Assembly: GCA_021810905.1 (NCBI GenBank)
Contig: JAJZQH010000010.1
Coordinates: forward strand, 62,001-126,000
From: a bacterium
GTDB lineage: Bacteria > UBA10199 > 2-02-FULL-44-16 > JAAZCA01
Direction: 5' to 3'
Length of the DNA stretch: 64,000 bases
In this document: piece after piece, positions 1-64,000 of the stretch
How positions within the stretch are numbered: the stretch's first letter is position 1
How the letters are laid out: each line of letters starts with the position of its first letter
Translations under genes and position numbers: made by a program
The notes under the pieces: generated by a model
The model's database searches: none
Seen by the model: the letters and a program-made list of their open reading frames with translations, nothing else
Told to the model about the DNA's origin: nothing

Positions 1-2
1 TC

Positions 3-719
3 GCAACGCCCTCCGGCGCCTCTGCGGCAATCTACGCGCTGCTGCTCGGCGCGGATACGAGCGTGAAGGAGATACAGCTTGAGGTTCTGGGCAGATTCGT
101 GCGCAAGGAAGAACTCGAGAAAATTCCAAAGCTCGCGGACGAGATCGCAGCCCTCGAGCCGCGCTGCAAACTCGCTATCGTCGAGCTCTCATTCCCGGCG
201 CTCAAGCGGCTCTCGATAGACGAGCTCGACGGATTGGCGAGCAGGGTGGATGCGCTCGCGCGCGCGGATGAAAAATTCACGCTCTTTGAATTCGTGCTCC
301 AGTGGATGATCGCGAACCGGCTCAAGGATTCGGGAAGAAGGTCGGGTCAGGTCGTGTACACAAACATCAAACCGCTACTGGGAGATGCCGCGGTCATGCT
401 CGCCGCGATCGCAAAGGCCGGCAATCCAGCGGACGCGCTGCAGGCGCTTTGCGCGTACGACGGATGCGCGGCAAGGATCCCGGGCCTTGCGCGGATGACG
501 GAGCGATCATTTGCCTCAGAGACTTCATTTGACGGCGTGGGGCGTGCGCTGAACCGCATGGCGCTCGCCTCGTTCGCGATCAAGGGAACGGTAGCAGAGG
601 CATGCGCAAACTGCGCGCTCGCGGATCGCAAGGTGACTGCAGAAGAGGCAGAACTCCTCCGCGTATTCTTCATGGCGCTCGATATTCCACTCCCGCAGTT
701 CGCACTCCCCGTCGATTGA
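3..719 (+). CDS. M48-type metalloprotease family protein, C-terminal region (5' truncated)
   Basis: Only the C-terminal ~238 codons lie in the window. The frame is open from base 3 to the TGA at 717-719, so the gene starts before the window. The visible part is alpha-helical and contains AIYALLLGAD, an ELSFPALKRLS segment and ADEKFTLFEFVLQWMI. I recognise this pattern from the long C-terminal tail of membrane-bound M48 (Ste24p-like) peptidases. The catalytic HEXXH would be upstream and is not visible, so the family call rests on tail resemblance only. A GTG at 63 is in frame but is not a likely start, because coding character continues upstream of it. Confidence 0.6.
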   Translation, partial: ATPSGASAAIYALLLGADTSVKEIQLEVLGRFVRKEELEKIPKLADEIAALEPRCKLAIVELSFPALKRLSIDELDGLASRVDALARADEKFTLFEFVLQWMIANRLKDSGRRSGQVVYTNIKPLLGDAAVMLAAIAKAGNPADALQALCAYDGCAARIPGLARMTERSFASETSFDGVGRALNRMALASFAIKGTVAEACANCALADRKVTAEEAELLRVFFMALDIPLPQFALPVD

Positions 720-785
720 GTTCATGCATGACTTCGCCGTGTCTAGGGTTGACAAGCTGTTGAAAAATGTGGAGATCATCGCCCC

Positions 786-1604
786 ATGCCGAAATCATAT
801 AGCCTTCGCCTCATTCCTCTCTTGATCGCCATTGTCGTCCTTCAGTTCGCCTGCTCCGCAAAACCGGAGAAAAAGGCCGATCTGGAGGGAATTTTACAGA
901 ACCACGTACTGAGCGTGGGCCTGGAGGCGGGTTACATCCCATTTGAAATGCGAAATAAAAATGGCGACTACATCGGCTTTGACGTCGAAATGGCTTCCGC
1001 ACTGGCCCAGGATCTGGGCGTTCCCCTGCGCATCGTGAATATGGGAGGGGAGGGATTGATCCCGGGTCTGCTCACCGAGAAATTCGACCTTCTCATCGCC
1101 GGCGTCACTATCACTCCCGATCGGGCAAAGACGGTCCAGTTCAGCGACCCTTATTTCACGACAGGTCAGAGCGCGTTGCTTTCGAATGATCTCAAGGGCC
1201 GCATCGACCGAGTGGAGCAGCTCAACGATCCAAAATTCGTGCTCACTACCGTGGCGGGAACCACCGGCGATATCGCGGTCAAGACGCTGCTTCCCCTCGC
1301 GACGCGGCGCCAGCTGGAAAACGCCACCGATGCAACGAATGAAGTCCGCCTCGGCAAGGCGGATGCCTTCATCTTTGACCTGCCGTTTCTGCAGATCCTG
1401 GCCAAGAAATATTCGGATCAGGTCTTTGTGCTGGATAAGCCTTTTTCAGAGGAAACTTTCGGAGTGGCCATGCTTAAAAACCGGCCTGAACTGCTCCGCC
1501 GCGTGAATGCATTCATCAAATCATGGAAGGAATCTGGCCGCTGGAATCAGTCGTACAAAAAATATTTTGTGACGATGGAGTGGCTGAAAGAAGTGAACCT
1601 CTGA
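786..1604 (+). CDS. Amino-acid ABC transporter substrate-binding lipoprotein (SBP_bac_3)
   Basis: 272 aa. A signal peptide with a lipobox (LQFAC, Cys23) predicts a lipid-anchored periplasmic protein. The body is a family-3 solute-binding protein: LSVGLEAGYIPFEM near residue 40, then GFDVEMASALAQDLG, and a C-terminal FGVAMLKNRPELL segment. It should capture a polar amino acid and deliver it to the permease encoded 3 bp downstream. Permease and ATPase genes follow directly, so this is the first gene of a three-gene transporter operon. The substrate cannot be read from the sequence. Confidence 0.9.
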   Translation: MPKSYSLRLIPLLIAIVVLQFACSAKPEKKADLEGILQNHVLSVGLEAGYIPFEMRNKNGDYIGFDVEMASALAQDLGVPLRIVNMGGEGLIPGLLTEKFDLLIAGVTITPDRAKTVQFSDPYFTTGQSALLSNDLKGRIDRVEQLNDPKFVLTTVAGTTGDIAVKTLLPLATRRQLENATDATNEVRLGKADAFIFDLPFLQILAKKYSDQVFVLDKPFSEETFGVAMLKNRPELLRRVNAFIKSWKESGRWNQSYKKYFVTMEWLKEVNL

Positions 1605-1607
1605 ATC

Positions 1608-2375
1608 ATGCACAAGAAAGCCTACAATCTCCTCCGCTCCATTATCACCGGAATTATTTTTCTTGGCCTCCTGATCTATTCTCCCAGATTTTTTCGGATC
1701 GACTATCATTGGGATTTTTCCATCCTGCCCGGATATTTCTGGCATGATGGACCGGGATTGCTGCTGAGGGGACTCGGCAACACGCTCTGGATCTCGGTGG
1801 TCACGATTTTCCTGGGAATCGCCCTGGGCTTGTTGCTGACGTTCGGACGGATCAGCCGCGACAAAATGCTGCAGGCTCTTACCACCGGCCTCATCGAATT
1901 CATTCGAGGGACTCCTCTGCTGGTGCAGTTGTATATAGCGTATTTTTTTATCGGCACCGTATTGAATCTGCAGCCGATCACCGCGGGAATCGCGGCGCTG
2001 GGGCTTTTTGCCGCCTGTTATTTTGCGGAGATATTCCGTTCCGGAATCAACGGAGTCGCGCACGGGGAAATTCTGGCTGCCCGCGCGTTGGGGTTCAAGG
2101 AAAGGCAGATCTACCGTCACATCATTTTTCCGCAGGTCCTGCAGCGCGTATTGCCGGCGATGCTGGGGCAGTTCACTTCGATCGTCAAGGACTCATCGCT
2201 TCTGAGCGTCATCTCCATCACCGAGCTGGCCAAGGCAGGGCGCGAAGCCGTGCTCGATTCTTTTAAGAGTTTTGAGATCTGGTTCACCGTCGCGTTGATT
2301 TATCTGCTGTTGAATCTGTTCTTTTTCGGGGTCTTTTATCTATGCAGATTTTTGAAGCCAAAGATGTCCGTTTAA
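1608..2375 (+). CDS. Amino-acid ABC transporter permease (HisM/GlnP family)
   Basis: 255 aa integral inner-membrane protein with an N-terminal hydrophobic segment (residues ~12-28) and about five further membrane helices. The EAA-type loop that docks the ATPase is visible as GEILAARALGFKERQI with a downstream IIFPQVLQRVLPA. It starts 3 bp after the binding-protein stop and overlaps the ATPase gene by 34 bp, so the three genes are almost certainly co-translated. Length and helix pattern are normal for the HisMQ family. Confidence 0.9.
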   Translation: MHKKAYNLLRSIITGIIFLGLLIYSPRFFRIDYHWDFSILPGYFWHDGPGLLLRGLGNTLWISVVTIFLGIALGLLLTFGRISRDKMLQALTTGLIEFIRGTPLLVQLYIAYFFIGTVLNLQPITAGIAALGLFAACYFAEIFRSGINGVAHGEILAARALGFKERQIYRHIIFPQVLQRVLPAMLGQFTSIVKDSSLLSVISITELAKAGREAVLDSFKSFEIWFTVALIYLLLNLFFFGVFYLCRFLKPKMSV

Positions 2376-3076
2376 GCTTCGTGCGCGGACACGAGGTGTT
2401 GCGCGGCGTGAACCTCACCGTTCTTCGCGGCGAAGTGGTCGTCATCCTCGGTCCCAGCGGCTCCGGGAAATCCGTGCTGCTCCGCTGTCTGAACGGACTG
2501 GAATGCATCGATTCGGGGAAAATCGTCTTCGAAGGCGTCGATTTAAATCAAGCCCGCCGCATGGCGGCGCTTCGCCGCAAAATCGGTTTCGTCTTTCAGG
2601 ACTTCAATCTTTTTTCGCACCTGAACGTGCTGCAGAACATCACCTTCGCGCGCGTTTTGCTGGATCGCATCTCGCCCGCGCAGGCGCAGGAAGAGGCGCG
2701 CGAATTGCTTGCCCGGTTCGGTCTTGCGGAAAAGGAGCGCGCCAGGCCGAATCAGCTCTCCGGCGGACAGAAACAGCGCATCGCCATCCTCCGCGCCCTG
2801 ATAGGCAATCCCGACATAATGATCTTCGATGAACCGACCTCTTCGCTCGACCCCACCATGGTCAGGGAGGTGCTCAACCTGGTCGAGGAAATTACGCGCG
2901 AAAAGAGAACCATCCTCCTCGTCACCCATGAAATAAGGTTCGCAAGAAAAGTCGCCACGCGGATCGTCTTCATGGATCAGGGACGGGTCACGGCCAATAC
3001 CACGGACATCGAAGGTTTTTTCAATCACCCTCCCACCGAGGGCATCGCGAGCTTCTTAAGCCACGTCCATCGCTGA
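2342..3076 (+). CDS. Amino-acid ABC transporter ATP-binding protein (GlnQ/HisP family)
   Basis: 244 aa cytoplasmic ATPase. Walker A is GPSGSGKS (residues 37-44), the Q-loop lies in IGFVFQDFNLFSHL, the signature is LSGGQKQR, Walker B is IMIFDEPTSSLDP, and the switch histidine is in LVTHE. It energises the transporter encoded by the two preceding genes. The ATG at 2342 lies inside the permease gene (34-bp overlap). The polar amino-acid subclass is supported by the DEPTSSLDP motif and the gene context. Confidence 0.93.
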   Translation: MQIFEAKDVRLSFVRGHEVLRGVNLTVLRGEVVVILGPSGSGKSVLLRCLNGLECIDSGKIVFEGVDLNQARRMAALRRKIGFVFQDFNLFSHLNVLQNITFARVLLDRISPAQAQEEARELLARFGLAEKERARPNQLSGGQKQRIAILRALIGNPDIMIFDEPTSSLDPTMVREVLNLVEEITREKRTILLVTHEIRFARKVATRIVFMDQGRVTANTTDIEGFFNHPPTEGIASFLSHVHR

Positions 3077-3179
3077 CACCCTCTCCCTTGAGGGGAGAGG
3101 GAAGGGTGAGGATGATCGGAGATGTATACCCCGCGGCTAGCTGCGGGGAGCTTTCACAAATTTTTTTACGGGGGATACG
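3077..3179. repeat. Intergenic inverted repeat (CTCTCCCTTGAGGGGAGAGG type) plus GC hairpin
   Basis: Just after the ABC operon lies a near-palindrome, CCTCTCCCTTGAGGGGAGAG at 3082-3101, with flanking pyrimidine/purine words. A second hairpin, CCCCGC-(8 nt)-GCGGGG at 3129-3148, is followed by an A/T run before the uppP ribosome-binding site (GGGGGA). The first element resembles those at 52208-52250 and 59045-59141. The second could be a leader attenuator or terminator; its T-run is separated from the stem by ~10 nt, so this is uncertain. Confidence 0.6.
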
Positions 3180-4073
3180 ATGAGCGAATATCTGCTGTCC
3201 GCGCTGCTTGGAATGGTCGAGGGTCTGACGGAATTCCTGCCGATAAGCTCCACTGCGCACCTGCGCATCACCGAGGCGCTTTTCAATATGAGCCTTACGG
3301 ACGGCTACTGGAAGATGTATACGATCTTCATTCAGCTCGGCGCAATCCTCTGCCTGCCTGTTTATTTTCGTTCGCGAATCGCAAAATTTCTCTCCACTTT
3401 TCCGCGCGGCGAGAGCGGCGACAGAACGGTGCTCACCCATCCGCTGAGCCTTACCATCGTTGCGTTTCTGGTCACCGCGATTCCGGCGTTTCTGCTCACC
3501 AAGGTGATCGGCAAGAATCTGGAGAGCCTGTACGTCATCGGCGGTTCGCTGCTCGTCGGCGGAGTCGTCATGTGGATAGTGGACGCGATTAACTCAAAAT
3601 CGGAGAGGGCGGGTCCGGACGCCGCGGGAGGACGCGTGCACACCTGGCGCATGGAGGATATGAGCATCGGCCAGGCGATCTGGATCGGCGCATGTCAGGT
3701 CCTCTCCGCGGTCTTTCCCGGGACTTCGCGTTCGATGGCCACGATAGCGGCAGGTCAGCTCGCGGGAATGTCGCGGGCCTCGGCGCTCGAGTTCTCCTTC
3801 TTCCTCTCGATACCCACCATGGCCGCGGCCACGCTCTACGATCTGCTCAAGTCGCTGACAGGCAAGGGCGATAACCCGATCGGTGTCTCGCAGATCGACG
3901 CGCACGGGTGGATAGTCCTTTCCATCGGCTTCGTGGTCTCATTTGTCGTCGCCTACGCAGCGGTCGCGTGGTTCATGGCCTGGGTCAGGCACAGGGGGTT
4001 TGTGCCGTTCGCGGTGTACAGGATAATTCTGGGAATCGCGGTGCTGGTGTGGGTATCCAGGCTCGGCGGGTAG
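3180..4073 (+). CDS. uppP: Undecaprenyl-diphosphatase UppP (BacA)
   Basis: 297 aa polytopic membrane protein. Both family signatures are present: EGLTEFLPISSTAHL near residue 14 and PGTSRSMATIAAGQLAG near residue 180. It removes a phosphate from undecaprenyl diphosphate to recycle the lipid carrier for peptidoglycan synthesis, and can confer bacitracin tolerance. Length is close to the usual ~270-300 aa. It is convergent with the next gene. Confidence 0.95.
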   Translation: MSEYLLSALLGMVEGLTEFLPISSTAHLRITEALFNMSLTDGYWKMYTIFIQLGAILCLPVYFRSRIAKFLSTFPRGESGDRTVLTHPLSLTIVAFLVTAIPAFLLTKVIGKNLESLYVIGGSLLVGGVVMWIVDAINSKSERAGPDAAGGRVHTWRMEDMSIGQAIWIGACQVLSAVFPGTSRSMATIAAGQLAGMSRASALEFSFFLSIPTMAAATLYDLLKSLTGKGDNPIGVSQIDAHGWIVLSIGFVVSFVVAYAAVAWFMAWVRHRGFVPFAVYRIILGIAVLVWVSRLGG

Positions 4074-4075
4074 AC

Positions 4076-5275
4076 TTATCTTGTCCTCAATATCTGTAAA
4101 CGATCACGCAGCCAGTTGCAGAACTCCGTGCGCACCTTAAGTTCCGCTGATGCGGCAATATGCTTTTTCCTGAAGAAGTAGGTGACCTGAGAATCCTGAA
4201 CGATCTGATCCAGATATCTGTGAGATATGGCTGCAATCTCTTCGATGGCTTCGTCCACGAGTGATGGCGCGATGTTGAGAATCGCGTTCAGGGCGAGTTC
4301 GGCCATCGACATATATACCTCTATGATGAGCCTCTCTCTCCTTGCGAAGAGATAGCTCGGCTTAAAATGCGACGGTCTCGGGTTTTTTTCCTCCCAGACT
4401 TTTTTCGGCAGGACGTAGCGATAGTTCGCCATCTCATCAAAGCGGCATTTCTCGATGAGCGACATGAGGAACGGCACGACCCTGGCCGTCTCCGCATTCA
4501 TGCCCGAACCGTTTTGCAGATAACCTATGCTGCCTATGGCCTTGAGAGTTTCTTCGATGAGGGCATCGCTCAACTCTTTTTTATCTGGCGCGTATGTGTA
4601 GATATTGATGAGCCCGCAGAGCAGCGGGAGTGCGGGTGTCGCCTCGGTGCCGATTCTCGCCAGCACCCGCACGAGGCAGCGCGTGGCTCGTTCATTGCCC
4701 CAGCGCAGATCGCGAGTTATTGCAGCGACGATATCGGGAACAGCGGATGCACCCATTCGGACGAGTGCGTTTGTCTCTTCTTCGAGCGGGAGGATCACCG
4801 GCGTCACCAAGGATATGCTGTTCGTGTCGCACAGCACGATTCTCGCGAGATACTCGTCGACGAATGCCTCGTCTTCGGGTTTTCCGGAACAGAGGCGTCT
4901 CACAACTTCGAGGTATTGCTGCGGTTCTGCGCCGGGCTCGCTCGCAGGTTCATGGGATTCATCGGCAAAAAACTTTGTCTCTTCCTTCTGAGAGCGTTCG
5001 GAAGCGGATGAATCAGAATGAAAAAATAGAGCCGGGGTATGATGCGTCCCAAGCCAGTTCACCTGATGTGCCCTTATCACCGGAGTAAAGGTTGATTCCT
5101 CCGACGTGCCAGGCTCCGCGGAAACGATATCGGAAGGCACGGCGTCTTCAGGTCCCACGAAGCCGTGGTTGATAGCAGGCATCTCCAATACATCAGCCAG
5201 GTCGCAAGGAGCGTCCGTCAGCAGGATATTGCCCGTGTAAAACAGATCATAAAGATATGCCGAAGAAGCAGCCAT
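4076..5275 (-). CDS. Hypothetical protein with HEAT-like alpha-helical repeats
   Basis: 399 aa, no signal peptide, predicted cytoplasmic. The first ~130 residues are low-complexity and rich in Ser, Pro and acidic residues. The middle (~160-270) has alternating helices resembling HEAT/ARM repeats (for example LVRMGASAVPDIVAAITRDL and LVRVLARIGTEATPALPLLC). I do not recognise a family. The ATG at 5275 has an upstream GGAG. A motif shared with three other accessory genes (GCACC-N16-CGATAA) lies 26 bp before the start, suggesting control by an alternative sigma factor. Function unknown. Confidence 0.75.
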   Translation of the reverse strand: MAASSAYLYDLFYTGNILLTDAPCDLADVLEMPAINHGFVGPEDAVPSDIVSAEPGTSEESTFTPVIRAHQVNWLGTHHTPALFFHSDSSASERSQKEETKFFADESHEPASEPGAEPQQYLEVVRRLCSGKPEDEAFVDEYLARIVLCDTNSISLVTPVILPLEEETNALVRMGASAVPDIVAAITRDLRWGNERATRCLVRVLARIGTEATPALPLLCGLINIYTYAPDKKELSDALIEETLKAIGSIGYLQNGSGMNAETARVVPFLMSLIEKCRFDEMANYRYVLPKKVWEEKNPRPSHFKPSYLFARRERLIIEVYMSMAELALNAILNIAPSLVDEAIEEIAAISHRYLDQIVQDSQVTYFFRKKHIAASAELKVRTEFCNWLRDRLQILRTR

Positions 5276-5300
5276 TTTATTCTCCGATCCGACTCAGCTT

Positions 5301-5327
5301 TTATCGGCATCAGCGAAAATAAGGTGC
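5301..5327 (-). promoter_or_regulatory. ECF-like promoter motif GCACC-N16-CGATAA upstream of the HEAT-like gene
   Basis: On the minus strand GCACC (5327-5323) and GCCGATAA (CGATAA at 5306-5301) are separated by 16 nt, and the ATG is at 5275. The same arrangement occurs upstream of the genes at 26273 and 40505, and with 18 nt upstream of the giant gene at 10539. The pattern resembles an ECF sigma -35/-10 pair. Promoter activity is inferred. Confidence 0.5.
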
Positions 5328-5420
5328 TAGGTTTTTTTAGATAAAGGAGGAAAAAGGGCGTGCAGGGATTATTTTTTTGTCTTCCTAGGAGATTTTACCG
5401 CCACCGATCTGTCATAATTG

Positions 5421-5789
5421 TCAATTCTTACGAAAGGCCGGCTTGCGACTTCGCTTTCGCAACCACCTGTCGTATTCCTCCACCGTTTTGAAACGGGCGC
5501 GCGCGTCGTCAAAGTTGCGTTCGCAATCGGCGTGCCTGGCCTTGCGACAGACCGGCGGCCGGCTTGCATAGACCGCGCATCTGCCGGTATCGGGATCGCG
5601 ATGGCGGCAGGGCAGGTCCATCTCGGCGATCCAGTCGCCGTCGCGGTCTATGTAGACGTGTGTGCGCTCGTGAAAGAGATACCAGCGGATGTCGGCATAA
5701 TCTTCTTTTGTCCGCGGCCTGGGTATTTCCAGGGCCATTCCCGTGCAGCAGTCGCCCTTGCACTCGTTGCATGTGATCATCTTTTTCAT
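5421..5789 (-). CDS. YkgJ-family cysteine-cluster protein
   Basis: 122 aa. It has the zinc/iron-chelating cluster layout of the family: CNECKGDCC at the N-terminus, then CRHRDPDTGRCAVYASRPP with a following VCRKARHADC. Such proteins are predicted metal-binding proteins without a fixed function. The gene starts 6 bp after the OsmC-type gene stop on the same strand, so the two are probably co-transcribed. An AGTAGGT lies upstream of the ATG at 5789. Confidence 0.85.
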   Translation of the reverse strand: MKKMITCNECKGDCCTGMALEIPRPRTKEDYADIRWYLFHERTHVYIDRDGDWIAEMDLPCRHRDPDTGRCAVYASRPPVCRKARHADCERNFDDARARFKTVEEYDRWLRKRSRKPAFRKN

Positions 5790-5795
5790 GCAGAC

Positions 5796-6215
5796 CTACT
5801 CGAGTTCGATGCGCATCGGAGTCTTGAGCGAGCGCGCGACGTAACAGTGTTCTTCGGCGATCTTCACCAACTGCGGGATTTTCGACCTGTCGGATTCGTT
5901 TGCGAGTTCGATGCGAGGCCGAACGACGATCTCCCTAAATTCCTTGTGTGTGCCGTCAGGGCTGAAGAGTATTCCCTCTGCCGTCGATGAGTAGCGGATT
6001 ATCTTGATGCGCATCTTCTCCGCGACCGATGCCATCGTGAGGAAGAGACAGCTCTCCACAGCAGAGACAAGCAGGTGAGGGGGAGACCAGGCATCTGCCG
6101 CCTGATCGACCGCCATGAGCCCGGCCATGTTGATATCCGGGTGACCCTGAAAGATCGCCCTGGTCTTGCCGTCTTCGAATTTCATTTCCGTCTTTACTAT
6201 AGTCTCGTTGCCCAT
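5796..6215 (-). CDS. OsmC/Ohr-family peroxiredoxin-like protein
   Basis: 139 aa. The start is the ATG at 6215 with a strong GGGAGGTG six bases upstream; an in-frame extension to 6365 lacks family sequence. The OsmC signature is SPPHLLVSAVESCLFLTM with a reactive cysteine in helix 2, and the second conserved cysteine is in IAEEHCYVARSL. OsmC-like proteins reduce organic hydroperoxides or bind small hydrophobic molecules. It lies between comM and the YkgJ gene on the same strand. Confidence 0.88.
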   Translation of the reverse strand: MGNETIVKTEMKFEDGKTRAIFQGHPDINMAGLMAVDQAADAWSPPHLLVSAVESCLFLTMASVAEKMRIKIIRYSSTAEGILFSPDGTHKEFREIVVRPRIELANESDRSKIPQLVKIAEEHCYVARSLKTPMRIELE

Positions 6216-6288
6216 TTTTTCACCTCCCGTTATTTGGGATGCCGGTATACGCGTGTGGAGGATTGGTATCGCGATTATGCCGAACTCG

Positions 6289-7812
6289 TCAATACTCCTC
6301 CATTGACGGCCTGAACTGCAGCGCCTCTGCGATATGCGAACTCTGTATCTGATCGGATTCGCCAAGGTCCGCTATCGTTCGCGCTACCTTGATTATCCGG
6401 TGAGTTGCCCGCGCGGACAGCTCCATCTTCGCGGATGCGCTCTTGAGAAATGACTTTGCGTCGGAGGTGAGCCTCGCTAGGCGCAGCAGGACGCGCGCGT
6501 TCATCTGCGCGTTGCACGCGGATTCATTGCCCATGCGGCTGCGTTGGATTTCGCGTGCGGCGAGCACCCGTTCGCGCACGCTGGCCGAGCGCTCTTCCTG
6601 CGCGGATTCCAGCAGCGCCTCGTGAGGCGGGGGACCCACCTCAACGTGCAGGTCGAGGCGGTCGAGCAGGGGGCCGGAGAGCTTCGATCTGTAGCGCCGC
6701 ATCTGCTGGACGCTGCAGATGCAGGGACGCGTGGGGTGCCCGCGCCATCCGCACGCGCACGGATTGAAGGCGGAGACGAGCATGAAGCGCGCGGGGTAGG
6801 AGACGGAGACGCCCGAGCGCACGATCCTCACCCAGCCGGATTCGAGCGGCTGGCGCAGGACCTCGAGCACGTCTTTTCTGAACTCGACCATCTCGTCGAG
6901 AAAGAGCACGCCGTTGTGCGCGAGAGATATCTCGCCGAGCCTCGGGATGCCCGCTGCCCCGCCGCCCACGAGCCCCGCGTACGAGGCGGAGTGATGCGGC
7001 GCGCGGAAGGGCCGCTCGGTTGGAAGACCCCGGCGTTGCCTGAGCAGCCCGTGCCAGCTCTGGATCTTAAGCACCTCCAGCGCTTCATCCTGTCCCAGGG
7101 GCGGGAGGATGGTCGGCAACCGCTCCGCGAGCATGGTCTTGCCGGTGCCGGGCGGTCCCATGAGCGCCAGATTATGCCCGCCGGCCGCTGCAATCTCCAG
7201 CCCGCGCTTGGCGAACGGCTGGCCGCGCACGTCTGAGAGATCGATTTCCTCGGCGGCGGCAGCAGCTTGCACGGGCGCTGCGGGGAACTCCTTTGCAGCG
7301 CCGCCATTGATGAACTCCACCGCCTCGGCGAGCGATTCCACCGCTGCCACCTGATCGATACCCGCGAGCCGCGCCTCCCATGCGTTCTCCTTTGGGAGTA
7401 TCACGCCGTCGAGGCCGCGGCACTTTGCTGCAAGCGCCATGAGAAGGGCGCCGTTCACGGGCTGCACGTTGCCCGTGAGCGAGAGCTCTCCCGCAATCAG
7501 GAGCCTTCTGCGCGGCTCGGGCCTGCAGACGCCCACAGCGGTCAAAAGCCCCACGGCGATCGCGAGGTCGTAGTGTGCGCCGGCCTTTTTGATGTCAGCG
7601 GGCGAGAGGTTGACGATAGTTTTTCTGTTCGGCAGCGAATAGCCGGAGTTGCGTATCGCGCTGCCGACGCGGTCGCGCGCCTCCTTCACCGCGGTCTCGA
7701 GCAGGCCCACCATGCTCCAGCCTGGGAGCCCCTGCATCTGCACGTCAACCTCTACCTTTACCATGGCGGCGTCGATTCCTGATAGCGATGCACAGAAGAC
7801 GTGCGAGAGCAT
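6289..7812 (-). CDS. comM: YifB/ComM family Mg-chelatase-like AAA+ ATPase
   Basis: 507 aa, normal length. It has the family N-terminus (MLSHVFCASLSGIDA), a Lon-protease-like fold region (ADIKKAGAHYDLAIAVGLL), Walker A GPPGTGKTM, Walker B VLFLDEM and the C-terminal Mg-chelatase domain with MRRYRSKLSGPLLDRLDLHV. ComM is a hexameric helicase that extends branch migration during natural transformation. It is divergent from trxB, with a 176-bp spacer that should hold both promoters. Confidence 0.94.
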   Translation of the reverse strand: MLSHVFCASLSGIDAAMVKVEVDVQMQGLPGWSMVGLLETAVKEARDRVGSAIRNSGYSLPNRKTIVNLSPADIKKAGAHYDLAIAVGLLTAVGVCRPEPRRRLLIAGELSLTGNVQPVNGALLMALAAKCRGLDGVILPKENAWEARLAGIDQVAAVESLAEAVEFINGGAAKEFPAAPVQAAAAAEEIDLSDVRGQPFAKRGLEIAAAGGHNLALMGPPGTGKTMLAERLPTILPPLGQDEALEVLKIQSWHGLLRQRRGLPTERPFRAPHHSASYAGLVGGGAAGIPRLGEISLAHNGVLFLDEMVEFRKDVLEVLRQPLESGWVRIVRSGVSVSYPARFMLVSAFNPCACGWRGHPTRPCICSVQQMRRYRSKLSGPLLDRLDLHVEVGPPPHEALLESAQEERSASVRERVLAAREIQRSRMGNESACNAQMNARVLLRLARLTSDAKSFLKSASAKMELSARATHRIIKVARTIADLGESDQIQSSHIAEALQFRPSMEEY

Positions 7813-7988
7813 GATGCTTCATAAAGCAAGATGCATGCCCGATACGCGGCACGAAATTTCAACGGGTTAACCGCGCGCGCTGCTGCGACAACGAGCGGCG
7901 CTGCTGCGAAACGCTGCAGTGACGATTGCCTTGATTTTTGAGTTCAGCTCGGCCAGATTGACCGCCCCTTCTTCAAACTGGAGGAACA

Positions 7989-8915
7989 ATGGCAGAGAAG
8001 ATAGTGATCATAGGCACCGGTCCCGCAGGCCTTACAGCCTCGATCTATGCCGCGCGAGCGGACCTCAATCCGCTCGTGATCGAAGGCATGGAGCCGGGCG
8101 GTCAGCTCACGATAACTTCAGACGTCGAGAACTTCCCGGGTTTTGCCGAGCCAGTGGCCGGACCTGAGCTCATGGGCATCATGCGTCGTCAGGCCGAGCG
8201 AGTTGGGGCGCGCATCGTCACCGGCGAGGTAGTTGCAGCGGACCTGAAGCGCTCTCCGTTCAAGCTGGATCTAGGCACGCAAACTATCGAAGCGGAGACG
8301 CTCATCATCGCAACCGGAGCGCGGGCAAAATGGCTCGGCCTGGCTTCCGAGAGAAAACTCTACGGAAAAGGCGTCTCCGCGTGCGCTACTTGCGACGGCT
8401 TCTTCTACAAGGGCAAGGAAGTCGCGGTCGTTGGCGGCGGCGATACCGCGCTCGAAGAGGCGCTCTTTCTCACGCATTTCTGCAACAAGGTCACCGTCAT
8501 TCATCGCCGCGACGAGCTGCGCGGATGTCAGATGCTGCAGGCGCGGGCAAAGAAAAACCCGAAGATCGCGTTTGCGTGGAATTCCATCGTGGACGACGTG
8601 CTGGACGCGGGGAAGGGCGTTGTGACCGGCCTTCGCCTGAAAGACGTGAAGAGCGGAGAGATGCGGGAGCTGACGGTCGATGGCGTGTTCATCGCCATCG
8701 GACACGAGCCGAATACGGCAATCTTCAAGGGGCAGCTCGATATGGATGAGCTGGGATATATCAAGACGCCAAAGACGAGCATGGCCACCTCAGTTCCCGG
8801 CGTATACGCGGCGGGCGACTGCCAGGACCGGGTTTATCGCCAGGCGATAACCGCCGCCGGTTCCGGATGCATGGCGGCCGTCGACGCGGAGCGCTATCAC
8901 GGCGGGGAGCGCTAG
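7989..8915 (+). CDS. trxB: Thioredoxin reductase (NADPH)
   Basis: 308 aa FAD/NADPH flavoprotein. It has the FAD-binding GTGPAGLTASIYAARA, the redox-active CATC in SACATCDGFFYKG, the NADPH-binding VVGGGDTALEEAL and the C-terminal GVYAAGDCQD. It keeps thioredoxin reduced; a candidate partner trxA is at 55157. GGAGGAACA precedes the ATG. Length is typical of the low-molecular-weight bacterial type. Confidence 0.95.
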   Translation: MAEKIVIIGTGPAGLTASIYAARADLNPLVIEGMEPGGQLTITSDVENFPGFAEPVAGPELMGIMRRQAERVGARIVTGEVVAADLKRSPFKLDLGTQTIEAETLIIATGARAKWLGLASERKLYGKGVSACATCDGFFYKGKEVAVVGGGDTALEEALFLTHFCNKVTVIHRRDELRGCQMLQARAKKNPKIAFAWNSIVDDVLDAGKGVVTGLRLKDVKSGEMRELTVDGVFIAIGHEPNTAIFKGQLDMDELGYIKTPKTSMATSVPGVYAAGDCQDRVYRQAITAAGSGCMAAVDAERYHGGER

Positions 8916-8933
8916 GGTCCGCGGAGGAATTGA

Positions 8934-10019
8934 GTGAAATTCCGGCTATCAAACGTTGTTGCTATCATCGCGATCAGCCTTGCTGCTTTTTCAGCGGATG
9001 CGCGCGAGTACGCGAGCTTCGGTCCGATTTCCGCGCGCAACCAGAACCCTGTCTATATCCAGAATCTCACGCTCATCGCGCGGCGCGCGGAGGTCTTGCC
9101 CGAGGGCACGATGGAGCTGCGCATCGATTCCGCGTATTCCAATCTCTTCGAGAAGTCGCAGAACGCAAACGCGAGCGAGAATCTCGACATGGAGCTGTGG
9201 CGGCTTGGCATAAACATGGATTACGGGCTCACGCGCGATCTGGAGGTGGGGATCGAGATCCCGCTGATCGAGACGTGGGGTGGGTTTCTCGACGGATTCG
9301 TGCAGAAGTTCCACAAGTTATTCGGCTTTCCGAATGCGGGCCGCGAACTCGTGCCGAACAACGAATTCCATTATCGGATGGATGCCGGGGGCGGGACGCT
9401 CTTCGATTACCCTTCCAGCACCCCGTTCGGGCTCGGCGACATAACTCTTCGAGTGAAGAACCGGCTCACCGGCGAGGACAGCGACTGGCCGGCGCTCTCG
9501 TGGTTCGGGGAGATCAAGCTGCCGACAGGAAGCAAGAGCCACGGGCTTTCAAGCGGCAGCCCGGATTTCGGCGTGGGGCTTGCGCTGGATACGTCGTGGA
9601 AGCGGCTTCACGGCTACGTGAACGTGGGTTATTACGTGAACGGCGGGAACAGCGCCTTCGAGAGCTACATGCGCAACCAGGCGTTTGAGTTCATGGTGGC
9701 GGGAGAGCTGACGCTTCTGCCCACGTGGAGCATGATCGTACAACTCCAGGGCGGCACGCCGCTGCTCACGGGTACGGGGCTCGATTCGTGGGACGGCGTG
9801 CCCATGGATCTAGTGGTCGGCTTCCGCGGCAAGGAACGCGACCTTTTCGGCGAGTGGGGCGATCTCATCTGGCAGGCGGGGTTTGCCGAGGACATCACGA
9901 GCAAGGGCCCGTCGGTAGACTTCACCGCCTATATGTCCCTGGGCGTGCGCTTCGATCTATTCAGCCGAAATAAAGCCGCAGGCGACTGGCTGGCCTCCAC
10001 GCTCCAAAGTACTCGCTGA
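8934..10019 (+). CDS. DUF3187 family outer-membrane-type protein
   Basis: 361 aa with an N-terminal signal peptide (NVVAIIAISLAAFSADA). The GTG at 8934 follows a GCGGAGGA. After cleavage, the family's RNQNP motif (FGPISARNQNPVYIQN) is followed by alternating beta-strands such as DYGLTRDLEVGIEIPLIETW, suggesting an outer-membrane beta-barrel. The function of DUF3187 is unknown. It follows trxB by 18 bp and may be co-transcribed. Confidence 0.85.
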   Translation: MKFRLSNVVAIIAISLAAFSADAREYASFGPISARNQNPVYIQNLTLIARRAEVLPEGTMELRIDSAYSNLFEKSQNANASENLDMELWRLGINMDYGLTRDLEVGIEIPLIETWGGFLDGFVQKFHKLFGFPNAGRELVPNNEFHYRMDAGGGTLFDYPSSTPFGLGDITLRVKNRLTGEDSDWPALSWFGEIKLPTGSKSHGLSSGSPDFGVGLALDTSWKRLHGYVNVGYYVNGGNSAFESYMRNQAFEFMVAGELTLLPTWSMIVQLQGGTPLLTGTGLDSWDGVPMDLVVGFRGKERDLFGEWGDLIWQAGFAEDITSKGPSVDFTAYMSLGVRFDLFSRNKAAGDWLASTLQSTR

Positions 10020-10470
10020 TCCTGTCCGCTCGGCAGGGAACGAGCTCCGTGCTCCAAAGGTCGCGGATCACCCAGCCCTCCCGGCGAACGAGTCGACACA
10101 ACGCCAGGATTACGCTGTTCCTCTTCCCTTCCGGCGGGACGAATCGACGCCGAGCAAATCGGAGTTATGCGCGCATATCAGCGAATATCAAGCCACCGCG
10201 TTTCCGATCGCCCGGCGAAAAGGAAGAGGAACAGCTTGATCTGTGCCATTGCGTTCCCGATCGTTCGGCGGGAGGCGTGGATCCAAGCTCAGTATGTGCC
10301 ACATGTGAGTCCGTGAGGGGATAGAATCAGCGCGGGCTGTGTGTCACTGCGTATATGTTTGGCGAGAGTTTAGTTTAAGTATTCTGTAGGCCAAGAAAAA
10401 CCTGATAACGTAGATTATGTTATTAACGTAATCATTTGAAATAAAAGTAGTATTTTTTTATCTCAATTCC
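10020..10470. other. Gene-free spacer with a long imperfect inverted repeat and an AT-rich block
   Basis: I see no convincing gene here. A perfect 14-bp inverted repeat, GCTGTTCCTCTTCC (10114-10127) and its complement (10222-10235), flanks about 95 nt. The motif CCGGCGaACGAgTCG recurs within it in both orientations (about 10080, 10130 and, inverted, 10260). From about 10340 to 10470 the sequence turns AT-rich, as expected of a promoter region for the large gene downstream. Confidence 0.55.
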
Positions 10471-10499
10471 GCAACTTCGCCCCCTGTAGCAGCCGATAA
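10471..10499 (+). promoter_or_regulatory. ECF-like promoter motif GCAAC-N18-CGATAA upstream of the giant gene
   Basis: GCAAC at 10471-10475 and GCCGATAA (CGATAA at 10494-10499) stand 39 nt before the ATG at 10539. The same pair occurs with a 16-nt gap before three other accessory genes. The 18-nt gap makes this the weakest member. Its position supports 10539 rather than 10864 as the true start of the giant gene. Confidence 0.45.
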
Positions 10500-10538
10500 T
10501 ACCAGAGAGAAGCTGACGTACATTATCTGGGGGAGTGC

Positions 10539-10742
10539 ATGCATTGCGGGGGCGATACAAGAGTTCGTTTATCCGTTAGCTCGGGTGCAGCCGTGCCCGA
10601 TGGTCTGCCTGTAAACTACCCTGACAACGACGTGCAGGACGAAGGCATCGTGCCTGGCGCCAGTGACGGAAGCGTGCCTGGCACCGCGGGAGGTTCGACG
10701 CTGTCCTCGGAATTCCTGCGTGATCCCGACAAGTTAATATGA
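10539..10742 (+). pseudogene. Probable 5' piece of the giant gene, in a different frame (frameshift)
   Basis: 67 codons from an ATG preceded by GGGGGAG. The peptide is Gly/Ser/Asp/Pro-rich with no signal sequence and ends LRDPDKLI followed by TGA. The giant gene's frame is open from 10738 and reads YEALTDATG and onward without any start codon until GTG 10864. A small indel at the TTAATATGA stretch (10733-10741), for example loss of one AT unit, would join the two frames. The junction may be a real mutation, a programmed shift or an assembly error. Confidence 0.5.
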
Positions 10743-10863
10743 AGCCCTGACGGATGCCACGGGCCCTCGGAATTCCCTCTTTGCCTCCGCTCCGTCTGAC
10801 GCCGGTGCTATCTCCTGTTCCTATGCCGACAATTATCGCCAGCAGATCGCATCATGGCTCAAG

Positions 10864-13800
10864 GTGTACTGGGAAAATCCGTCAGAGGACCAGGCGCTGG
10901 TGCACCTCGGTCAGGCCTATTACGGGCTTGGAGAATACGATAAGGCGGCTCTGGCATACAGCGCGTTCCTCGAGAATCACATAGAGGGCGAGCGGACGGC
11001 TCCTGAGTACAGGGACTCCGTTGTGAAGGTTTTGCAGTTAAGGGCCGAGACCTACGGGGAAATGCTGAAGGTGTTGAAGGAAGGCGCCGAGACGGCAACG
11101 GATGAGGAGAAGGCAGTTCTGCCCGCTCTGATACGCGGATGCGAAGCGAGCATTCAGTCAGACCAGGCGATGTACCTCGCGCTCAACGCCGGCAAGGAGA
11201 AGGCGGAGCTGAAGAAGTTGGAGGAAAAACTGGCAGGGCTGAAAGACGCGCCAGTATCAGAGCGAAGGGAAATGCTGGGCCAGATCGAATTGCTGGGCAA
11301 CAAATATATGAGTTCCGGGAATGCGAGATTTTCGGAGAGAAAAGATACGGAATTTGTGCGCAGACAGATGAGCGATCTTGCTGCCGAGGCCTACGGGATC
11401 ATCGCCCGGACGGCGGCAGGGGATGCGGATCCTGCGATAAAGGGGACAGCCGGGCTTTTTGAAGCAAAAGGACTCCTGGCACAGGGGAAGTTGGAAGAGG
11501 CCGAGCAGTCGCTGCGGCGTCTTTGTAGCGAGGGTTGGAAGACAATCGGCAACGGTGATGAAGAGAAGGGACGAGAGGTCTTTCTCTCAAGTTTCAAGAC
11601 GATCTCGGACTTCAAGGCAGAGGGCAAAAATGATGATGCGCAGAAGCTCATCGATATGCAGCCCCCCGGATTGATGGGCGCATACGAGCTCTTGACGAAG
11701 ATGGATAACGACCACCTGGCAGCCATGAATCTGCTGGCGCTGGAAGGAATCGAGAAGGACCTGGAGGTGCAGTACAACCTGGAGGAAGACGGCAATCACG
11801 GATTCTTTGGTTATGGGGCTGAGGCCATCGACAGTCTCTTCCGCAGCGACGGAAAAACGATCCACGACGATGCACAGGAGAGACACGAGTCCATCAAGGC
11901 GATGTTTGGAGAAGTTCGGAAGATGCTCACGAGCGGAGAGGCGCACTCGATCCGTGAGGCCATCGGCATCCTGAAAGACAAAGGAACTGGCGATGTTCGT
12001 GTGTATGCGCAGAAATTCCATGAATACCATCCGCCGCTGGGCGTAGACGCCGTCGCGGATCTCATGCGGTACACCTCAAAGTGGCCGCCGGACGATGCCG
12101 AGGCGGTGGAGCTGCTCAAGGATTCACAGGAGCTTGTCGAAGGCGAGATGCGCATGGAGCTTCCCCAGTATATAGCCGTTCTGGTGGGTAGTGTTTCCGA
12201 AGATGAAGCGATCCATGCAGAGGCAGAGCGGGTGAAGGGTATCGCCTCTCAGGAGAAGGATTTCGTCGATGTGATTTGTACGCTCATCCACAAGACGCGG
12301 CTGACTGATGTTTTGGCGGAAATTGCGACGTTGAAGGCCGGCTCGCTGATAGCAGGGTCAGTGGTCAGGGCGATGGAACTGGAGAAGGCGGGCATGGGTG
12401 CGAGACAGGCCCTCATGCTCTCCACGCTCACGCGGACCGTTGTCATGACCAATATCCTCTTTGGCGTGAATACGATCAAGGAGGGAGCGGATCACGATGT
12501 TCGGAATGTATTTACCGCCGAGCACCTGGCGCTCTCCTATGCCTCGACGCTGTTGATGGTGGGCCCCTGTGAATTCGGCGGGGAGGCGGGGCAGGTATTC
12601 GGGCCGCGCATGGCGCGCGCGCTCGGTCTTGTCGAGCAAGGCGGGCGAGAGCTGACGCTGGGCGGACGTGCCGTGTCGTGGGGCACGGGTCATGCGATCG
12701 GATTTGGGACGATGCTCGGCGGGTCGCAAGTGTCGCAGCTGCTGCCCGGGCAGGGCGAGGCATCGTTTCAGGAGTCATTTGCCAGCAATCTCTATTCGTA
12801 TGCGCTGTACACGAGCGCGACGGGCGGAGTGAAGATGCCTGGCGAGGTTGGGGCATACGAGCGGCAGCTGCATTCAGACCTTGCCATGTCCAAGGCGCGG
12901 ATCAGGGCCGAGGGCCAGCTGAGAAACATGGGAGTAAAGTCCTCGGGCCGTGTGAAGGATGGCGAGGTCGTGGTCTTCCACGAGGGGAAACTCGCGACCG
13001 TGGCTGCGGACAAGGTGCCTGCGGGCGGGCAGGTTGTGCTCAAGGCTGGCGAGCCGACCTTCGCATCGGAGAGGGATCTCGGCCTCTACTATCAATTGCG
13101 CAACGTCTCCATGACGCACGCGGGCTTCAACGGCGACAAACTCGCGAAGCTGATCGCGTCCGGCAGGACAGACCTCGCAGGCCAGTACCTGCACGACTTC
13201 GGCCTCAAGCTCGCGACCGATAGCGGCAAGGTGACGGGCATCGTGGAGATGTCCGAGCACGAGAGGCTGGGCGTTCACGCGCCGAAGGTCTCGCGTGCAC
13301 AAAAGCGCAGCATGTTCCTGAAGCTCGTCCTGACTCCCGCCTCGCTCATGCTCGGCGTCGGAGGCGGCGGGAGTGCAGGCGACGCCTCAGCGACTAAATC
13401 CAGGACCACTGAGACAAAAGCGGGCGCAAATCCCACGTCGACCGGGATGGCAGCTGATTCAGAAGCCGCCAAACAGCTCGCTACGCTGCGCGCCCGCGCA
13501 GAGGCGTCCCTGAGCGATCCGAAGCTGGACGTGCATACGGCGATCGATCGAGCGGAATCGCTGGCGCGCTTGGGCTCGGACGCTGGCCGGGAATTCCTCG
13601 CGCAACAGCTCACAGGAGCGAACAGGGTTCGCGCGGCCGAAGCGCTTACCGAAGTGGGCGACCCCCGCGGGCTCGATGCCCTGCGTCCCTCTCTCATATC
13701 AAATGATATGGAGAGGAAACTCGATGTGCTCCTAGCTCTGGAGGAGTCGCGCCATCCGAGGGCAGTCGAAGCCCTTGCGCCGTACCTTCATTCGGAAGTC

Positions 13801-16800
13801 GTCTCAGGCTTGCGATTCGTTGCCGCCAGATCGCTCATGAAGCTCGGCGACGCAAGAGGCAGGGAGACGATGCGCGAACTCGTGCAGAGCCTGAATGATG
13901 AACTTGAAGGTCTGAGGGATGAAGGTCTGACTGATAAGGGGAATGTTGCCGAGGAGCTCGGGCGTTCTGGAGATCCTCGGGATGTCGAACTCATAGCACC
14001 GCTCTTGACGCATAAATATGAATCCGTGGCAATGAAGGCTGCCGGTGCGCTGGCGAGGCTGGGAGATGCAAGGGGGGTAGAGGTCCTCTTGTCAATGATT
14101 CGAGTTTATCAAAAGGATGCTCTTAATTATCAGCTCCCGTATATTAGAACCCTGGGAGAGAGCGGCAACAAACTCGCGGTTGAACCTCTCATGGAGATGC
14201 TTCGAAATGAACTGGAGGTCTATGGGCGGGATCGGAGGTATGCGAGCTTGAGGTTGGCAACGATAATGCATGCGCTCGGTGAGTTGCGGGCTCGCGAGGC
14301 GGTCATCCTGCTCATGGCAGGTATCGGCGACCCTCGCCTCGCCCCTGCTACGATCAAGGACCTCGGGAAGATCGGCGATCCGGTCGCGGTTGAATCCCTC
14401 CTGCGCATCTATCAAAACTCCAAGGACAGCAACAGGATTGCTGCAGCAGAGGCGATCGTCCGCATCAAAGGCGCCGAAGGGTTGGAACTCCTGGAGCGTT
14501 CAGGGCCGCTCGACGCAGATGCGTTGAACCCCTGTCTCAAGGCGCTTGCAGAGGGAACGCCGTCGATGAGCGCGGAATCGACGGTTTCCGAAGCGCGCGC
14601 AAAGGCCGCGCGGATTCGGCCGGTTCTAAACCGTCTTCGCGGCGAGAGACCGGAATTCGCGCGCGGGTTTGCCAACCGTGGTCATCACCCGGGCCAGAGG
14701 CCCGAGAGCGATGGGTTCGATTTCCGCGAGAACCGCGAGACACAGCGCGGTCAGCCCGTGAGTAGGCCACGTTACGTGAACGGCAGATGGGTGGAGCCGG
14801 TATTTCAGCAGACCCAGGCGATCAACAGCATGATCATCGTGGACCCGCGCACACTCTCCTCCGACAACGCGAAGAGCGTGGAGCTCACGGTCGGCGCGAT
14901 CTCGGAGATGAACATCCAGAACCGCGACGGAGTCGGTTTTATCATCGGCGACGGCAAAGACGGCCGCTATCAGCCGCCGAGTCAGAAAAAATATACGACT
15001 GAGAATGTTCTCAAGGCAGTGATGGAGTCGTCCTCTGCATCAAGCACGCCTCCCGGCGGCGCTATTGCGCTCATGGAACAGAACCTCGCGCGCCAGCACC
15101 TGCCGCGCGGCAGCCGGGTCTATATCGTGGCGGACTTTGCGCACGAACCGGACCTCGAAGGCGTGGGCCGCGTCATAAAGCACTTCGCCGCGGCCGGCGT
15201 CACCGTCGTGCCCGTGCAGGTAGGCGAGGGGCATATGGAGATCCCGCAGCAGGTCGTGCGCATCGGGTCGAGGAGATACGAAGTCGCGGACAGAAAGGCC
15301 GTGGCGGCGGAGTACAAGGCAAGGGAGGTCACCGCATTCTTGAGCAGGTATAACGGCGCCGCAGTTGGCCAAGTGGATAACGCGGAGAAGGCGGAATCCA
15401 TTGTTGCGGCGGCTGAAGAGCTGACGCGATCCACGATCGCCGACGACGCGGTGAAAGTCGATGCGGAGTATCGAGGTGAAGAGGTGATCGATGTCGAGGA
15501 GCATGCCGTACCGCCGGACGTCATGAAGATGTTTAAGAGTGCTGTGCGAGAGAAGAGAGTGAACGATCTGCACGATCTGTTGTTCGTCGCGAAAGTGCGT
15601 GGATGGGGTGCGATCATCGACTGGGTTGAGGTGATGTCAGCGAAGGTCAGCCCGCAGAATTTCGATGAATGGAGTCAGCAGAATCTCGCTGACTGGTTTA
15701 GTTTCCAGCAATCGTTTGTGAATGAAGAAAGTCCGGTTCTAATGAAATTGGCTCGTCAGGCAGCTAACGAAAATCCACAGGGTGTCATTGATACTTTGTG
15801 GGGTCCGGAAATGCCCGATGTGAATCGAGCGCTTTTTGCCGCAGACAGACAGCGTACAGTATGCGATGAGACGCCAGTAAACGACTCTGCATCCGGCTTT
15901 GGCACGATGGTGCATTCGCTCTTCCAATTCTTCGGGATTGATGCCGGCCTCGCTCCCTCAAGTACTTCTGAAAGCGGGGAAGGACCTGCCTTGATAGCTC
16001 GTCAGCAGGAGTTCCGCATCGCTGATACCGGCGCCATGCGCGGTGATAGCCCCGGCAAGGGGCAGATCTGGCTCAGGCTCAACCAGAACCTCGAAGGCCG
16101 CCACCAGTACATGGCGCTCGGCATCTATGGAAAGTATGACGCAGCTTACGGTGCTTACGCCGAAGTGCCCGGATTTTCACTCAGCGATCTCGCTGTGGGC
16201 GGAGGGGAACGAGTGAGCGGTAAAGTCACGGACGCTGATGTTCTCATGGATATGCCCGTTCCCCTCGGCGCCAGGATAGTCAAGAGCAGCGGCGGCCGCG
16301 TGAACTTCGAGCTCTCCGCATCCGAGCCGCGCGCGGATGTCATGAACATGAAGCTCTCCGACTTCCGCCTCATCGCGCGCGATATCTATGGCGAGCAGTA
16401 CACAACGCTCACGGAGACGGTTCCGCTCGAGTCCATGCCCCCGGACGTGCGCGCGCTGATGCAGTCCGTGGAGGGCATGACCGTGCGCGAGGCGATCCAT
16501 ACGATCCAGCGCTTCATGGTGGAGAACTTTGAATACCGCGAGTTCGACGACGTGATCGAGAAGCCGATCCATGAAAGAATCGCGCAGCGCGCGGAACGTG
16601 GCGAACTCAGCGGTCCCAACGAATTCCTGAACTTCATCCTGCAGACGCGCGGTGGAAAGTGCCAGGAGATCTCGGAGATGACGCTGGCGCTATTGCGCCT
16701 CGCTGGCATCCCGGCTGCGAAGTTCAGCGGTTACGTTGCAGAGGACAAAGAGGTCGATCGCGAGGCGCATGCGGCTGCGTTGGCCTTGATGCCTGCCGAG

Positions 16801-17370
16801 GGCGGTGGATTTCACGCGGAGCCGGTGGAGGGTTCGTGGAAATATCTCTCCGCGGAGGATGCTGCGGCGGTTGGCCTTGCGTCTCTGCCCGAGTTTGTGT
16901 CGTCGGAGAGAAAGGATGCGAACACGGAGGGCTTGGATGAAGCCGGTGAGCTCGCGGCATCAGAGACATCAACTGTTTCTTCCGAAGTTTCTGAACCTGC
17001 CAAACAACCTCTGTCCACGAAAGAAAAGGACGTGGAGATGGAGCGCGTGTTCGTGGATGAAGAGGCTGCGCAATCCCCGGATGTGAGAGCGCTCTGGCAG
17101 TCGCGTTGGGATGCAGCGGGCGAGGCAGGTCGCGCGCAGATCAGCAAGGCGTGGGAATATTATGTCTATTGCCTCATGTACCAGGGCTCGACGTTTATGG
17201 GCAGGCCCGTGGTCGAGATGATGATGCATTCCGCGCAGTATGCGGGTTTTCGTGCGGGTGACGCGAAGCCTCCGTCCTACTGGATGGATTATATCGAGTC
17301 CGCCGGCCTCACTCCCACGCCTCAGGATTTCGCGCGCTTCCAGGCCGTCTGGCAGCAGAATGCGCATTGA
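10864..17370 (+). CDS. Giant multidomain protein: TPR, HEAT repeats, VWA-like and transglutaminase-like domains
   Basis: 2168 aa from the GTG at 10864, but coding sequence is open back to 10738, so the true start is probably 10539 (see the separate entry). A TPR-like unit (LGQAYYGLGEYDKAALAY) is at residues ~17-40 and helical and coiled segments run to ~480. A hydrophobic Gly-rich region spans ~480-640, and HEAT repeats ~880-1215 (for example GDPVAVESLLRIY). A VWA-like region at ~1319-1495 has SMIIVDPRTL and RGSRVYIVADFAHE. A transglutaminase-like core has Cys1933 in GGKCQE and His1969 in EAHAAA; the third triad residue is not clear. The last ~95 residues form a domain that recurs at 18117-18296. 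No clear membrane anchor. VWA plus transglutaminase recalls proteins of MoxR/DUF58/transglutaminase loci, here in one chain. Function unknown. Confidence 0.8.
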   Translation: MYWENPSEDQALVHLGQAYYGLGEYDKAALAYSAFLENHIEGERTAPEYRDSVVKVLQLRAETYGEMLKVLKEGAETATDEEKAVLPALIRGCEASIQSDQAMYLALNAGKEKAELKKLEEKLAGLKDAPVSERREMLGQIELLGNKYMSSGNARFSERKDTEFVRRQMSDLAAEAYGIIARTAAGDADPAIKGTAGLFEAKGLLAQGKLEEAEQSLRRLCSEGWKTIGNGDEEKGREVFLSSFKTISDFKAEGKNDDAQKLIDMQPPGLMGAYELLTKMDNDHLAAMNLLALEGIEKDLEVQYNLEEDGNHGFFGYGAEAIDSLFRSDGKTIHDDAQERHESIKAMFGEVRKMLTSGEAHSIREAIGILKDKGTGDVRVYAQKFHEYHPPLGVDAVADLMRYTSKWPPDDAEAVELLKDSQELVEGEMRMELPQYIAVLVGSVSEDEAIHAEAERVKGIASQEKDFVDVICTLIHKTRLTDVLAEIATLKAGSLIAGSVVRAMELEKAGMGARQALMLSTLTRTVVMTNILFGVNTIKEGADHDVRNVFTAEHLALSYASTLLMVGPCEFGGEAGQVFGPRMARALGLVEQGGRELTLGGRAVSWGTGHAIGFGTMLGGSQVSQLLPGQGEASFQESFASNLYSYALYTSATGGVKMPGEVGAYERQLHSDLAMSKARIRAEGQLRNMGVKSSGRVKDGEVVVFHEGKLATVAADKVPAGGQVVLKAGEPTFASERDLGLYYQLRNVSMTHAGFNGDKLAKLIASGRTDLAGQYLHDFGLKLATDSGKVTGIVEMSEHERLGVHAPKVSRAQKRSMFLKLVLTPASLMLGVGGGGSAGDASATKSRTTETKAGANPTSTGMAADSEAAKQLATLRARAEASLSDPKLDVHTAIDRAESLARLGSDAGREFLAQQLTGANRVRAAEALTEVGDPRGLDALRPSLISNDMERKLDVLLALEESRHPRAVEALAPYLHSEVVSGLRFVAARSLMKLGDARGRETMRELVQSLNDELEGLRDEGLTDKGNVAEELGRSGDPRDVELIAPLLTHKYESVAMKAAGALARLGDARGVEVLLSMIRVYQKDALNYQLPYIRTLGESGNKLAVEPLMEMLRNELEVYGRDRRYASLRLATIMHALGELRAREAVILLMAGIGDPRLAPATIKDLGKIGDPVAVESLLRIYQNSKDSNRIAAAEAIVRIKGAEGLELLERSGPLDADALNPCLKALAEGTPSMSAESTVSEARAKAARIRPVLNRLRGERPEFARGFANRGHHPGQRPESDGFDFRENRETQRGQPVSRPRYVNGRWVEPVFQQTQAINSMIIVDPRTLSSDNAKSVELTVGAISEMNIQNRDGVGFIIGDGKDGRYQPPSQKKYTTENVLKAVMESSSASSTPPGGAIALMEQNLARQHLPRGSRVYIVADFAHEPDLEGVGRVIKHFAAAGVTVVPVQVGEGHMEIPQQVVRIGSRRYEVADRKAVAAEYKAREVTAFLSRYNGAAVGQVDNAEKAESIVAAAEELTRSTIADDAVKVDAEYRGEEVIDVEEHAVPPDVMKMFKSAVREKRVNDLHDLLFVAKVRGWGAIIDWVEVMSAKVSPQNFDEWSQQNLADWFSFQQSFVNEESPVLMKLARQAANENPQGVIDTLWGPEMPDVNRALFAADRQRTVCDETPVNDSASGFGTMVHSLFQFFGIDAGLAPSSTSESGEGPALIARQQEFRIADTGAMRGDSPGKGQIWLRLNQNLEGRHQYMALGIYGKYDAAYGAYAEVPGFSLSDLAVGGGERVSGKVTDADVLMDMPVPLGARIVKSSGGRVNFELSASEPRADVMNMKLSDFRLIARDIYGEQYTTLTETVPLESMPPDVRALMQSVEGMTVREAIHTIQRFMVENFEYREFDDVIEKPIHERIAQRAERGELSGPNEFLNFILQTRGGKCQEISEMTLALLRLAGIPAAKFSGYVAEDKEVDREAHAAALALMPAEGGGFHAEPVEGSWKYLSAEDAAAVGLASLPEFVSSERKDANTEGLDEAGELAASETSTVSSEVSEPAKQPLSTKEKDVEMERVFVDEEAAQSPDVRALWQSRWDAAGEAGRAQISKAWEYYVYCLMYQGSTFMGRPVVEMMMHSAQYAGFRAGDAKPPSYWMDYIESAGLTPTPQDFARFQAVWQQNAH

Positions 17371-17406
17371 CACCTTTCGGAACGACGGGTAAAATGGTTG
17401 CAACTT

Positions 17407-17808
17407 ATGGAAAAATCAGTAGAAAAATCTATCCAGGCCTGGTTCGGTCAGGCGCGTGAGGACTTGAAAACAGCGCACGCCCTCCTCAAATCGAAGAGGT
17501 ACACGTGGTGCGCTTTTGTATGCCAGCAATCGCTGGAGAAGTGCCTGAAAGCGGGTTACGTCAAGATCCACAAGAAAATTCCTCCGTATACGCATAAACT
17601 GGAATATCTCTGTCAGCTGCTTGATCTGCGTCCGCCGGAACACATCGTGGAAGTCATTATCAAGGTGGATAAATATTATATTGCTGCGCGCTATCCAACC
17701 TATAAGGAATCGATCAATATTTCTCGGAAAGATATTGCCGCCGAAATTTATTCTGAGACGAAGGAGGCCTTTCAATGGCTCTGCCGGATGTTCGCATTCA
17801 AAAAATGA
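17407..17808 (+). CDS. HEPN-domain protein (toxin of HEPN/MNT pair)
   Basis: 133 aa from the ATG at 17407; an in-frame TTG at 17398 is less likely. The HEPN hallmarks are AWFGQAREDLKTAHALL, FVCQQSLEKCLKAGYV and THKLEYLC, followed by AARYPTYKES. HEPN proteins paired with MNT proteins are RNase-type toxins. I do not see a clean R-x4-6-H motif, so nuclease activity is uncertain. It overlaps the MNT gene by 34 bp and starts 36 bp after the giant gene. Confidence 0.87.
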   Translation: MEKSVEKSIQAWFGQAREDLKTAHALLKSKRYTWCAFVCQQSLEKCLKAGYVKIHKKIPPYTHKLEYLCQLLDLRPPEHIVEVIIKVDKYYIAARYPTYKESINISRKDIAAEIYSETKEAFQWLCRMFAFKK

Positions 17809-18116
17809 TTGATCGTTTTCTTACCGTGCTCCAGGAAAGCGTTTCTGTGAAGGCAGTGTATCTCTTCGGCTCCTTTGCCAGGGGGAATGCGGGCGAATTC
17901 AGCGATATCGATCTCGCCGTGATTTCCCCTGTCTTTGAAAAGATGAAACCGTTTGAAAGGCTTGTATTCTTGGGAAGGGTCGCGTGGGAGGCAGGCACGC
18001 CCAGAATCGAAGCGATCGGCTTCACCCCACGCGAATTCGCATCTTCATCGCGCCTCGCATTTCCTTCGGAGATCAAAGAAAAAGGCATTGCTATGAATAT
18101 ACCGCGGGCGGCGTAA
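17775..18116 (+). CDS. MNT-type minimal nucleotidyltransferase (antitoxin of HEPN/MNT pair)
   Basis: 113 aa. It has the nucleotidyltransferase signature GSFARG-x-x-x-x-x-S-DIDLAV (GS-x10-D-x-D), so the catalytic aspartates are intact. In characterised type VII systems the MNT partner AMPylates and silences the HEPN toxin; the same is inferred here. It overlaps the HEPN gene by 34 bp. The TAA at 18114-18116 is followed directly, in the same frame, by the fragment paralogous to the giant protein's C-terminus. Confidence 0.88.
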   Translation: MALPDVRIQKMIDRFLTVLQESVSVKAVYLFGSFARGNAGEFSDIDLAVISPVFEKMKPFERLVFLGRVAWEAGTPRIEAIGFTPREFASSSRLAFPSEIKEKGIAMNIPRAA

Positions 18117-18296
18117 GTGGGCGCTTCCAGGGAATATCTCTCGCCTGGTTCGGAGGCGTACTGGATGTCTCGTTGGGAACGCGCGGACGAATCGGGCCGC
18201 CGCGAGATGAGCAAGACGTTCGAGTTCTATTGGCATGCGCTGGCGTATCGCGGCCACACAATCGGGAATGCGGATGTGGTCGATCTAATGATCTGA
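18117..18296 (+). pseudogene. 59-codon fragment paralogous to the C-terminal domain of the giant protein
   Basis: The frame beginning GTG GGC immediately after the MNT stop reads SEAYWMSRWERADESGRR, then EMSKTFEFYWHALAYRG and VVDLMI, stop. It aligns without gaps to the giant protein's RALWQSRWDAAGEAGR, AQISKAWEYYVYCLMYQG and VVEMMM, with roughly a third of positions identical. It lacks the remaining ~45 C-terminal residues. It could be a remnant of a tandem duplicate into which HEPN/MNT was placed, or a small gene. Translation is not supported by a clear ribosome-binding site. Confidence 0.6.
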
Positions 18297-18307
18297 TCAG
18301 AACATTC

Positions 18308-18742
18308 CTAGAACGGAACATCATCCGGGCCTGAGCCCGCGTCGAACGGGGTGTTGTTTGTGCTTCCGCTGCCCGCTTCCGGCGGGCCGTAGCTGCTCTC
18401 GCGGCGGTCGTTCGGCGAGCCCAGGAACTGAACGCGCTGGGCCACGACCTCCGTGGTGTAGCGCTTTACGCCTTCCTTGTCGTCCCACTGGCGCGTGCGC
18501 AGGCTCCCCTCGATATATACCGGCCGGCCCTTGCTGAGATACTGCGCGCAGTTTTCGGCCTGCGGTCCCCACACGACGATTCGGTGCCACTCAGTGCGTT
18601 CCTGTTTCTGTCCGCTCTTGTCGTTCCATCGTTCTGTGGTGGCGATGTTGAAGTTCGTCACCACCTGACCGGAACCGGTGACGCGCTTTTCAGGATCAGC
18701 GCCGAGGTTGCCGATGAGGATCACCTTGTTCACGCTTGCCAT
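18308..18742 (-). CDS. ssb: Single-stranded DNA-binding protein
   Basis: 144 aa. An OB-fold begins [16 protein letters not shown] and continues with [10 protein letters not shown] and [19 protein letters not shown] Gly/Ser-rich linker leads to the acidic tip DDVPF, which docks repair and replication partners. The size is normal. It is convergent with the accessory cluster ending at 18296. Confidence 0.95.
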
Positions 18743-18821
18743 GGGATTACTCCTTTCATTTGCAGAAAGACGCCGTATCGCTCGAAAGATTTACGGCGCC
18801 AGCTGCAAGCGATGTGTTTCA

Positions 18822-19517
18822 TTATTTATTTTTGGCCTTTCCGATTTTGTGTTCGAGCGCCATGAGCGTACTCTTCCAGTCGCTGTAAGAGGCGTCGTTC
18901 TTCCATCGCGGCGTGAGGTCGCGGGCCGCGGAGAGCGCCTCGATCGCCCCCGAGATGTTGTCCTGCTCTAAGAGTACCTCTGACAGCATGATCTGGTTTT
19001 CCGGATAATCGGGCGCAATCTCAACCGCCTTGCGCAGATACTTCTCGGAGAGGTCCATGTCGCGCGTGATGCTGTCTGGTCTGCCTGCGGTTTGAGGCAG
19101 CTTCAAGTAGAGTTCGCCCAGCATGCGGTAGGCGCCGGCGTGATCGTAGCGGGCGTCGAGCGAGATCACTTTCTCGCAATCGGAGATCATCTGTTTGATG
19201 CCGTTCTGGTATCCTATGACGTGGATCTTATAATAGAGTCCCGTGTTGACCGCTCGCCAGTAATAGCAGCCGGCCTCCTCGGGCGCCGTCATAAGACAGC
19301 GCTCGGCGAGCTCCCTGCCGTGCATGGCCGCTGCCTTGGCCTTGCCGCGGTTGTCGAGTCTCATCGATTCGTCGGCCGCGTCCCGTGCACCGGCGATGAG
19401 CTGCTGCGTATTCCAGCTCGACCCGCCCGCATACTGGCTGCTCGCATCATGTGACCCTGCGCAGCCCGCCAGCAGCACACACGCGGCAACGAGCGATATG
19501 AAATATCTGATAAGCAT
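18822..19517 (-). CDS. TPR-containing lipoprotein (TatT-like)
   Basis: 231 aa from the ATG at 19517, chosen because AGGAGC lies 9-14 nt upstream and the lipoprotein signal MLIRYFISLVAACVLLAGC starts there. TPR-like units follow, for example CEKVISLDARYDHAGAYRML and AEKYLRKAVEIAPDYPE-like helices. The arrangement resembles the T-component of TRAP transporters, but no TRAP permease genes are nearby. It is probably periplasmic-facing and lipid-anchored, with a structural or scaffold role. Confidence 0.75.
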   Translation of the reverse strand: MLIRYFISLVAACVLLAGCAGSHDASSQYAGGSSWNTQQLIAGARDAADESMRLDNRGKAKAAAMHGRELAERCLMTAPEEAGCYYWRAVNTGLYYKIHVIGYQNGIKQMISDCEKVISLDARYDHAGAYRMLGELYLKLPQTAGRPDSITRDMDLSEKYLRKAVEIAPDYPENQIMLSEVLLEQDNISGAIEALSAARDLTPRWKNDASYSDWKSTLMALEHKIGKAKNK

Positions 19518-19652
19518 GCGCGCGCTCCTATCATGCATCTGTCTCACCTTCAAGCTGATTCATCCGCATACACACATTCCTCCCTAGCGGAATTATTTTT
19601 TTCCGCCTGGAGCAAACAACATCTTCCACCTCCATTATTTTACCACTCTTTT

Positions 19653-19742
19653 ACGAGAGCAGACTTATGATAGTCACAAAAATACGTCATGGAATACAAC
19701 TACTTATGATTTTTTTTCAACGAATCATGTATGTGCTCTCGT
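19653..19742. repeat. Imperfect 19-bp inverted repeat upstream of tRNA-Cys
   Basis: ACGAGAGCAGACTTATGAT at 19653-19671 and ATCATGTATGTGCTCTCGT at 19724-19742 are inverted copies with 15 of 19 positions matching, including a perfect 9-bp outer part. They enclose about 50 AT-rich bases that repeat ACTTATGAT. The region lies between the divergent lipoprotein gene and tRNA-Cys. Role unknown. Confidence 0.5.
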
Positions 19743-19754
19743 AATTCGCCCATC

Positions 19755-19783
19755 TTGACACAGGGATATGCATCCTCTAGGGT
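19755..19783 (+). promoter_or_regulatory. Sigma-70-type promoter for tRNA-Cys
   Basis: A perfect -35 box TTGACA (19755-19760) is followed after 17 nt by TAGGGT (19778-19783), a weak -10. The predicted transcript starts about 20 nt before the tRNA-Cys 5' end. The -10 mismatch to TATAAT is the main doubt. Confidence 0.5.
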
Positions 19784-19809
19784 GCGCCTTCCAAAATAGT
19801 TGTCGAAAC

Positions 19810-19882
19810 GGCGGCGTACCCAAATGGTTAAGGGGACGGTCTGCAAAACCGTTATTTACCGGTTCGATTCCGGTCGCCGCCT
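19810..19882 (+). tRNA. tRNA-Cys (GCA)
   Basis: A full cloverleaf can be drawn: acceptor GGCGGCG (19810-19816) pairs with CGCCGCC (19875-19881), the anticodon loop CTGCAAA (19841-19847) gives GCA at 19843-19845, and the T-arm is CCGGTTCGATTCCGG. The discriminator is T, and CCA is not encoded. It is followed by a strong intrinsic terminator at 19894-19930. Confidence 0.93.
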
Positions 19883-19893
19883 CAAAAACATGG

Positions 19894-19930
19894 ACCCGAA
19901 GGCAGCATGATATCTGCTTTCGGGTTTTGT
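19894..19930 (+). terminator. Intrinsic terminator after tRNA-Cys
   Basis: A 12-bp stem ACCCGAAGGCAG / CTGCTTTCGGGT (one G-T pair) with an 8-nt loop is followed by TTTTGTGTTTTT. It should end the tRNA-Cys transcript before the homing-endonuclease gene, implying that the endonuclease gene has its own promoter or depends on read-through. Confidence 0.8.
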
Positions 19931-20018
19931 GTTTTTCAGATGTTGCCCAGCGAGATTTCGAAAATTAACATGAAACTAGTTGATATTTTGGAGGTGCTTG
20001 TCTAATTCGTCAAAGGCG

Positions 20019-20723
20019 ATGGGAACCTTGGAGACCAAGAGAAACTCGATCTGGTGGCTTCAGATGTCGCAAGATGATCTGTGGTATCTTGTTGGCCTTC
20101 TTGCTGCGGATGGTTGTTTGAGTGGTGATGGGCGTCATATTGACATCACAGCAAAGGAACGTTCTTTCTTGGAATCTTTGAAACAGCGGTGCGGGATTCC
20201 CCAGAAAATTGCGCAAAAGAAAAACGGACGCGGCCAAATTGCACATCGTATTCAAATAGGTTCTGTTTCGTTTTATCGTTTTTTGCTCGATATCGGCATG
20301 ATGCCGAACAAATCGAAAAGGATTGGCGAGCTTCGTGTCCCGGATGATTCGTTTCATCATTTTTTGAGGGGCATCATTGACGGGGATGGTAGCATCCGGA
20401 GGTGGATCCATCCTTCAAACGGCGGAGAACAATGGTCGCTTCGTATCACTGGCGCCTCTAGGCCGTTTATGTCATGGCTCATGAGAGCGACACGGTGTCT
20501 CATGGGTGCGCTAGGGAAATTGCACGAAGAGACCAACGGAGCATCGGTGAAGTACATTTTGAAGTTTGGGAAGATAGCTGCTCAACGATTGTTGTCGATA
20601 TGTTACCGAGAAGGGGATGTTTCTCTAGAGAGAAAAGAGTTGTACGCGCGTCGTTGTATTCAATCGGAAAGGGGGTGGCGTCGGAGCAAAACAGTCCTTG
20701 ATCGATCAACGCTTTTTGCATAA
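20019..20723 (+). CDS. LAGLIDADG homing endonuclease, free-standing
   Basis: 234 aa from the ATG at 20019 (AAAGG upstream); a TTG at 19980 is possible. Two LAGLIDADG-like motifs, LVGLLAADG (residues ~23-31) and LRGIIDGDG (~110-118), both with the catalytic acidic residue, mark a double-motif monomeric endonuclease. The coding sequence is AT-richer than its neighbours. Its TAA (20721-20723) ends one base before the 5' end of the intron-split tRNA-Leu, so it sits outside the intron but next to its target. The likely cut site is the intronless tRNA-Leu anticodon loop; this is inferred. Confidence 0.88.
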   Translation: MGTLETKRNSIWWLQMSQDDLWYLVGLLAADGCLSGDGRHIDITAKERSFLESLKQRCGIPQKIAQKKNGRGQIAHRIQIGSVSFYRFLLDIGMMPNKSKRIGELRVPDDSFHHFLRGIIDGDGSIRRWIHPSNGGEQWSLRITGASRPFMSWLMRATRCLMGALGKLHEETNGASVKYILKFGKIAAQRLLSICYREGDVSLERKELYARRCIQSERGWRRSKTVLDRSTLFA

Positions 20724-20724
20724 C

Positions 20725-21074
20725 GCCCGGGTGGCGAAACTGGCAGACGCAAGGGACTCAGGGATGGGTCTCCCCTGCGGCAACGCAGGGGTAATAAACT
20801 GGGTGAATTCGGGGAAGCCCACCCCCTTCAATAGAAGGGCGGGTAATCCCGAGCCAAGCCGTGAAGGGACGTATCCGATTTTTTTGGTTAGGATGCGGGT
20901 TTTGCGGAAGGTGTAGAGACTAGAGGGTGAGCCCCAACGATAATCCCTCAATAGCGCCCAGCATCCGTTGTATCTACGGATGAAGAGATAGTCCATGCCG
21001 TGAGGAAACTTACGGGAACATGTAAAATCCCTCGGGGAGAAATCTCCATACCGGTTCGATTCCGGTCCCGGGCA
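20725..21074 (+). tRNA. tRNA-Leu (UAA), interrupted by a group I intron
   Basis: Exon 1 (20725-20758) runs from acceptor GCCCGGG to the anticodon-arm end AAGGGACT. Exon 2 (21023-21074) begins TAAAATCCCT, has a long variable arm typical of class II tRNA, a T-arm CCGGTTCGATTCCGG, and ends CCCGGGC plus discriminator A. Joined, the anticodon loop reads CTTAAAA, giving anticodon TAA. CCA is not encoded. Without splicing the cloverleaf would be disrupted by 264 nt. It could feed translation of UUA/UUG codons only after self-splicing. Confidence 0.9.
20759..21022 (+). ncRNA. Group I self-splicing intron (tRNA type, IC3-like)
   Basis: 264 nt. P1: exon GGGACU pairs with internal guide GGUCUC (20767-20772), placing a U-G wobble at the 5' splice site. 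P2: CCCTGCG/CGCAGGG capped by a GCAA tetraloop (20773-20790). Conserved elements: P at about 20805-20820, Q AATCCCGAGCCAAGCC (20845-20860), R around GTGTAGAGACTAGAGG (20911-20926) and S AAGAGATAGTCC (20983-20994). R and S pair as P7 (GACTA/TAGTC). The intron ends with the expected G (21022). These elements closely resemble those of cyanobacterial tRNA-Leu introns. No ORF lies inside it. Confidence 0.9.
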
Positions 21075-21076
21075 CA

Positions 21077-21100
21077 GAAATTTGGCGGCAGCCAAATTTC
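21077..21100 (+). terminator. Perfect hairpin after tRNA-Leu (possible terminator)
   Basis: GAAATTTGGC / GCCAAATTTC forms a 10-bp stem with a GGCA loop starting three bases after the tRNA 3' end. There is no T-run, so it may serve as a 3' processing signal or weak terminator. Confidence 0.45.
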
Positions 21101-21200
21101 CCCGAAGAACGAAAAACGTGAACGAAGGACGTCCATTGCCGCAAAATTCGTAGTTCGTTATTCGTTCTTCGGAAAAAACTTAGTGATTCGTTCTTCGGGC
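21101..21200. repeat. Heptad/octad word-repeat spacer (TTCGTTCTTCG type)
   Basis: Between tRNA-Leu and pyrE the left arm has CGAAGAACGAAAAACGTGAA and the right arm GTTCGTTATTCGTTCTTCGG and GATTCGTTCTTCGG, oriented oppositely so that they can pair. It is related to the TTCGTG words found in spacers at 35.0, 53.4, 58.3, 58.6 and 60.2 kb. Confidence 0.6.
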
Positions 21201-21213
21201 AATGGGAGGTCGG

Positions 21214-21921
21214 ATGCCTCATTTTGATCGCGATCTGTTCAATAATTTCATCGTCGAAAATCGCGTGGTAGGTTTTTTTGACAAGCCGATCACGCTCAAG
21301 TCCGGCCGTAAATCCAACTGGTACGTGAACTGGCGCACTGTTTCGGGCGACGCCTTCCTCATCGACAGGCTCGCTGATTTTCTCATCGACTTCATCCGCG
21401 ACTCCAATCTTGAGCCAGACGCATTTTACGGCGTGCCGGAGGGGGCATCAAAGCTCGGGATCATTGCCACTTATAAATGGGCGAAACATTCGCCGGGCTT
21501 CGGGCCCGGCAGCCACGCGCTGCCCATGGGCCGCGGCAAACCAAAGGAGCACGGTGCGGCATACGATCGGTTTTTTCTCACGGCTCCGCGGGGCAGGATC
21601 GTCGTCGTGGAAGACGTGACTACCACGGGCCAGTCTCTTCTCGCGGCGCTCGATCAGCTCAAGGAAGCGCACGTCGAAGTGCTCGCAGCGGTGGGGCTCA
21701 CGAACCGCATGGAGCGACGCGACGACGGTGCGAGCGTTGAGGAAGCTGTGAAAAAGCTGGGAGTGCGTTATATGGAGATGAGCAGGGCGACCGAATTTCT
21801 CCCGGCTGCCTTCAGGGAGTTCAGGCCCGGCGAAGAGATCGGCCGGGAGATCGAACGCGAGTTCGCGGAATATGGTTTGGAGCCGATTACACTCGTTGAT
21901 CGTGAAAGGAGTCACCAATGA
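21214..21921 (+). CDS. pyrE: Orotate phosphoribosyltransferase
   Basis: 235 aa from the ATG at 21214, preceded by GGGAGG; an ATG at 21202 overlaps that ribosome-binding site and is less likely. The PRPP-binding loop is VVVVEDVTTTGQSLL, and FDKPITLKSGRKSNWYVNWR and FYGVPEGASKLG match the family. It makes OMP from orotate in pyrimidine synthesis. Its stop overlaps the start of pyrF (ATGA), so the two are translationally coupled. Confidence 0.92.
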   Translation: MPHFDRDLFNNFIVENRVVGFFDKPITLKSGRKSNWYVNWRTVSGDAFLIDRLADFLIDFIRDSNLEPDAFYGVPEGASKLGIIATYKWAKHSPGFGPGSHALPMGRGKPKEHGAAYDRFFLTAPRGRIVVVEDVTTTGQSLLAALDQLKEAHVEVLAAVGLTNRMERRDDGASVEEAVKKLGVRYMEMSRATEFLPAAFREFRPGEEIGREIEREFAEYGLEPITLVDRERSHQ

Positions 21922-22622
21922 TCATCACCCAGCCAAAGAGCATCATCCCCGCATGTGACGTAGGCCTGGAGCAGTACGAGCTTTTGCTCAAGGCGACTGC
22001 CGATCTTCCCGGCATCGGCGCTTACAAGATCGGCTTCGTACTTGCGCTTTCCGTGGGATTACCCAGGGCCGTGCAGATCGCTAGGCGCTATACCCACAAG
22101 CCTTTGATCTACGATCACCAGAAGGCCGCGAGCGACATACCCGACACCGGCAAGGCATTCGCCCGCGTATGCAAGGAGGCGGGAATCGACGCGGTGATTC
22201 TCTTCCCGCACGCGGGACCAGAGACCGAGCGAGCCTGGATCGATTACGCGCGCAACGAGGACCTGAGCGTAATCGTTGGCGGGCTCATGACGCACAAGAA
22301 ATTCGTGCGCAGCGAAGGCGGATATATCGCCGACGAGGCTATCATCGAGATGTATGAGGTCGCGGCTGGGCTCGGCATCAACGACTACGTCGTGCCGGGC
22401 AACAATCCGGTGGCGATCAAAAAGATCCGGTCGATGCTGGAGCGCGAGCGGTCGCATCCGGTCTTTTATTCTCCGGGCTTCATGGCGCAGGGTGGCGAGC
22501 TCGCAAAGGCCATAGAGGCTGCAGGGGACAATTATCATGCCATAGTCGGGCGCGGCATCTACGGCGCGGCGGATATGCGCAAGGCTGCAGAGGAACTGTG
22601 TGCACAGCTGATGCAGAGCTGA
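21918..22622 (+). CDS. pyrF: Orotidine 5'-phosphate decarboxylase
   Basis: 234 aa TIM-barrel enzyme. The catalytic D-x-K-x-x-D is seen in LIYDHQKAASDIPDTG, and the phosphate-binding end is HAIVGRGIYGAADM. It converts OMP to UMP, directly after PyrE in the pathway and in the operon (4-bp overlap). The sequence is closer in style to the short form seen in some archaea and deltaproteobacteria than to E. coli PyrF. Confidence 0.9.
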   Translation: MIITQPKSIIPACDVGLEQYELLLKATADLPGIGAYKIGFVLALSVGLPRAVQIARRYTHKPLIYDHQKAASDIPDTGKAFARVCKEAGIDAVILFPHAGPETERAWIDYARNEDLSVIVGGLMTHKKFVRSEGGYIADEAIIEMYEVAAGLGINDYVVPGNNPVAIKKIRSMLERERSHPVFYSPGFMAQGGELAKAIEAAGDNYHAIVGRGIYGAADMRKAAEELCAQLMQS

Positions 22623-22625
22623 CGA

Positions 22626-23156
22626 ATGGAGCCTATCATGCCAAGAGAGATCGAGGTTTTACTTTCGAAGGAGCAGATCGATGCGCGTGTGGCAGAGCTT
22701 GCGCTCCGGATAGATGCCGAATGTGGCGATGGCGAGATGGTGGTCGTGGGCGTACTCAAGGGTTCGTTCATCTTCATGGCGGATCTGGTGCGTCACCTGA
22801 AGCGGCAGCTCACCTGCGATTTCATACGCGTCTCGAGCTATGACAAGGACCGCAGCACGGGCATCGTCCGGATGGAGTTCGATCTCACGCAGCCGGTGGG
22901 TGGCAAGAACGTGTTGCTGGTAGAGGATATAGTCGATACGGGGACAACGCTTCGCCATCTGCTCAAACATCTTGAAACGAAGCGGCCAGCGTCGCTCAAG
23001 GTCTGCTCCCTGCTCTTCAAGGATATGGGCACGGATTCCCGCAAGCTTATCGATTATCTGGGATTCGAAGTGCCGCGCCGTTACGTAATCGGCTACGGGC
23101 TGGATTCCGACGGCCTCTACCGATCGCTGCCCTACGTAGGGGCGTTCAAAGAATAA
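22626..23156 (+). CDS. hpt: Hypoxanthine phosphoribosyltransferase
   Basis: 176 aa. The PRPP-binding motif is LLVEDIVDTGTTL, the N-terminal catalytic region contains VVGVLKGSFIFMADLVRHL, and the C-terminal YVIGYGLDSDGLYRSLP is diagnostic for Hpt. It salvages hypoxanthine and guanine to IMP and GMP. It starts 3 bp after pyrF, giving a pyrE-pyrF-hpt nucleotide operon. A second in-frame ATG at 22638 is also possible. Confidence 0.93.
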   Translation: MEPIMPREIEVLLSKEQIDARVAELALRIDAECGDGEMVVVGVLKGSFIFMADLVRHLKRQLTCDFIRVSSYDKDRSTGIVRMEFDLTQPVGGKNVLLVEDIVDTGTTLRHLLKHLETKRPASLKVCSLLFKDMGTDSRKLIDYLGFEVPRRYVIGYGLDSDGLYRSLPYVGAFKE

Positions 23157-23159
23157 ACG

Positions 23160-23286
23160 TCAGACAACGTAAACAACGCCAGCAAGGCAAGCAACGCAAG
23201 CAACGCTTAAAACCTACAAGGTTTCACTTGTTGTGTACGCGTTGCTGGCGTTTCTCGCCTTGCTGGCTTTGCTGGCGTATTTGTTT
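23160..23286. repeat. Nonad word-repeat hairpin (GCAAGCAAC / GTTGCTGGC family)
   Basis: The left arm reads GCCAGCAAG GCAAGCAAC and the right arm GTTGCTGGC, GTTTCTCGC, CTTGCTGGC, TTTGCTGGC, in perfect 9-nt steps. The arms are oriented oppositely around a ~45-nt loop, between the convergent hpt and PilZ genes. Related copies are at 36836-36950 and 49000-49110. It may act as a bidirectional terminator here, but the other copies lie inside operons. Confidence 0.75.
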
Positions 23287-23289
23287 TTT

Positions 23290-23964
23290 CTATCTTCTCA
23301 CTAGCAGTTTGTTGACAAGCGCGATGAGGTCTACTGTCTTTTCGATGCCTGTTATTGGCGCTTCATTATCGCCGGTGAGCGTATCTTCTTCGTCGGCTCC
23401 GAATCTGACACCGTACGCAAAGCCGATCTGCATCGGCACTACGTATACGATGTTGCCGATGCGCGCGACGGAGTGAATTTCGTCGTCGAGCTCGATATCG
23501 AAGCGGAAAGCTATCGGACGATCCGCAGGCAGCTCTTCGGACGTTTCCACGCGAAGGCCGCCGGCGCTCAGGTTGACTATACGCCCGTCTATGGAGCGGG
23601 AGACACCTTCCGGTGTGACGTTTACTGGTATGGGCGGCGTGAAGGATACGCGGGGATACATACGGCGGTTGAGCTTGCGCACGCCTTCAGGCACGACCTT
23701 GAGCCTTAACGTGCCAGACATCTGGTCTGGAAGGGGTTCGTTGTCGATAGTTCCCGCGATTTCGTAAACGCCTGAGCCGTCGAGCGTGGGTATGATGCCG
23801 ACCATGCTCTTACGCATCGGAGCTCCCACAGGAGTCTCGATGACGAGCGAATCCTCGCGGATCTCCCACAGCTTGAGCCGCATCGTATCCGTGCCCTTCA
23901 TCATGAAGAAATGAACGTGCGCGTCTTTCAGCAATTCCCTCAGATCCGCTTCGGTCTTTTTCAT
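23290..23964 (-). CDS. PilZ-domain protein (c-di-GMP receptor)
   Basis: 224 aa. The C-terminal PilZ domain has the c-di-GMP-binding RxxxR (NRRMYPR, residues ~99-105) and the (D/N)-x-S-x-x-G motif (VNLSAGGLRV). The N-terminal ~95 residues form a YcgR-like beta domain. It is probably cytoplasmic and links c-di-GMP to motility or surface functions. It lies 15 bp after the transporter gene on the same strand. Confidence 0.85.
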   Translation of the reverse strand: MKKTEADLRELLKDAHVHFFMMKGTDTMRLKLWEIREDSLVIETPVGAPMRKSMVGIIPTLDGSGVYEIAGTIDNEPLPDQMSGTLRLKVVPEGVRKLNRRMYPRVSFTPPIPVNVTPEGVSRSIDGRIVNLSAGGLRVETSEELPADRPIAFRFDIELDDEIHSVARIGNIVYVVPMQIGFAYGVRFGADEEDTLTGDNEAPITGIEKTVDLIALVNKLLVRR

Positions 23965-23979
23965 GCGTCTCTCCCTGGA

Positions 23980-25443
23980 TCAGCTGCGGCCTTCAAAGAA
24001 AGGCCGCCATTTTTCTTCGGGCGGTTTTTTCCCGAGCAGCGATACTGCGATAAGCAGCACCGCGGCCAGGGCAAACGCCGGAATGATTATGTACTCGCCG
24101 AGTTCATCGGCAGGAATTGCATAGCACCCATCAAAATACGCCTGCACGGCGGGCAGGTCAAACACGATCTTGGTGGCGATCGTCCCGAGCATTCCGCCCA
24201 GGATTGACGCGATCCCGCCGGCAGTCGTGACGCGCTTCCAGAAGAACGCCGCGAGTATCGCGGGTGTGAGACCCGCGCCTATCATAGTATATGCCGTGAG
24301 CGCCATGGTGAGGACGTTGGTGAAGTGAGTGAGCAGAAAATAGGCGATAACGCCGAGAACTACGATGCAGCAGCGGTTTATGACTACGATAACGCGCTGA
24401 GATATGCCGGAGCCCGCGAGCCTCTGGATGATGTCGTGCGTGATATTGGTGGCCGGCGCCAGCAGAAACGAGTTAGCCGTTGAGAATACGATCGACATGC
24501 CTGCGGCCAGAAGTAGGCAGCCCGCCCAGGGAGGCAGGCCCGAACGCGCGATGTCCAGGATCACGCGTTCCGCGTGACCCTCGGCCCCGAGGTTTGGGAA
24601 CTTGAGACTTCCCAATACGGCGAGAGTGCAGATGAGCACATCCACGATGATGATTCCGATGACCCATCCGATAGCCGCCCTGCGCGCCGTATGCTCGTCC
24701 TTTGCGGAGAAAAATTTCTGATACATGGACGGCTCGCCAAGCAGGAGCATGAATACCGGGAAGAATACCGCAGCGGCCCAGATGACGTTTCTGCCGCCGA
24801 AGATGGAGACGTGCGTGGCCGGCAGGGCGGCCGCTATTGCTGTGGGTCCCCCGAGATCGACCATGAGCAGGGGTACCGCGATGATGATGCCGGCGAGGAT
24901 CATCATGCCGTTGAGCAGATCCAGCGCTACGATCGACTTCATGCCGGCGAGGGAAGTGAGCAGGATCGCCATGGCGGCCATGAGCGCTACTCCGGACTGC
25001 CAGGGGATCCCGGCGACCAGCTCCAGTACGTATGCGCCGCCCTTGAACTGGTAGCCCACGATCGTCGTGCAGCCGATTATCAGCGCGAGCGAGCCGAGCA
25101 GCCGTGCGGCCTTGTTATAGCGTTTCTCAAGGATATCCGGCAGGGTGTATTCCGCGATGTGGCGGACGCGGCCCGCCAGCCGATAGACGACCAGGATAGC
25201 GATCCATGCGCCGACTGACATCCACAATTCGGAGAACCCCTGGCGATAAGCGAGCCCCGCGCCGCCGATCAAGCTCCCGGCGCCGGTCCACGTGGCGATA
25301 AGGGTCATGACCATCATGAACGTGGATACGTGCCGCTCGGCCACCATGAAGTCGCGCTGGTCGCGTACGCGCAGGCTGCGCCACACGCCGATGCCGACCA
25401 TGAGCGTCAGATAAAGCAGGACTGTGATGAGATATACGTTCAT
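23980..25443 (-). CDS. Sodium:solute symporter family transporter
   Basis: 487 aa with about 13 membrane helices. The SSS signature regions are visible: DFMVAERHVSTFMMVMTLIA near the N-terminus, ATWTGAGSLIGGAGLAYRQG, and a helix-8 region LAAGMSIVFSTANSFLLAPA that would carry the sodium site. The substrate cannot be assigned; PutP-, PanF- and acetate-type members share this layout. Its end is 15 bp from the PilZ gene. Confidence 0.88.
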   Translation of the reverse strand: MNVYLITVLLYLTLMVGIGVWRSLRVRDQRDFMVAERHVSTFMMVMTLIATWTGAGSLIGGAGLAYRQGFSELWMSVGAWIAILVVYRLAGRVRHIAEYTLPDILEKRYNKAARLLGSLALIIGCTTIVGYQFKGGAYVLELVAGIPWQSGVALMAAMAILLTSLAGMKSIVALDLLNGMMILAGIIIAVPLLMVDLGGPTAIAAALPATHVSIFGGRNVIWAAAVFFPVFMLLLGEPSMYQKFFSAKDEHTARRAAIGWVIGIIIVDVLICTLAVLGSLKFPNLGAEGHAERVILDIARSGLPPWAGCLLLAAGMSIVFSTANSFLLAPATNITHDIIQRLAGSGISQRVIVVINRCCIVVLGVIAYFLLTHFTNVLTMALTAYTMIGAGLTPAILAAFFWKRVTTAGGIASILGGMLGTIATKIVFDLPAVQAYFDGCYAIPADELGEYIIIPAFALAAVLLIAVSLLGKKPPEEKWRPFFEGRS

Positions 25444-25451
25444 TACTCCCC

Positions 25452-25495
25452 CATGAGGCAGAATTCAGAAGCCAGAATCCAGAATTTTTCTTTTA
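25452..25495. repeat. Heptad word repeat (AGAAtYC type)
   Basis: Upstream of the symporter gene, AGAATTC AGAAGCC AGAATCC AGAATTT follows a strict 7-nt period. The same words occur as two arms at 55490-55582. Only one arm is evident here. Confidence 0.6.
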
Positions 25496-25554
25496 TCTCA
25501 CATGAAGCGGGATCGTTGCAACGGACAAGTGCAAACCGGGGCGGATGGAGGGGG

Positions 25555-26175
25555 TTATTCCTGAGTTTCGGACTTGTTTGAACTGCGGAAGAGGGGCTCC
25601 GTGGACTGCGAGCCGAGGTCGGGATCAAAGCAGGCGCGGCAGCGGGCCTCATAATGTTCCGATGCGCCGAGAACGACCTGGCTTGTTTCCATGGTGAGGC
25701 GCTGCGAGCGCGACGCCAGACCTCCGCAGACCATGCACACGGCCTTGAGCTTGAGAACGGACTCGGCAACGGCCATCAACCCGGGCATGGGGCCGAAGGG
25801 CTTGCCCAGATAATCCTGATCCAGTCCGGCCGCGATTACGCGCAGGCCTCGATTCGCGAGCCTCTGGCAGACCGTGACGATCGCGTCGTCGAAGAATTGA
25901 GCTTCGTCTATGCCGATCACGCGCGTATGGTCGCCAACCGCATCCAGGATTTCGTGCGCCGCGGCGACAGGGGAGCAGTTGAAGCGTCGCTCGTTGTGCG
26001 ACTCTATGTGCTCTTCGGAATAACGCGTATCGAGAGCGGGTTTGAAGATTTCGATGCGTTGTTTTGCGATCTGAGCCAGGCGCAGCCTGCGGATCAACTC
26101 CTCGGTCTTGCCCGAGAACATGGGTCCGCAGATGACTTCTATCCAGCCGGAATGTCGACCGCCGTGGGTGTACAT
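25555..26175 (-). CDS. tdk: Thymidine kinase
   Basis: 206 aa from the ATG at 26175, which has AAGGA upstream; in-frame sequence before it lacks family character. The P-loop is GPMFSGKTEELI, the catalytic glutamate region is VIGIDEAQFF, and the zinc site is CMVCGG with CRACF. It salvages thymidine to dTMP. It is divergent from the gene at 26273. Confidence 0.94.
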   Translation of the reverse strand: MYTHGGRHSGWIEVICGPMFSGKTEELIRRLRLAQIAKQRIEIFKPALDTRYSEEHIESHNERRFNCSPVAAAHEILDAVGDHTRVIGIDEAQFFDDAIVTVCQRLANRGLRVIAAGLDQDYLGKPFGPMPGLMAVAESVLKLKAVCMVCGGLASRSQRLTMETSQVVLGASEHYEARCRACFDPDLGSQSTEPLFRSSNKSETQE

Positions 26176-26216
26176 GTCGGGTTCCTTGTGCTCCTTATAG
26201 GAAGTTGATATTTCAC

Positions 26217-26243
26217 GCAACCTTTGAATTGATCTGCCGATAA
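26217..26243 (+). promoter_or_regulatory. ECF-like promoter motif GCAAC-N16-CGATAA
   Basis: GCAAC (26217-26221) and GCCGATAAG (CGATAA at 26238-26243) are 16 nt apart, and the ATG is 30 nt downstream. The pair matches the motifs before the genes at 4076, 10539 and 40505. Confidence 0.55.
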
Positions 26244-26272
26244 GAGTCCTGAACTCAAGGAGGATACAGCAG

Positions 26273-27307
26273 ATGACGGCGAGGCTCACTCCATCAATAG
26301 ATGCATCGACTTGGACCGAGGAATGTGTGTCGGCTGTATTGCCGGGCGAAGTCGTCAGCGATGACGCCTCTGTGACCCAGTATGAGGGCGAGACTGCCCC
26401 CACGGCACCTGCAGAAGTGGAATACGTTTCTGACTGTGACGTCGAGACCCAGCGCGAGATCGGTCGCGCAATGCTGGAATCGCATCAGCTGTACAGGCCT
26501 GGAGAATGCGCGAAAAACGTTCGGTGCTTTCTGGGAACCCATTGGAAGATGCCGTGGCTGGACCGGCTCTCGTTGATGGTGATCGTTCACCAGGACAAGA
26601 AAGAGATGGAGGATTTTTACGACCGCAGCCTGGATCTGACGCCGCACGCGGCACTCTTTACGTTGGACTGGATGCACCACGTGATACTGGAGTTCGGCGG
26701 CAGGGTCTATGATTTCGAGTACATCGGTGAGCCGGGTACGCCGTTGCCTCTATATGCCGAGGAAATGTTTGCAGGAGGAATATCCTGTTTCGATGCAGTC
26801 GTCATGCCGATTTCAGTGATGATGAAGAGGAGTCGCCGGCTCCCGCTCATCGAGCACCTCTTCAGCGGCAAGTATCGTAGGATCTCTGTCTCAGAGCTGG
26901 TAGAGCGATCAGCTCAGCGTTACGGGACGATGAAGCTCCTCGGGCTTGAGCGGCGCGATCGTAATTACCATAAGTGGGGCCTCATGTACGAGGATAGTGC
27001 TTTTAAATTCATGACGGAACAAGTGAGGAGTGCTCAGTTCGACATCCGATATGAGGCTGGCAAAGCGTTTACTCTCGATGCGTTTGAGGCGCTCCTGATG
27101 AAGACGCTTGCCGAGACAAAGCATGAGCGTCCAAACGTCGATAGAGGTTTCATAAACGTAATGTTCCAGGGCAAGGCGTCTATTTGCGAAGAGGATCTGC
27201 GCGCTCTCGTGGAACGCGTGGTGCGCCCGATGGGCATCAACGGTCCGATCACATTTGAGTTCTCATCAGTCCTCCATCCTTTTCCACGCATGGTCGTGAT
27301 CGATTGA
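26273..27307 (+). CDS. Hypothetical protein, no recognised domain
   Basis: 344 aa, cytosolic in appearance, with a good ribosome-binding site (AAGGAGG). The first ~65 residues are acidic and Thr/Pro/Ala-rich and look disordered. The rest is a compact mixed alpha/beta sequence with LGTHWKMPWLDRLSLMVIV, GRVYDFEYIGEPGTPLPLY and many aromatic residues. I do not recognise the family. Single gene, divergent from tdk and convergent with the MBL gene. The shared promoter-like motif suggests co-regulation with the HEAT-like, giant and FGE-like genes. Confidence 0.78.
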   Translation: MTARLTPSIDASTWTEECVSAVLPGEVVSDDASVTQYEGETAPTAPAEVEYVSDCDVETQREIGRAMLESHQLYRPGECAKNVRCFLGTHWKMPWLDRLSLMVIVHQDKKEMEDFYDRSLDLTPHAALFTLDWMHHVILEFGGRVYDFEYIGEPGTPLPLYAEEMFAGGISCFDAVVMPISVMMKRSRRLPLIEHLFSGKYRRISVSELVERSAQRYGTMKLLGLERRDRNYHKWGLMYEDSAFKFMTEQVRSAQFDIRYEAGKAFTLDAFEALLMKTLAETKHERPNVDRGFINVMFQGKASICEEDLRALVERVVRPMGINGPITFEFSSVLHPFPRMVVID

Positions 27308-27343
27308 CAAACCTGACAGAGCTGCTGGAACAGCGCTGTGTCG

Positions 27344-28366
27344 CTAGTCGTCTCCAGGCAGCGTGATGTCGTACTGACCGCTTTCTTTCACCGATATCGT
27401 GATCGGTCCGTGGGCAATCGTTGGTTCATCAATCTCCAGCAACCCGCGTTCCGTCTGATAGACCGCGGCGCCCGACGCCAGCAGTCGCTCGACTACATCT
27501 GCATGCGGATGACCATAGTCGTTTCCGTCGCCCACCGATATGATCGCGACATCCGGTTTCGCCGCATCGAGGAACGCCTGATTGCTGCTCGTATTGCTTC
27601 CGTGGTGAGCCGCACGCAGTACGTCGATCTTGCCGATCAGCGGGGCGAGCGGAGTCTCGATGTCAGGCGTTTGATATGGAGGATCGCCGCCTCCGCCGGT
27701 GATATCGGCCGCGACGAACATGCGAAAGCCCGCGTACGATATCAGCAAGGCGATGCTTCGTGCATTTTCGTCCGGCGGCTCTCCGTAATCGATTGCGGTT
27801 CCGTCCTCGAGCATACCGTCAGCCGCCACGACCTCCACATCGCAATCGCCAAGCTTGATACGGTCGCCGGCATGAGCGATGCGCCGTGGGTAAGAGTCTT
27901 GCCATGCTGTCCATCCGGTCCCGTCGCCGCCAGCGCTATTCTCCTCAATTCCTCGCACATATATATCTCCTTTCACCTTTATGTCGTCTGCGGTTCCGGC
28001 GAGTCCGTCCCTGCCGGCCAGAACCTCGGATAGCCCACCTGTGTGGTCTTCATGAAAGTGGGTGATGATGATCTGCGAGAGTTCGCGCACACCTCTTGAT
28101 TCGAGCAGCGGCAGGATGGCCGCGTCCGTGGCTCCAGGCGGACCTGCGTCTATGAGCATCGCCTCGCCGGACGGGGCCTCGATCAGCGTCGCGTCTCCCT
28201 GACCCACGTCGATGGCGGTGATGCGAAGCGGCACGGAGGCATCCTCTTCATTATGATTGGAGCCTGGCTGCGACGATCCTGCTGAAGAGCCACGACCCGG
28301 CATGGATACGTGGCCGCATGAAGCGAGTAATATTATGATGAAGGCGATGACGGCATTTCTTCTCAT
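27344..28366 (-). CDS. ComEC/Rec2-like metallo-beta-lactamase-fold lipoprotein
   Basis: 340 aa. A short lipoprotein signal (AFIIILLASC) is followed by an MBL domain of the ComEC type: ITAIDVGQGDATLIEAPSG, the metal-binding THFHEDHTGG, LRAAHHGSNTSSNQAFL and DYGHPHADVV. The membrane competence domain of full ComEC is absent. Such stand-alone proteins are probable extracytoplasmic hydrolases, perhaps nucleases. The substrate is unknown. Confidence 0.87.
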   Translation of the reverse strand: MRRNAVIAFIIILLASCGHVSMPGRGSSAGSSQPGSNHNEEDASVPLRITAIDVGQGDATLIEAPSGEAMLIDAGPPGATDAAILPLLESRGVRELSQIIITHFHEDHTGGLSEVLAGRDGLAGTADDIKVKGDIYVRGIEENSAGGDGTGWTAWQDSYPRRIAHAGDRIKLGDCDVEVVAADGMLEDGTAIDYGEPPDENARSIALLISYAGFRMFVAADITGGGGDPPYQTPDIETPLAPLIGKIDVLRAAHHGSNTSSNQAFLDAAKPDVAIISVGDGNDYGHPHADVVERLLASGAAVYQTERGLLEIDEPTIAHGPITISVKESGQYDITLPGDD

Positions 28367-28516
28367 GCGGACATTGAAAGCAGGAATCGTGCCAAAAAAA
28401 TTTCCTTATACTTCAAGGCGAGGATTCCTTCTTACTGCCGAAAATCATGCAGTACTGCACAGATTCGCAGCACCTGACGGACGACCCGTCGCGAAATTGC
28501 GAGGGATTTTTCTGGC

Positions 28517-29224
28517 ATGTTATTTGCTATGTGTAGATGCATGCACTTTCCTGGAATAATACTTTTGATTGCAGCAGCTCTTGCCCAGCCGCATGGTTCT
28601 TCGGAGAGCCAACGCGCGGTCATGCTCCCGCCGGTGGCCGAGGTACAGCGGCAGGCGGTCGCAAACGCCCGCATCGATTTGGCCGAGGCCTCGTCATGGA
28701 AGCGCCGTGCGCGGCAGGCCGCCTACGTCCCGCGACTGCAGCTCGAATACGGCCGACGCATGCGCAATGTGGTCGATGTGAACGTCAACGATAACGTCTA
28801 TGTAGGGGCCAGCGGAGTCGTCGTAGGTCCGGAAGATGGAACCTATTCAAGCAACCAGACCGGAGACAACAGCTTCGGCGTGCGGGCGATATGGGAATTG
28901 CGCGATGCGGTCTTTAACACGGACGTACTGGCGGCCTCCGCCGAGATGCGCAATATCGCGCGTGAGCGGAATGCCCTGATCGCCGAAGTGAACAAACGTT
29001 ATTACGTGGTGGAAAGCACGCCTGCGGAGGTCGCGCTCCTCGCAAGGCTCGTGCAGCTCAACCCGCGCAAGGATAAGGCAATGCACGAAATCTTCCTGCG
29101 AGGGGTTGCATGCGAAGAATCGATTGCGGAACTCGATGCGCTGACGGGCGGATGGTTTAGAAGCCAGGTTGAGGGGCCTGTCTGCGAAATAGACAAAATT
29201 TCTAAGAAGGAGGCAAAGCGATGA
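28517..29224 (+). CDS. Exported helical protein, TolC/OEP-like in pattern
   Basis: 235 aa. The N-terminus carries a hydrophobic signal (FPGIILLIAAALA). The helical segment ANARIDLAEASSWKRRARQA, then YVPRLQLEYGRRM and RNIARERNALIAEVNKRYY, recall the hairpin helices of outer-membrane efflux proteins, but the chain is only half their size. It overlaps the next gene by 4 bp (ATGA), so the two exported proteins are co-translated. The start at 28517 is preferred over 28541 because of GCGAGGGA upstream. Weak family call. Confidence 0.65.
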   Translation: MLFAMCRCMHFPGIILLIAAALAQPHGSSESQRAVMLPPVAEVQRQAVANARIDLAEASSWKRRARQAAYVPRLQLEYGRRMRNVVDVNVNDNVYVGASGVVVGPEDGTYSSNQTGDNSFGVRAIWELRDAVFNTDVLAASAEMRNIARERNALIAEVNKRYYVVESTPAEVALLARLVQLNPRKDKAMHEIFLRGVACEESIAELDALTGGWFRSQVEGPVCEIDKISKKEAKR

Positions 29225-30339
29225 AGGGATATCTTATTTCTCTGAGCGTAATTGCCGTCGCATCGATGAGCGGATGCGGCCCCATCGACGTTTCGGGTTT
29301 CGAATCGCTGCTCTCGGCACAGCCCAAGGTCGTCTCCATCAGCCCGGCCAGCGGCGCCGCCGTATCAGACGACGCAAAGGTAGAACTTACTTTCTCCCGG
29401 CAGATAGATCCATCCACGGTGGATGTCTCTACGCTCGCCGTCTTAAGGCTCGATGATCCGGAGAAATCGAATGACGAACTCGCTGCTAAGGTAGAAGACG
29501 GTGATACAACCGGAGTCTCTGGAACGTATGAGTTCAACGAAGAGGGCGACTCCGTCTCCTTTGCGGCTGATGAGAAGTTCACGCCCGGAAGTGCGTACCT
29601 TGTGGTCGCCAGCTCGCGCATCATGAGCGCGGAGGGTCTTCCGCTGAACCAGAGGGCGGGTATGTCGCCCACTCCGTTCGCGAGCGCATTCAGGGTTGAA
29701 GGGGAAGCTGAATCGGCGGCGGCGGCCGATGTTTCCGGCGAGTCTTCAAGTGGAGGCGGTGGAGGGAGCGATTCAGGAAGCGGCACGGAAAGCGGCGCCG
29801 GCGGAGCGGCAGATCAGCGCGTTCGTCCGACGATTCTTGTAATAAACGAACTCATGTACGATGCCGTGGGCTCAGATACGGATGGAGATGTCTTCATCGA
29901 ACTCTACGGCGATGCCGGAGGCGACATCTCGGGTTACAAGGTTGAATTCATCAACGGCCCGGATGGCAAGGCCACGGAGACAATTTCACTCCCAGACGAT
30001 AGCGTCATTGCAGCGGACGGGATATTTCTGATAGCGGATGCGCGCACCGGCGTGCCCGGAGCCAGTGACGTCGCAGGAGCGGATCTTATCGTAAACTTCG
30101 ATCCCCAGAACGGTCCGGATTGCGTCCAGGTGCAGAACGAAAAAGGTGAACCGCTGGATGCGATGGGTTACGGAACCCCAATTATTGCTGTGGCTGAAAA
30201 CGGCCGACCTTGTTTCGAAGGCGCCCCGGCTCCCACGGCCGCCTCGGGTCAGAGCCTTTCGAGGAGCGGCGGCATCGATTCGGACGACAATTCGGCCGAT
30301 TTTCAGGTCCTGACATCCCCCACGCCCGGTGTTATATGA
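29221..30339 (+). CDS. Lipoprotein with Big_5 (SbsA Ig-like) and lamin-tail domains
   Basis: 372 aa. The lipobox is SMSGC. Residues ~38-160 form an Ig-like Big_5 domain (VVSISPASGAAVSDDAKVEL to TPGSAYLVVASSRIMSAEGL). A Gly/Ser linker (~170-200) leads to a lamin-tail domain (VINELMYDAVGSDTDGDVFI, then ELYG and DISGYKVEFING). It is probably an anchored surface protein with a binding or adhesive role. It is coupled to the preceding exported protein gene. Confidence 0.82.
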   Translation: MKGYLISLSVIAVASMSGCGPIDVSGFESLLSAQPKVVSISPASGAAVSDDAKVELTFSRQIDPSTVDVSTLAVLRLDDPEKSNDELAAKVEDGDTTGVSGTYEFNEEGDSVSFAADEKFTPGSAYLVVASSRIMSAEGLPLNQRAGMSPTPFASAFRVEGEAESAAAADVSGESSSGGGGGSDSGSGTESGAGGAADQRVRPTILVINELMYDAVGSDTDGDVFIELYGDAGGDISGYKVEFINGPDGKATETISLPDDSVIAADGIFLIADARTGVPGASDVAGADLIVNFDPQNGPDCVQVQNEKGEPLDAMGYGTPIIAVAENGRPCFEGAPAPTAASGQSLSRSGGIDSDDNSADFQVLTSPTPGVI

Positions 30340-30428
30340 ATGATAAAATAGAATAGATATTCTAATATATAATAAAATATAACCTAGTTAATCTTTGGGG
30401 AAATCTTGCCGCATTTCCGAAAATACGC

Positions 30429-30456
30429 TTGCGCCCCAAGGGGTTTTGTATATACT
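30429..30456 (+). promoter_or_regulatory. Sigma-70-type promoter of the rimP-nusA-infB operon
   Basis: TTGCGC (30429-30434), a 16-nt spacer and TATACT (30451-30456). The transcript would start about 75 nt before the rimP ATG and include the leader hairpin and T-run below. Confidence 0.5.
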
Positions 30457-30467
30457 CCCGCGCGCTT

Positions 30468-30522
30468 CAGGTGGTGAGAGTTTTTTGTTGAGTGGGCCCG
30501 CAGGTGGTGCCCATTTTTTTTT
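30468..30522 (+). promoter_or_regulatory. rimP leader with terminator-like hairpin (attenuator candidate)
   Basis: The word CAGGTGGTG occurs twice (30468-30476 and 30501-30509), each followed within a few bases by a T-run. The second lies in a hairpin TGGGC/GCCCA (30493-30513) with nine T residues (30514-30522), 14 nt before the rimP ATG. A terminator-like hairpin just ahead of rimP is reminiscent of the known rimP-leader motif. Regulation is inferred. Confidence 0.5.
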
Positions 30523-30535
30523 CGGATGCGAATTC

Positions 30536-31027
30536 ATGTCAATCGACCCAAAAGTTATAGCGGCAAAGGTGGAAGAAGTGACTGCACCGGTCCTTGCCAA
30601 TCTCGGCTACGACCTCATCGAGCGCGAGTTAGTCTTTGAATCCGGGCGATGGGTGCTGAGGCTTTACATAGACAAGGAGGGCGGCGTCACGGTGAGCGAT
30701 TGCGAGCGCGCCTCGCGCGGCATCGAGGACATGCTTGCAGTTGAGGAGATAGTGCCGGCGCACTATGTCCTGGAAGTCAGTTCTCCTGGAATATTCCGTC
30801 CACTTCGCAGGAAGGCCGATTTTGAAAAATACGTAGGCGCACGGATGAAGATCAGGACCATAGAACCTATAGACGGCCGGAGCAACTTCAAGGGCGTACT
30901 CGAGCGGCTTGAAGGCGATACTTTAATGATGATCATCGACGGCACGCGATACTGCGTTCCACTCGATGCTCTCGACAAGGCAAGGCTGGAGCCGGAAGAT
31001 ATCCTGCCAAAAAGCAAGACCAACTGA
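30536..31027 (+). CDS. rimP: Ribosome maturation factor RimP
   Basis: 163 aa from the ATG at 30536 (MSIDPKV). In-frame upstream sequence to 30395 includes the leader hairpin and is not coding. Family motifs are VLANLGYDLIERELVFESG, GGVTVSDCERASRGIEDML, and YVLEVSSPGIFRPLR. RimP assists 30S assembly. First gene of the nine-gene translation/RNA operon; nusA follows after 13 bp. Confidence 0.92.
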   Translation: MSIDPKVIAAKVEEVTAPVLANLGYDLIERELVFESGRWVLRLYIDKEGGVTVSDCERASRGIEDMLAVEEIVPAHYVLEVSSPGIFRPLRRKADFEKYVGARMKIRTIEPIDGRSNFKGVLERLEGDTLMMIIDGTRYCVPLDALDKARLEPEDILPKSKTN

Positions 31028-31040
31028 GGAGGAAAGTGTC

Positions 31041-32483
31041 ATGGCAATGTTTCAAGAACTGGGGCGCGTGCTCGATCAAGTGAGCAAGGATAAGGGTATA
31101 CCACGCGATATGCTGATCGAGGCTGTAGAGGTCGCATTCCTCACTGCCGCCCGCAAGAAGTGGGGACATCTGGGAGAGCTGGAGGCGCACTTCAACGACG
31201 AGAACGGTGAAATCGAGCTCTTCCAATTCAAGACGGCCGTGGACAAGATCGAAGATCCGAACACGCAGATGAGCCTCGAAGAGGCGCACGAACTCGATCC
31301 GGACGCGGAAGCTGGCGACAGCCTCGGCGTGAAGATGGATCCGTCGGTATTCGGCCGCATCGCCGCGCAGACCGCAAAACAGGTCATCATCCAGAAGGTG
31401 CGCGAGGCGGAGCGCAACATTATATTCGAAGAATACAAGGGACGCCTGGGCGAACTCATCACCGGCATCGTCCGCCGCTTTGAAAAGGGCGACATGATTA
31501 TCGATCTCGGCCGTACTGAAGCCATGGTGCCCAAGCAGGAGCAGGTGCCATCCGAGAGCTATCGCGCCGGCGAACGTCTCCAGGGTTTTTTCCTGCGCAT
31601 CGACAAAGAGGGCAAGGGCCCGGCGGTAGTGCTTTCCAGGCGCAATATCGGTCTGCTCATAGGCCTCTTTACGATGGAGGTTCCTGAGATCGCCGAAGGC
31701 ATCGTCGAGATCCGCGCGGCTGCGCGCGAGCCCGGCGTGCGCTCGAAGATCGCCGTGATCTCGCGCGACTCCGACGTGGACCCGGTGGGCGCGTGCGTGG
31801 GCATCAAGGGTTCCCGTGTCCAGAGCGTGGTGAACGAACTCAAGGGCGAGAAAATCGACATAGTCGCGTGGGACAACGAGCCCGCTCGCTTTGTCTGCAA
31901 TGCGCTGGCCCCTGCCGAGGTAGTGAAGGTGATCATCCGCGATCGCGAGCGCGCCATGGAAGTGGTGGTGCCGGACGACCAGCTCTCGCTGGCGATAGGC
32001 CGACGCGGACAGAACGTGAGGCTCGCTGCGCAACTCACCGGCTGGAACATCGACGTCTACAGCGAAACTCGCATCGAACAGGTGGCCGCTCGCGCGCGCA
32101 AGGTCCTCTCCAATGTCCTGGGCGTGGACGACGGCACTGCGATGATCCTCTACTCGCATTCGTTCCGCAGCTTCGAGGATATAGCTTCGGGCGAACTGGA
32201 TGACTTCAAACAGGTGCCGGGCGTAGGCGGCGAGGCGCTGTCCGGCCTCTATGAGATGGCGAAGGCAGCGGTAGAAAAGGGCCTTTCGACCCAGACTCTG
32301 ATCGGAGAGATCATCAAGCAGGAAGAGGAACAGGCCCGCAAGGATGCGGAGGAAGCCGCGGTACGGGCCAAGGCCGAGGAAGCTGAAAAAGCCGCAAAGG
32401 CGTTGGAGGCTCAGGCTGATACCCTTGGCGCATCATCGGCTGAAACGGAATCTAAAGAGGTTGAGGATAAGCAGGCAGAGTAA
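31041..32483 (+). CDS. nusA: Transcription termination/antitermination factor NusA
   Basis: 480 aa from the ATG at 31041 with GAGGAGGAAAG upstream. Domains in order: NusA N-terminal RNAP-binding domain (1-~125), S1 (~130-200, [20 protein letters not shown]), KH1 (~245-290, [20 protein letters not shown]), KH2 (~313-350, [16 protein letters not shown]) and a helix-hairpin-helix region (~370-425). It ends in an acidic, Ala-rich tail. It modulates pausing and termination. Normal gene order between rimP and infB; no ylxR is present between them. Confidence 0.95.
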
Positions 32484-32522
32484 ACAGGATATATTGGCAG
32501 CCCAGTCGAAAGGAAGGGATGC

Positions 32523-34997
32523 ATGTCCGTTGAGACGAACAAGGAAAATATCGAGCTGTCGTCAACCGAGGTAGTGGAGAAGCGGATCAAGCCTACACTG
32601 ATCCGGCGTCGCGCCAAGAAAGTCGAGGCGCCTCCGCCTGAGGAAGAGGCGCCTGCGCCGGCTGTAGAGGCGGCAGCGGTTCCTGTGGAGCAGCCGGTCG
32701 CTGCGGCCGCTCCTTCGGTCGAACCAGTGCCTGCGCCCCGTCCTGCGAGGGTCCCAGGGCCGGTGGATATGAAACTTCCCGTCGCGCCGGCGAAACCGAT
32801 TACGCCCGAAGCAGCCGCCACGGCGGCGGCCACTGCGGCTGCGCAGGGGCCGGACGCGAGGGCCACTGTGGGACCGCAGCTCGCAGCTCCAAGCGAAGCG
32901 GAACGCCGCATTGGAGTTGTCGGCTACATCGATCTCTCCGCTGCGCCAGGCGTTGTGCGAAGCGTGAAGGAAGACTGGCGCGAGCGCCTCAAGAAGGGGC
33001 CGCGCAAGAGAAAGGACCGCGACGAGTTGGAAATGGAGGCGATTCAGCGAGCGGGCGGGCTCAAACAATTCATGGGAGCGCGCGGCGACGAGGAAAGCGT
33101 GGAAGCCCCCGTGGAGCCCGTAGAGGCCGCCGCCCCTGCAACTCCGGACCGCGTCTTCCAGCCGGGGCCTGCTTCGAAGCGTCGCAAGACGACCGTTCGC
33201 AAGGAGTTCAGAAAGACCCAGATCACCGAACCCAAGGCCATCAAGAAGGTCATTCGAGTCGAGGAGGGCATCAGCATTTCGGCGCTTTCGCAGTCGCTCG
33301 GTATCAAGGCCGGCGACATCATAAAGAAGCTCATGTCGATGGAAGTGATGGCCACAGTGAACCAGCAGGTGGGCGTCGATATAGCCTCGCTCATTGCTGG
33401 CGAGTATGGCTTTACCGTAGAGCACACCGCCTTCAAAGAAGAGGAAGTGTTGGCGGAGCCGGAGGCTCACGCTTCGGCGAAGAATCTGGAGCATCGCGCG
33501 CCCGTAGTCACGGTGATGGGTCACGTCGATCACGGAAAGACCTCGATCCTCGATGTCATCCGCAAGAGCAACGTCGCGGAAGGCGAAGCGGGCGGCATCA
33601 CCCAGCACATCGGCGCGTATGAAGTGAAGCATCCTAAGGGCATGGTCACGTTCCTCGACACGCCCGGTCACGAGGCGTTTACAACGATGCGCGCACGCGG
33701 CGCCCAGGTGACGGACATAGTCGTGCTCGTCGTTGCCGCGGACGACGGCATCATGCCGCAGACCGAAGAGGCGATTTCGCACGCGAAGGCGGCCGGAGTG
33801 CCGATTATCGTGGCGATCAACAAGATCGACAAGCCCGAGGCGCAGCCCGATCGCGTGAAACAGTCGCTGACCGAGCACGGGTTGGTGCCGGAGGAATGGG
33901 GCGGCGACGTCATCTGCGTCAACACTTCGGCCAAGACCAAAGCGGGAATCGATCAACTGCTGGACATGATCCTGCTGCAATCAGAAATGCTTGAGCTCAA
34001 GGCGGATCCTACCATCAGGCCCAAGGGAGTGGTGGTCGAGGCGTCTCTCGACAGGGGGCGCGGTCCGATGGCGACGGTGCTGGTGCAGGAGGGAACTCTC
34101 AAGGTCGGTTCGTATGTAGTGTGCGGGCCGTGCGAGGGCAAGGTGCGCGCGATGCTCGACTGGGAGGGGAGGTCTCTCAAGGAGGCCGCACCCTCAAAGC
34201 CGGTTGCGATTCTGGGATTGAGTGGCGTGCCTTCAGCGGGCGACGAGATGGTGGGCGTTGCCGACGATCGCGGGGCCAGGATGGTAGCGGAACAGCGACG
34301 TATGAAGTTGCGCGAACGCGATCTTACGGGTCCGGTCCATGCCTCGCTGGAGGAACTCTCCAAGCGGCTTGCAGAAGGCGAGCAGAAGGAGCTCGGGGTC
34401 ATAATCAAGGCGGATGTGCAGGGCTCCCTCGAGGCGGTCTCCGACTCGCTCTCGAAGCTCTCCACGGACCAGGTCTCCCTCAAGATCCTGCACTCGGGAG
34501 TCGGCGGCATCACCGAGAGCGACGTAATGCTGGCTTCTGCTTCCGACGCCGTCGTACTGGGCTTCAACGTGGTACCTGACGGTATGGCGAGGGAAGCTGC
34601 GGACCGGGAAAATATAGAGATCCGCTCGTACAGAATAATCTACGAGATGATCGACGAAGTGAAAAAGGCAATGGAAGGGCTTTTGGCGCCGGAACTCAAG
34701 GAGGTCGTCCAGGGCCGCGCAGAGGTCAAGAACGTCTTCCGCATCTCGAAGGTCGGAACGATCGCCGGGTGCCAAGTCATATCCGGCAAGGTTCATCGCG
34801 CGTCGCGTGCGCGTCTGATCCGCGATTCGGTCGTCGTATTCGAAGGCAAGCTCGCCTCGCTCAAGCGCTTCAAGGATGACGTGCGAGAGGTGTCCGACGG
34901 ATATGAATGCGGCATCGGTCTGGATGGCTTCAATGACGTCAAGGTCGGCGACGTGATCGAAGCGTTCCTCATCGAGAGCAAGGCCGCCAAACTTTAA
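32523..34997 (+). CDS. infB: Translation initiation factor IF-2
   Basis: 824 aa GTPase. The first ~240 residues are a Pro/Ala-rich linker, followed by an IF2-N subdomain (~250-300, [20 protein letters not shown]). The G-domain starts at ~330 with [19 protein letters not shown] and NKID. Domains II and III and the fMet-tRNA-binding domain IV ([20 protein letters not shown]) follow. It brings initiator tRNA to the 30S subunit. Normal length. Confidence 0.96.
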
Positions 34998-35002
34998 CTG
35001 CA

Positions 35003-35092
35003 GTGATTCGTCGTTCGTGTATCGTGATTCGTAAAGGCCTCAGGTAGTCGTGCGGTTTTACGATCCACGAACGACGAACGACGAACGACGAA
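35003..35092. repeat. Heptad word-repeat hairpin (TTCGTG / CACGAA family), infB-DUF503 spacer
   Basis: Left arm words GATTCGT, CGTTCGT, GTATCGT, GATTCGT step every 7 nt. The right arm has ACGATCC followed by repeated ACGAACG, also every 7 nt. The arms are complementary and separated by ~25 nt. It fills the spacer inside an operon and ends exactly at the start codon of the next gene. Confidence 0.75.
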
Positions 35093-35380
35093 ATGATCGT
35101 CGGAATCTGCAAACTCGATCTGCGCATTCGTGGCTGCGGTTCTCTGAAAGAGAAGCGGCAGGTGTTGCGTAAAATAAAAGACAGGGTCGCGAGCCGCCTG
35201 AATGTAACGGTGGCCGAAGTTGGGAATCAAGACCTTTGGCAGCGCGCGGAGATGGGCTTTGCGGTTGTAGGCAACGACAGCCGGGTGCTTGAGGGTCTCA
35301 TGGAGAGGACCTGCAATTTTATTGAAGAGCTGGATTTATCCGAGACGCTTGACCGCTATACCGAGATTATTCACATTTAA
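35093..35380 (+). CDS. DUF503 family protein (YlxP-like)
   Basis: 95 aa. DUF503 signature: IVGICKLDLRIRGCGSLKEK near the N-terminus and VAEVGNQDLWQRAEMGFAVV in the middle. The function is unknown, but the gene is regularly found between infB and rbfA in many bacteria, as here, which suggests a translation or ribosome link. The start codon directly abuts the word-repeat hairpin, and no purine-rich ribosome-binding site is seen. Confidence 0.9.
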   Translation: MIVGICKLDLRIRGCGSLKEKRQVLRKIKDRVASRLNVTVAEVGNQDLWQRAEMGFAVVGNDSRVLEGLMERTCNFIEELDLSETLDRYTEIIHI

Positions 35381-35497
35381 ACACTGTAGCGCCTCAAACT
35401 TGCAGCACTTGAGTTTTACGATTCACGAATCACGTGGTTGCATAAACACTCAAACTCAATATATCTGGATCGTAGGTCTGAGGCCTGACTTCGCTAT
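35381..35497. repeat. Short word-repeat spacer before rbfA
   Basis: Contains TTTTACGATTCACGAATCACG, of the TTCGTG/CACGAA family, around 35413-35433, and duplicated TCAAACT words. It lacks a clear second arm. It lies within the operon. Confidence 0.45.
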
Positions 35498-35860
35498 ATG
35501 ACACGACACCTGCCATATGATCGGGCCGAGCGCGTTGCCGACGGCATCCACCAGCTCGTAGCAACGGCCGTCGTAAACGACATATCCGATCCGCGCCTTG
35601 AAGGCGTGGCGATCACGTGCGTCCGTGTGACAAAGGACCTGCGCGTAGCCCGCATCTACTACCACACGCATCTCTCTTCGGACGAGGCGCAAAACCGCGC
35701 GGCTGAAGGTTTCAAGAGCGCCGCCGGCTTTCTCAGGCGCCGCATAGCGCAGACGCTTTCCCTGAAGTTCACTCCTTCGCTGGAGTTCTTCTACGACGAG
35801 ACCATAGATCTAGGCGAACGAATAGACGAGCTTATCGCAGGAATCAAAGGGGGAAGCTGA
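35498..35860 (+). CDS. rbfA: Ribosome-binding factor A
   Basis: 120 aa KH-type protein. Family sequence RVADGIHQLVATAVVNDISD, VAITCVRVTKDLRVARIYYH and the C-terminal LKFTPSLEFFYDETIDLGER are diagnostic. It is needed for 16S rRNA 5'-end maturation and cold adaptation. Two bases separate it from nrnA. Confidence 0.94.
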   Translation: MTRHLPYDRAERVADGIHQLVATAVVNDISDPRLEGVAITCVRVTKDLRVARIYYHTHLSSDEAQNRAAEGFKSAAGFLRRRIAQTLSLKFTPSLEFFYDETIDLGERIDELIAGIKGGS

Positions 35861-35861
35861 C

Positions 35862-36827
35862 ATGGAAGACTACGCCGCTTTCCTGGAGAGGCTTCGTGAT
35901 TCACAGCGGGTTCTCGTGGCATCGCACTACAGCCCTGACGGAGACGGCATAGGCTCCACTCTCGCGCTGGGTTTTATGCTCGAGCGGCTAGGCAAGAGCC
36001 CCGTGATGTATAATCGCGACAGCATACCGGATAATCTCCGTTTCTTGCCGGGCGCCGAGCGCCTCGTACGGTCGATAGATCCCAATGAGAGCTTTGACAT
36101 GGCCATAATGGTTGATTGCGCCCAGCCATCCAGGGTATCGGATGAATTTGCTGCCCGGAAGAATCCTGGAGTGCTGGCCTGCATAGACCACCACGTGCTT
36201 GAGAACGCGGAGGCCGAGTTGTTGCTGCTGGACCCCACTGCGGCGTCTGCGGGCGAAGTCGTGATGAGGCTCATGAAGAGCGCTGGTCTTGTCATCGACG
36301 CTGCAGTGGCGAAGTGCATCTACACGACGCTCGTAGTGGATACCGGTTTTTTCAAGTATTCCTCGACCAATGCCCATGTCTTTGAGCTTGCGGCCGAGCT
36401 CGTGGGTAATGGTGCACAACCATGGGAAGTGGCCAAATACATGGAGGAGTCTTATCCCGCGTCGCGAATGAAACTGCTCGCGCGTTCGCTTGCAACGCTC
36501 GATATTTCGCTCGGTGGACGATACGCCACCATGGAGGTCACGGAGGAGATGCTCTTGGCCACCGGCGCCACGATAGAGGTATCTGATGAATTTGCGACAT
36601 ATCCGCGTTCGATCGCAGGCGTGGAGGTTGCGGCCCTGTTTCGTGATATAGGAGATGGAGTCGTCAAAGTGAGCCTGCGTTCCAAGGACATCGTTGACGT
36701 GGCGGCCATTGCGCGTTCCATGGGCGGAGGCGGGCACATGCGCGCCGCAGGGCTGCGCGTGCGAGCTCCGCTCGCGGAGGCGAAAGAGCGCATAAGGGCC
36801 GCGGTAGAAAGTGCGCTAGGGAGCTGA
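35862..36827 (+). CDS. nrnA: DHH-family bifunctional oligoribonuclease/PAP phosphatase NrnA
   Basis: 321 aa. Metal-binding motifs SHYSPDGDGIGST, IMVDCAQPSR and the namesake CIDHHVLEN are intact, and the C-terminal DHHA1 domain has the GGGGHMRAAGLRV motif. It degrades nanoRNA and dephosphorylates pAp. The position between rbfA and truB is common in deltaproteobacteria and firmicutes. Confidence 0.92.
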   Translation: MEDYAAFLERLRDSQRVLVASHYSPDGDGIGSTLALGFMLERLGKSPVMYNRDSIPDNLRFLPGAERLVRSIDPNESFDMAIMVDCAQPSRVSDEFAARKNPGVLACIDHHVLENAEAELLLLDPTAASAGEVVMRLMKSAGLVIDAAVAKCIYTTLVVDTGFFKYSSTNAHVFELAAELVGNGAQPWEVAKYMEESYPASRMKLLARSLATLDISLGGRYATMEVTEEMLLATGATIEVSDEFATYPRSIAGVEVAALFRDIGDGVVKVSLRSKDIVDVAAIARSMGGGGHMRAAGLRVRAPLAEAKERIRAAVESALGS

Positions 36828-36835
36828 AAGAGAAC

Positions 36836-36950
36836 AGTCGCAAGCAACGCGAGAAACGCCAGCAAAGCCAGCAACGCGTGCAAGATCAGTGTTTTTTTAA
36901 CGTTGTTTCGTTGCTGGCATTTCTCGCCTTGCTGGCGTTGCCTGCAGGTC
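36836..36950. repeat. Nonad word-repeat hairpin (GCAAGCAAC / GTTGCTGGC family)
   Basis: Left arm: GCAAGCAACGCGAGAAACGC and CAGCAAAGCCAGCAACGC. Right arm: CGTTGCTGGCATTTCTCGCC and TTGCTGGCGTTGCC. The arms are complementary, with a T-run (GTGTTTTTTTAACG) near the loop. It ends a few bases before the truB ATG, inside the operon. Confidence 0.75.
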
Positions 36951-36954
36951 TTTT

Positions 36955-37629
36955 ATGGATGGCGTCCTCGTTATAGATAAACCCGCAGGCCCTACCTCTC
37001 ATGCCGTCGTCGCCCTTGTTAAGCGGCTTACGCGCGTGGACAAGATCGGCCATCTCGGAACGCTCGATCCAGCAGCGAGCGGCGTGCTTCCGCTTGTTAT
37101 AAACGGTGCAACCAGGCATGCGAAGCGCCTGGCAGGAGATGAGAAAATCTACGAGTTCACGCTCTTCCTGGGTGTTGCGACAGACACGGATGACGAGAGC
37201 GGCAACGTGATATCGAGAAAGATTCCAGATGGTCTTCACTTCGACGACTTGAGCCGAATCCTGGAGCGTTTTACGGGGCGGATCATGCAGAGACCTCCGC
37301 TTTATTCCGCAAAGAAGGTATACGGACGCAGGGCCTGCGACCTGTCTAGAGACGGCATGCAATTCAATCTGCTGCCCAGGCCGGTCAATGTGGATGCGAT
37401 CGAGATCATTGGCGGGACGTGGCCGGAACCGAGGTTGCGTCTGAAGTGCAGGGCAGGGACGTATGTCCGCAGTCTCTGCCGCGACCTGGGTGAGGCGCTT
37501 GGCTGCGGAGGTCATGCCAGGGCTATCAGGAGGCTCAGGAGTGGGGCCTATATAATAGATGAAGCGGTGCCTCCTGAGGCTCTAAAGCCGGGCTCCGACG
37601 CCTGGCACGCCTATCTTCTACCCGTGTGA
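36955..37629 (+). CDS. truB: tRNA pseudouridine(55) synthase
   Basis: 224 aa. TruB motifs: VLVIDKPAGPTSHAVV, the catalytic-Asp region IGHLGTLDPAASGVLPL, and RPPLYSAKKVYGRRACDLSR. A further RAGTYVRSLCRDLGEALGC follows. It modifies U55 in the T-loop of tRNAs. The protein is shorter than E. coli TruB (314 aa) and lacks most of the C-terminal PUA region, as in many bacteria. Confidence 0.93.
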   Translation: MDGVLVIDKPAGPTSHAVVALVKRLTRVDKIGHLGTLDPAASGVLPLVINGATRHAKRLAGDEKIYEFTLFLGVATDTDDESGNVISRKIPDGLHFDDLSRILERFTGRIMQRPPLYSAKKVYGRRACDLSRDGMQFNLLPRPVNVDAIEIIGGTWPEPRLRLKCRAGTYVRSLCRDLGEALGCGGHARAIRRLRSGAYIIDEAVPPEALKPGSDAWHAYLLPV

Positions 37630-37676
37630 GAATTTTCTTTACAGTCTGAAAATCATGTGTTAGCAGCGCTTCCCCT

Positions 37677-37946
37677 ATGGCACTCGCACAGACAAAAAAG
37701 TCGGAAGTCATCAAAAAATTCAGCACCCACGAAGGCGACACCGGTTCGGCAGAGGTCCAGATAGCCTTGTTGTCCGAACGCATCAGTCAGCTTACAGCGC
37801 ACTTTGAGGGTCACGTTAAAGATCATGCAAGCCGCCGCGGTCTGCTCATGATGGTCGGCCGCAGGCGAAAGCTGCTCAACTACCTGAAGAAGCACAACGA
37901 AGGTCGTTATAAGTCGCTCATCGGGGAGCTGGGCATCAGGAAATAG
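37677..37946 (+). CDS. rpsO: 30S ribosomal protein S15
   Basis: 89 aa, exact family length. [40 protein letters not shown] and [14 protein letters not shown] are diagnostic. S15 binds 16S rRNA early in assembly. It lies between truB and pnp as usual. Confidence 0.96.
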
Positions 37947-37987
37947 CCCGCGGCTTGGGCAGAGGAGAGTGTCCTGATAATTTTTTC

Positions 37988-38015
37988 GAACGCTCGCCAG
38001 TACAGGCGAGCGTTC
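37988..38015 (+). terminator. Perfect hairpin between rpsO and pnp
   Basis: GAACGCTCGCC / GGCGAGCGTTC forms an 11-bp stem with a 6-nt loop (AGTACA). It is preceded by a T-run and not followed by one. In other bacteria the rpsO-pnp spacer carries a terminator and an RNase III site that controls pnp mRNA; this hairpin is the candidate for either role. Confidence 0.6.
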
Positions 38016-38161
38016 TTGCAAGTTATCAGCGAGGCCCTCCTTCTCGGCGATTCAAGTCAGCAGGTCATTTCCTCAAAACTGAAATTATGGCGAAACGCTA
38101 ACGCCCGCGCGCTACTATTGGTGTGCGTGCGTGGGACCATCGCGCCAGGAAGGAAGTTGTC

Positions 38162-40270
38162 ATGCCTAAGAGAATAGAAACAAAACTCGGCGGCCGCACT
38201 CTCACTTTGGAGACAGGGCGGATCGCCAAACAGGCCGGAGGTTCGGTCGTAGTGCGCTACGGCGATTCGGTCGTGCTCGTTACCGCAACGGCGAAGTCCG
38301 AGACCGTTGAAGGCCGCGATTTCACGCCGCTCACGGTCGATTACGTCGAGAAGACGTTCGCCGCGGGAAAGATCCCGGGCGGTTTCTTCAAGCGCGAGGG
38401 AAGGCCGACTACGCGCGAGACGCTCACAAGCCGTCTGATCGACAGGCCGGTGAGGCCGCTCTTTCCAAAGGGCTATGCAAACGAAACGCAGGTTATCGCA
38501 ACGGTGCTCTCCGCGGACGTGGATCACGACCCTGACACGCTGGGCGTGATTGGCGCGTCGGCAGCGCTCACAGTCTCACCGTATCCATTCCTGGGTCCGA
38601 TCGCGTGCGTGCGCGTGGGCCGCGTGGGCGGAAAATTCGTGTGCAACCCGAAAGAAGCGGATCGCGATGCCTCCGACATCGACATGATCGTTGCAGGCAG
38701 CCGCGACGCGATCGTAATGGTCGAGGGCGGAGCAAAGATGGTGTCGGAAGATGATATGATCGAGGCGCTGATGTTCGCTCACGAGCAGATGCAGCCCGCC
38801 ATCCAGGCGCAGCTTGAACTGCAGAAACTCGCCGGCAAGCCGAAGTGGGTAACAGTGCCGCCGCCGGACACGAGCGATGTCACTGCTAAGGTGCGCGATG
38901 CGCTCGGCAACAGGCTCGCCGAGGCGGTCACGATCCCCACAAAGATTGAACGCTATGCGGCGCTCGATGCGCTCAAGAAGGATCTCGTAGATAAACTCGT
39001 GCCAGAGGACGACGAAACCGGGCTCGAGAGCCAGGTCAAGGAGGCGTTCTCGGAACTCAAGAAGGCGTTCGTCCGCAAGATGATCGTGGACGACGGCAAA
39101 CGCATCGACGGCCGCGGGCTCACGGAGGTGCGTCCGATCACGTGCGACGTGTCGCTCCTGCCGCGCGCTCACGGCTCCGCGCTCTTCACGCGCGGCGAGA
39201 CGCAGGCCCTGGCCACGGTCACGCTCGGCACCAAGGAAGATCAGCAGCTCATCGAGAACATCACCGCGGAGTACTATGAGAAGTTTATGCTGCACTACAA
39301 CTTTCCGCCGTTCTCGGTCGGAGAGGTGAAGTTCCTGCGCGGACCGGGCCGTCGTGAGATCGGCCACGGCGCCCTCGCGGAGCGCGCGATCCGCGGCGTA
39401 TTGCCGGACGAGGAATCGTTCCCGTACACGGTGCGCGTGGTCTCGGAGATACTGGAATCCAACGGCAGCTCCTCAATGGCGACTGTCTGCGGCTCAACGC
39501 TTTCGCTGATGGATGCCGGCGTTCCGATCAAGTCGGCGGTCGCCGGTGTGGCGATGGGACTCATCAAAGAGGACAGCCAGACTGCGGTGCTGACCGACAT
39601 CCTGGGCGACGAAGATCACCTGGGCGACATGGACTTCAAGGTCTGCGGCACGCGCGAGGGAGTGACGGCGCTGCAGATGGATATCAAGATCAGCGGCATC
39701 ACACGCGAGATCCTTGGAAAGGCGCTGCGACAGGCCCGCGATGCGAGGCTCTCGATCCTCGATCACATGGAAGCCACGATCGCGAAGCCGCGCAAGGAGC
39801 TCTCTCCATACGCTCCGAAGCTCACGGTCATTAAAATTCCGATCGACCGCATCGGCGATCTCATTGGTCCGGGCGGCAAGAACGTGCGCAAGATCATCGA
39901 CGAGACCGGCGCGTCGATCGACATCAACGACGACGGCACGGTAGTCATCGGCGCCGTGGATCAGGCATCAGGCGATCTTGCGATCAAGCTCGTGAAGCGC
40001 TGCACGGCAACTCCAGAGGCCGGCAAGTACTACCGCGGCAAGGTAGTGCGTATCGCGGACTTCGGCGCGTTCGTGGAGATCTTCCCCAAGGTGGACGGGC
40101 TCCTGCACATCTCGCAGATCGACAATCAGCGCATCAAGCAGGTTTCGGACGTGCTCAAGATGGGCGACGAGGTGGTGGTGAAGGTCCTGGAGGTCGACCC
40201 TGAGAGCGGCAAGATCAGGCTCTCCCGTAAGGACGCCATGGGCCATGAGGGAGAGGTGGAAGAGATGTAA
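38162..40270 (+). CDS. pnp: Polyribonucleotide nucleotidyltransferase
   Basis: 702 aa from the ATG at 38162 (GGAAGG upstream; an in-frame extension to 38123 is unlikely). Two RNase PH domains (~1-210 and ~310-530, with the FFKREGRPTTRETLTSRLID loop and GPGRREIGHGALAERA), a KH domain (~550-610, IGDLIGPGGKNVRKIIDETG) and an S1 domain (~615-690, GKVVRIADFGAFVEIFPKVD). Phosphorolytic 3'-5' exoribonuclease and degradosome component. Normal length. Confidence 0.96.
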   Translation: MPKRIETKLGGRTLTLETGRIAKQAGGSVVVRYGDSVVLVTATAKSETVEGRDFTPLTVDYVEKTFAAGKIPGGFFKREGRPTTRETLTSRLIDRPVRPLFPKGYANETQVIATVLSADVDHDPDTLGVIGASAALTVSPYPFLGPIACVRVGRVGGKFVCNPKEADRDASDIDMIVAGSRDAIVMVEGGAKMVSEDDMIEALMFAHEQMQPAIQAQLELQKLAGKPKWVTVPPPDTSDVTAKVRDALGNRLAEAVTIPTKIERYAALDALKKDLVDKLVPEDDETGLESQVKEAFSELKKAFVRKMIVDDGKRIDGRGLTEVRPITCDVSLLPRAHGSALFTRGETQALATVTLGTKEDQQLIENITAEYYEKFMLHYNFPPFSVGEVKFLRGPGRREIGHGALAERAIRGVLPDEESFPYTVRVVSEILESNGSSSMATVCGSTLSLMDAGVPIKSAVAGVAMGLIKEDSQTAVLTDILGDEDHLGDMDFKVCGTREGVTALQMDIKISGITREILGKALRQARDARLSILDHMEATIAKPRKELSPYAPKLTVIKIPIDRIGDLIGPGGKNVRKIIDETGASIDINDDGTVVIGAVDQASGDLAIKLVKRCTATPEAGKYYRGKVVRIADFGAFVEIFPKVDGLLHISQIDNQRIKQVSDVLKMGDEVVVKVLEVDPESGKIRLSRKDAMGHEGEVEEM

Positions 40271-40341
40271 AACCGTACGTTCGTGCGTTCGATTTAAAAA
40301 CCGTACGATAGTACGATGGTACTCTGGTACGATGGTACAAA
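40266..40341. repeat. Octad word repeat (GTACG type) after pnp
   Basis: Words ACCGTACG, ATAGTACG, ATGGTACT, CTGGTACG, ATGGTACA step every 8 nt from about 40300, preceded by CCGTACGT TCGTGCGT. The words are nearly self-complementary (GTAC), so both strands look alike. It lies just ahead of the terminator. Confidence 0.65.
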
Positions 40342-40348
40342 ATCAAAG

Positions 40349-40380
40349 GGCTCCGCGGGAAAACCGCGGGGCCTTTTATC
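40349..40380 (+). terminator. Intrinsic terminator after pnp
   Basis: GGCTCCGCGG / CCGCGGGGCC, a 10-bp stem with one T-G pair and a GAAAA loop, followed by TTTTATC. It ends the rimP-to-pnp operon. Confidence 0.85.
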
Positions 40381-40437
40381 TTATCTTCAAGATCGCCCTC
40401 ATCTTCCGGGAGTTGACGCAAAAAAATCTGAAAGACC

Positions 40438-40464
40438 GCAACTTTTCCATCAATAGTTCGATAA
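40438..40464 (+). promoter_or_regulatory. ECF-like promoter motif GCAAC-N16-CGATAA upstream of the FGE-like gene
   Basis: GCAAC (40438-40442), 16 nt, CGATAAG (40459-40465), 40 nt before the ATG at 40505. It matches the motifs before the genes at 4076, 10539 and 26273, including a T-rich run after GCAAC. Confidence 0.55.
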
Positions 40465-40504
40465 GGGAGTATAACTTGATACGACCTGATTGGAAGGTAT
40501 CGGT

Positions 40505-41557
40505 ATGTCAGTCCTCATAGGAGCAGAGTTGAACGCCTTTGCCGCACAGAATCTGGAGGCAGCAATCGCCGACGACGAGTTGGTCACGATCGACGGCGGC
40601 ACGTTCATGATGGGCTCCGGGCCAGGAGGCGTAGATGAGAAGCAAGTGCATGAAGCTACCATCTCGACGTTTCAGATGTGCAAGGATGATGTCACCAACG
40701 AAAAATACGAACAATATCTCGAAAGCCTTGGTGACACGCGGTTTGCACTGATCGGCGCACACCCTGACACCGGAGTCGAACGGGTGTTGGCCATTGGAAG
40801 CAATAAACAAGAAGTGCGATCCGCAGCGGATACTATGCCGGTGAGTCAGTTTTTTCCCGGGGCAGGGGATATCCTGATGGTCGGCGGCATGAGTACCTTG
40901 AGGGACGTAGAAATCGGAGACCACAGATCAGCAGCCGATTTCGATCATCCCCGGCAGCCCGTTGTGTTTGTGAGCTGGTATGAGGCATTTATATACGCAT
41001 TTCTGCACGGCGGCATGTTGCCCACGGAATGGCAGTGGGAATACGCTGCAAGGGTTATTCATGAAGCAAAGAAACCTCACGGAGTCGCCTTGGGGCATAT
41101 ATACCAGGGAAAGGAGCTGCGTGAATATGCAACCGCAAGCAGCAATCTGAGGTGGAATGAAGCCAACTACAGCACATCGAGGACTTCGATAGTTGGCAGC
41201 TATCCAAGACTTCCGAACGGTTTGAGCGATATGTGCGGGAACGCCTGTCAGTGGATGCAGAACTGGTTCGGCCCTTATCCCGTAGTAGCTGTGACCGATC
41301 CACCCGGTCTCAGGACTGGCAAAAAAAAATGTATGCGCGGAGGCTCGTTCAACGATGATAGGCTTTCCTTCCTTCGGGCGGCTCATCGCCTCAACTACGG
41401 TCTCCCCGATAAACGCCGCTGCTATATCGGCTTCCGGTGGGTTGTTCGCAACAGGCCGTACTTCACAGCTTTTCCTTCTGCAGGAATATCCCCTTGTCCA
41501 CCTTTACGAAGAAATCCTGATAAAACTGCGGGTCGTCGATCTGATGCGCTTCCATGA
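40505..41557 (+). CDS. Formylglycine-generating-enzyme-like (FGE-sulfatase/SUMF1) protein
   Basis: 350 aa from the ATG at 40505 (GGAAGG upstream; a TTG at 40490 is possible). The FGE fold is shown by VTIDGGTFMMGSGPGG, LPTEWQWEYAAR, GLSDMCGNACQWMQNWF, RGGSFNDDR and IGFRWVV. The fold covers oxygenases, kinase-associated and many other functions, so activity is not assigned. The last ~30 residues after GFRWVVRN are read antisense to the convergent lipoprotein gene (95-bp overlap) and look unlike the family, as if the original stop was lost. Confidence 0.83.
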   Translation: MSVLIGAELNAFAAQNLEAAIADDELVTIDGGTFMMGSGPGGVDEKQVHEATISTFQMCKDDVTNEKYEQYLESLGDTRFALIGAHPDTGVERVLAIGSNKQEVRSAADTMPVSQFFPGAGDILMVGGMSTLRDVEIGDHRSAADFDHPRQPVVFVSWYEAFIYAFLHGGMLPTEWQWEYAARVIHEAKKPHGVALGHIYQGKELREYATASSNLRWNEANYSTSRTSIVGSYPRLPNGLSDMCGNACQWMQNWFGPYPVVAVTDPPGLRTGKKKCMRGGSFNDDRLSFLRAAHRLNYGLPDKRRCYIGFRWVVRNRPYFTAFPSAGISPCPPLRRNPDKTAGRRSDALP

Positions 41558-41966
41558 CCGCGCCCATGTTGTCGAGTATCTTCTCCTGGAACGAGACTCG
41601 CACGCGCGTCTTGATGCCGAACCCGGTGACGTTCGCGGTGGCATCGATGACCTTGAGCTTGCGCCAGCGGGGCGGCTCCTTTGGCGTGTTCGTGCCCCAG
41701 TTCCACGTGAAGCCGGGCCCTCCGCCGAGGTCGATTTCCTTGGTGGCGGAGAGGAAGCCCAGCTCAGCGTCGGCATTCTTGATCGTGAATCCGTCGTCCT
41801 GCAGCGTGTTGAGCAGCGCCTTGATGACGAGCTTTCCGTCCTTGGTGTCGAAATCGCGCGTCTGGAACTCGCGGATCTCAAGCTGGGTCTTGGGCGGCTT
41901 GGCAGTACCCCAGACGCAACCGGCGATGAAAAGAAAACTGAGCAGCAATATGAAGTTTCGTTTCAT
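41463..41966 (-). CDS. Small lipoprotein of unknown function
   Basis: 167 aa. Signal with lipobox FIAGC. The body reads QLEIREFQTRDFDTKDGKLV, IKALLNTLQDDGFTIKNADA and ELGFLSATKEIDLG; I recognise this as a widespread but unnamed proteobacterial lipoprotein pattern. Its 3' end overlaps the FGE-like gene by 95 bp in convergent orientation. It is followed upstream by the BamE-like gene on the same strand, separated by a word-repeat spacer. Confidence 0.78.
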   Translation of the reverse strand: MKRNFILLLSFLFIAGCVWGTAKPPKTQLEIREFQTRDFDTKDGKLVIKALLNTLQDDGFTIKNADAELGFLSATKEIDLGGGPGFTWNWGTNTPKEPPRWRKLKVIDATANVTGFGIKTRVRVSFQEKILDNMGAVMEAHQIDDPQFYQDFFVKVDKGIFLQKEKL

Positions 41967-41967
41967 A

Positions 41968-42060
41968 ATTTTTGTACGTTCGTTAGTACGTTAGTACGTT
42001 TATTGTAGCTTCGAATTATACCAGATTTTGTACTAACGTACCAAAGTACTAACGTACCAC
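41968..42060. repeat. Octad word-repeat hairpin (GTACGTTA / TAACGTAC family)
   Basis: Left arm GTACGTTC GTTAGTAC GTTAGTAC GTTT and right arm GTACTAAC GTACCAAA GTACTAAC GTACCAC, both in 8-nt steps. They flank about 35 nt containing ACCAGATTTT. The right arm with that same loop text (ACCAGATTTTGTACTAACG) recurs at 42520-42555. Confidence 0.75.
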
Positions 42061-42071
42061 TGTTAATTTTC

Positions 42072-42467
42072 CTAGAACTTCGTAGCATGATACGTCACCT
42101 TGTCGACGCGGCCACGCTTGTCGAATTTGATCACGACCGTCAGCGTTTTCTGCGACGTCTCCGAACGCCCCGAGCCCCAGCTGCCGCCAACGAGGATGAG
42201 CGTCCAGTAGCCGCCGCTGTGCGAGTATGAAGCGCTCGATGCGATTTTGTCGTAGATCCAGGTCTCTTTCTCGTCCGCGTCTTTCGTGACGATATTGGGA
42301 GAGCCCAACGCCTCGGCTACGTCCGCCTGCGACATGCCGACCTTGATGTCGCGCTGAACCAGGCCCACGGTAAGTTCCCTTTCATTCGCCGTCTCGACCT
42401 TTTTCTTTGCGCACGCGGACACGGCGATAGCAGCAACGAGCATGGCAGCGATTGCGAATTTTTTCAT
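42072..42467 (-). CDS. BamE/SmpA-OmlA-like lipoprotein
   Basis: 131 aa. Signal and lipobox AVSAC, then the BamE-like motif VGMSQADVAEALGSPNIVTK with ETWIYDK and a C-terminal strand VVIKFDKRGRVDKVTYHATK. BamE proteins stabilise the BAM outer-membrane assembly complex, but many SmpA-fold lipoproteins have other roles, so no gene symbol is assigned. Confidence 0.8.
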   Translation of the reverse strand: MKKFAIAAMLVAAIAVSACAKKKVETANERELTVGLVQRDIKVGMSQADVAEALGSPNIVTKDADEKETWIYDKIASSASYSHSGGYWTLILVGGSWGSGRSETSQKTLTVVIKFDKRGRVDKVTYHATKF

Positions 42468-42481
42468 GACGCAGCCTCCTG

Positions 42482-42570
42482 TTGGTACGTTGGTACTTTA
42501 GTACGTTGGTACGTTACCAGATTTTGTACTAACGTACCAAAGTACTAACGTACCATCGTACGACTCGTCA
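42482..42570. repeat. Octad word-repeat hairpin (GTTGGTAC / GTACCAAA family)
   Basis: Left arm GTTGGTAC GTTGGTAC TTTAGTAC GTTGGTAC GTT; right arm GTACTAAC GTACCAAA GTACTAAC GTACCATC GTACGAC. Strict 8-nt period in both arms around the loop ACCAGATTTT shared with 41968-42060. Confidence 0.75.
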
Positions 42571-42576
42571 TACTCG

Positions 42577-43200
42577 TCATTTCCTTGGAAACGCTCCCTT
42601 TACCATCTCCTGATGCAGCCTCTGCACCTGCACGCGGGTCTCATCGATACTGCCGTCGTTCTCGATGACGGCGTCCGCCACCTTGACCTTGCGCTCCAGC
42701 GGAAACTGCGCGGCCAGACGTAGCAGCGTCTCCTCGCGGCTCATGCCGAATTTTTCTTTGCAGCGTGCGATCTCCTGTTCCTCGTCGCATCGCACTACTA
42801 TTACAGCGTCGAAGTCCTTTTCCCAGTGCGCCTCGTAGAGCAGGGGAACTTCGACGATAACGAAGGGCTTCTCTTCATGCACGAATTTAGCCACGCGGTG
42901 TTCTATGGCCTCTTTTACGTGCGGATGTATGATCGATTCTAGGAATTTTCGTTCGATCGGGTCCTGGAACGCGATGCGCGCGAGCTTTGCGCGGTCTATC
43001 ACTTCATCGGCGCCTATGACGGTTCTCCCGTAGCGTTTGAAGATCGCCTTCCAGGATGCGCTTTCAGGCGCAATCACCTCATGGGCGATCTCGTCCGCAT
43101 CCAGCACCGGCACTCCCATCTCTCCGAACATCCATGATACCGTCGACTTGCCGGTTCCTATATTGCCGGTCAACCCGATAAGTCTCGTATTGTGTTTCAT
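42577..43200 (-). CDS. coaE: Dephospho-CoA kinase
   Basis: 207 aa. P-loop GLTGNIGTGKSTVSWMF, the LDADEIAHEV motif, and VIVEVPLLYEAHWEKDFDAV are typical of CoaE. It catalyses the last step of CoA synthesis. Its start overlaps the preceding TPR gene's stop by 4 bp, so they are coupled. Confidence 0.93.
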   Translation of the reverse strand: MKHNTRLIGLTGNIGTGKSTVSWMFGEMGVPVLDADEIAHEVIAPESASWKAIFKRYGRTVIGADEVIDRAKLARIAFQDPIERKFLESIIHPHVKEAIEHRVAKFVHEEKPFVIVEVPLLYEAHWEKDFDAVIVVRCDEEQEIARCKEKFGMSREETLLRLAAQFPLERKVKVADAVIENDGSIDETRVQVQRLHQEMVKGAFPRK

Positions 43201-43658
43201 AAGTTTTCCTCCGAGTTCGTTTTTTCCTCAGGCCTGCGCTTGAGGCTCAACAGTATGCCGATCAATGAACGCGTGGCGATCTCTCCCATGCCCACGAGTT
43301 TTTCTATCTCTTCTCCCGATTCCGTGCCAGCCGGCGCAGCCGCGATCCTGAGAGCGAGTTCAGTCGCTTGTCTCCATTCGGGCGAGAGCATTGCGTGAAC
43401 CTGTTTGATCTGAGGATTTTCCTGTTCCTGCTTTCCCATCGCCCACGATACTGATTCTGCAAAGTCCTTCATCTCCCATTCATCCGTCAACTCGTCTTTT
43501 GTCCTGATGAGCTTGTCGAAGAGCCCCTCGCGGCCGGGCTCGTATTCGAGCGCTTTTTTGTATTCGCCGAGGGCCTTAGCCGGCTTGCCTTTTTTGAGAA
43601 GCGCGTCGCCCTTGGCTTCGTGTTTGGCCGCTTTTTTTTGATCCGGCCGCATTGTCAT
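43197..43658 (-). CDS. Small TPR-like hypothetical protein
   Basis: 153 aa from the ATG at 43658, which has GGGGG upstream; a GTG two codons earlier is possible. One TPR-like unit is clear: AKGDALLKKGKPAKALGEYK, followed by KALEYEPG. The rest is helical with no family I recognise. The gene begins inside the 3' end of cca (83-bp overlap, other frame) and overlaps coaE by 4 bp. Cytoplasmic; function unknown. Confidence 0.72.
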   Translation of the reverse strand: MTMRPDQKKAAKHEAKGDALLKKGKPAKALGEYKKALEYEPGREGLFDKLIRTKDELTDEWEMKDFAESVSWAMGKQEQENPQIKQVHAMLSPEWRQATELALRIAAAPAGTESGEEIEKLVGMGEIATRSLIGILLSLKRRPEEKTNSEENL

Positions 43659-45171
43659 CGCCACCCCCGTTTTCCGTAGCCGAGGCCAGGATATCTCCGT
43701 TCTTCTCCCACGCCTTGCGGCGCGCGGCGACCGCCTCTTCCAGAATAGAGGGATTTTCCATCATTTTTCTCGCGAGCGCAAGGAGTCCTTCCCGGGTATT
43801 GAACTCAGGCTCGTCCAACACGCGCTCCACGAGTTCCGCGAGGATTGCGCCAATTGCCGGCCCCTCCGCCAGGCCTATGGCCATGAGGTCGTGGCCGCCC
43901 ACAGCCAGATCCTTTGGTCCGAACGGCGGTTTCTTAGCCAGCTCCTCTTTGATACGCGACCGAAGCCTCAGTACGCCCTTGATGCCGTGGGGATGCTTGC
44001 CGCCCCTGTTGTCCGCGATGCGCAGGTCAAGCAGGAGGGCGATCAGATCCACGCCCACCTTTGCCACAAAGCGCCTGATCGCGCGGTCGGTGAAAGAGGC
44101 CTTTGTCTCGAACATGTGGCTTTCGATGAGGGTCAATACGCGCCCGCTATTGAGCCCTATGGTTGAGAGTTTGAGCCTCTCAATTATCCTGCGCGCAAGC
44201 CTTGCCGAAACGAGCTGATGCCCGAAGAAGACCACTCGCTTTGACGGCGGATGAAACCTCGCTGTTTTTGCCTTTCCGATATCGTGGAAGAGCACCGCGA
44301 ACATGAGATCGAGATTTCCCTTATTTTCAACCGCCTCGTCGCCGCGGGCAGCATCCAGCGCCCTCATCGTATGCGAAAAGACGTCGTCGCCGGGCTGTTT
44401 GTCCTGCTCGATTCCCTTTACGGCCATAAGTTCCGGCAATATGCGCTCGAGCAGCCCGGATCGCAGCATCAGATCGAACCCAACAGAGGGCTTGGGCGCC
44501 GTCATGAGCTTGGCTAATTCCTCACCTATGCGCTCCGCGGAGACAGTTGCCACGAGCGGCGCGAACTCCTTCATTGCCTCCCACGTGCCGGGTTCGATCT
44601 GTAGATTGAAGCGGGCCGCGAATTGCACGGCACGGACGAGACGCAGGGGATCCTCCTCAAAGGCCCTTGGGAAGACCATTCTGAGTATTCCACGTTCAAG
44701 GTCGCTTCTCCCTCCGAACGGATCGATGAGCGTTTTGCCGTCCATCGCCATCGCCATTGCGTTGATCGTGAAGTCACGGCGGCCCAGATCCGCCTCGACC
44801 GGCATCTCCGGGTCGAAATCGACGTCAAAGTCGCGATGGCCGGCGCCCGTGGAGCGTTCGCGCCTTGGAAGAGCGATGTCTATGGTGATATCGGGGACCT
44901 CGTTCGGAGTGAACTTAATTATTCCGAACGACTTGCCTACGGCTGCGACCTTGCCGCGGCGGGAGAGCAGGGCGGAGATGCGCTTAACGCTCAAGTGGCG
45001 ACAGAGAAGGTCGTGGTCCTTGGCCTTTCGGCCCATGAGCCTGTCGCGCACCGGACCGCCGACTTCGTATATCTCGCCGCCTGCCTCCAGAAGGGCATTC
45101 ACACAGGCGGCGATGTCGCTGTTTAAGAGGGTTTTATGCATCGTGGGCAACAGGCGATCGCACCACTTCAC
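43576..45171 (-). CDS. cca: CCA tRNA nucleotidyltransferase (poly(A) polymerase family) with HD domain
   Basis: 531 aa. The nucleotidyltransferase head has YEVGGPVRDRLMG and KAKDHDLLC, the RNA-binding motif RRDFTINAMAMAMDG, and EDPLRLVRAVQFAARF. A mid-chain HD domain has VLFHDIGKAKTA. It adds or repairs the CCA end, needed here because the tRNA genes in the window do not encode CCA. The GTG at 45171 overlaps the SurA-like stop (GTGA) and has AAGGA upstream; ATG 45141 is the alternative. The Lys/Arg-rich tail overlaps the TPR gene. Confidence 0.88.
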   Translation of the reverse strand: MKWCDRLLPTMHKTLLNSDIAACVNALLEAGGEIYEVGGPVRDRLMGRKAKDHDLLCRHLSVKRISALLSRRGKVAAVGKSFGIIKFTPNEVPDITIDIALPRRERSTGAGHRDFDVDFDPEMPVEADLGRRDFTINAMAMAMDGKTLIDPFGGRSDLERGILRMVFPRAFEEDPLRLVRAVQFAARFNLQIEPGTWEAMKEFAPLVATVSAERIGEELAKLMTAPKPSVGFDLMLRSGLLERILPELMAVKGIEQDKQPGDDVFSHTMRALDAARGDEAVENKGNLDLMFAVLFHDIGKAKTARFHPPSKRVVFFGHQLVSARLARRIIERLKLSTIGLNSGRVLTLIESHMFETKASFTDRAIRRFVAKVGVDLIALLLDLRIADNRGGKHPHGIKGVLRLRSRIKEELAKKPPFGPKDLAVGGHDLMAIGLAEGPAIGAILAELVERVLDEPEFNTREGLLALARKMMENPSILEEAVAARRKAWEKNGDILASATENGGGDDNAAGSKKSGQTRSQGRRASQKRQAG

Positions 45172-46184
45172 TTCTCTTCCTTGAGATAGCTCACTACCTT
45201 TGCCTTCTCGGAGAGCTTCGCCATCCAGGCTCGGAAGAAGTCGACTGCGGGCATCTGACCGACGACCGGTTTATCACTCTTCACGGAATCGAGCAGATGA
45301 ACCACGTAGAGCTTGCCGCCGCGCTCAATGGGTGCGGCTAAAACTGGATGATCCTTTGTGAGCGAGAATATAGTTATATAGTCATCAAACGTTCCCTGGC
45401 CGTCGATTAATGATGCCCGCTCTCTCACCGAAACAGGGCCGACCTTTTTGGGCGTAAGTTTGAGCGGCGACATCATGCCCTTCCACGAATGCGGATCGGT
45501 GGCGATGAGCATCTCTGCAGCCTGACGTGCTTCTGCAGGCGATTTGATCGTGCCCGCGTCCGCAAGCGCTTTTGGATCGAATACCACGACTTCGAACGTC
45601 CATGAACCGCTGTCCGCGTTGCCCTGTTGGGTCTTTGAGCCGATATCGCGGTCTACGTTCTGGAAGGTAGATTCCAGCGCAGTTGCCCGCATATCCTGGA
45701 GGATGAGGCGCTCATAATCGAGCCCATAGCGGTTCTTGAAATAGGGGAGAAACTCATGTTTGTAGAAAATGGGATCGAACTCGCCGTCCTTCTGGGCCGA
45801 GGGAGTTTGCCTGATAGCGTCGATGAGCTCCGCATCGGGAATAACGATTCCGAGGGAGTCGGCCTCCTGCTGCATCAGTTCGCGGCCTACGAGCTGTTGA
45901 AGAGTCACGGATTCCGCCATTTTGCGGGCGAATTCCGGCATGTCTTTGCCCTCAAAACTCGCGCGCATTCGCTCGTTGTTGCGGTCGAGGAAGAACTCGT
46001 ATTCGGACAATGGGATAGGTGAGCCGTTTACGGAGCCGACAGAGCCCGTTTCGCCCATCTTGCCTGCTCGGGACGCCTTGCGCATCGAACTGTAGCCGAA
46101 GAAGAAGATGAAGGTAACGACGATAGCGCCGAGGATGACTTTGATCATCCATGAAGAGGCGTGTTTTCTAAGGACATCAAGCAT
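45168..46184 (-). CDS. SurA_N-domain protein (PpiD/SurA-like chaperone, no rotamase domain)
   Basis: 338 aa with a single N-terminal membrane anchor (MIKVILGAIVVTFIFFFGY). The periplasmic part has the SurA/PpiD N-terminal fold: VGSVNGSPIPLSEYEFFLDR and LQQLVGRELMQQEADSLGIV. A parvulin PPIase domain is not recognisable, so it may act as an envelope chaperone only. It overlaps cca by 4 bp. Confidence 0.82.
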   Translation of the reverse strand: MLDVLRKHASSWMIKVILGAIVVTFIFFFGYSSMRKASRAGKMGETGSVGSVNGSPIPLSEYEFFLDRNNERMRASFEGKDMPEFARKMAESVTLQQLVGRELMQQEADSLGIVIPDAELIDAIRQTPSAQKDGEFDPIFYKHEFLPYFKNRYGLDYERLILQDMRATALESTFQNVDRDIGSKTQQGNADSGSWTFEVVVFDPKALADAGTIKSPAEARQAAEMLIATDPHSWKGMMSPLKLTPKKVGPVSVRERASLIDGQGTFDDYITIFSLTKDHPVLAAPIERGGKLYVVHLLDSVKSDKPVVGQMPAVDFFRAWMAKLSEKAKVVSYLKEEK

Positions 46185-47448
<1,264 letters not shown>

Positions 47449-47578
47449 GTCGAAAACCGTTCTATCGTGCGATCGTACTTCGTGCGATCGTAAAACATGG
47501 ACAGGTGTTACGAGCGCACGGTCGGACCATCGGACAGTCGCACCAGCGCACGGATTTTGACGAGCGCACGGGTGTTCA
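47449..47578. repeat. Octad word-repeat spacer (GTGCGATC and GAGCGCAC words), mreB-mreC
   Basis: First part: GTTCTATC GTGCGATC GTACTTC GTGCGATC GT. Second part: GAGCGCAC GGTCGGAC CATCGGAC AGTCGCAC CAGCGCAC GG, in 8-nt steps, with GAGCGCACGG repeated just before the mreC start. It fills the whole spacer within the operon. Confidence 0.65.
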
Positions 47579-48451
47579 ATGGCATTGATCCAGAAAAAGA
47601 CACGATTCCTTCCGTTCCTCATTCCGGTCATACTTGCGCTCATATTCTTCTCCCTTTCGTCTCTGCCCACGCGACGCGCGCCTTGGTATGAGGAGGTCTT
47701 CTGGAACCTCGTCTCTCCTCCGCAGCAACTCGTGAGCGGAATCGAAAACGGGATCAAGGGCGTATGGAATCGTTATGCAGCCATAGTAGGCGCCGAAAAA
47801 GAGCGCGACCTTCTGGCGATGCGCGTAGCAAAGCTGGAAGAAGAACTGATCAAAGGAGCGGAGGTGAATGAGGAGAACAAACGCCTCCGCGAGCTGCTGT
47901 CCTATAAGGAATCACTGCCTCAGAAGACGATCGCGGCGCGCGTAATCGCCAACGATCCACGCGCGGAATTCAAGAGCATTACGATCGACAAGGGAAGCTC
48001 GGACGGAATTACCCCTCTGATGGCCGTGGTCGGCCCGCGCGGTCTCGTAGGAAAGGTCGGAACAGTGACCAGCGGATACTCGCGCGTGCTTATGATCACC
48101 GATCCAAACAGCGTTGTCGATGCGATGGTCCAGCGCTCGCGAGCGCGCGGGATGGTAGTCGGAGCCGCCTGGCGCACTGAGTTGAAATCGGGATATTACA
48201 TTTCAAGGCTGGAATACTTAAGACGCGTCAGCGACATACGAAACGGCGACGTCGTTGTGACGTCCGGCCTGGACATGGTCTTTCCAGCCGGCATTCCGAT
48301 CGGCACTGTGGCCGACATATCCGCGTCCCGCTACGGAGTCTTCACTGAGGCGAACGTGATACCCTTCGAGAACATGGCCGAGCTGCAGGAAGTGCTGGTC
48401 ATATTGAGCAGCCCCGATCAGGGTGTCGCCAACTTTGCGGCGGAGAAGTAG
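47579..48451 (+). CDS. mreC: Cell shape-determining protein MreC
   Basis: 290 aa bitopic inner-membrane protein. N-terminal anchor (PFLIPVILALIFFSLSSL), coiled coil (~70-105, VAKLEEELIKGAEVNEENKR), then periplasmic beta domains with KGSSDGITPLMAVVGPRGLV and VVTSGLDMVFPAGIPIGTV. It connects MreB with PBP2 and RodA. It abuts mreD with no gap. Confidence 0.93.
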   Translation: MALIQKKTRFLPFLIPVILALIFFSLSSLPTRRAPWYEEVFWNLVSPPQQLVSGIENGIKGVWNRYAAIVGAEKERDLLAMRVAKLEEELIKGAEVNEENKRLRELLSYKESLPQKTIAARVIANDPRAEFKSITIDKGSSDGITPLMAVVGPRGLVGKVGTVTSGYSRVLMITDPNSVVDAMVQRSRARGMVVGAAWRTELKSGYYISRLEYLRRVSDIRNGDVVVTSGLDMVFPAGIPIGTVADISASRYGVFTEANVIPFENMAELQEVLVILSSPDQGVANFAAEK

Positions 48452-48985
48452 ATGCGTTTCTTCCTCCTAATGGCCGTGTACGGACTTGCCGCGACCGTGA
48501 TCGAGACCACTCTTCTGGCGGGCTGGCCCGCTCAGATGTTGCGTTTTGATTTCATCGTACCGGCTGTCGCCGCGGTTTCATTTTATAAGGAGCGGCGTGA
48601 GGCGGTACCCGTCATCGTGTTCTACGGCATACTCATGGATGTCGCCTCCGGCGCACCTTTCGGGATGTCGATACTCTCGTATCTCGTGATCTATTCTTTC
48701 GTGCGAGCGATCATTGCGAAGATTTCGTTCCAGGAGGGAATAGCGCTGCTCTTCTGGGTGGCGATACTCAGCCTCTTCGACAAACTGGTCTGCGCCATTG
48801 TGATGCTGGTTTCCGCCGGTAATATGAAGGTGCCGGGAATAATTATCGAGCGAGCGCCTGCTCAGGCGCTGCTTGATGCCGCAGTCGGACTTTTTATCAT
48901 ACCGTTGCTCGTCCGGTATTGGAATCTTTCCTGGGAGAAGATCCGCAAGCCCAAGGGATTGCAGTGGAGAGAGATGCCGAAATGA
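48452..48985 (+). CDS. mreD: Rod shape-determining protein MreD
   Basis: 177 aa membrane protein with about five helices. Weakly conserved in general, but FDFIVPAVAAVSFYKERREA, VFYGILMDVASGAPFGMSIL and its position between mreC and mrdA make the call. It works in the elongasome. Confidence 0.87.
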   Translation: MRFFLLMAVYGLAATVIETTLLAGWPAQMLRFDFIVPAVAAVSFYKERREAVPVIVFYGILMDVASGAPFGMSILSYLVIYSFVRAIIAKISFQEGIALLFWVAILSLFDKLVCAIVMLVSAGNMKVPGIIIERAPAQALLDAAVGLFIIPLLVRYWNLSWEKIRKPKGLQWREMPK

Positions 48986-48999
48986 AATCTGGCGAGAAA

Positions 49000-49110
49000 T
49001 GCCAGTCAGGCAAGCAAGGCAAGCAAGGCGTGGATGACGCGGGTGAAACATCTCTTCATTCTCAACCTTTCTCGCTTTGCTTGCGTTGCTTGCTTTGCTT
49101 GCATGGTCGG
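49000..49110. repeat. Nonad word-repeat hairpin (GGCAAGCAA / GCTTGCTTT family), mreD-mrdA
   Basis: Left arm: CAGGCAAGCAAGGCAAGCAA (period 9). Right arm: CTCGCTTTGCTTGCGTTGCT and TGCTTTGCTTGC. The arms are complementary around ~45 nt and lead directly into the mrdA start region. Third copy of the family at 23160 and 36836. Confidence 0.72.
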
Positions 49111-49115
49111 TGGTT

Positions 49116-51071
49116 ATGAGACTCGTTCAGGAATACACTCAAGATATAGAGCACCGCTTCAAATACGCTTATATAGCTGTGCTCATACTTTTTTTTGTCG
49201 TCGCTGCGAGGCTCTATTATCTGCAGGTGATACGCGGCAACTTCTATCATTTCTTTTCCACGGAAAACAGCATCAAGGCGATAAGGGTGCCTGCCGTGCG
49301 CGGAATGATTTTCGATCGGCGCGGGCAGGTGCTCGTGGACAACAGGCCTTCCTTCAACATCGTAGTGATTCCGCAATATGTCATCGACCCGGAGCGGATG
49401 ATAGTCTCGATGTCTCAACTGCTGGCGATGCCGCGTGCCGATATCGAGGCCGTATGGGAGAAACGAAAACTACAGCCGTCGTATCAACCGCTCGTCATCG
49501 ATAAAGACGCTTCCATGGACAAGGTTGCGTTGATCCGCTCACACAAGAACCCATGGTATGACAAGGACGATCCGTTCGATCTCCGCGGCGTGGACGTGGA
49601 GGTGCGCTACGACAGGACTTATCCGGAATCCAATATCGCCACGCACGTCCTGGGTTACGTTCGCGAGATCGATCCTGCGAGGCTTGACGAGGAGAAGGAA
49701 AAAAATCCCGGCCTCTATCACATAGGCGACATGATCGGGATTCGCGGGATAGAGGAAGAATGGGACAAGGAACTGCGCGGACAGGATGGATACGAAGAAC
49801 ACGTGGTGGATGCGGTCGGGCGCGAGGTGGACTACGAAGGCATCGCCTCTCAGCTCGTGCAGCATTCCGCGGAAGCAGGGCACTCGCTCAGGCTGACGCT
49901 GGATCGCGATCTGCAGGAGATGGCGCGCGATATGTTCGGCGACAGGAAAGGCGGGGCGGTTGCTATCGATCCTCGCGACGGCGCGATACTCGCGCTCTAC
50001 AGCTCGCCGTCGTACGATCTCAACCGGCTTGCTGGCAGCGATGGCGCGGCATACTGGAACCAGATCTCCAGCTCGCCGGAAAAGTATCTGCTCAACCGCG
50101 CTATCCAGGGAGGTTATCCGCCGGGTTCGACCTTCAAGACGGTCACTGCTACAGCGGCCCTCTCCGAGGACGCCGTGAAACCTGACGAGCACGTTTCATG
50201 CGGCGGCGCGCTCGTGTACGGAGGAAGGCCTTATCACTGCTGGGCAAAGGGCGGACACGGCCCGATAGACATCCACAGGGCCATCGTCTCCTCATGTGAC
50301 GTCTTCTTCTATAATATGGGCCTAAGGCTCGGCGTGGATCGCATCGCCAAATACGCTAACCTCCTCGGCCTTGGACACAAGACCGGCATTCCGCTCGGCG
50401 GTGAGCGCGACGGATTGATTCCTACCTCGGAGTGGAAACAAAAGCGTTTCGGAGTTCCATGGCAGAAGGGCGAAGACCTTTCGATCTCCGTAGGACAGGG
50501 CTACGATGTCGTCACTCCGGTTCAGAACGCCTTGCTCGCGGCCCACATCGCGAACGGCGGCAAGGAGCTCAAGCTGCATCTTGTGGAAGAGGCTTATGAC
50601 GTGAACGCCAACCAGACGTACAAGTGGACTGCTCCTGAAGAAAAACGCATCGCCATCGATCCCAAGGTGCTTGAGATAGTGAAGTCCGGCATGGTTGGCG
50701 TTGTAAGTGAACCGGGCGGAACCGGGCACCGGCTCTCCGCGTACAAAGTCTCCATGGGCGGCAAGACTGGGACCGCGCAGGTGATCCAGCTCGACGGCAA
50801 TGCCGTATGCAGGAGCGAGGTGTGCAAGGATCACGCGTGGTTCATCGGTTTTTCTCCTGCTGAAGGTGAGGCGGAAATCGCAATGGCCGTGGTCGTTGAA
50901 CACGGAGGATTCGGCGCCGCTGCCGCGGCCCCGATAGTCGGCGCCATGATGCAGCGTTATCACGATATCGTGCATGGGACCGATGCGGGAGATGCGTCAA
51001 AGGAACGGTCGGCTCTTGATCTCTGGAAGAGCGTCGCTGGAGAGTCTGCAGGGGAGGAGAGCGACAGATGA
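49116..51071 (+). CDS. mrdA: Penicillin-binding protein 2 (elongasome transpeptidase)
   Basis: 651 aa from the ATG at 49116; upstream in-frame codons belong to the word repeat. One N-terminal anchor (~20-40), a dimerisation domain (VRGMIFDRRGQVLVDNRPSF) and a transpeptidase domain with the active-site serine in PPGSTFKTVTA, the second motif in SSCDVFF, and KTGTAQ. It cross-links side-wall peptidoglycan with RodA. Overlaps rodA by 4 bp. Confidence 0.94.
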   Translation: MRLVQEYTQDIEHRFKYAYIAVLILFFVVAARLYYLQVIRGNFYHFFSTENSIKAIRVPAVRGMIFDRRGQVLVDNRPSFNIVVIPQYVIDPERMIVSMSQLLAMPRADIEAVWEKRKLQPSYQPLVIDKDASMDKVALIRSHKNPWYDKDDPFDLRGVDVEVRYDRTYPESNIATHVLGYVREIDPARLDEEKEKNPGLYHIGDMIGIRGIEEEWDKELRGQDGYEEHVVDAVGREVDYEGIASQLVQHSAEAGHSLRLTLDRDLQEMARDMFGDRKGGAVAIDPRDGAILALYSSPSYDLNRLAGSDGAAYWNQISSSPEKYLLNRAIQGGYPPGSTFKTVTATAALSEDAVKPDEHVSCGGALVYGGRPYHCWAKGGHGPIDIHRAIVSSCDVFFYNMGLRLGVDRIAKYANLLGLGHKTGIPLGGERDGLIPTSEWKQKRFGVPWQKGEDLSISVGQGYDVVTPVQNALLAAHIANGGKELKLHLVEEAYDVNANQTYKWTAPEEKRIAIDPKVLEIVKSGMVGVVSEPGGTGHRLSAYKVSMGGKTGTAQVIQLDGNAVCRSEVCKDHAWFIGFSPAEGEAEIAMAVVVEHGGFGAAAAAPIVGAMMQRYHDIVHGTDAGDASKERSALDLWKSVAGESAGEESDR

Positions 51072-52177
51072 AAGGCATTCCTAAAAAATACGCAGAAGGT
51101 TTCAACTGGCCGCTCGCCGCCGTTGTATCGCTGTTGCTCGTGATCGGGCTCGTCAACCTCTACAGTGCGGTATATTTCTGGGGCGAAGGAGGCTCCACGT
51201 CTCTGTTCTGGTCGCAGCTCATGTGGTCGTTGATCGGTCTCGTTCTTATGTTTCTGGTCATCATCAGCGATTATCGCGTCTTCTACCGCATCGCTTTTCC
51301 GGCCTACATCGTGATCTGCGCGTTGCTACTGCTCTCGATCGTCACCGGGTCCGCGGTCCGCGGGACGCACGGGTGGCTCAAACTGGGTCCGTTCAACATC
51401 CAGCCGGTCGAGTTCGCCAAGATCGCATACATACTGGTCGCGGCGCGCTTCTTCTCGGACCACCCGAACCCGGACGGATACTCTCTCTTTGATCTGTGGC
51501 GGCCCGGTCTTGCCATGCTCGTGCCCTTCGTATTTATCATCCTGCAGGGAGACCTCGGTTCTTCGCTCTTCCTTATTCTCATCTTTGTATCGCTTTCGCT
51601 CTTCGCAAAGGTGAAGAGGCGTACGCTCATCGCGTGCGTGATAGTGGGGATCATCGCGGCCGGCGGCGTCTACTCGTTCGGACTCAAGGAATACCAGCGC
51701 AACCGTATCTTCAGCTTCTTCAATCCGGAGGCGGACGTGCGAGGAAGCGGTTATCACCTCGTGCAGTCGAAGATCGCCGTGGGTTCGGGCAAGATCTTTG
51801 GCAAGGGCTACCTCAGAGGCAACATCAACAAGCTCAAATATCTGCCGGAACGCCACACCGATTTCATCTTCCCGGTCTTTGCGGAGGAGTGGGGCTTTGC
51901 CGGGTCGATCATCGTGCTGGGGCTCTACGCCGCGCTCCTTATGATGGGCATAGAAATCGCCTCAAAGGCGCGCGATCGATTCGGTGCGTTCGTCGCCATG
52001 GGAGTAGTGGCGCTGCTCTTCTGGCAGATCGCCATCAATCTCGGCGGCGTGCTGGGACTCATGCCGCTCACGGGAGTGACACTTCCGCTCATGAGCTACG
52101 GCGGTTCGTCGATGCTAGCGATACTCGTCTCGCTGGGACTCCTCTTCAGCATTCATATAAAGAGGTTCATGTTCTGA
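51068..52177 (+). CDS. rodA: Peptidoglycan glycosyltransferase RodA (SEDS family)
   Basis: 369 aa with ~10 membrane helices. SEDS motifs: GTHGWLKLGPFNIQPVEFAK, YHLVQSKIAVGSGKIFGKGY, LPERHTDFIFPVFAEEWGF and the C-terminal GVTLPLMSYGGSSM. It polymerises glycan strands for elongation with PBP2, to which it is translationally coupled (ATGA). Confidence 0.95.
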   Translation: MKGIPKKYAEGFNWPLAAVVSLLLVIGLVNLYSAVYFWGEGGSTSLFWSQLMWSLIGLVLMFLVIISDYRVFYRIAFPAYIVICALLLLSIVTGSAVRGTHGWLKLGPFNIQPVEFAKIAYILVAARFFSDHPNPDGYSLFDLWRPGLAMLVPFVFIILQGDLGSSLFLILIFVSLSLFAKVKRRTLIACVIVGIIAAGGVYSFGLKEYQRNRIFSFFNPEADVRGSGYHLVQSKIAVGSGKIFGKGYLRGNINKLKYLPERHTDFIFPVFAEEWGFAGSIIVLGLYAALLMMGIEIASKARDRFGAFVAMGVVALLFWQIAINLGGVLGLMPLTGVTLPLMSYGGSSMLAILVSLGLLFSIHIKRFMF

Positions 52178-52506
52178 AGACCGTGAAGCGTGAACCGTAC
52201 TACCTGAGAGATTCCCCCTCCTTTGTAAGGAGGGGATAGGGGAGGTTGACCATGAACTCCCTGCCGCATACTTCTCTTCACTAAGGAAGATGACTGTATG
52301 GATCGCTTCAAAACCCCGCCAATTTCCTGACGGCATTATTAAATTGATACGTGCATCCTCGGAGACCTCCGCTGGCTTATCGAGAGATAAGCTTCTGCTT
52401 TTCAACGGTATCGCAATTGGTCCATGCGCAGGCAGTACTGGCACATTCATTGCAAAAATATGACAAGGGTGAACAAGACAACGAAGTCCGCAAGGAGGGA
52501 GGGGTT
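52178..52506. other. Gene-free spacer after rodA with a CCTCCTTTGTAAGGAGGGG repeat
   Basis: A palindromic element, CCCTCCTTTGTAAGGAGGGG (about 52217-52236), has flanking GATTCCCC / GGGGAGGTTG. The remaining ~250 nt shows no gene. GAGATAAG near 52384 is only a partial match to the accessory promoter motif, and I do not claim it. A strong ribosome-binding site AAGGAGGGAGGGG precedes the next ATG. Confidence 0.55.
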
Positions 52507-53340
52507 ATGGTAAATAAAGCTGATGATAGACCGAGGATATCGATGCCACACCACGAGCGGAGTGATATCCCGCCCGGCGTGAAAGATCAGATACAAAAAC
52601 TGGTGGATCCCGGATATGGGATGAAAGCCGAAGAGGTGGATCAATTCCTGCAGATGCAGGGAATTCCTCCGGACACCTTCATCGATGTTGAAATGTCGTC
52701 TTCTGGTGGCAAATCCAGAACTGCAACTGTGACGGTTCATGATTTTTGTGTGGAGGACAGGTTCAAGGCATCTCATGGTTCGATAAATGAGAGGGTGATA
52801 GAAATCGTGGCAACAGTCGGTGACAGTTACAGGCGTTCAGATTGGTTTGATTGGAATTTGGCAGGCGGGGGAGGGATTGTTTCAGGCGCCAATCGGTTCG
52901 CCGACAGTGCCAGCCAGTTTATTGGCAGAGACTACAGGACACCGGAACAATATGTGCCTGGAACGCACTCTCCATTTGCAGACTCCCTGCGGAGAGGAAT
53001 TAAAGCGGGTGAGATTGATGGCGATTCTATCATTCATACTTCCTATATGTTTCGAGCTAAGGACTCTGAAGGCAGTTTTCGCGATAGAATCGAGGTCATC
53101 AGACAAACCAATGATTACATCGATGATTTTATTCAACGCCATCCCGGATGGACAGTGCAGGATGTGATCGAGTACAACAAGGCGCTTTCTCCAGATGCAG
53201 GAAGGCTGCTGGATGGACTCTGCAATCGTGAAGATATGGGCACTTTTCGGTATGTTCTGACTGATCAGGTAGTAATCTATCTTCCGCCCCCCGCAGTCGC
53301 CGCGCGGCTTGAACGAGAAGGTCTCGCCGGCAAGCGGTGA
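52507..53340 (+). CDS. Hypothetical protein, no recognised domain
   Basis: 277 aa from the ATG at 52507, chosen for the strong AAGGAGGGAGGGG upstream. The N-terminus is polar and Pro-rich (DDRPRISMPHHERSDIPPG). The middle has VTVHDFCVEDRFKASHGSI and a Gly-rich WFDWNLAGGGGIVSGANRFA. No signal peptide and no membrane helix. I do not recognise the family. Isolated between rodA and the AlbA_2-type gene, flanked by repeat-rich spacers. Confidence 0.75.
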   Translation: MVNKADDRPRISMPHHERSDIPPGVKDQIQKLVDPGYGMKAEEVDQFLQMQGIPPDTFIDVEMSSSGGKSRTATVTVHDFCVEDRFKASHGSINERVIEIVATVGDSYRRSDWFDWNLAGGGGIVSGANRFADSASQFIGRDYRTPEQYVPGTHSPFADSLRRGIKAGEIDGDSIIHTSYMFRAKDSEGSFRDRIEVIRQTNDYIDDFIQRHPGWTVQDVIEYNKALSPDAGRLLDGLCNREDMGTFRYVLTDQVVIYLPPPAVAARLEREGLAGKR

Positions 53341-53516
53341 ACTCGTGAATCGTGAATCGTGGTTCGTGGTTCGTAAATCGTTAACCGTAAACCGGCAACG
53401 CTAGCGGGTCTCCACGGGATTCTTCGGCTATCCAGATGATATCATCTGCCTCAGAATGACGCGCCGGCGCACACGAGCGTTTCTACGATCCACGAACCAC
53501 GATTCCCGATCCACGT
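53341..53516. repeat. Heptad word-repeat region (TTCGTG / CACGAA family)
   Basis: Left arm CTCGTGA ATCGTGA ATCGTGG TTCGTGG TTCGTAA ATCGTTA (7-nt period); right arm CTACGATCCACGAACCACGA and TTCCCGATCCACG. About 85 nt of other sequence separates the arms. It borders the 39-bp direct repeat that precedes the next gene. Confidence 0.7.
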
Positions 53517-53555
53517 CCTGAAAACCGCTTGCCATTTCAGAGCTCTTTCGTTACG
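53517..53555. repeat. 39-bp direct repeat, copy 1 (upstream of AlbA_2-type gene)
   Basis: Begins CCTGAAAACCGCTTGCC and ends AGAGCTCTTTCGTTACG. It matches 55081-55119 at 38 of 39 positions. The two copies flank the gene at 53604-55049 with a period of 1564 bp. Confidence 0.85.
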
Positions 53556-53603
53556 GCGAAGATCCCTTCCATGACAGATGTTCATTTGAGATGCGGAGGT
53601 GTG

Positions 53604-55049
53604 ATGGCTGAGAAGGTCACGTCAGATAGCCGCCCATTTGGAGCCAGAGAAGGGTTGACCCTTGAGTTCAAAGAGGCGGCAAACAATTTGCCGAAAAGTT
53701 TTTTTGAAACTGTTTGCGCTTTTCTGAATCTCGATGGCGGTTTGATCGTTCTGGGTGTCGCAGATGATGGGACGATTACGGGCGTTGATCCCGCAACGAT
53801 TGAGAAACTGAAATCAGAGATCGCAAGTCTCTCCAACAATCCGAGCAAACTTGATCCGCCCTATCTGCTGTTTCCGCACGCAGAAGAGATCGCCGGCAAG
53901 TGGGCCGTCAAGGTACAGGTCCCTGCGAGTTCTCAGGTGCATCGGGTAGACGGCGTGGTCTTCCTTCGCTGTGAAGAGGGCGATTTCCGGATCACCGATC
54001 TGAATCGTATCGCTGGACTCGTCAATCGCAAACTCAGTTTCTTCACCGAGCAGCGCGTCCTCCCGTATCTTGAGATGTCGGATCTGCGCTCTGATCTGTT
54101 CGACAAGGCCCGCAGGCTCATGCGCGGTCGCGCGCCACAGCATCCCTGGGTCGACCTGCCTGCGGAGGAACTGCTCAATATCGCTGGTTTCATCCGTAAA
54201 GACATTTTCACCGGCAAGACGGGCTTTACGCTCGCCGCGGCCCTCATGTTTGGCACGGATACGATTATCCAGAGCGTGGCGCCTGGCTACAAGTTTGACG
54301 CGCTTTTGCGGCGGCGTGATACGGAACGCTACGACGACCGGCTTATCGTTCGCACAAACCTGATCGATGCCTTTGATCTGCTCATGGGATTTATCGAAAA
54401 ACACCTGGACGATCCTTTTTATCTTGAAGGAACTGCGAGTATCAGCCTGCGCGATCGCATCTTCCGCGAGCTGGTGGCAAACATCATCGCGCACCGTGAA
54501 TACACGAGTGCGGCGCCGGCAACGATGATGATCTTCAAGGATCGGGTTGAGTTCAAGAATCCAAATGTGCCCCACGGCCGGGGCCTGATCGATCCTGCGC
54601 ACTTCACGCCTTATCCGAAGAATCCAACGCTGTGCAAATTCCTGATTCAACTGGGCCGGTACGAAGAGTTGGGTTCAGGTGTGAACAACGTGACCAGATA
54701 CCTCCCGTTTTATGCCCCAGGGGCCGGTGTGCCTACGTTTGATGAGGAGGACATGTTTACGACGGTAGTGCCGCTTGCCCCGGTCACCGGGGAAGTCACC
54801 GGGGAAGTCACCGGGGAAGTCACCGGGGAAGTTGGTACGCTTCTTTCCATCATGGATGGCGCAATGAAACGCCAGGATATGCAGGCGGCATTGGGGTTAA
54901 AGCACGAAGACCATTTCAGGGAGGCTTATTTGGTGCCTGCGCTCAAGAGCGGCGTCATTGAAATGACTGTTCCGGATAAACCCCGGAGCAGCAGACAGAA
55001 GTATCGTCTGACGGAGAAGGGGAAGAGGATCCTGAAGGGAAGAAAATGA
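53604..55049 (+). CDS. AlbA_2/Schlafen-type ATP-binding regulator with C-terminal winged helix
   Basis: 481 aa from the ATG at 53604 (GGAGG upstream). An N-terminal AlbA_2 domain (GLTLEFKEAANNLPKSFFET, then NLDGGLIVLGVADDGTITGV) is followed by a GHKL-type ATP-binding region (LRDRIFRELVANIIAHREYT, LIQLGRYEELGSGVNNV). It ends in a winged-helix part (YLVPALKSGVIEMTVPDKPR). A four-fold VTGE repeat links them. Such proteins are putative transcriptional regulators or defence-related. It lies between near-identical 39-bp direct repeats, which suggests insertion or duplication as a unit. Confidence 0.85.
   Translation: MAEKVTSDSRPFGAREGLTLEFKEAANNLPKSFFETVCAFLNLDGGLIVLGVADDGTITGVDPATIEKLKSEIASLSNNPSKLDPPYLLFPHAEEIAGKWAVKVQVPASSQVHRVDGVVFLRCEEGDFRITDLNRIAGLVNRKLSFFTEQRVLPYLEMSDLRSDLFDKARRLMRGRAPQHPWVDLPAEELLNIAGFIRKDIFTGKTGFTLAAALMFGTDTIIQSVAPGYKFDALLRRRDTERYDDRLIVRTNLIDAFDLLMGFIEKHLDDPFYLEGTASISLRDRIFRELVANIIAHREYTSAAPATMMIFKDRVEFKNPNVPHGRGLIDPAHFTPYPKNPTLCKFLIQLGRYEELGSGVNNVTRYLPFYAPGAGVPTFDEEDMFTTVVPLAPVTGEVTGEVTGEVTGEVGTLLSIMDGAMKRQDMQAALGLKHEDHFREAYLVPALKSGVIEMTVPDKPRSSRQKYRLTEKGKRILKGRK
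54783..54830 (+). repeat. In-frame 12-bp tandem repeat, four copies
   Basis: GTCACCGGGGAA is repeated four times without change, encoding VTGE x4 in the linker before the C-terminal winged helix of the AlbA_2-type protein. Copy-number change would stay in frame, so the linker length can vary. Confidence 0.95.
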
Positions 55050-55119
55050 ATGGTTCGATGCACGGATCACGATTCACGGCCTGAAAATCGCTTGCCATTT
55101 CAGAGCTCTTTCGTTACGC
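55050..55119. repeat. 39-bp direct repeat copy 2 with adjoining TTCGTG-family words
   Basis: GATGCACGGATCACGATTCACGG-like words (55058-55080) lead into the second copy of the 39-bp direct repeat (55081-55119, one C/T difference from copy 1). It directly precedes the trxA leader, so the repeat may be the original trxA upstream sequence. Confidence 0.8.
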
Positions 55120-55156
55120 AAGGGCTCCTGCAATTCACAGATCATGGGGAGGGGAT

Positions 55157-55483
55157 ATGGCGGGAAACGTTACCGAAGTAAGCGATGCAAGCTTCAAGCA
55201 GGAGGTCCTGGATTCAGCAACACCCGTGCTCGTGGATTTCTGGGCAGCGTGGTGCGGTCCCTGCCGTGCGCTTGCTCCTACGATCGAGACGGTCGCCGCG
55301 GAGCAAGCTGGCAAGGTGAAGATCTGCAAGCTCGACGTGGATGGAAATCCTGCGGTGGCAGGGCAGTTCGGTATTCGCAGCATTCCCACGGTCCTGCTTT
55401 TCAAGGCCGGTCAGGTCGTGGGCCAGCTCGTAGGCAACGTGCCGAAGGGCGCCATCGACGATCTGATTAAACGGAACGGTTAG
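55157..55483 (+). CDS. trxA: Thioredoxin
   Basis: 108 aa. The active site is WAAWCGPCRALAPTIE, and the cis-proline is in IRSIPTVLLFKAG. GGGGAGGGG precedes the ATG. General disulfide reductant, reduced by TrxB (7989). An intrinsic terminator lies at 55624-55655. Confidence 0.96.
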   Translation: MAGNVTEVSDASFKQEVLDSATPVLVDFWAAWCGPCRALAPTIETVAAEQAGKVKICKLDVDGNPAVAGQFGIRSIPTVLLFKAGQVVGQLVGNVPKGAIDDLIKRNG

Positions 55484-55489
55484 TAACTG

Positions 55490-55582
55490 CGAGAAGCCAG
55501 AATTCAGAAGTCAGAAGTCAGAATCCAGAAGTCTTTGAATGACTGTTCACATGCTATTCTGAATTCTGGCTTCTGATTGTTT
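55490..55582. repeat. Heptad word-repeat hairpin (AGAAGYC family) after trxA
   Basis: Left arm AGAAGCC AGAATTC AGAAGTC AGAAGTC AGAATCC AGAAGTC (7-nt period). The right arm ATTCTGAATTCTGGCTTCTG is its complement, with a ~25-nt loop. Single-arm relatives are at 25452-25495. Confidence 0.78.
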
Positions 55583-55623
55583 GGTGGTTACCGTTATTTT
55601 TTATTATGTTAGCGGTTATATGC

Positions 55624-55655
55624 GATCCACTCCTTTAGTGAGTGGATCATTTTTT
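55624..55655 (+). terminator. Intrinsic terminator after trxA
   Basis: GATCCACTC / GAGTGGATC, a perfect 9-bp stem with a 7-nt loop, followed by ATTTTTT. Confidence 0.88.
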
Positions 55656-55753
55656 GAATAAAATCAAAAGCCTTGACATTTTGGGGCCTATTACCTAATT
55701 GATTTTCCGATCTTTTTGGATAAAGGCGAAAAATATAGTTGGCACGGTTTTTG

Positions 55754-55827
55754 GGGCCTTTAGCTCAGTTGGCTAGAGCGCTTGCTCGACACGCAAGAGG
55801 TCACTGGTTCGAGTCCAGTAAGGCCCA
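55754..55827 (+). tRNA. tRNA-Val (GAC) with C33
   Basis: Acceptor GGGCCTT (55754-55760) pairs with AAGGCCC (55820-55826), discriminator A. D-arm GCTC/GAGC, anticodon stem CTTGC/GCAAG, T-arm ACTGGTTCGAGTCCAGT. The loop TCGACAC (55786-55792) gives anticodon GAC at 55788-55790, but position 33 is C rather than the near-universal U. CCA is not encoded (CCC follows). Confidence 0.88.
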
Positions 55828-55834
55828 CCCTGAA

Positions 55835-55868
55835 AGCAGTTCAAAGTTGAAAGTTCAAAGTTAAAAGC
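55835..55868. repeat. Heptad word repeat (CAAAGTT / GAAAGTT family)
   Basis: CAAAGTT GAAAGTT CAAAGTT AAAAG in strict 7-nt steps between tRNA-Val and thrS. Related words occur at 57661-57720, after thrS. Confidence 0.65.
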
Positions 55869-55893
55869 GGAAACCGGTGATCTGCCGGTTTCC
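55869..55893 (+). terminator. Hairpin between tRNA-Val and thrS
   Basis: GGAAACCGG / CCGGTTTCC, a perfect 9-bp stem with a TGATCTG loop, 25 nt before the thrS ATG. Only a weak T-rich tail (AGATTTGTATTT) follows. It could be a terminator for tRNA-Val, a thrS leader attenuator or an operator. Confidence 0.5.
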
Positions 55894-55917
55894 AGATTTG
55901 TATTTATTGAAGGCAAT

Positions 55918-57657
55918 ATGACTGAAAAAGGCGACAAAGAGCTTTTGGAACTCGAGACGCTGAGGCATTCCGCTGCGCACGTGATGGCCGACGCAGTGAA
56001 GCGGCTCTTTCCCGAGGCAAAGATCACGATCGGACCTGCCATCGAAGAGGGATTTTACTACGACTTCGACTTCAAGCGTCCGTTCACGCAGGAAGACCTC
56101 GCTAAGATCGAGAAGGAGATGCACGGGATCGTGGCAGCTGCGCTCCCGTTCGTCCGCGAGGAGGTGACTCGCGAAAAGGCGCGCGGGATCTTCAAGGCCG
56201 AGCCGTACAAGATCGAGATCCTCGAAGAGCTTCCCGAGGGAGAGCCGATCACGATCTATCGTCATGGCGATTTCGTTGACCTCTGCCGCGGTCCTCATGT
56301 GAAAGATACGGGAAAGATCAGCGCCTTCAAGCTCATGAGCGTTGCCGGCGCCTACTGGCGCGGAGACGAAAAGAATGCGCAGCTGCAGCGCATCTACGGC
56401 ACCGCGTTTCCCTCTCAGGCGGAACTCGATGAGCATCTTGTGCGCCTGGAGGAGGCGGCAAAGCGCGATCACAGAAAGCTCGGCCGCGATCTTGACCTCT
56501 ATTCCACTATGGACGAATACGGCGGGGGCCTGGTGCTCTGGCACCCGAAGGGCGGGCGTATCCGCGATGCGATCGAGACGTTCTGGAAGGAGCAGCATTA
56601 CAAAAACGGTTACGATATCCTCTACACGCCGCACCTCGGCCGCGCCACACTCTGGGAGACCTCGGGCCATCTGGATTTCTACCGCGACAGCATGTATTCG
56701 CCCATGGACATCGACGGCAACGACTACTTCATCAAGCCGATGAACTGTCCGTTCCACATCATGGTCTATAAGACGCAGATGCGCTCCTACAGGGACCTGC
56801 CGCTGCGGTGGGCCGAGCTGGGCACGGTCTATCGCTACGAAAAGAGCGGCGTGCTGCACGGGCTTTTGCGCGTGCGCGGCTTTACGCAGGACGACGCGCA
56901 CATCATCTGCACGCCAGAGCAGATCGATAACGAGATCCGTGAGGTCCTGCGCTTCTCCATGTTCATGTGGAAATCGTTCGGCTTCACCGACATCAAGGCG
57001 TATCTCGCAACTCGTCCGGAGAAGGCGGTCGGCGAGCCCGAGCGTTGGGATCAGGCGATCGCGGCGCTCAAGAATGCCGTGACCGAGGAAAAGCTGGACT
57101 ACGAACTCGACGAGGGCGGCGGCGCCTTCTACGGCCCCAAGATCGACCTCAAAGTCAGGGATGCGCTCGGCCGCGAATGGCAGATGACCACCATTCAATT
57201 CGACTTCAATCTGCCCGAGCGGTTCGACATGAATTACATCGGAGCGGACGGCCAGCGCCACAGGCCCTACATGGTGCATCGTGCGCTGCTCGGGAGCCTG
57301 GAGCGTTTCTTCGGCGTGCTCATCGAACACTACGCAGGTGCATTCCCGACCTGGCTGGCCCCCGTGCAGGCGGTTGTGATCTCGGTGAGCGAAGCACAGT
57401 CGACGTACGCCGCGAAGGTGGCCTCTATTCTAAGAGAACGGGGCGTTCGCGTGGACGTGGACGATCGCAACGAAAAACTCGGGTTCAAGATCCGCGAGGC
57501 GCAGGTGAAGAAGGTGCCCTATATGTTGGTCGTGGGCGGCAAGGAAGTCGAGTCGCAGGCGGTTGCGGTCCGCTCGCGCGCCAGCGGAGACCTTGGCGCC
57601 ATGCCGGTTGCTGAATTTGCGGATCGCATAGTCAGCGAGATAGCTGAAAAGAAATGA
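55918..57657 (+). CDS. thrS: Threonyl-tRNA synthetase (lacking the TGS domain)
   Basis: 579 aa class II synthetase. The chain starts in the editing domain (LRHSAAHVMADAVKRLFPEA, then YYDFDFKRPFTQEDL), so the usual ~60-residue N-terminal TGS domain is missing. The catalytic core has zinc-binding MNCPFHIMVYK, motif 2 YRYEKSGVLHGLLRVRGFTQ and motif 3 GALLGSLERF-like HRALLGSLERFFGVL. A C-terminal anticodon-binding domain follows. It heads the thrS-infC-rpmI-rplT-pheS-pheT cluster. Confidence 0.95.
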   Translation: MTEKGDKELLELETLRHSAAHVMADAVKRLFPEAKITIGPAIEEGFYYDFDFKRPFTQEDLAKIEKEMHGIVAAALPFVREEVTREKARGIFKAEPYKIEILEELPEGEPITIYRHGDFVDLCRGPHVKDTGKISAFKLMSVAGAYWRGDEKNAQLQRIYGTAFPSQAELDEHLVRLEEAAKRDHRKLGRDLDLYSTMDEYGGGLVLWHPKGGRIRDAIETFWKEQHYKNGYDILYTPHLGRATLWETSGHLDFYRDSMYSPMDIDGNDYFIKPMNCPFHIMVYKTQMRSYRDLPLRWAELGTVYRYEKSGVLHGLLRVRGFTQDDAHIICTPEQIDNEIREVLRFSMFMWKSFGFTDIKAYLATRPEKAVGEPERWDQAIAALKNAVTEEKLDYELDEGGGAFYGPKIDLKVRDALGREWQMTTIQFDFNLPERFDMNYIGADGQRHRPYMVHRALLGSLERFFGVLIEHYAGAFPTWLAPVQAVVISVSEAQSTYAAKVASILRERGVRVDVDDRNEKLGFKIREAQVKKVPYMLVVGGKEVESQAVAVRSRASGDLGAMPVAEFADRIVSEIAEKK

Positions 57658-57660
57658 TGA

Positions 57661-57720
57661 AGGCCAAGGCTCAAAGTTGAAAGCTCAAAGCTGAAGGCTG
57701 ATGAAAGAAAGACGACAACT
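57661..57720. repeat. Heptad word repeat (CAAAGTT / GAAAGCT family)
   Basis: CAAGGCT CAAAGTT GAAAGCT CAAAGCT GAAGGCT GATGAAA in 7-nt steps in the thrS-infC spacer. Same word family as 55835-55868. No complementary arm is visible. Confidence 0.65.
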
Positions 57721-57741
57721 GATAACAAAGGAGGTGTGGCT

Positions 57742-58293
57742 ATTCGACCCCCATTTGGTGAAAGACCTGAGAGGCGCAGCGACGACTTGAGGACGAATCG
57801 CAGGATACGAGTTCCTGAAGTCCGTCTGATCGACGAGGAAGGAAACCAGCTCGGCGTGCTCGCTACATATGAGGCGATGAAGAAGGCGGAGGAGGCGGGT
57901 ATGGACCTCGTCGAGATCTCGCCCATGGCCCGCCCTCCGGTCTGCAAAATCATGGATTACGGCAAATACAAGTACGAGCAGGCCAAGAAGAAGCACGAAC
58001 AGAAGAAAAAACAGGTGGTGGTCCAGATCAAGGAGATCAAGATGAGGCCCGCCACCGATGAACACGATTTCCAGACAAAACTTCGCCATGTCAAACGATT
58101 CCTCGAAGAAGGCGACAAGGTGAAGATCACGGTGCGGTTCCGCGGCCGCGAGATGGCGCACGTTGACATCGGCCAGGAGCGCATGAAGCGCGTGATAGAA
58201 GAAGTGAGGGGAATGGGCGAAGTGGAGAGTTTCCCAAAGATGGAGGGGCGGCAGTTATTCATGATGCTTGGCCCCACGAAGAAAAAGACGTGA
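57742..58293 (+). CDS. infC: Translation initiation factor IF-3 (ATT start)
   Basis: 183 aa if initiated at ATT 57742. The Shine-Dalgarno AAAGGAGG (57727-57734) leaves 7 nt to this ATT but only 1 nt to the in-frame GTG at 57736, so the rare start is favoured. AUU starts are a known feature of infC, allowing IF-3 to repress its own translation. Family sequence: [40 protein letters not shown] and [20 protein letters not shown]. It keeps 30S free and checks the initiator tRNA. Confidence 0.93.
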
Positions 58294-58380
58294 TTCGTGT
58301 ATCGTGAATCGTGGTTCGTAACCCACTCAGGTTTTACGATCCACGATCAACGAATCACGATCCACGAACTACGAATACAA
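58294..58380. repeat. Heptad word-repeat hairpin (TTCGTG / CACGAA family), infC-rpmI
   Basis: Left arm ATTCGTG TATCGTG AATCGTG GTTCGTA; right arm ACGATCC ACGATCA ACGAATC ACGATCC ACGAACT ACGAATA, each an exact 7-nt period, with a ~17-nt loop ending GGTTTT. Inside the operon, directly before the rpmI ribosome-binding site. Confidence 0.8.
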
Positions 58381-58390
58381 GGAGAACCAC

Positions 58391-58585
58391 ATGCCGAAGT
58401 TAAAGACACGCAGGGGAGCGGCGAAGCGCTTCCGAGCTACAAAATCCGGTAAGATCAAACGCAAGCGTTCCAAGCTGCGCCATATCCTTTCGGCCAAGAC
58501 GAAAAAACAGAAGCGCCATCTGCGTTCGAAGGCCTATGTTTCCAAGGCCGATCTGAAGAAGGTGAGGAAGCTGCTCGTTGCATGA
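58391..58585 (+). CDS. rpmI: 50S ribosomal protein L35
   Basis: 64 aa, normal length. [20 protein letters not shown] and [19 protein letters not shown] are diagnostic. AAGGAGAA precedes the ATG. Confidence 0.95.
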
Positions 58586-58599
58586 TAATGAGAATGACG

Positions 58600-58680
58600 T
58601 GATTCGTGGATCGTTGATCGTTGATCGTCACGGCAACGAGTACGAGGGCGGTTTTACGATCCACGATGCACGGATTGAAA
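58600..58680. repeat. Heptad word-repeat hairpin (TTCGTG / CACGAT family), rpmI-rplT
   Basis: Left arm ATTCGTG GATCGTT GATCGTT GATCGTC; right arm TTTTACGATCCACGATGCACGG. 7-nt steps, ~30-nt loop. It lies where a translational operator for L20 is found in other bacteria; whether it replaces one is unknown. Confidence 0.72.
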
Positions 58681-58693
58681 CAAGGAGAAAGAT

Positions 58694-59044
58694 ATGCCAA
58701 GAGCAAAAAGAGGTTTCAAGGCGCGCAGACGCCACAACAAGGTGCTCAAGCAGGCGAAGGGTTTTCACGGCGCAAGGAGCAAGTTGATCCGCACCGCCAT
58801 GGAAGCTGTCGATCACGCGCTGCAGTACGCGTACGTCGGCCGCAAACTCAAGAAGCGCGACTTCAGGGGATTGTGGCAGACGCGCATAGCGGCTGCTGCG
58901 GCCCATCGCGGCACGTCTTACAGCCGCCTCATGGGAGATCTCAAGAAGAAGGGGTCTGCGCTGGACAGGAAGATGCTGGCGGAGCTGGCGACCAATCATC
59001 CCGAGGACTTTGCCGCAATAGTCGAGTGGGCAAAGGCGGTATAA
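58694..59044 (+). CDS. rplT: 50S ribosomal protein L20
   Basis: 116 aa, normal length. KRGFKARRRHNKVLKQAKGF, YAYVGRKLKKRDFRGLWQTR and SYSRLMGDLKKKGSALDRKM match the family. Needed for early 50S assembly. Good ribosome-binding site (AAGGAGAAAG). Confidence 0.96.
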   Translation: MPRAKRGFKARRRHNKVLKQAKGFHGARSKLIRTAMEAVDHALQYAYVGRKLKKRDFRGLWQTRIAAAAAHRGTSYSRLMGDLKKKGSALDRKMLAELATNHPEDFAAIVEWAKAV

Positions 59045-59141
59045 AATTTCTCTCCCCCTTTGTAAGGGGGAGCTGGAGGGGGTAGATCTCGGTCTACCTC
59101 CCCTTACCCCTCCTTACAAAGGAGGGGAGGGGGTAATCGAA
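59045..59141. repeat. Inverted repeat of CTCCCCCTTTGTAAGGGGGAG type, rplT-pheS
   Basis: Two palindromic elements, CCCCCTTTGTAAGGGGG (~59054-59070) and CCCCTCCTTACAAAGGAGGG (~59107-59126), themselves in inverted order around GGGGGTAGATCTCGGTCTACC. Same core as 52208-52250 and related to 3077-3112. Inside the operon. Confidence 0.75.
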
Positions 59142-59142
59142 G

Positions 59143-60171
59143 GTGAAGGATCGCCTGCTACAAGAGATCGCTGTGCTCAGGCGCGAGGCAGAGGCCGAAC
59201 TTGCTGCCGTGCCGGACACTTCTGCCGCCGAGGCGTGCCGCGTAAAATACCTAGGCCGGCAGGGGCTTGTGACGTCGATCCTCAAGTCGCTCAAGGATCT
59301 CTCGCCGGAGGAGCGCCCTGAGGTTGGGCGCGAGATCAATATCGCCAAAGAGATACTCGAGTCGAAGCTCGCCGATCTGCGGGAGCGCCTCAAGCACGCC
59401 GAGCTCGAGCGCAGCGTTGCGGCCCAGCGGCTGGACATAACGCTTCCCGGCCGCAGGACGAAGCGCGGCAAACGGCATCCGCTGAGACAGACAACGCGCG
59501 AGATTTTGCAGATCTTCACCGACATGGGTTTTTCAGTACACCGCGGCCCGGAAATCGAGACGGATTATTATAACTTCGAGGCGCTTGGAGTCCCCGCGGA
59601 TCATCCCGCCCGCGACATGCAGGATACGTTCTACGTTGAAGGCGGATATCTGCTGCGCACGCACACGTCTCCCGTCCAGATCCACGTGATGGAAAACCAG
59701 CGGCCGCCGATATGCGCGGTCTTCCCCGGCGCGGTCTATCGCCGCGACAACGACGTCTCCCACTCGCCGATGTTCCATCAGGTCGAGGGGCTCATGGTGG
59801 ATCGCAACATCTCGATGCGCGATCTCAAAGGCGTGCTCTCCACTTTCTGCCACCGCATGTTCGGGAGCGGAGTCGGTGTGCGGTTCAGGCCCAGCTACTT
59901 CCCGTTTACGGAACCCTCGGCCGAAGTCGATATCCAGTGCGTGATATGCGGAGGATCCGGCTGCCGCGTCTGTAAACAGAGCGGGTGGCTGGAGATTCTC
60001 GGATGCGGCATGGTCGATCCGGTCGTGTTCGAAAAGGTGAAGGTAGATACGAAGAAGTGGAGCGGGTTCGCATTCGGCATGGGCGTCGAGCGGATCGCCA
60101 TGCTCAAATACGCTATCAACGACATCAGACTGTTTTATGAAAACGACATGAGATTTCTGGAGCAGTTCTGA
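59143..60171 (+). CDS. pheS: Phenylalanyl-tRNA synthetase alpha subunit
   Basis: 342 aa. N-terminal coiled coil, then the class II core: GRRTKRGKRHPLRQTTREIL, HPARDMQDTFYVEGGYLLRT, motif 2 around VYRRDNDVSHSPMFHQVEGL, and FAFGMGVERIAMLKYAINDI. The GTG at 59143 follows the repeat with only a weak ribosome-binding site. Works as an (alpha-beta)2 enzyme with PheT. Confidence 0.95.
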   Translation: MKDRLLQEIAVLRREAEAELAAVPDTSAAEACRVKYLGRQGLVTSILKSLKDLSPEERPEVGREINIAKEILESKLADLRERLKHAELERSVAAQRLDITLPGRRTKRGKRHPLRQTTREILQIFTDMGFSVHRGPEIETDYYNFEALGVPADHPARDMQDTFYVEGGYLLRTHTSPVQIHVMENQRPPICAVFPGAVYRRDNDVSHSPMFHQVEGLMVDRNISMRDLKGVLSTFCHRMFGSGVGVRFRPSYFPFTEPSAEVDIQCVICGGSGCRVCKQSGWLEILGCGMVDPVVFEKVKVDTKKWSGFAFGMGVERIAMLKYAINDIRLFYENDMRFLEQF

Positions 60172-60177
60172 AGGCCG

Positions 60178-60247
60178 TGCTTCGTGACTCGTAACGACCA
60201 GAGTGATGTTACGATCCACGATTCACGAACGACGAACGACGAAAAAA
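60178..60247. repeat. Heptad word-repeat hairpin (TTCGTG / CACGAA family), pheS-pheT
   Basis: Left arm CTTCGTGACTCGTAACGA; right arm ACGATCC ACGATTC ACGAACG ACGAACG ACGAAAA in 7-nt steps, running straight into the pheT ATG. No Shine-Dalgarno is present, so the repeat occupies the ribosome-binding region. Confidence 0.75.
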
Positions 60248-62311
60248 ATGCGCGTACCATTAGAATGGCTAAAAGAATTCGTCGAGATTCGGGTCAAACC
60301 CGAGAGGCTCGCGCACCTGTTGACCATGGGCGGCATCGAGGTCGAGTCGGTGGAGAGCCTGGGCCGCGAGACGATCATGGAGCTCGGGATCACGCCGAAT
60401 CGCGGCGACTGCCTCTCGATTGCCGGAGTGGCGCGCGAAGTTGCCGCCGTCACTGGCGCGCGTCTCAAACCGCGCAAGTTTGCAGCGCCGCGCGGCGAGG
60501 GCAGGATGGCGGACCGCGTTAAAGTGTCGGTCAAGAGCAGAAGCCGCTGCATACGTTACACTGCGCGCGCGATCGAAGGCGTCAAAGTTGGCCCCTCGCC
60601 ATCCTGGATGGCGGCGCGGCTGGCGGCCTGCGGCATACGTTCTATCAATAACGTCGTGGACGCGTCGAACTACGTCATGCTCGAAACCGGGCACCCGCTG
60701 CACGTATTCGATATGGCAAGGATCCGAGGCAGCCGCATCGAGGTATCGCTCGTTGAGTCCGCCAGGCAGTTCACGACGCTCGACGGCGTCGTGCGCACGT
60801 TGGAGAAGGGCGATCTCGCCATCTGCGACGGAGAAGGTCCGGTCGCCGTAGCGGGCATCATGGGCGGCGGAGATTCCGAAGTCTCTCAATCCACGACATC
60901 AGTGCTCCTTGAAAGTGCGTGCTTTGAAGGCAAAGGCATACGGCGTACGTCCCGCAGGTTGGGGCTTGCGTCAGAATCGTCCCGCCGCTTCGAGAGGGGC
61001 GTGGATCCAAACAGCGTGCTCGCGGCGCTCAATCGGCTTACCGAACTTATCGTTGACACGGCGGAAGGAACGCCTGCCGCCGATTGTGTCGACATATATC
61101 CGGCGAAGATAGCGCCCGCGCGGCTTGCACTCACGGAGGACGCGGTGGAGCGCATGCTGGGCGAAAATATCCCGGCCGCTTCGATCGCAAAAATTCTTAC
61201 CCGTCTTGGGCTTGATGCCAAACGCGGCGCAAAGGGACGCATCTCCGTCTCCGTGCCTACGTTCAGACCCGATATCTCAAGACCCGTCGATCTCATCGAG
61301 GAGGTCGCGAGAATTTACGGATACGACCGGCTCGAAGGAAAGACTCCTCTTGTCTGCATGTCGCCTATCGTAAGACCGCGCTTCATGGATCAGGAACAGG
61401 CGATATGCGAAGCGCTCGCGGGTGCTGGCATGAGCGAAGTGGTTCTGTATGGTTTTGTGGACGACCGAGCCCAGGCGCCATTTGCGGGGCTCGGACCCGC
61501 CGCGGTGAAGATCGCCAATCCGCTTTCTCAGGATCAGGGAGTGATGTGCACTTCACTTCTTCCGGGGCTTATGGACGCGGCAAGGCTCAACGTGAACAGG
61601 CAGCGCACCGATCTCAAGCTGTTTGCATTTCAGCATATCTATCACAGGCCGGCCGGCGCTGGTCCCTCCGACGAGCCGCGCTCGGTGGCAGGGCTTCTGC
61701 TGGGCCGGCGCGATCCATCGTCATGGGAGCGCTCGCGCGAACAGCTCGATTTTTACGATGCAAAGGGCGTTGTAGATGCAGTGCTCGATTCGCTCGGTCT
61801 CGTGCAGATCAGCGTATATCAGCGCGGCGAGCCGCCGGCGTTTCTTCATCCCGGACGTTTCGCGCATGTGCTCTGCGGCAATACCCGCGTCGGGGTAGTG
61901 GGCCAGCTCCATCCGGACGTGGCGGTAAAGTGGGGGCTCGAACATGAAGTCTTCGTCTTCGAGCTTCATTTCGATCTGATCGCGGAAAAAGCGCAGGCGG
62001 TCGTGCCGCGCTTCAGCGAGCTTTCGCGTTTCCCCTTTGTCCAGCGCGACATCGCCATCGTCGTGGACGAACGCATTCCGCTGGTCGAGGTGGAGAAGAC
62101 GATACAGGAGAGCGGGGTCGAGCTTTTGGACGGCGTGAATATCTTCGATATCTACAGGGGCAAAGGTCTTGCCGAGGGCCGCAAGAGCATTGCGATCTCC
62201 CTGCGTTTTTCGCGCGAGGATCGGACTCTTACGGACGACGAGGTCGTTGCCGCGCAGCAGAAGATCGTTTCAGAACTTTCCAGGACGCTTAAGGCTGAAC
62301 TCAGGGAGTAG
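60248..62311 (+). CDS. pheT: Phenylalanyl-tRNA synthetase beta subunit (short form)
   Basis: 687 aa from the ATG at 60248 (MRVPLEWLKEFV). Right after LTMGGIEVESVESLGRETIM it passes to the B1 core ELGITPNRGDCLSIAGVARE, so the ~110-residue EMAP/tRNA-binding insertion of the usual ~800-aa protein is absent. B3/B4 editing, B5 and the C-terminal FDX-ACB anticodon-binding domain (FPFVQRDIAIVVDERIPLVE) are present. Confidence 0.94.
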   Translation: MRVPLEWLKEFVEIRVKPERLAHLLTMGGIEVESVESLGRETIMELGITPNRGDCLSIAGVAREVAAVTGARLKPRKFAAPRGEGRMADRVKVSVKSRSRCIRYTARAIEGVKVGPSPSWMAARLAACGIRSINNVVDASNYVMLETGHPLHVFDMARIRGSRIEVSLVESARQFTTLDGVVRTLEKGDLAICDGEGPVAVAGIMGGGDSEVSQSTTSVLLESACFEGKGIRRTSRRLGLASESSRRFERGVDPNSVLAALNRLTELIVDTAEGTPAADCVDIYPAKIAPARLALTEDAVERMLGENIPAASIAKILTRLGLDAKRGAKGRISVSVPTFRPDISRPVDLIEEVARIYGYDRLEGKTPLVCMSPIVRPRFMDQEQAICEALAGAGMSEVVLYGFVDDRAQAPFAGLGPAAVKIANPLSQDQGVMCTSLLPGLMDAARLNVNRQRTDLKLFAFQHIYHRPAGAGPSDEPRSVAGLLLGRRDPSSWERSREQLDFYDAKGVVDAVLDSLGLVQISVYQRGEPPAFLHPGRFAHVLCGNTRVGVVGQLHPDVAVKWGLEHEVFVFELHFDLIAEKAQAVVPRFSELSRFPFVQRDIAIVVDERIPLVEVEKTIQESGVELLDGVNIFDIYRGKGLAEGRKSIAISLRFSREDRTLTDDEVVAAQQKIVSELSRTLKAELRE

Positions 62312-62340
62312 GACGACTCAATTCGCGAAGGGAGGACGAA

Positions 62341-62631
62341 ATGACTAAGGCCGAGATCATCGAGCAGATCTACGAGAAGGTGGGGTTCTCCAAGAAGGAA
62401 TCGGCGGAAATCGTCGAGCTCGTGTTCGACACAATGAAGGAGACGCTTGAGCGCGGCGAGAAGATCAAGATCTCCGGCTTTGGAAATTTCGTGGTCAGGC
62501 AGAAGCGGCCCCGCATAGGCCGCAATCCGCAGACCGGCCAGGAGATCGAAATCACCGCGCGCCGAGTGCTCACGTTCAGGCCGAGCCAGGTGCTCAAGTC
62601 GGCGCTCAATAAGGAAGAGGGCGGCGAATAA
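62341..62631 (+). CDS. ihfA: Integration host factor alpha subunit (HU/IHF family)
   Basis: 96 aa. TKAEIIEQIYEKVGFSKKES, EKIKISGFGNFVVRQKRPRI and the beta-arm GRNPQTGQEIEITARRVLTF are typical. The gene directly downstream of pheT is ihfA in many proteobacteria. It bends DNA as a nucleoid protein. GGGAGGA lies upstream of the start. Confidence 0.9.
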   Translation: MTKAEIIEQIYEKVGFSKKESAEIVELVFDTMKETLERGEKIKISGFGNFVVRQKRPRIGRNPQTGQEIEITARRVLTFRPSQVLKSALNKEEGGE

Positions 62632-62763
62632 TATTGACGGACCTCTGGTTTTTTTCGAGGCCTTCGGAAACAAGGTTGCAGTTGATTATGACGGCAGTTT
62701 GTCGGATACTCCATTCTGCCTTGGAGGCCGCGCGTGGACAGGACAAGAGCGGGAAGGACTCAA

Positions 62764-63261
62764 ATGCCTGCGATTCCAAATAAGCTCTACTTCCGCATAG
62801 GCGAGGTCAGCGATCTCGTGGGAGTGAAGCCCTACGTGCTTCGCTACTGGGAGTCGGAATTCACGGACATCAAGCCCTCAAAATCGAAATCAGGGCAGAG
62901 GTTATACAAACGGCGGGACGTGGAGCTCTTGCTCAAGATCAAGGAATTGCTCTACGAAGAACGCTTCACCATCAACGGCGCGCGCAAGCGGCTCAAGGAT
63001 TTCAGCCGCGGCGAGGGCCGCGAGGCGGAAGAATCTGAGGAAGTTGTAGAATTTGAAGAACCGGCCGAGGCAGAGGAAGGCCCGCAGCAGCTTGAGGTCT
63101 TTGCTGTCGAGGAAGAGGATGAGGATGCCCCGGCCGAGAGCTCGGGCGATTCCGAAATACCGGAGCCGACAAGAGCCAAGGCCGTGGGACGCGACAACAC
63201 CAAGACCCTTCTCAAAATCCGCCGAGATCTCGAGGAGCTCTTGAATATGATGAAGGCATAA
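62764..63261 (+). CDS. MerR-family transcriptional regulator
   Basis: 165 aa from the ATG at 62764 (GGAAGGA upstream). The winged-helix MerR DNA-binding domain is [20 protein letters not shown] followed by [20 protein letters not shown]. The middle (~85-140) is extremely acidic and low complexity, and the C-terminus is a short helix ([11 protein letters not shown]). No metal-binding cysteines, so the ligand is unknown. Its place between ihfA and tRNA-Pro is conserved in deltaproteobacteria. Confidence 0.88.
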
Positions 63262-63308
63262 CGGGCAGGTAGCTTGGAACCAGTGCTTGCTCCGGGTGCA
63301 GTTTGCTT

Positions 63309-63464
63309 GAGGAATGATGGAATCGGCGATACCTGTTCTTTGCAGAGTCGGGGCGTAGCTCAGCTTGGACTAGAGTGCTTGCTTGGGGTGCAAGAGGTCG
63401 CCGGTTCAAATCCGGCCGCCCCGACTGTGCATTGAACCACTTGTCGCCGATTCCATCATTCCTC
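63309..63464. repeat. Perfect 21-bp inverted repeat enclosing tRNA-Pro
   Basis: The left arm (63309-63329) begins GAGGAATGATGG and ends AATCGGCGA. The right arm (63444-63464) is its exact reverse complement (TCGCCGATT...CATTCCTC). The 114 nt between contain the whole tRNA-Pro (63349-63424) with ~20 nt on each side. Confidence 0.92.
63349..63424 (+). tRNA. tRNA-Pro (GGG)
   Basis: Acceptor CGGGGCG pairs with CGCCCCG (63417-63423), discriminator A424. Anticodon stem CTTGC/GCAAG; the loop TTGGGGT gives GGG at 63385-63387; T-arm GCCGGTTCAAATCCGGC. CCA is not encoded (CTG follows). The first C1-G72 pair follows the Pro rule for bacteria. Confidence 0.93.
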
Positions 63465-63469
63465 CCTGA

Positions 63470-63574
63470 AATCACGCTTCGCCGGTTGACTGAGCCCGGG
63501 GACCCGCAGCGCGGGTGGGCGAAGAAATCCCCGGAGCCGAGAGGCGGAGGGGGCAAATCCGGCCGCCCCGACTG
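63470..63574. repeat. Structured segment ending in a duplicate of the tRNA-Pro 3' end
   Basis: CAAATCCGGCCGCCCCGACT(G) at 63554-63574 repeats the tRNA-Pro 3' end (63407-63427) exactly over 21 bp, 147 bp apart. Between them CTTCGCC / GGCGAAG encloses ACCCGC-AGC-GCGGGT, nested hairpins. The duplicate lacks a tRNA 5' half. It is att-site-like, but no integrase gene is in the window. Confidence 0.75.
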
Positions 63575-63612
63575 AAGACTGGTGAATTTTTGATTCCTTT
63601 TGTGCAGGATGA

Positions 63613-63635
63613 GGCCCCGTTCGGGGCCGATTTTT
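63613..63635 (+). terminator. Intrinsic terminator upstream of cysE
   Basis: GGCCCCG / CGGGGCC, a perfect 7-bp stem with a TT loop, followed by GATTTTT. It ends the transcript carrying tRNA-Pro, 14 nt before the cysE start. Confidence 0.85.
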
Positions 63636-63648
63636 CAAGGACGGCCAA

Positions 63649-64000
63649 ATGATCCGTCTCATCAAGACAATCCACGAAGACTTCAGGATGATCTTTGAAC
63701 GCGATCCCGCAGCTCGTTCGCGGCTTGAAATTATCCTTTGTTATCCGGGGCTACATGCCCTTGTGTTGCATAGGATTGCGCATATATTGTGGAAACATCA
63801 CTTTAAACTTTTTGCGAGGATGATATCGCATTTTTCACGCTGGATCACAGGCATTGAGATCCATCCAGGGGCCACGATAGGTAAGCGATTCTTTATCGAT
63901 CACGGCATGGGCGTGGTCATAGGTGAGACCGCAGAGATAGGCAACGACGTGACGCTCTACCAGGGGGTCACCCTCGGCGGGACGAGCTGGACCAAGGGCA
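63649..64000 (+). CDS. cysE: Serine O-acetyltransferase, N-terminal part (3' truncated)
   Basis: 117 complete codons before the window ends. AAGGA precedes the ATG. The start [34 protein letters not shown], and the hexapeptide-repeat helix with [20 protein letters not shown] and [20 protein letters not shown] identify the short, EpsC-like type of CysE. It makes O-acetylserine for cysteine synthesis. Confidence 0.92.

Follow-up and report, generated by a model that had tools for sequence, protein, structure and literature searches.

The tRNA-Leu(UAA) gene at 20725-21074 on the forward strand of the window (the whole 64,000-nt stretch of DNA analysed) carries a genuine, essential-looking group I intron, whose lineage and insertion site are other than those of the cyanobacterial introns in the same gene. 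The best explanation, which we hold with considerable confidence, is that it is a self-splicing intron of a lineage specific for position 33|34, that it did not come from cyanobacteria but was probably gained horizontally, and that the LAGLIDADG endonuclease gene next to it is an independent neighbour. The tRNA-Leu(UAA) intron is the textbook case for intron age, cyanobacteria and plastids sharing one position. The window intron represents a second, distinct lineage, present in other bacteria, whose insertion point in that anticodon loop is shifted by a single base and whose kin occupy the equivalent position of tRNA-Phe and tRNA-Lys. The same gene therefore does not mean the same intron.

Host gene and splice site

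The gene consists of a 34-nt 5′ exon running from the acceptor to U33 (20725-20758, +), a 264-nt intron without an ORF that ends in G (20759-21022, +), and a 52-nt 3′ exon from U34 to the discriminator A (21023-21074, +). The 5′ exon is defined by ARAGORN and by alignment with intronless orthologues, the intron by RF00028 and covariation, and the 3′ exon by ARAGORN and recognition of the spliced tRNA. The covariance-model search (cmscan) places an RF00028 match at 20749-21015 (+) that spans all 253 model positions and scores 74.5 bits (E 4.5e-17), against a cut-off of 50 bits. With introns allowed, ARAGORN reports tRNA-Leu(UAA) with a 264-nt intron, and with introns disallowed it misses the gene. 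When 20725-20758 and 21023-21074 are joined, the product is an 86-nt tRNA-Leu(UAA), a canonical cloverleaf with a long variable arm, which ARAGORN recognises, whereas the unspliced form is not recognised. An earlier note, made from the sequence alone, had described a tRNA-Leu(UAA) split by a group I intron at exactly these coordinates, and both programs bear this out; the one correction to the gene ends is that CCA is not encoded in the 3′ exon.

The genomic DNA reads GGGACT|CAGGGA...AACATG|TAAAATCCC. Because the intronless orthologue in the same gene order (G005) reads GGGACTTAAAATCCC, a single junction is possible, GGGACU|UAAAAUCCC, that is, U33|U34. U33 lies opposite a G of P1 in 10/10 homologous introns, and all of them end in G. 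The splice-site U-G pair proposed earlier is thus present, but its U is U33 rather than U34.

Secondary structure and proposed splicing

The structure model, built on ten tRNA-Leu 33|34 (Leu33) introns, comprises P1, P2, P3, P4-P6a, P7, a P7.1-type hairpin, P8 and P9, all given here on the forward strand. P1 (20754-20771) pairs the exon sequence GGACU (20754-20758) with the guide (20767-20771), includes the U33-G wobble, and is paired in 100% of cells. P2 (20772-20791) has 8 bp and a GCAA tetraloop, and five of its pairs show compensatory change. P3 spans 20799-20961 (20799-20805 with 20955-20961), the P4-P6 domain 20808-20912, and P7, the guanosine-binding helix, 20918-20993 (20918-20922 with 20989-20993). 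The extra P7.1-type hairpin lies between P7 and P3 (20923-20949), with the stem GAGGG/CCCUC and the loop GUGAGNCCCAACRAUAAUC. P8 occupies 20962-20982, and P9, in which four pairs show compensatory change, 20998-21015. Every core element read earlier from the sequence, among them P1, a GNRA-capped P2 (here GCAA), P7 and the terminal G, is found, and the hairpin between P7 and P3 has to be added to that list.

Over the ten introns, 96.3% of cells are paired and 18 pairs have changed on both sides, against a mean of 6.7 in shuffles (0/500 as high). When partners are slid by one column, pairing falls to 47-50%, and over slides of one to three columns it is 35-50%. P3 and P7 themselves are mostly invariant. 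A candidate P10 (20761-20765 with 21027-21031) is paired in just 80% of cells and is tentative.

An intron of this structure would be expected to splice itself. The pre-tRNA would fold so that P1 sets U33 opposite the G of the internal guide, and an external guanosine bound in P7 would attack after U33. The freed U33 would then attack after the terminal G, joining the exons into the 86-nt tRNA, to which CCA would be added.

History of the locus

The ancestral gene order is a lipoprotein gene, tRNA-Cys, tRNA-Leu(UAA) and a phosphoribosyltransferase gene; the window retains the tRNA-Cys(GCA) neighbour at 19810-19883 (+). Six genomes of the window's phylum keep an intact tRNA-Leu without any insertion in this synteny (G002, G005, G008 [the window genome's family], G033, G034 and G037). 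The intron occurs alone in G035, which belongs to the same genus as the intronless G034, whereas G030 and G036 have just the endonuclease gene and the window has the two together. The tRNA-Leu loci of two further genomes of the window's family (G006, G007) were not found. Since the presence of the intron is patchy among sister genomes, its distribution points to a recent gain, with loss as the alternative. The window's lineage probably acquired the intron horizontally; we infer both the direction and the route of this transfer. At this tRNA locus, related genomes thus show the four possible states, with intron and endonuclease both present, either one alone, or neither, so that gain, loss and homing become directly testable.

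The LAGLIDADG endonuclease gene

The free-standing LAGLIDADG endonuclease gene (19980-20723, +) has its stop codon 1 nt before tRNA-Leu, and both catalytic motifs are intact. Its product matches Pfam LAGLIDADG_3 (PF14528, 5.6e-13), and the nearest solved structure is that of a putative homing endonuclease (PDB 2dch, 4.5e-9). The acidic residues D14 and D104/D106 are invariant across eight proteins of the family, and the protein is predicted to be an active endonuclease. Ten close relatives were found in eight further genomes of the phylum, each of them adjoining or overlapping a same-strand tRNA gene (Leu(UAA), Leu(CAG), Leu(AAG as called), Leu(CAA), Cys or Asp). The reading frame extends 10-80 nt into the tRNA gene in seven of the ten, and family members often have their stop codon inside it. 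In three more distant free-standing members, the gene ends at or within a tRNA-Ser gene. Association with tRNA genes thus holds for 11/11 close members, including that of the window, and for 14/14 free-standing members once the remoter three are counted, against a rough chance expectation of ~1.6% of genes. Lower-scoring long open frames are intein-like and do not lie near tRNA genes. When viral contigs were scanned with a single endonuclease protein there was no match, and an alignment scan found 80 remote viral relatives, of which 1/80 lies beside a tRNA gene and 79/80 do not. These patterns suggest that the endonuclease gene is a mobile element in its own right, one that resides at the borders of tRNA genes. 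This tRNA-anchored family, of which no description was found in the literature searched, is the less expected part of the locus. The phage T4 gene for SegB, placed between tRNA genes and with a target in the tRNA region according to a table in PMC2988022, is likewise free-standing and sited at tRNA genes. However, SegB is a GIY-YIG enzyme of a phage, whereas the window's gene encodes a LAGLIDADG protein on a bacterial chromosome and its family sits at single tRNA genes.

Collaborative homing, a principle described for phages (PMC2988022), would tie the two elements together. In its general form, in which the free-standing family homes to the edges of tRNA genes and here co-mobilises an ORF-less intron, we consider it unlikely. 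Somewhat less likely still is the specific version, in which the LAGLIDADG enzyme cuts an intronless tRNA-Leu near the anticodon or at its 5′ edge and repair copies the enzyme gene together with the intron. The closeness of the two is suggestive, as the 1-nt spacer and the 34-nt exon are all that separates the enzyme gene from the intron, as are the two intact motifs and the presence of the whole family at tRNA genes. Against this, the enzyme gene stands beside an intronless tRNA-Leu in two genomes and the intron stands without the enzyme in a third. Moreover, a search of 91 genomes belonging to the class where most of the other Leu33 introns occur yielded no member of the family; it had no positive control in that class, although the same query does recover members in the window's phylum. 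Because of this absence, the endonuclease is taken not to be required for the existence of the intron, and the adjacency of the two may be a coincidence of target preference.

Relatives of the intron

A core-pattern search of the named genomes yielded at least 117 stretches, for which splice sites were solved via the anticodon stem, the acceptor stem and P1, spurious low-scoring solutions being left out. Most comparison introns were drawn from one core pattern, and the sampling is biased to this intron type. Among the matches listed, the main host sites are tRNA-Asn 35|36 (many phyla) and tRNA-Phe 33|34 (Patescibacteria), followed by tRNA-Ile(CAU) 36|37 in beta-proteobacteria and tRNA-Lys(CUU) 33|34 in the window's phylum. 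Insertions at 33|34 of tRNA-Leu(UAA) are found, among the same matches, in the window genome, in G035 and in several genomes of another deltaproteobacteria-like class. The cyanobacterial introns lie in tRNA-Leu at 34|35 (Leu34) and in tRNA-Arg(CCU) at 36|37 (Arg36).

The core trees rest on ~200 columns. In the tree of 125 cores, the Leu33 introns form one clade (SH-aLRT 94) within a larger clade with the Phe33 introns (99*), and the cyanobacterial Leu34 introns pair with Arg36 (97*). A more careful tree of 71 cores recovers Leu33 with Phe33 (97/91), with Leu33 paraphyletic to Phe33. Constraining all 33|34 introns to group together gives a lnL 4.2 above that of the free tree. A clade of Leu33 and Lys33 without Phe33, as expected under local descent from the tRNA-Lys introns of the phylum, is 13.3 lnL units worse (p 0.157). 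In these core comparisons the window intron groups with the tRNA-Leu 33|34 introns of other deltaproteobacteria-like genomes and with the tRNA-Phe(GAA) 33|34 introns of Patescibacteria, and the tRNA-Lys(CUU) 33|34 introns of the window's phylum probably belong to the same group. The Leu, Phe and Lys introns share the site, a matching guide and core similarity. One lineage thus appears to occupy position 33|34 of several tRNAs (Leu-UAA, Phe-GAA and Lys-CUU) in deltaproteobacteria-like bacteria and Patescibacteria.

As the earlier note said, the host is not a cyanobacterium. Its further suggestion, that cyanobacterial or plastid tRNA-Leu introns are the source or a sibling, finds little favour in the site, the guide, the P7-P3 hairpin or the core tree. 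The introns of both kinds are ORF-less group I introns in the anticodon loop of the same tRNA and have the same ribozyme core class. The window intron might accordingly descend, vertically or by transfer, from the ancient tRNA-Leu(UAA) intron of cyanobacteria and plastids, its splice site having slid by one base. Forcing a joint Leu33 and Leu34 clade lowers lnL by 24.5 and is not rejected at the 5% level (p-AU 0.091), so a cyanobacterial link would survive the AU test taken by itself. However, the insertion site is 33|34 in 11/11 of the Leu introns of the window's type and 34|35 in 8/8 cyanobacterial ones, and the guide, by inspection, is GGGUCUC in the former and GAGCC in the latter. The P7-P3 hairpin is present in the Leu33, Lys33, Phe33, Thr36 and Ile36 introns inspected, and in most Asn35 introns, but absent from the cyanobacterial Leu34 introns inspected, which argues against simply equating the window intron with the cyanobacterial type. 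In the core tree against cyanobacterial tRNA-Leu introns, the check that the note itself had proposed, the intron falls away from the cyanobacterial set into another clade, that with the tRNA-Phe 33|34 introns noted above, and sister genomes lack it. Site, guide, hairpin and tree therefore all speak against a cyanobacterial link, and descent from the cyanobacterial/plastid intron is quite improbable.

The preferred reading, an intron of the 33|34 lineage, places its nearest kin in the tRNA-Phe genes of Patescibacteria. These introns have the same insertion site, form a sister or nested clade and share the loop motif of the P7.1-type hairpin, which by inspection is limited to Leu33 and most Phe33 introns; they differ in the tRNA and in the host phyla. 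Another non-cyanobacterial tRNA-Leu(UAA) intron, in this respect like that of the window, was reportedly found in a gamma-proteobacterium by Vepritskiy et al. in 2002. Given that report, and a 2025 title, quoted in PMC12641178, that announces a novel insertion site in a tRNA of Patescibacteria, non-cyanobacterial tRNA-Leu(UAA) introns are already known as a kind, of which the window intron is a variant.

Apparent dependence on splicing

The genome assembly has 2.98 Mb in 21 contigs and is 99.5% complete. An intact second tRNA-Leu(UAA), which the earlier note had named as the sign that the split copy is degenerate, does not occur among its 42 intact tRNAs. Six of the 4860 codons in the window genes checked are UUA, so that the split tRNA-Leu(UAA) would be needed under ordinary wobble rules. 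As neither an intact tRNA-Leu(UAA) nor an intact tRNA-Asn is found among the 42, both appear to depend on splicing, barring a further copy in an assembly gap. That the tRNA-Leu gene is a decayed pseudogene, its normal counterpart lying in an unassembled stretch, is very improbable: the assembly is in contigs and the tRNA list also seems to lack Ile-GAU and Ala-UGC, which commonly accompany rRNA operons, but the exons are canonical throughout and conserved in the orthologues, the intron core is intact with compensatory changes, and the genome is nearly complete.

Other group I introns and further observations

A second RF00028 match in the genome (G000:C17:13752-13996, 83.6 bits) marks a 242-nt intron at 35|36 of the sole tRNA-Asn(GUU) found (L001:1476-1793, G000:C17). 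ARAGORN named its host a tRNA-Thr; this was rejected on the basis of U1-A72, G73 and the fit of P1, which give tRNA-Asn(GUU), and the respliced host is called tRNA-Asn(gtt) by ARAGORN. Group I introns occur in 24/46 genomes of the window's phylum; the highest number of matches per genome is six (G037), and the host genes across the 46 are tRNA-Asn, tRNA-Lys, tRNA-Leu, tRNA-Met and 23S rRNA.

Three tRNA-Asn introns of 536-552 nt (L035, L040 and L041) have an HNH-endonuclease-like frame upstream of P3; in L035, the one checked, it matches Pfam HNH with an E of 0.0027, below the cut-off. A weak group I match in G008 (L054, C87; 46.1 bits) apparently interrupts a tmRNA gene in its 3′ portion, judging by eye from the flanks of the match. 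Five divergent tRNA-Asn introns (L047, L048, L049, L051 and L057), with a GGGCUAAGUC core, AAGAUAAAGUCC and the same site, suggest that introns entered this tRNA in a second wave. Elsewhere in the window, a HEPN gene at 17398-18116 precedes one for a nucleotidyltransferase within the same interval, the two making up a toxin-antitoxin-like pair of the HEPN-MNT type.
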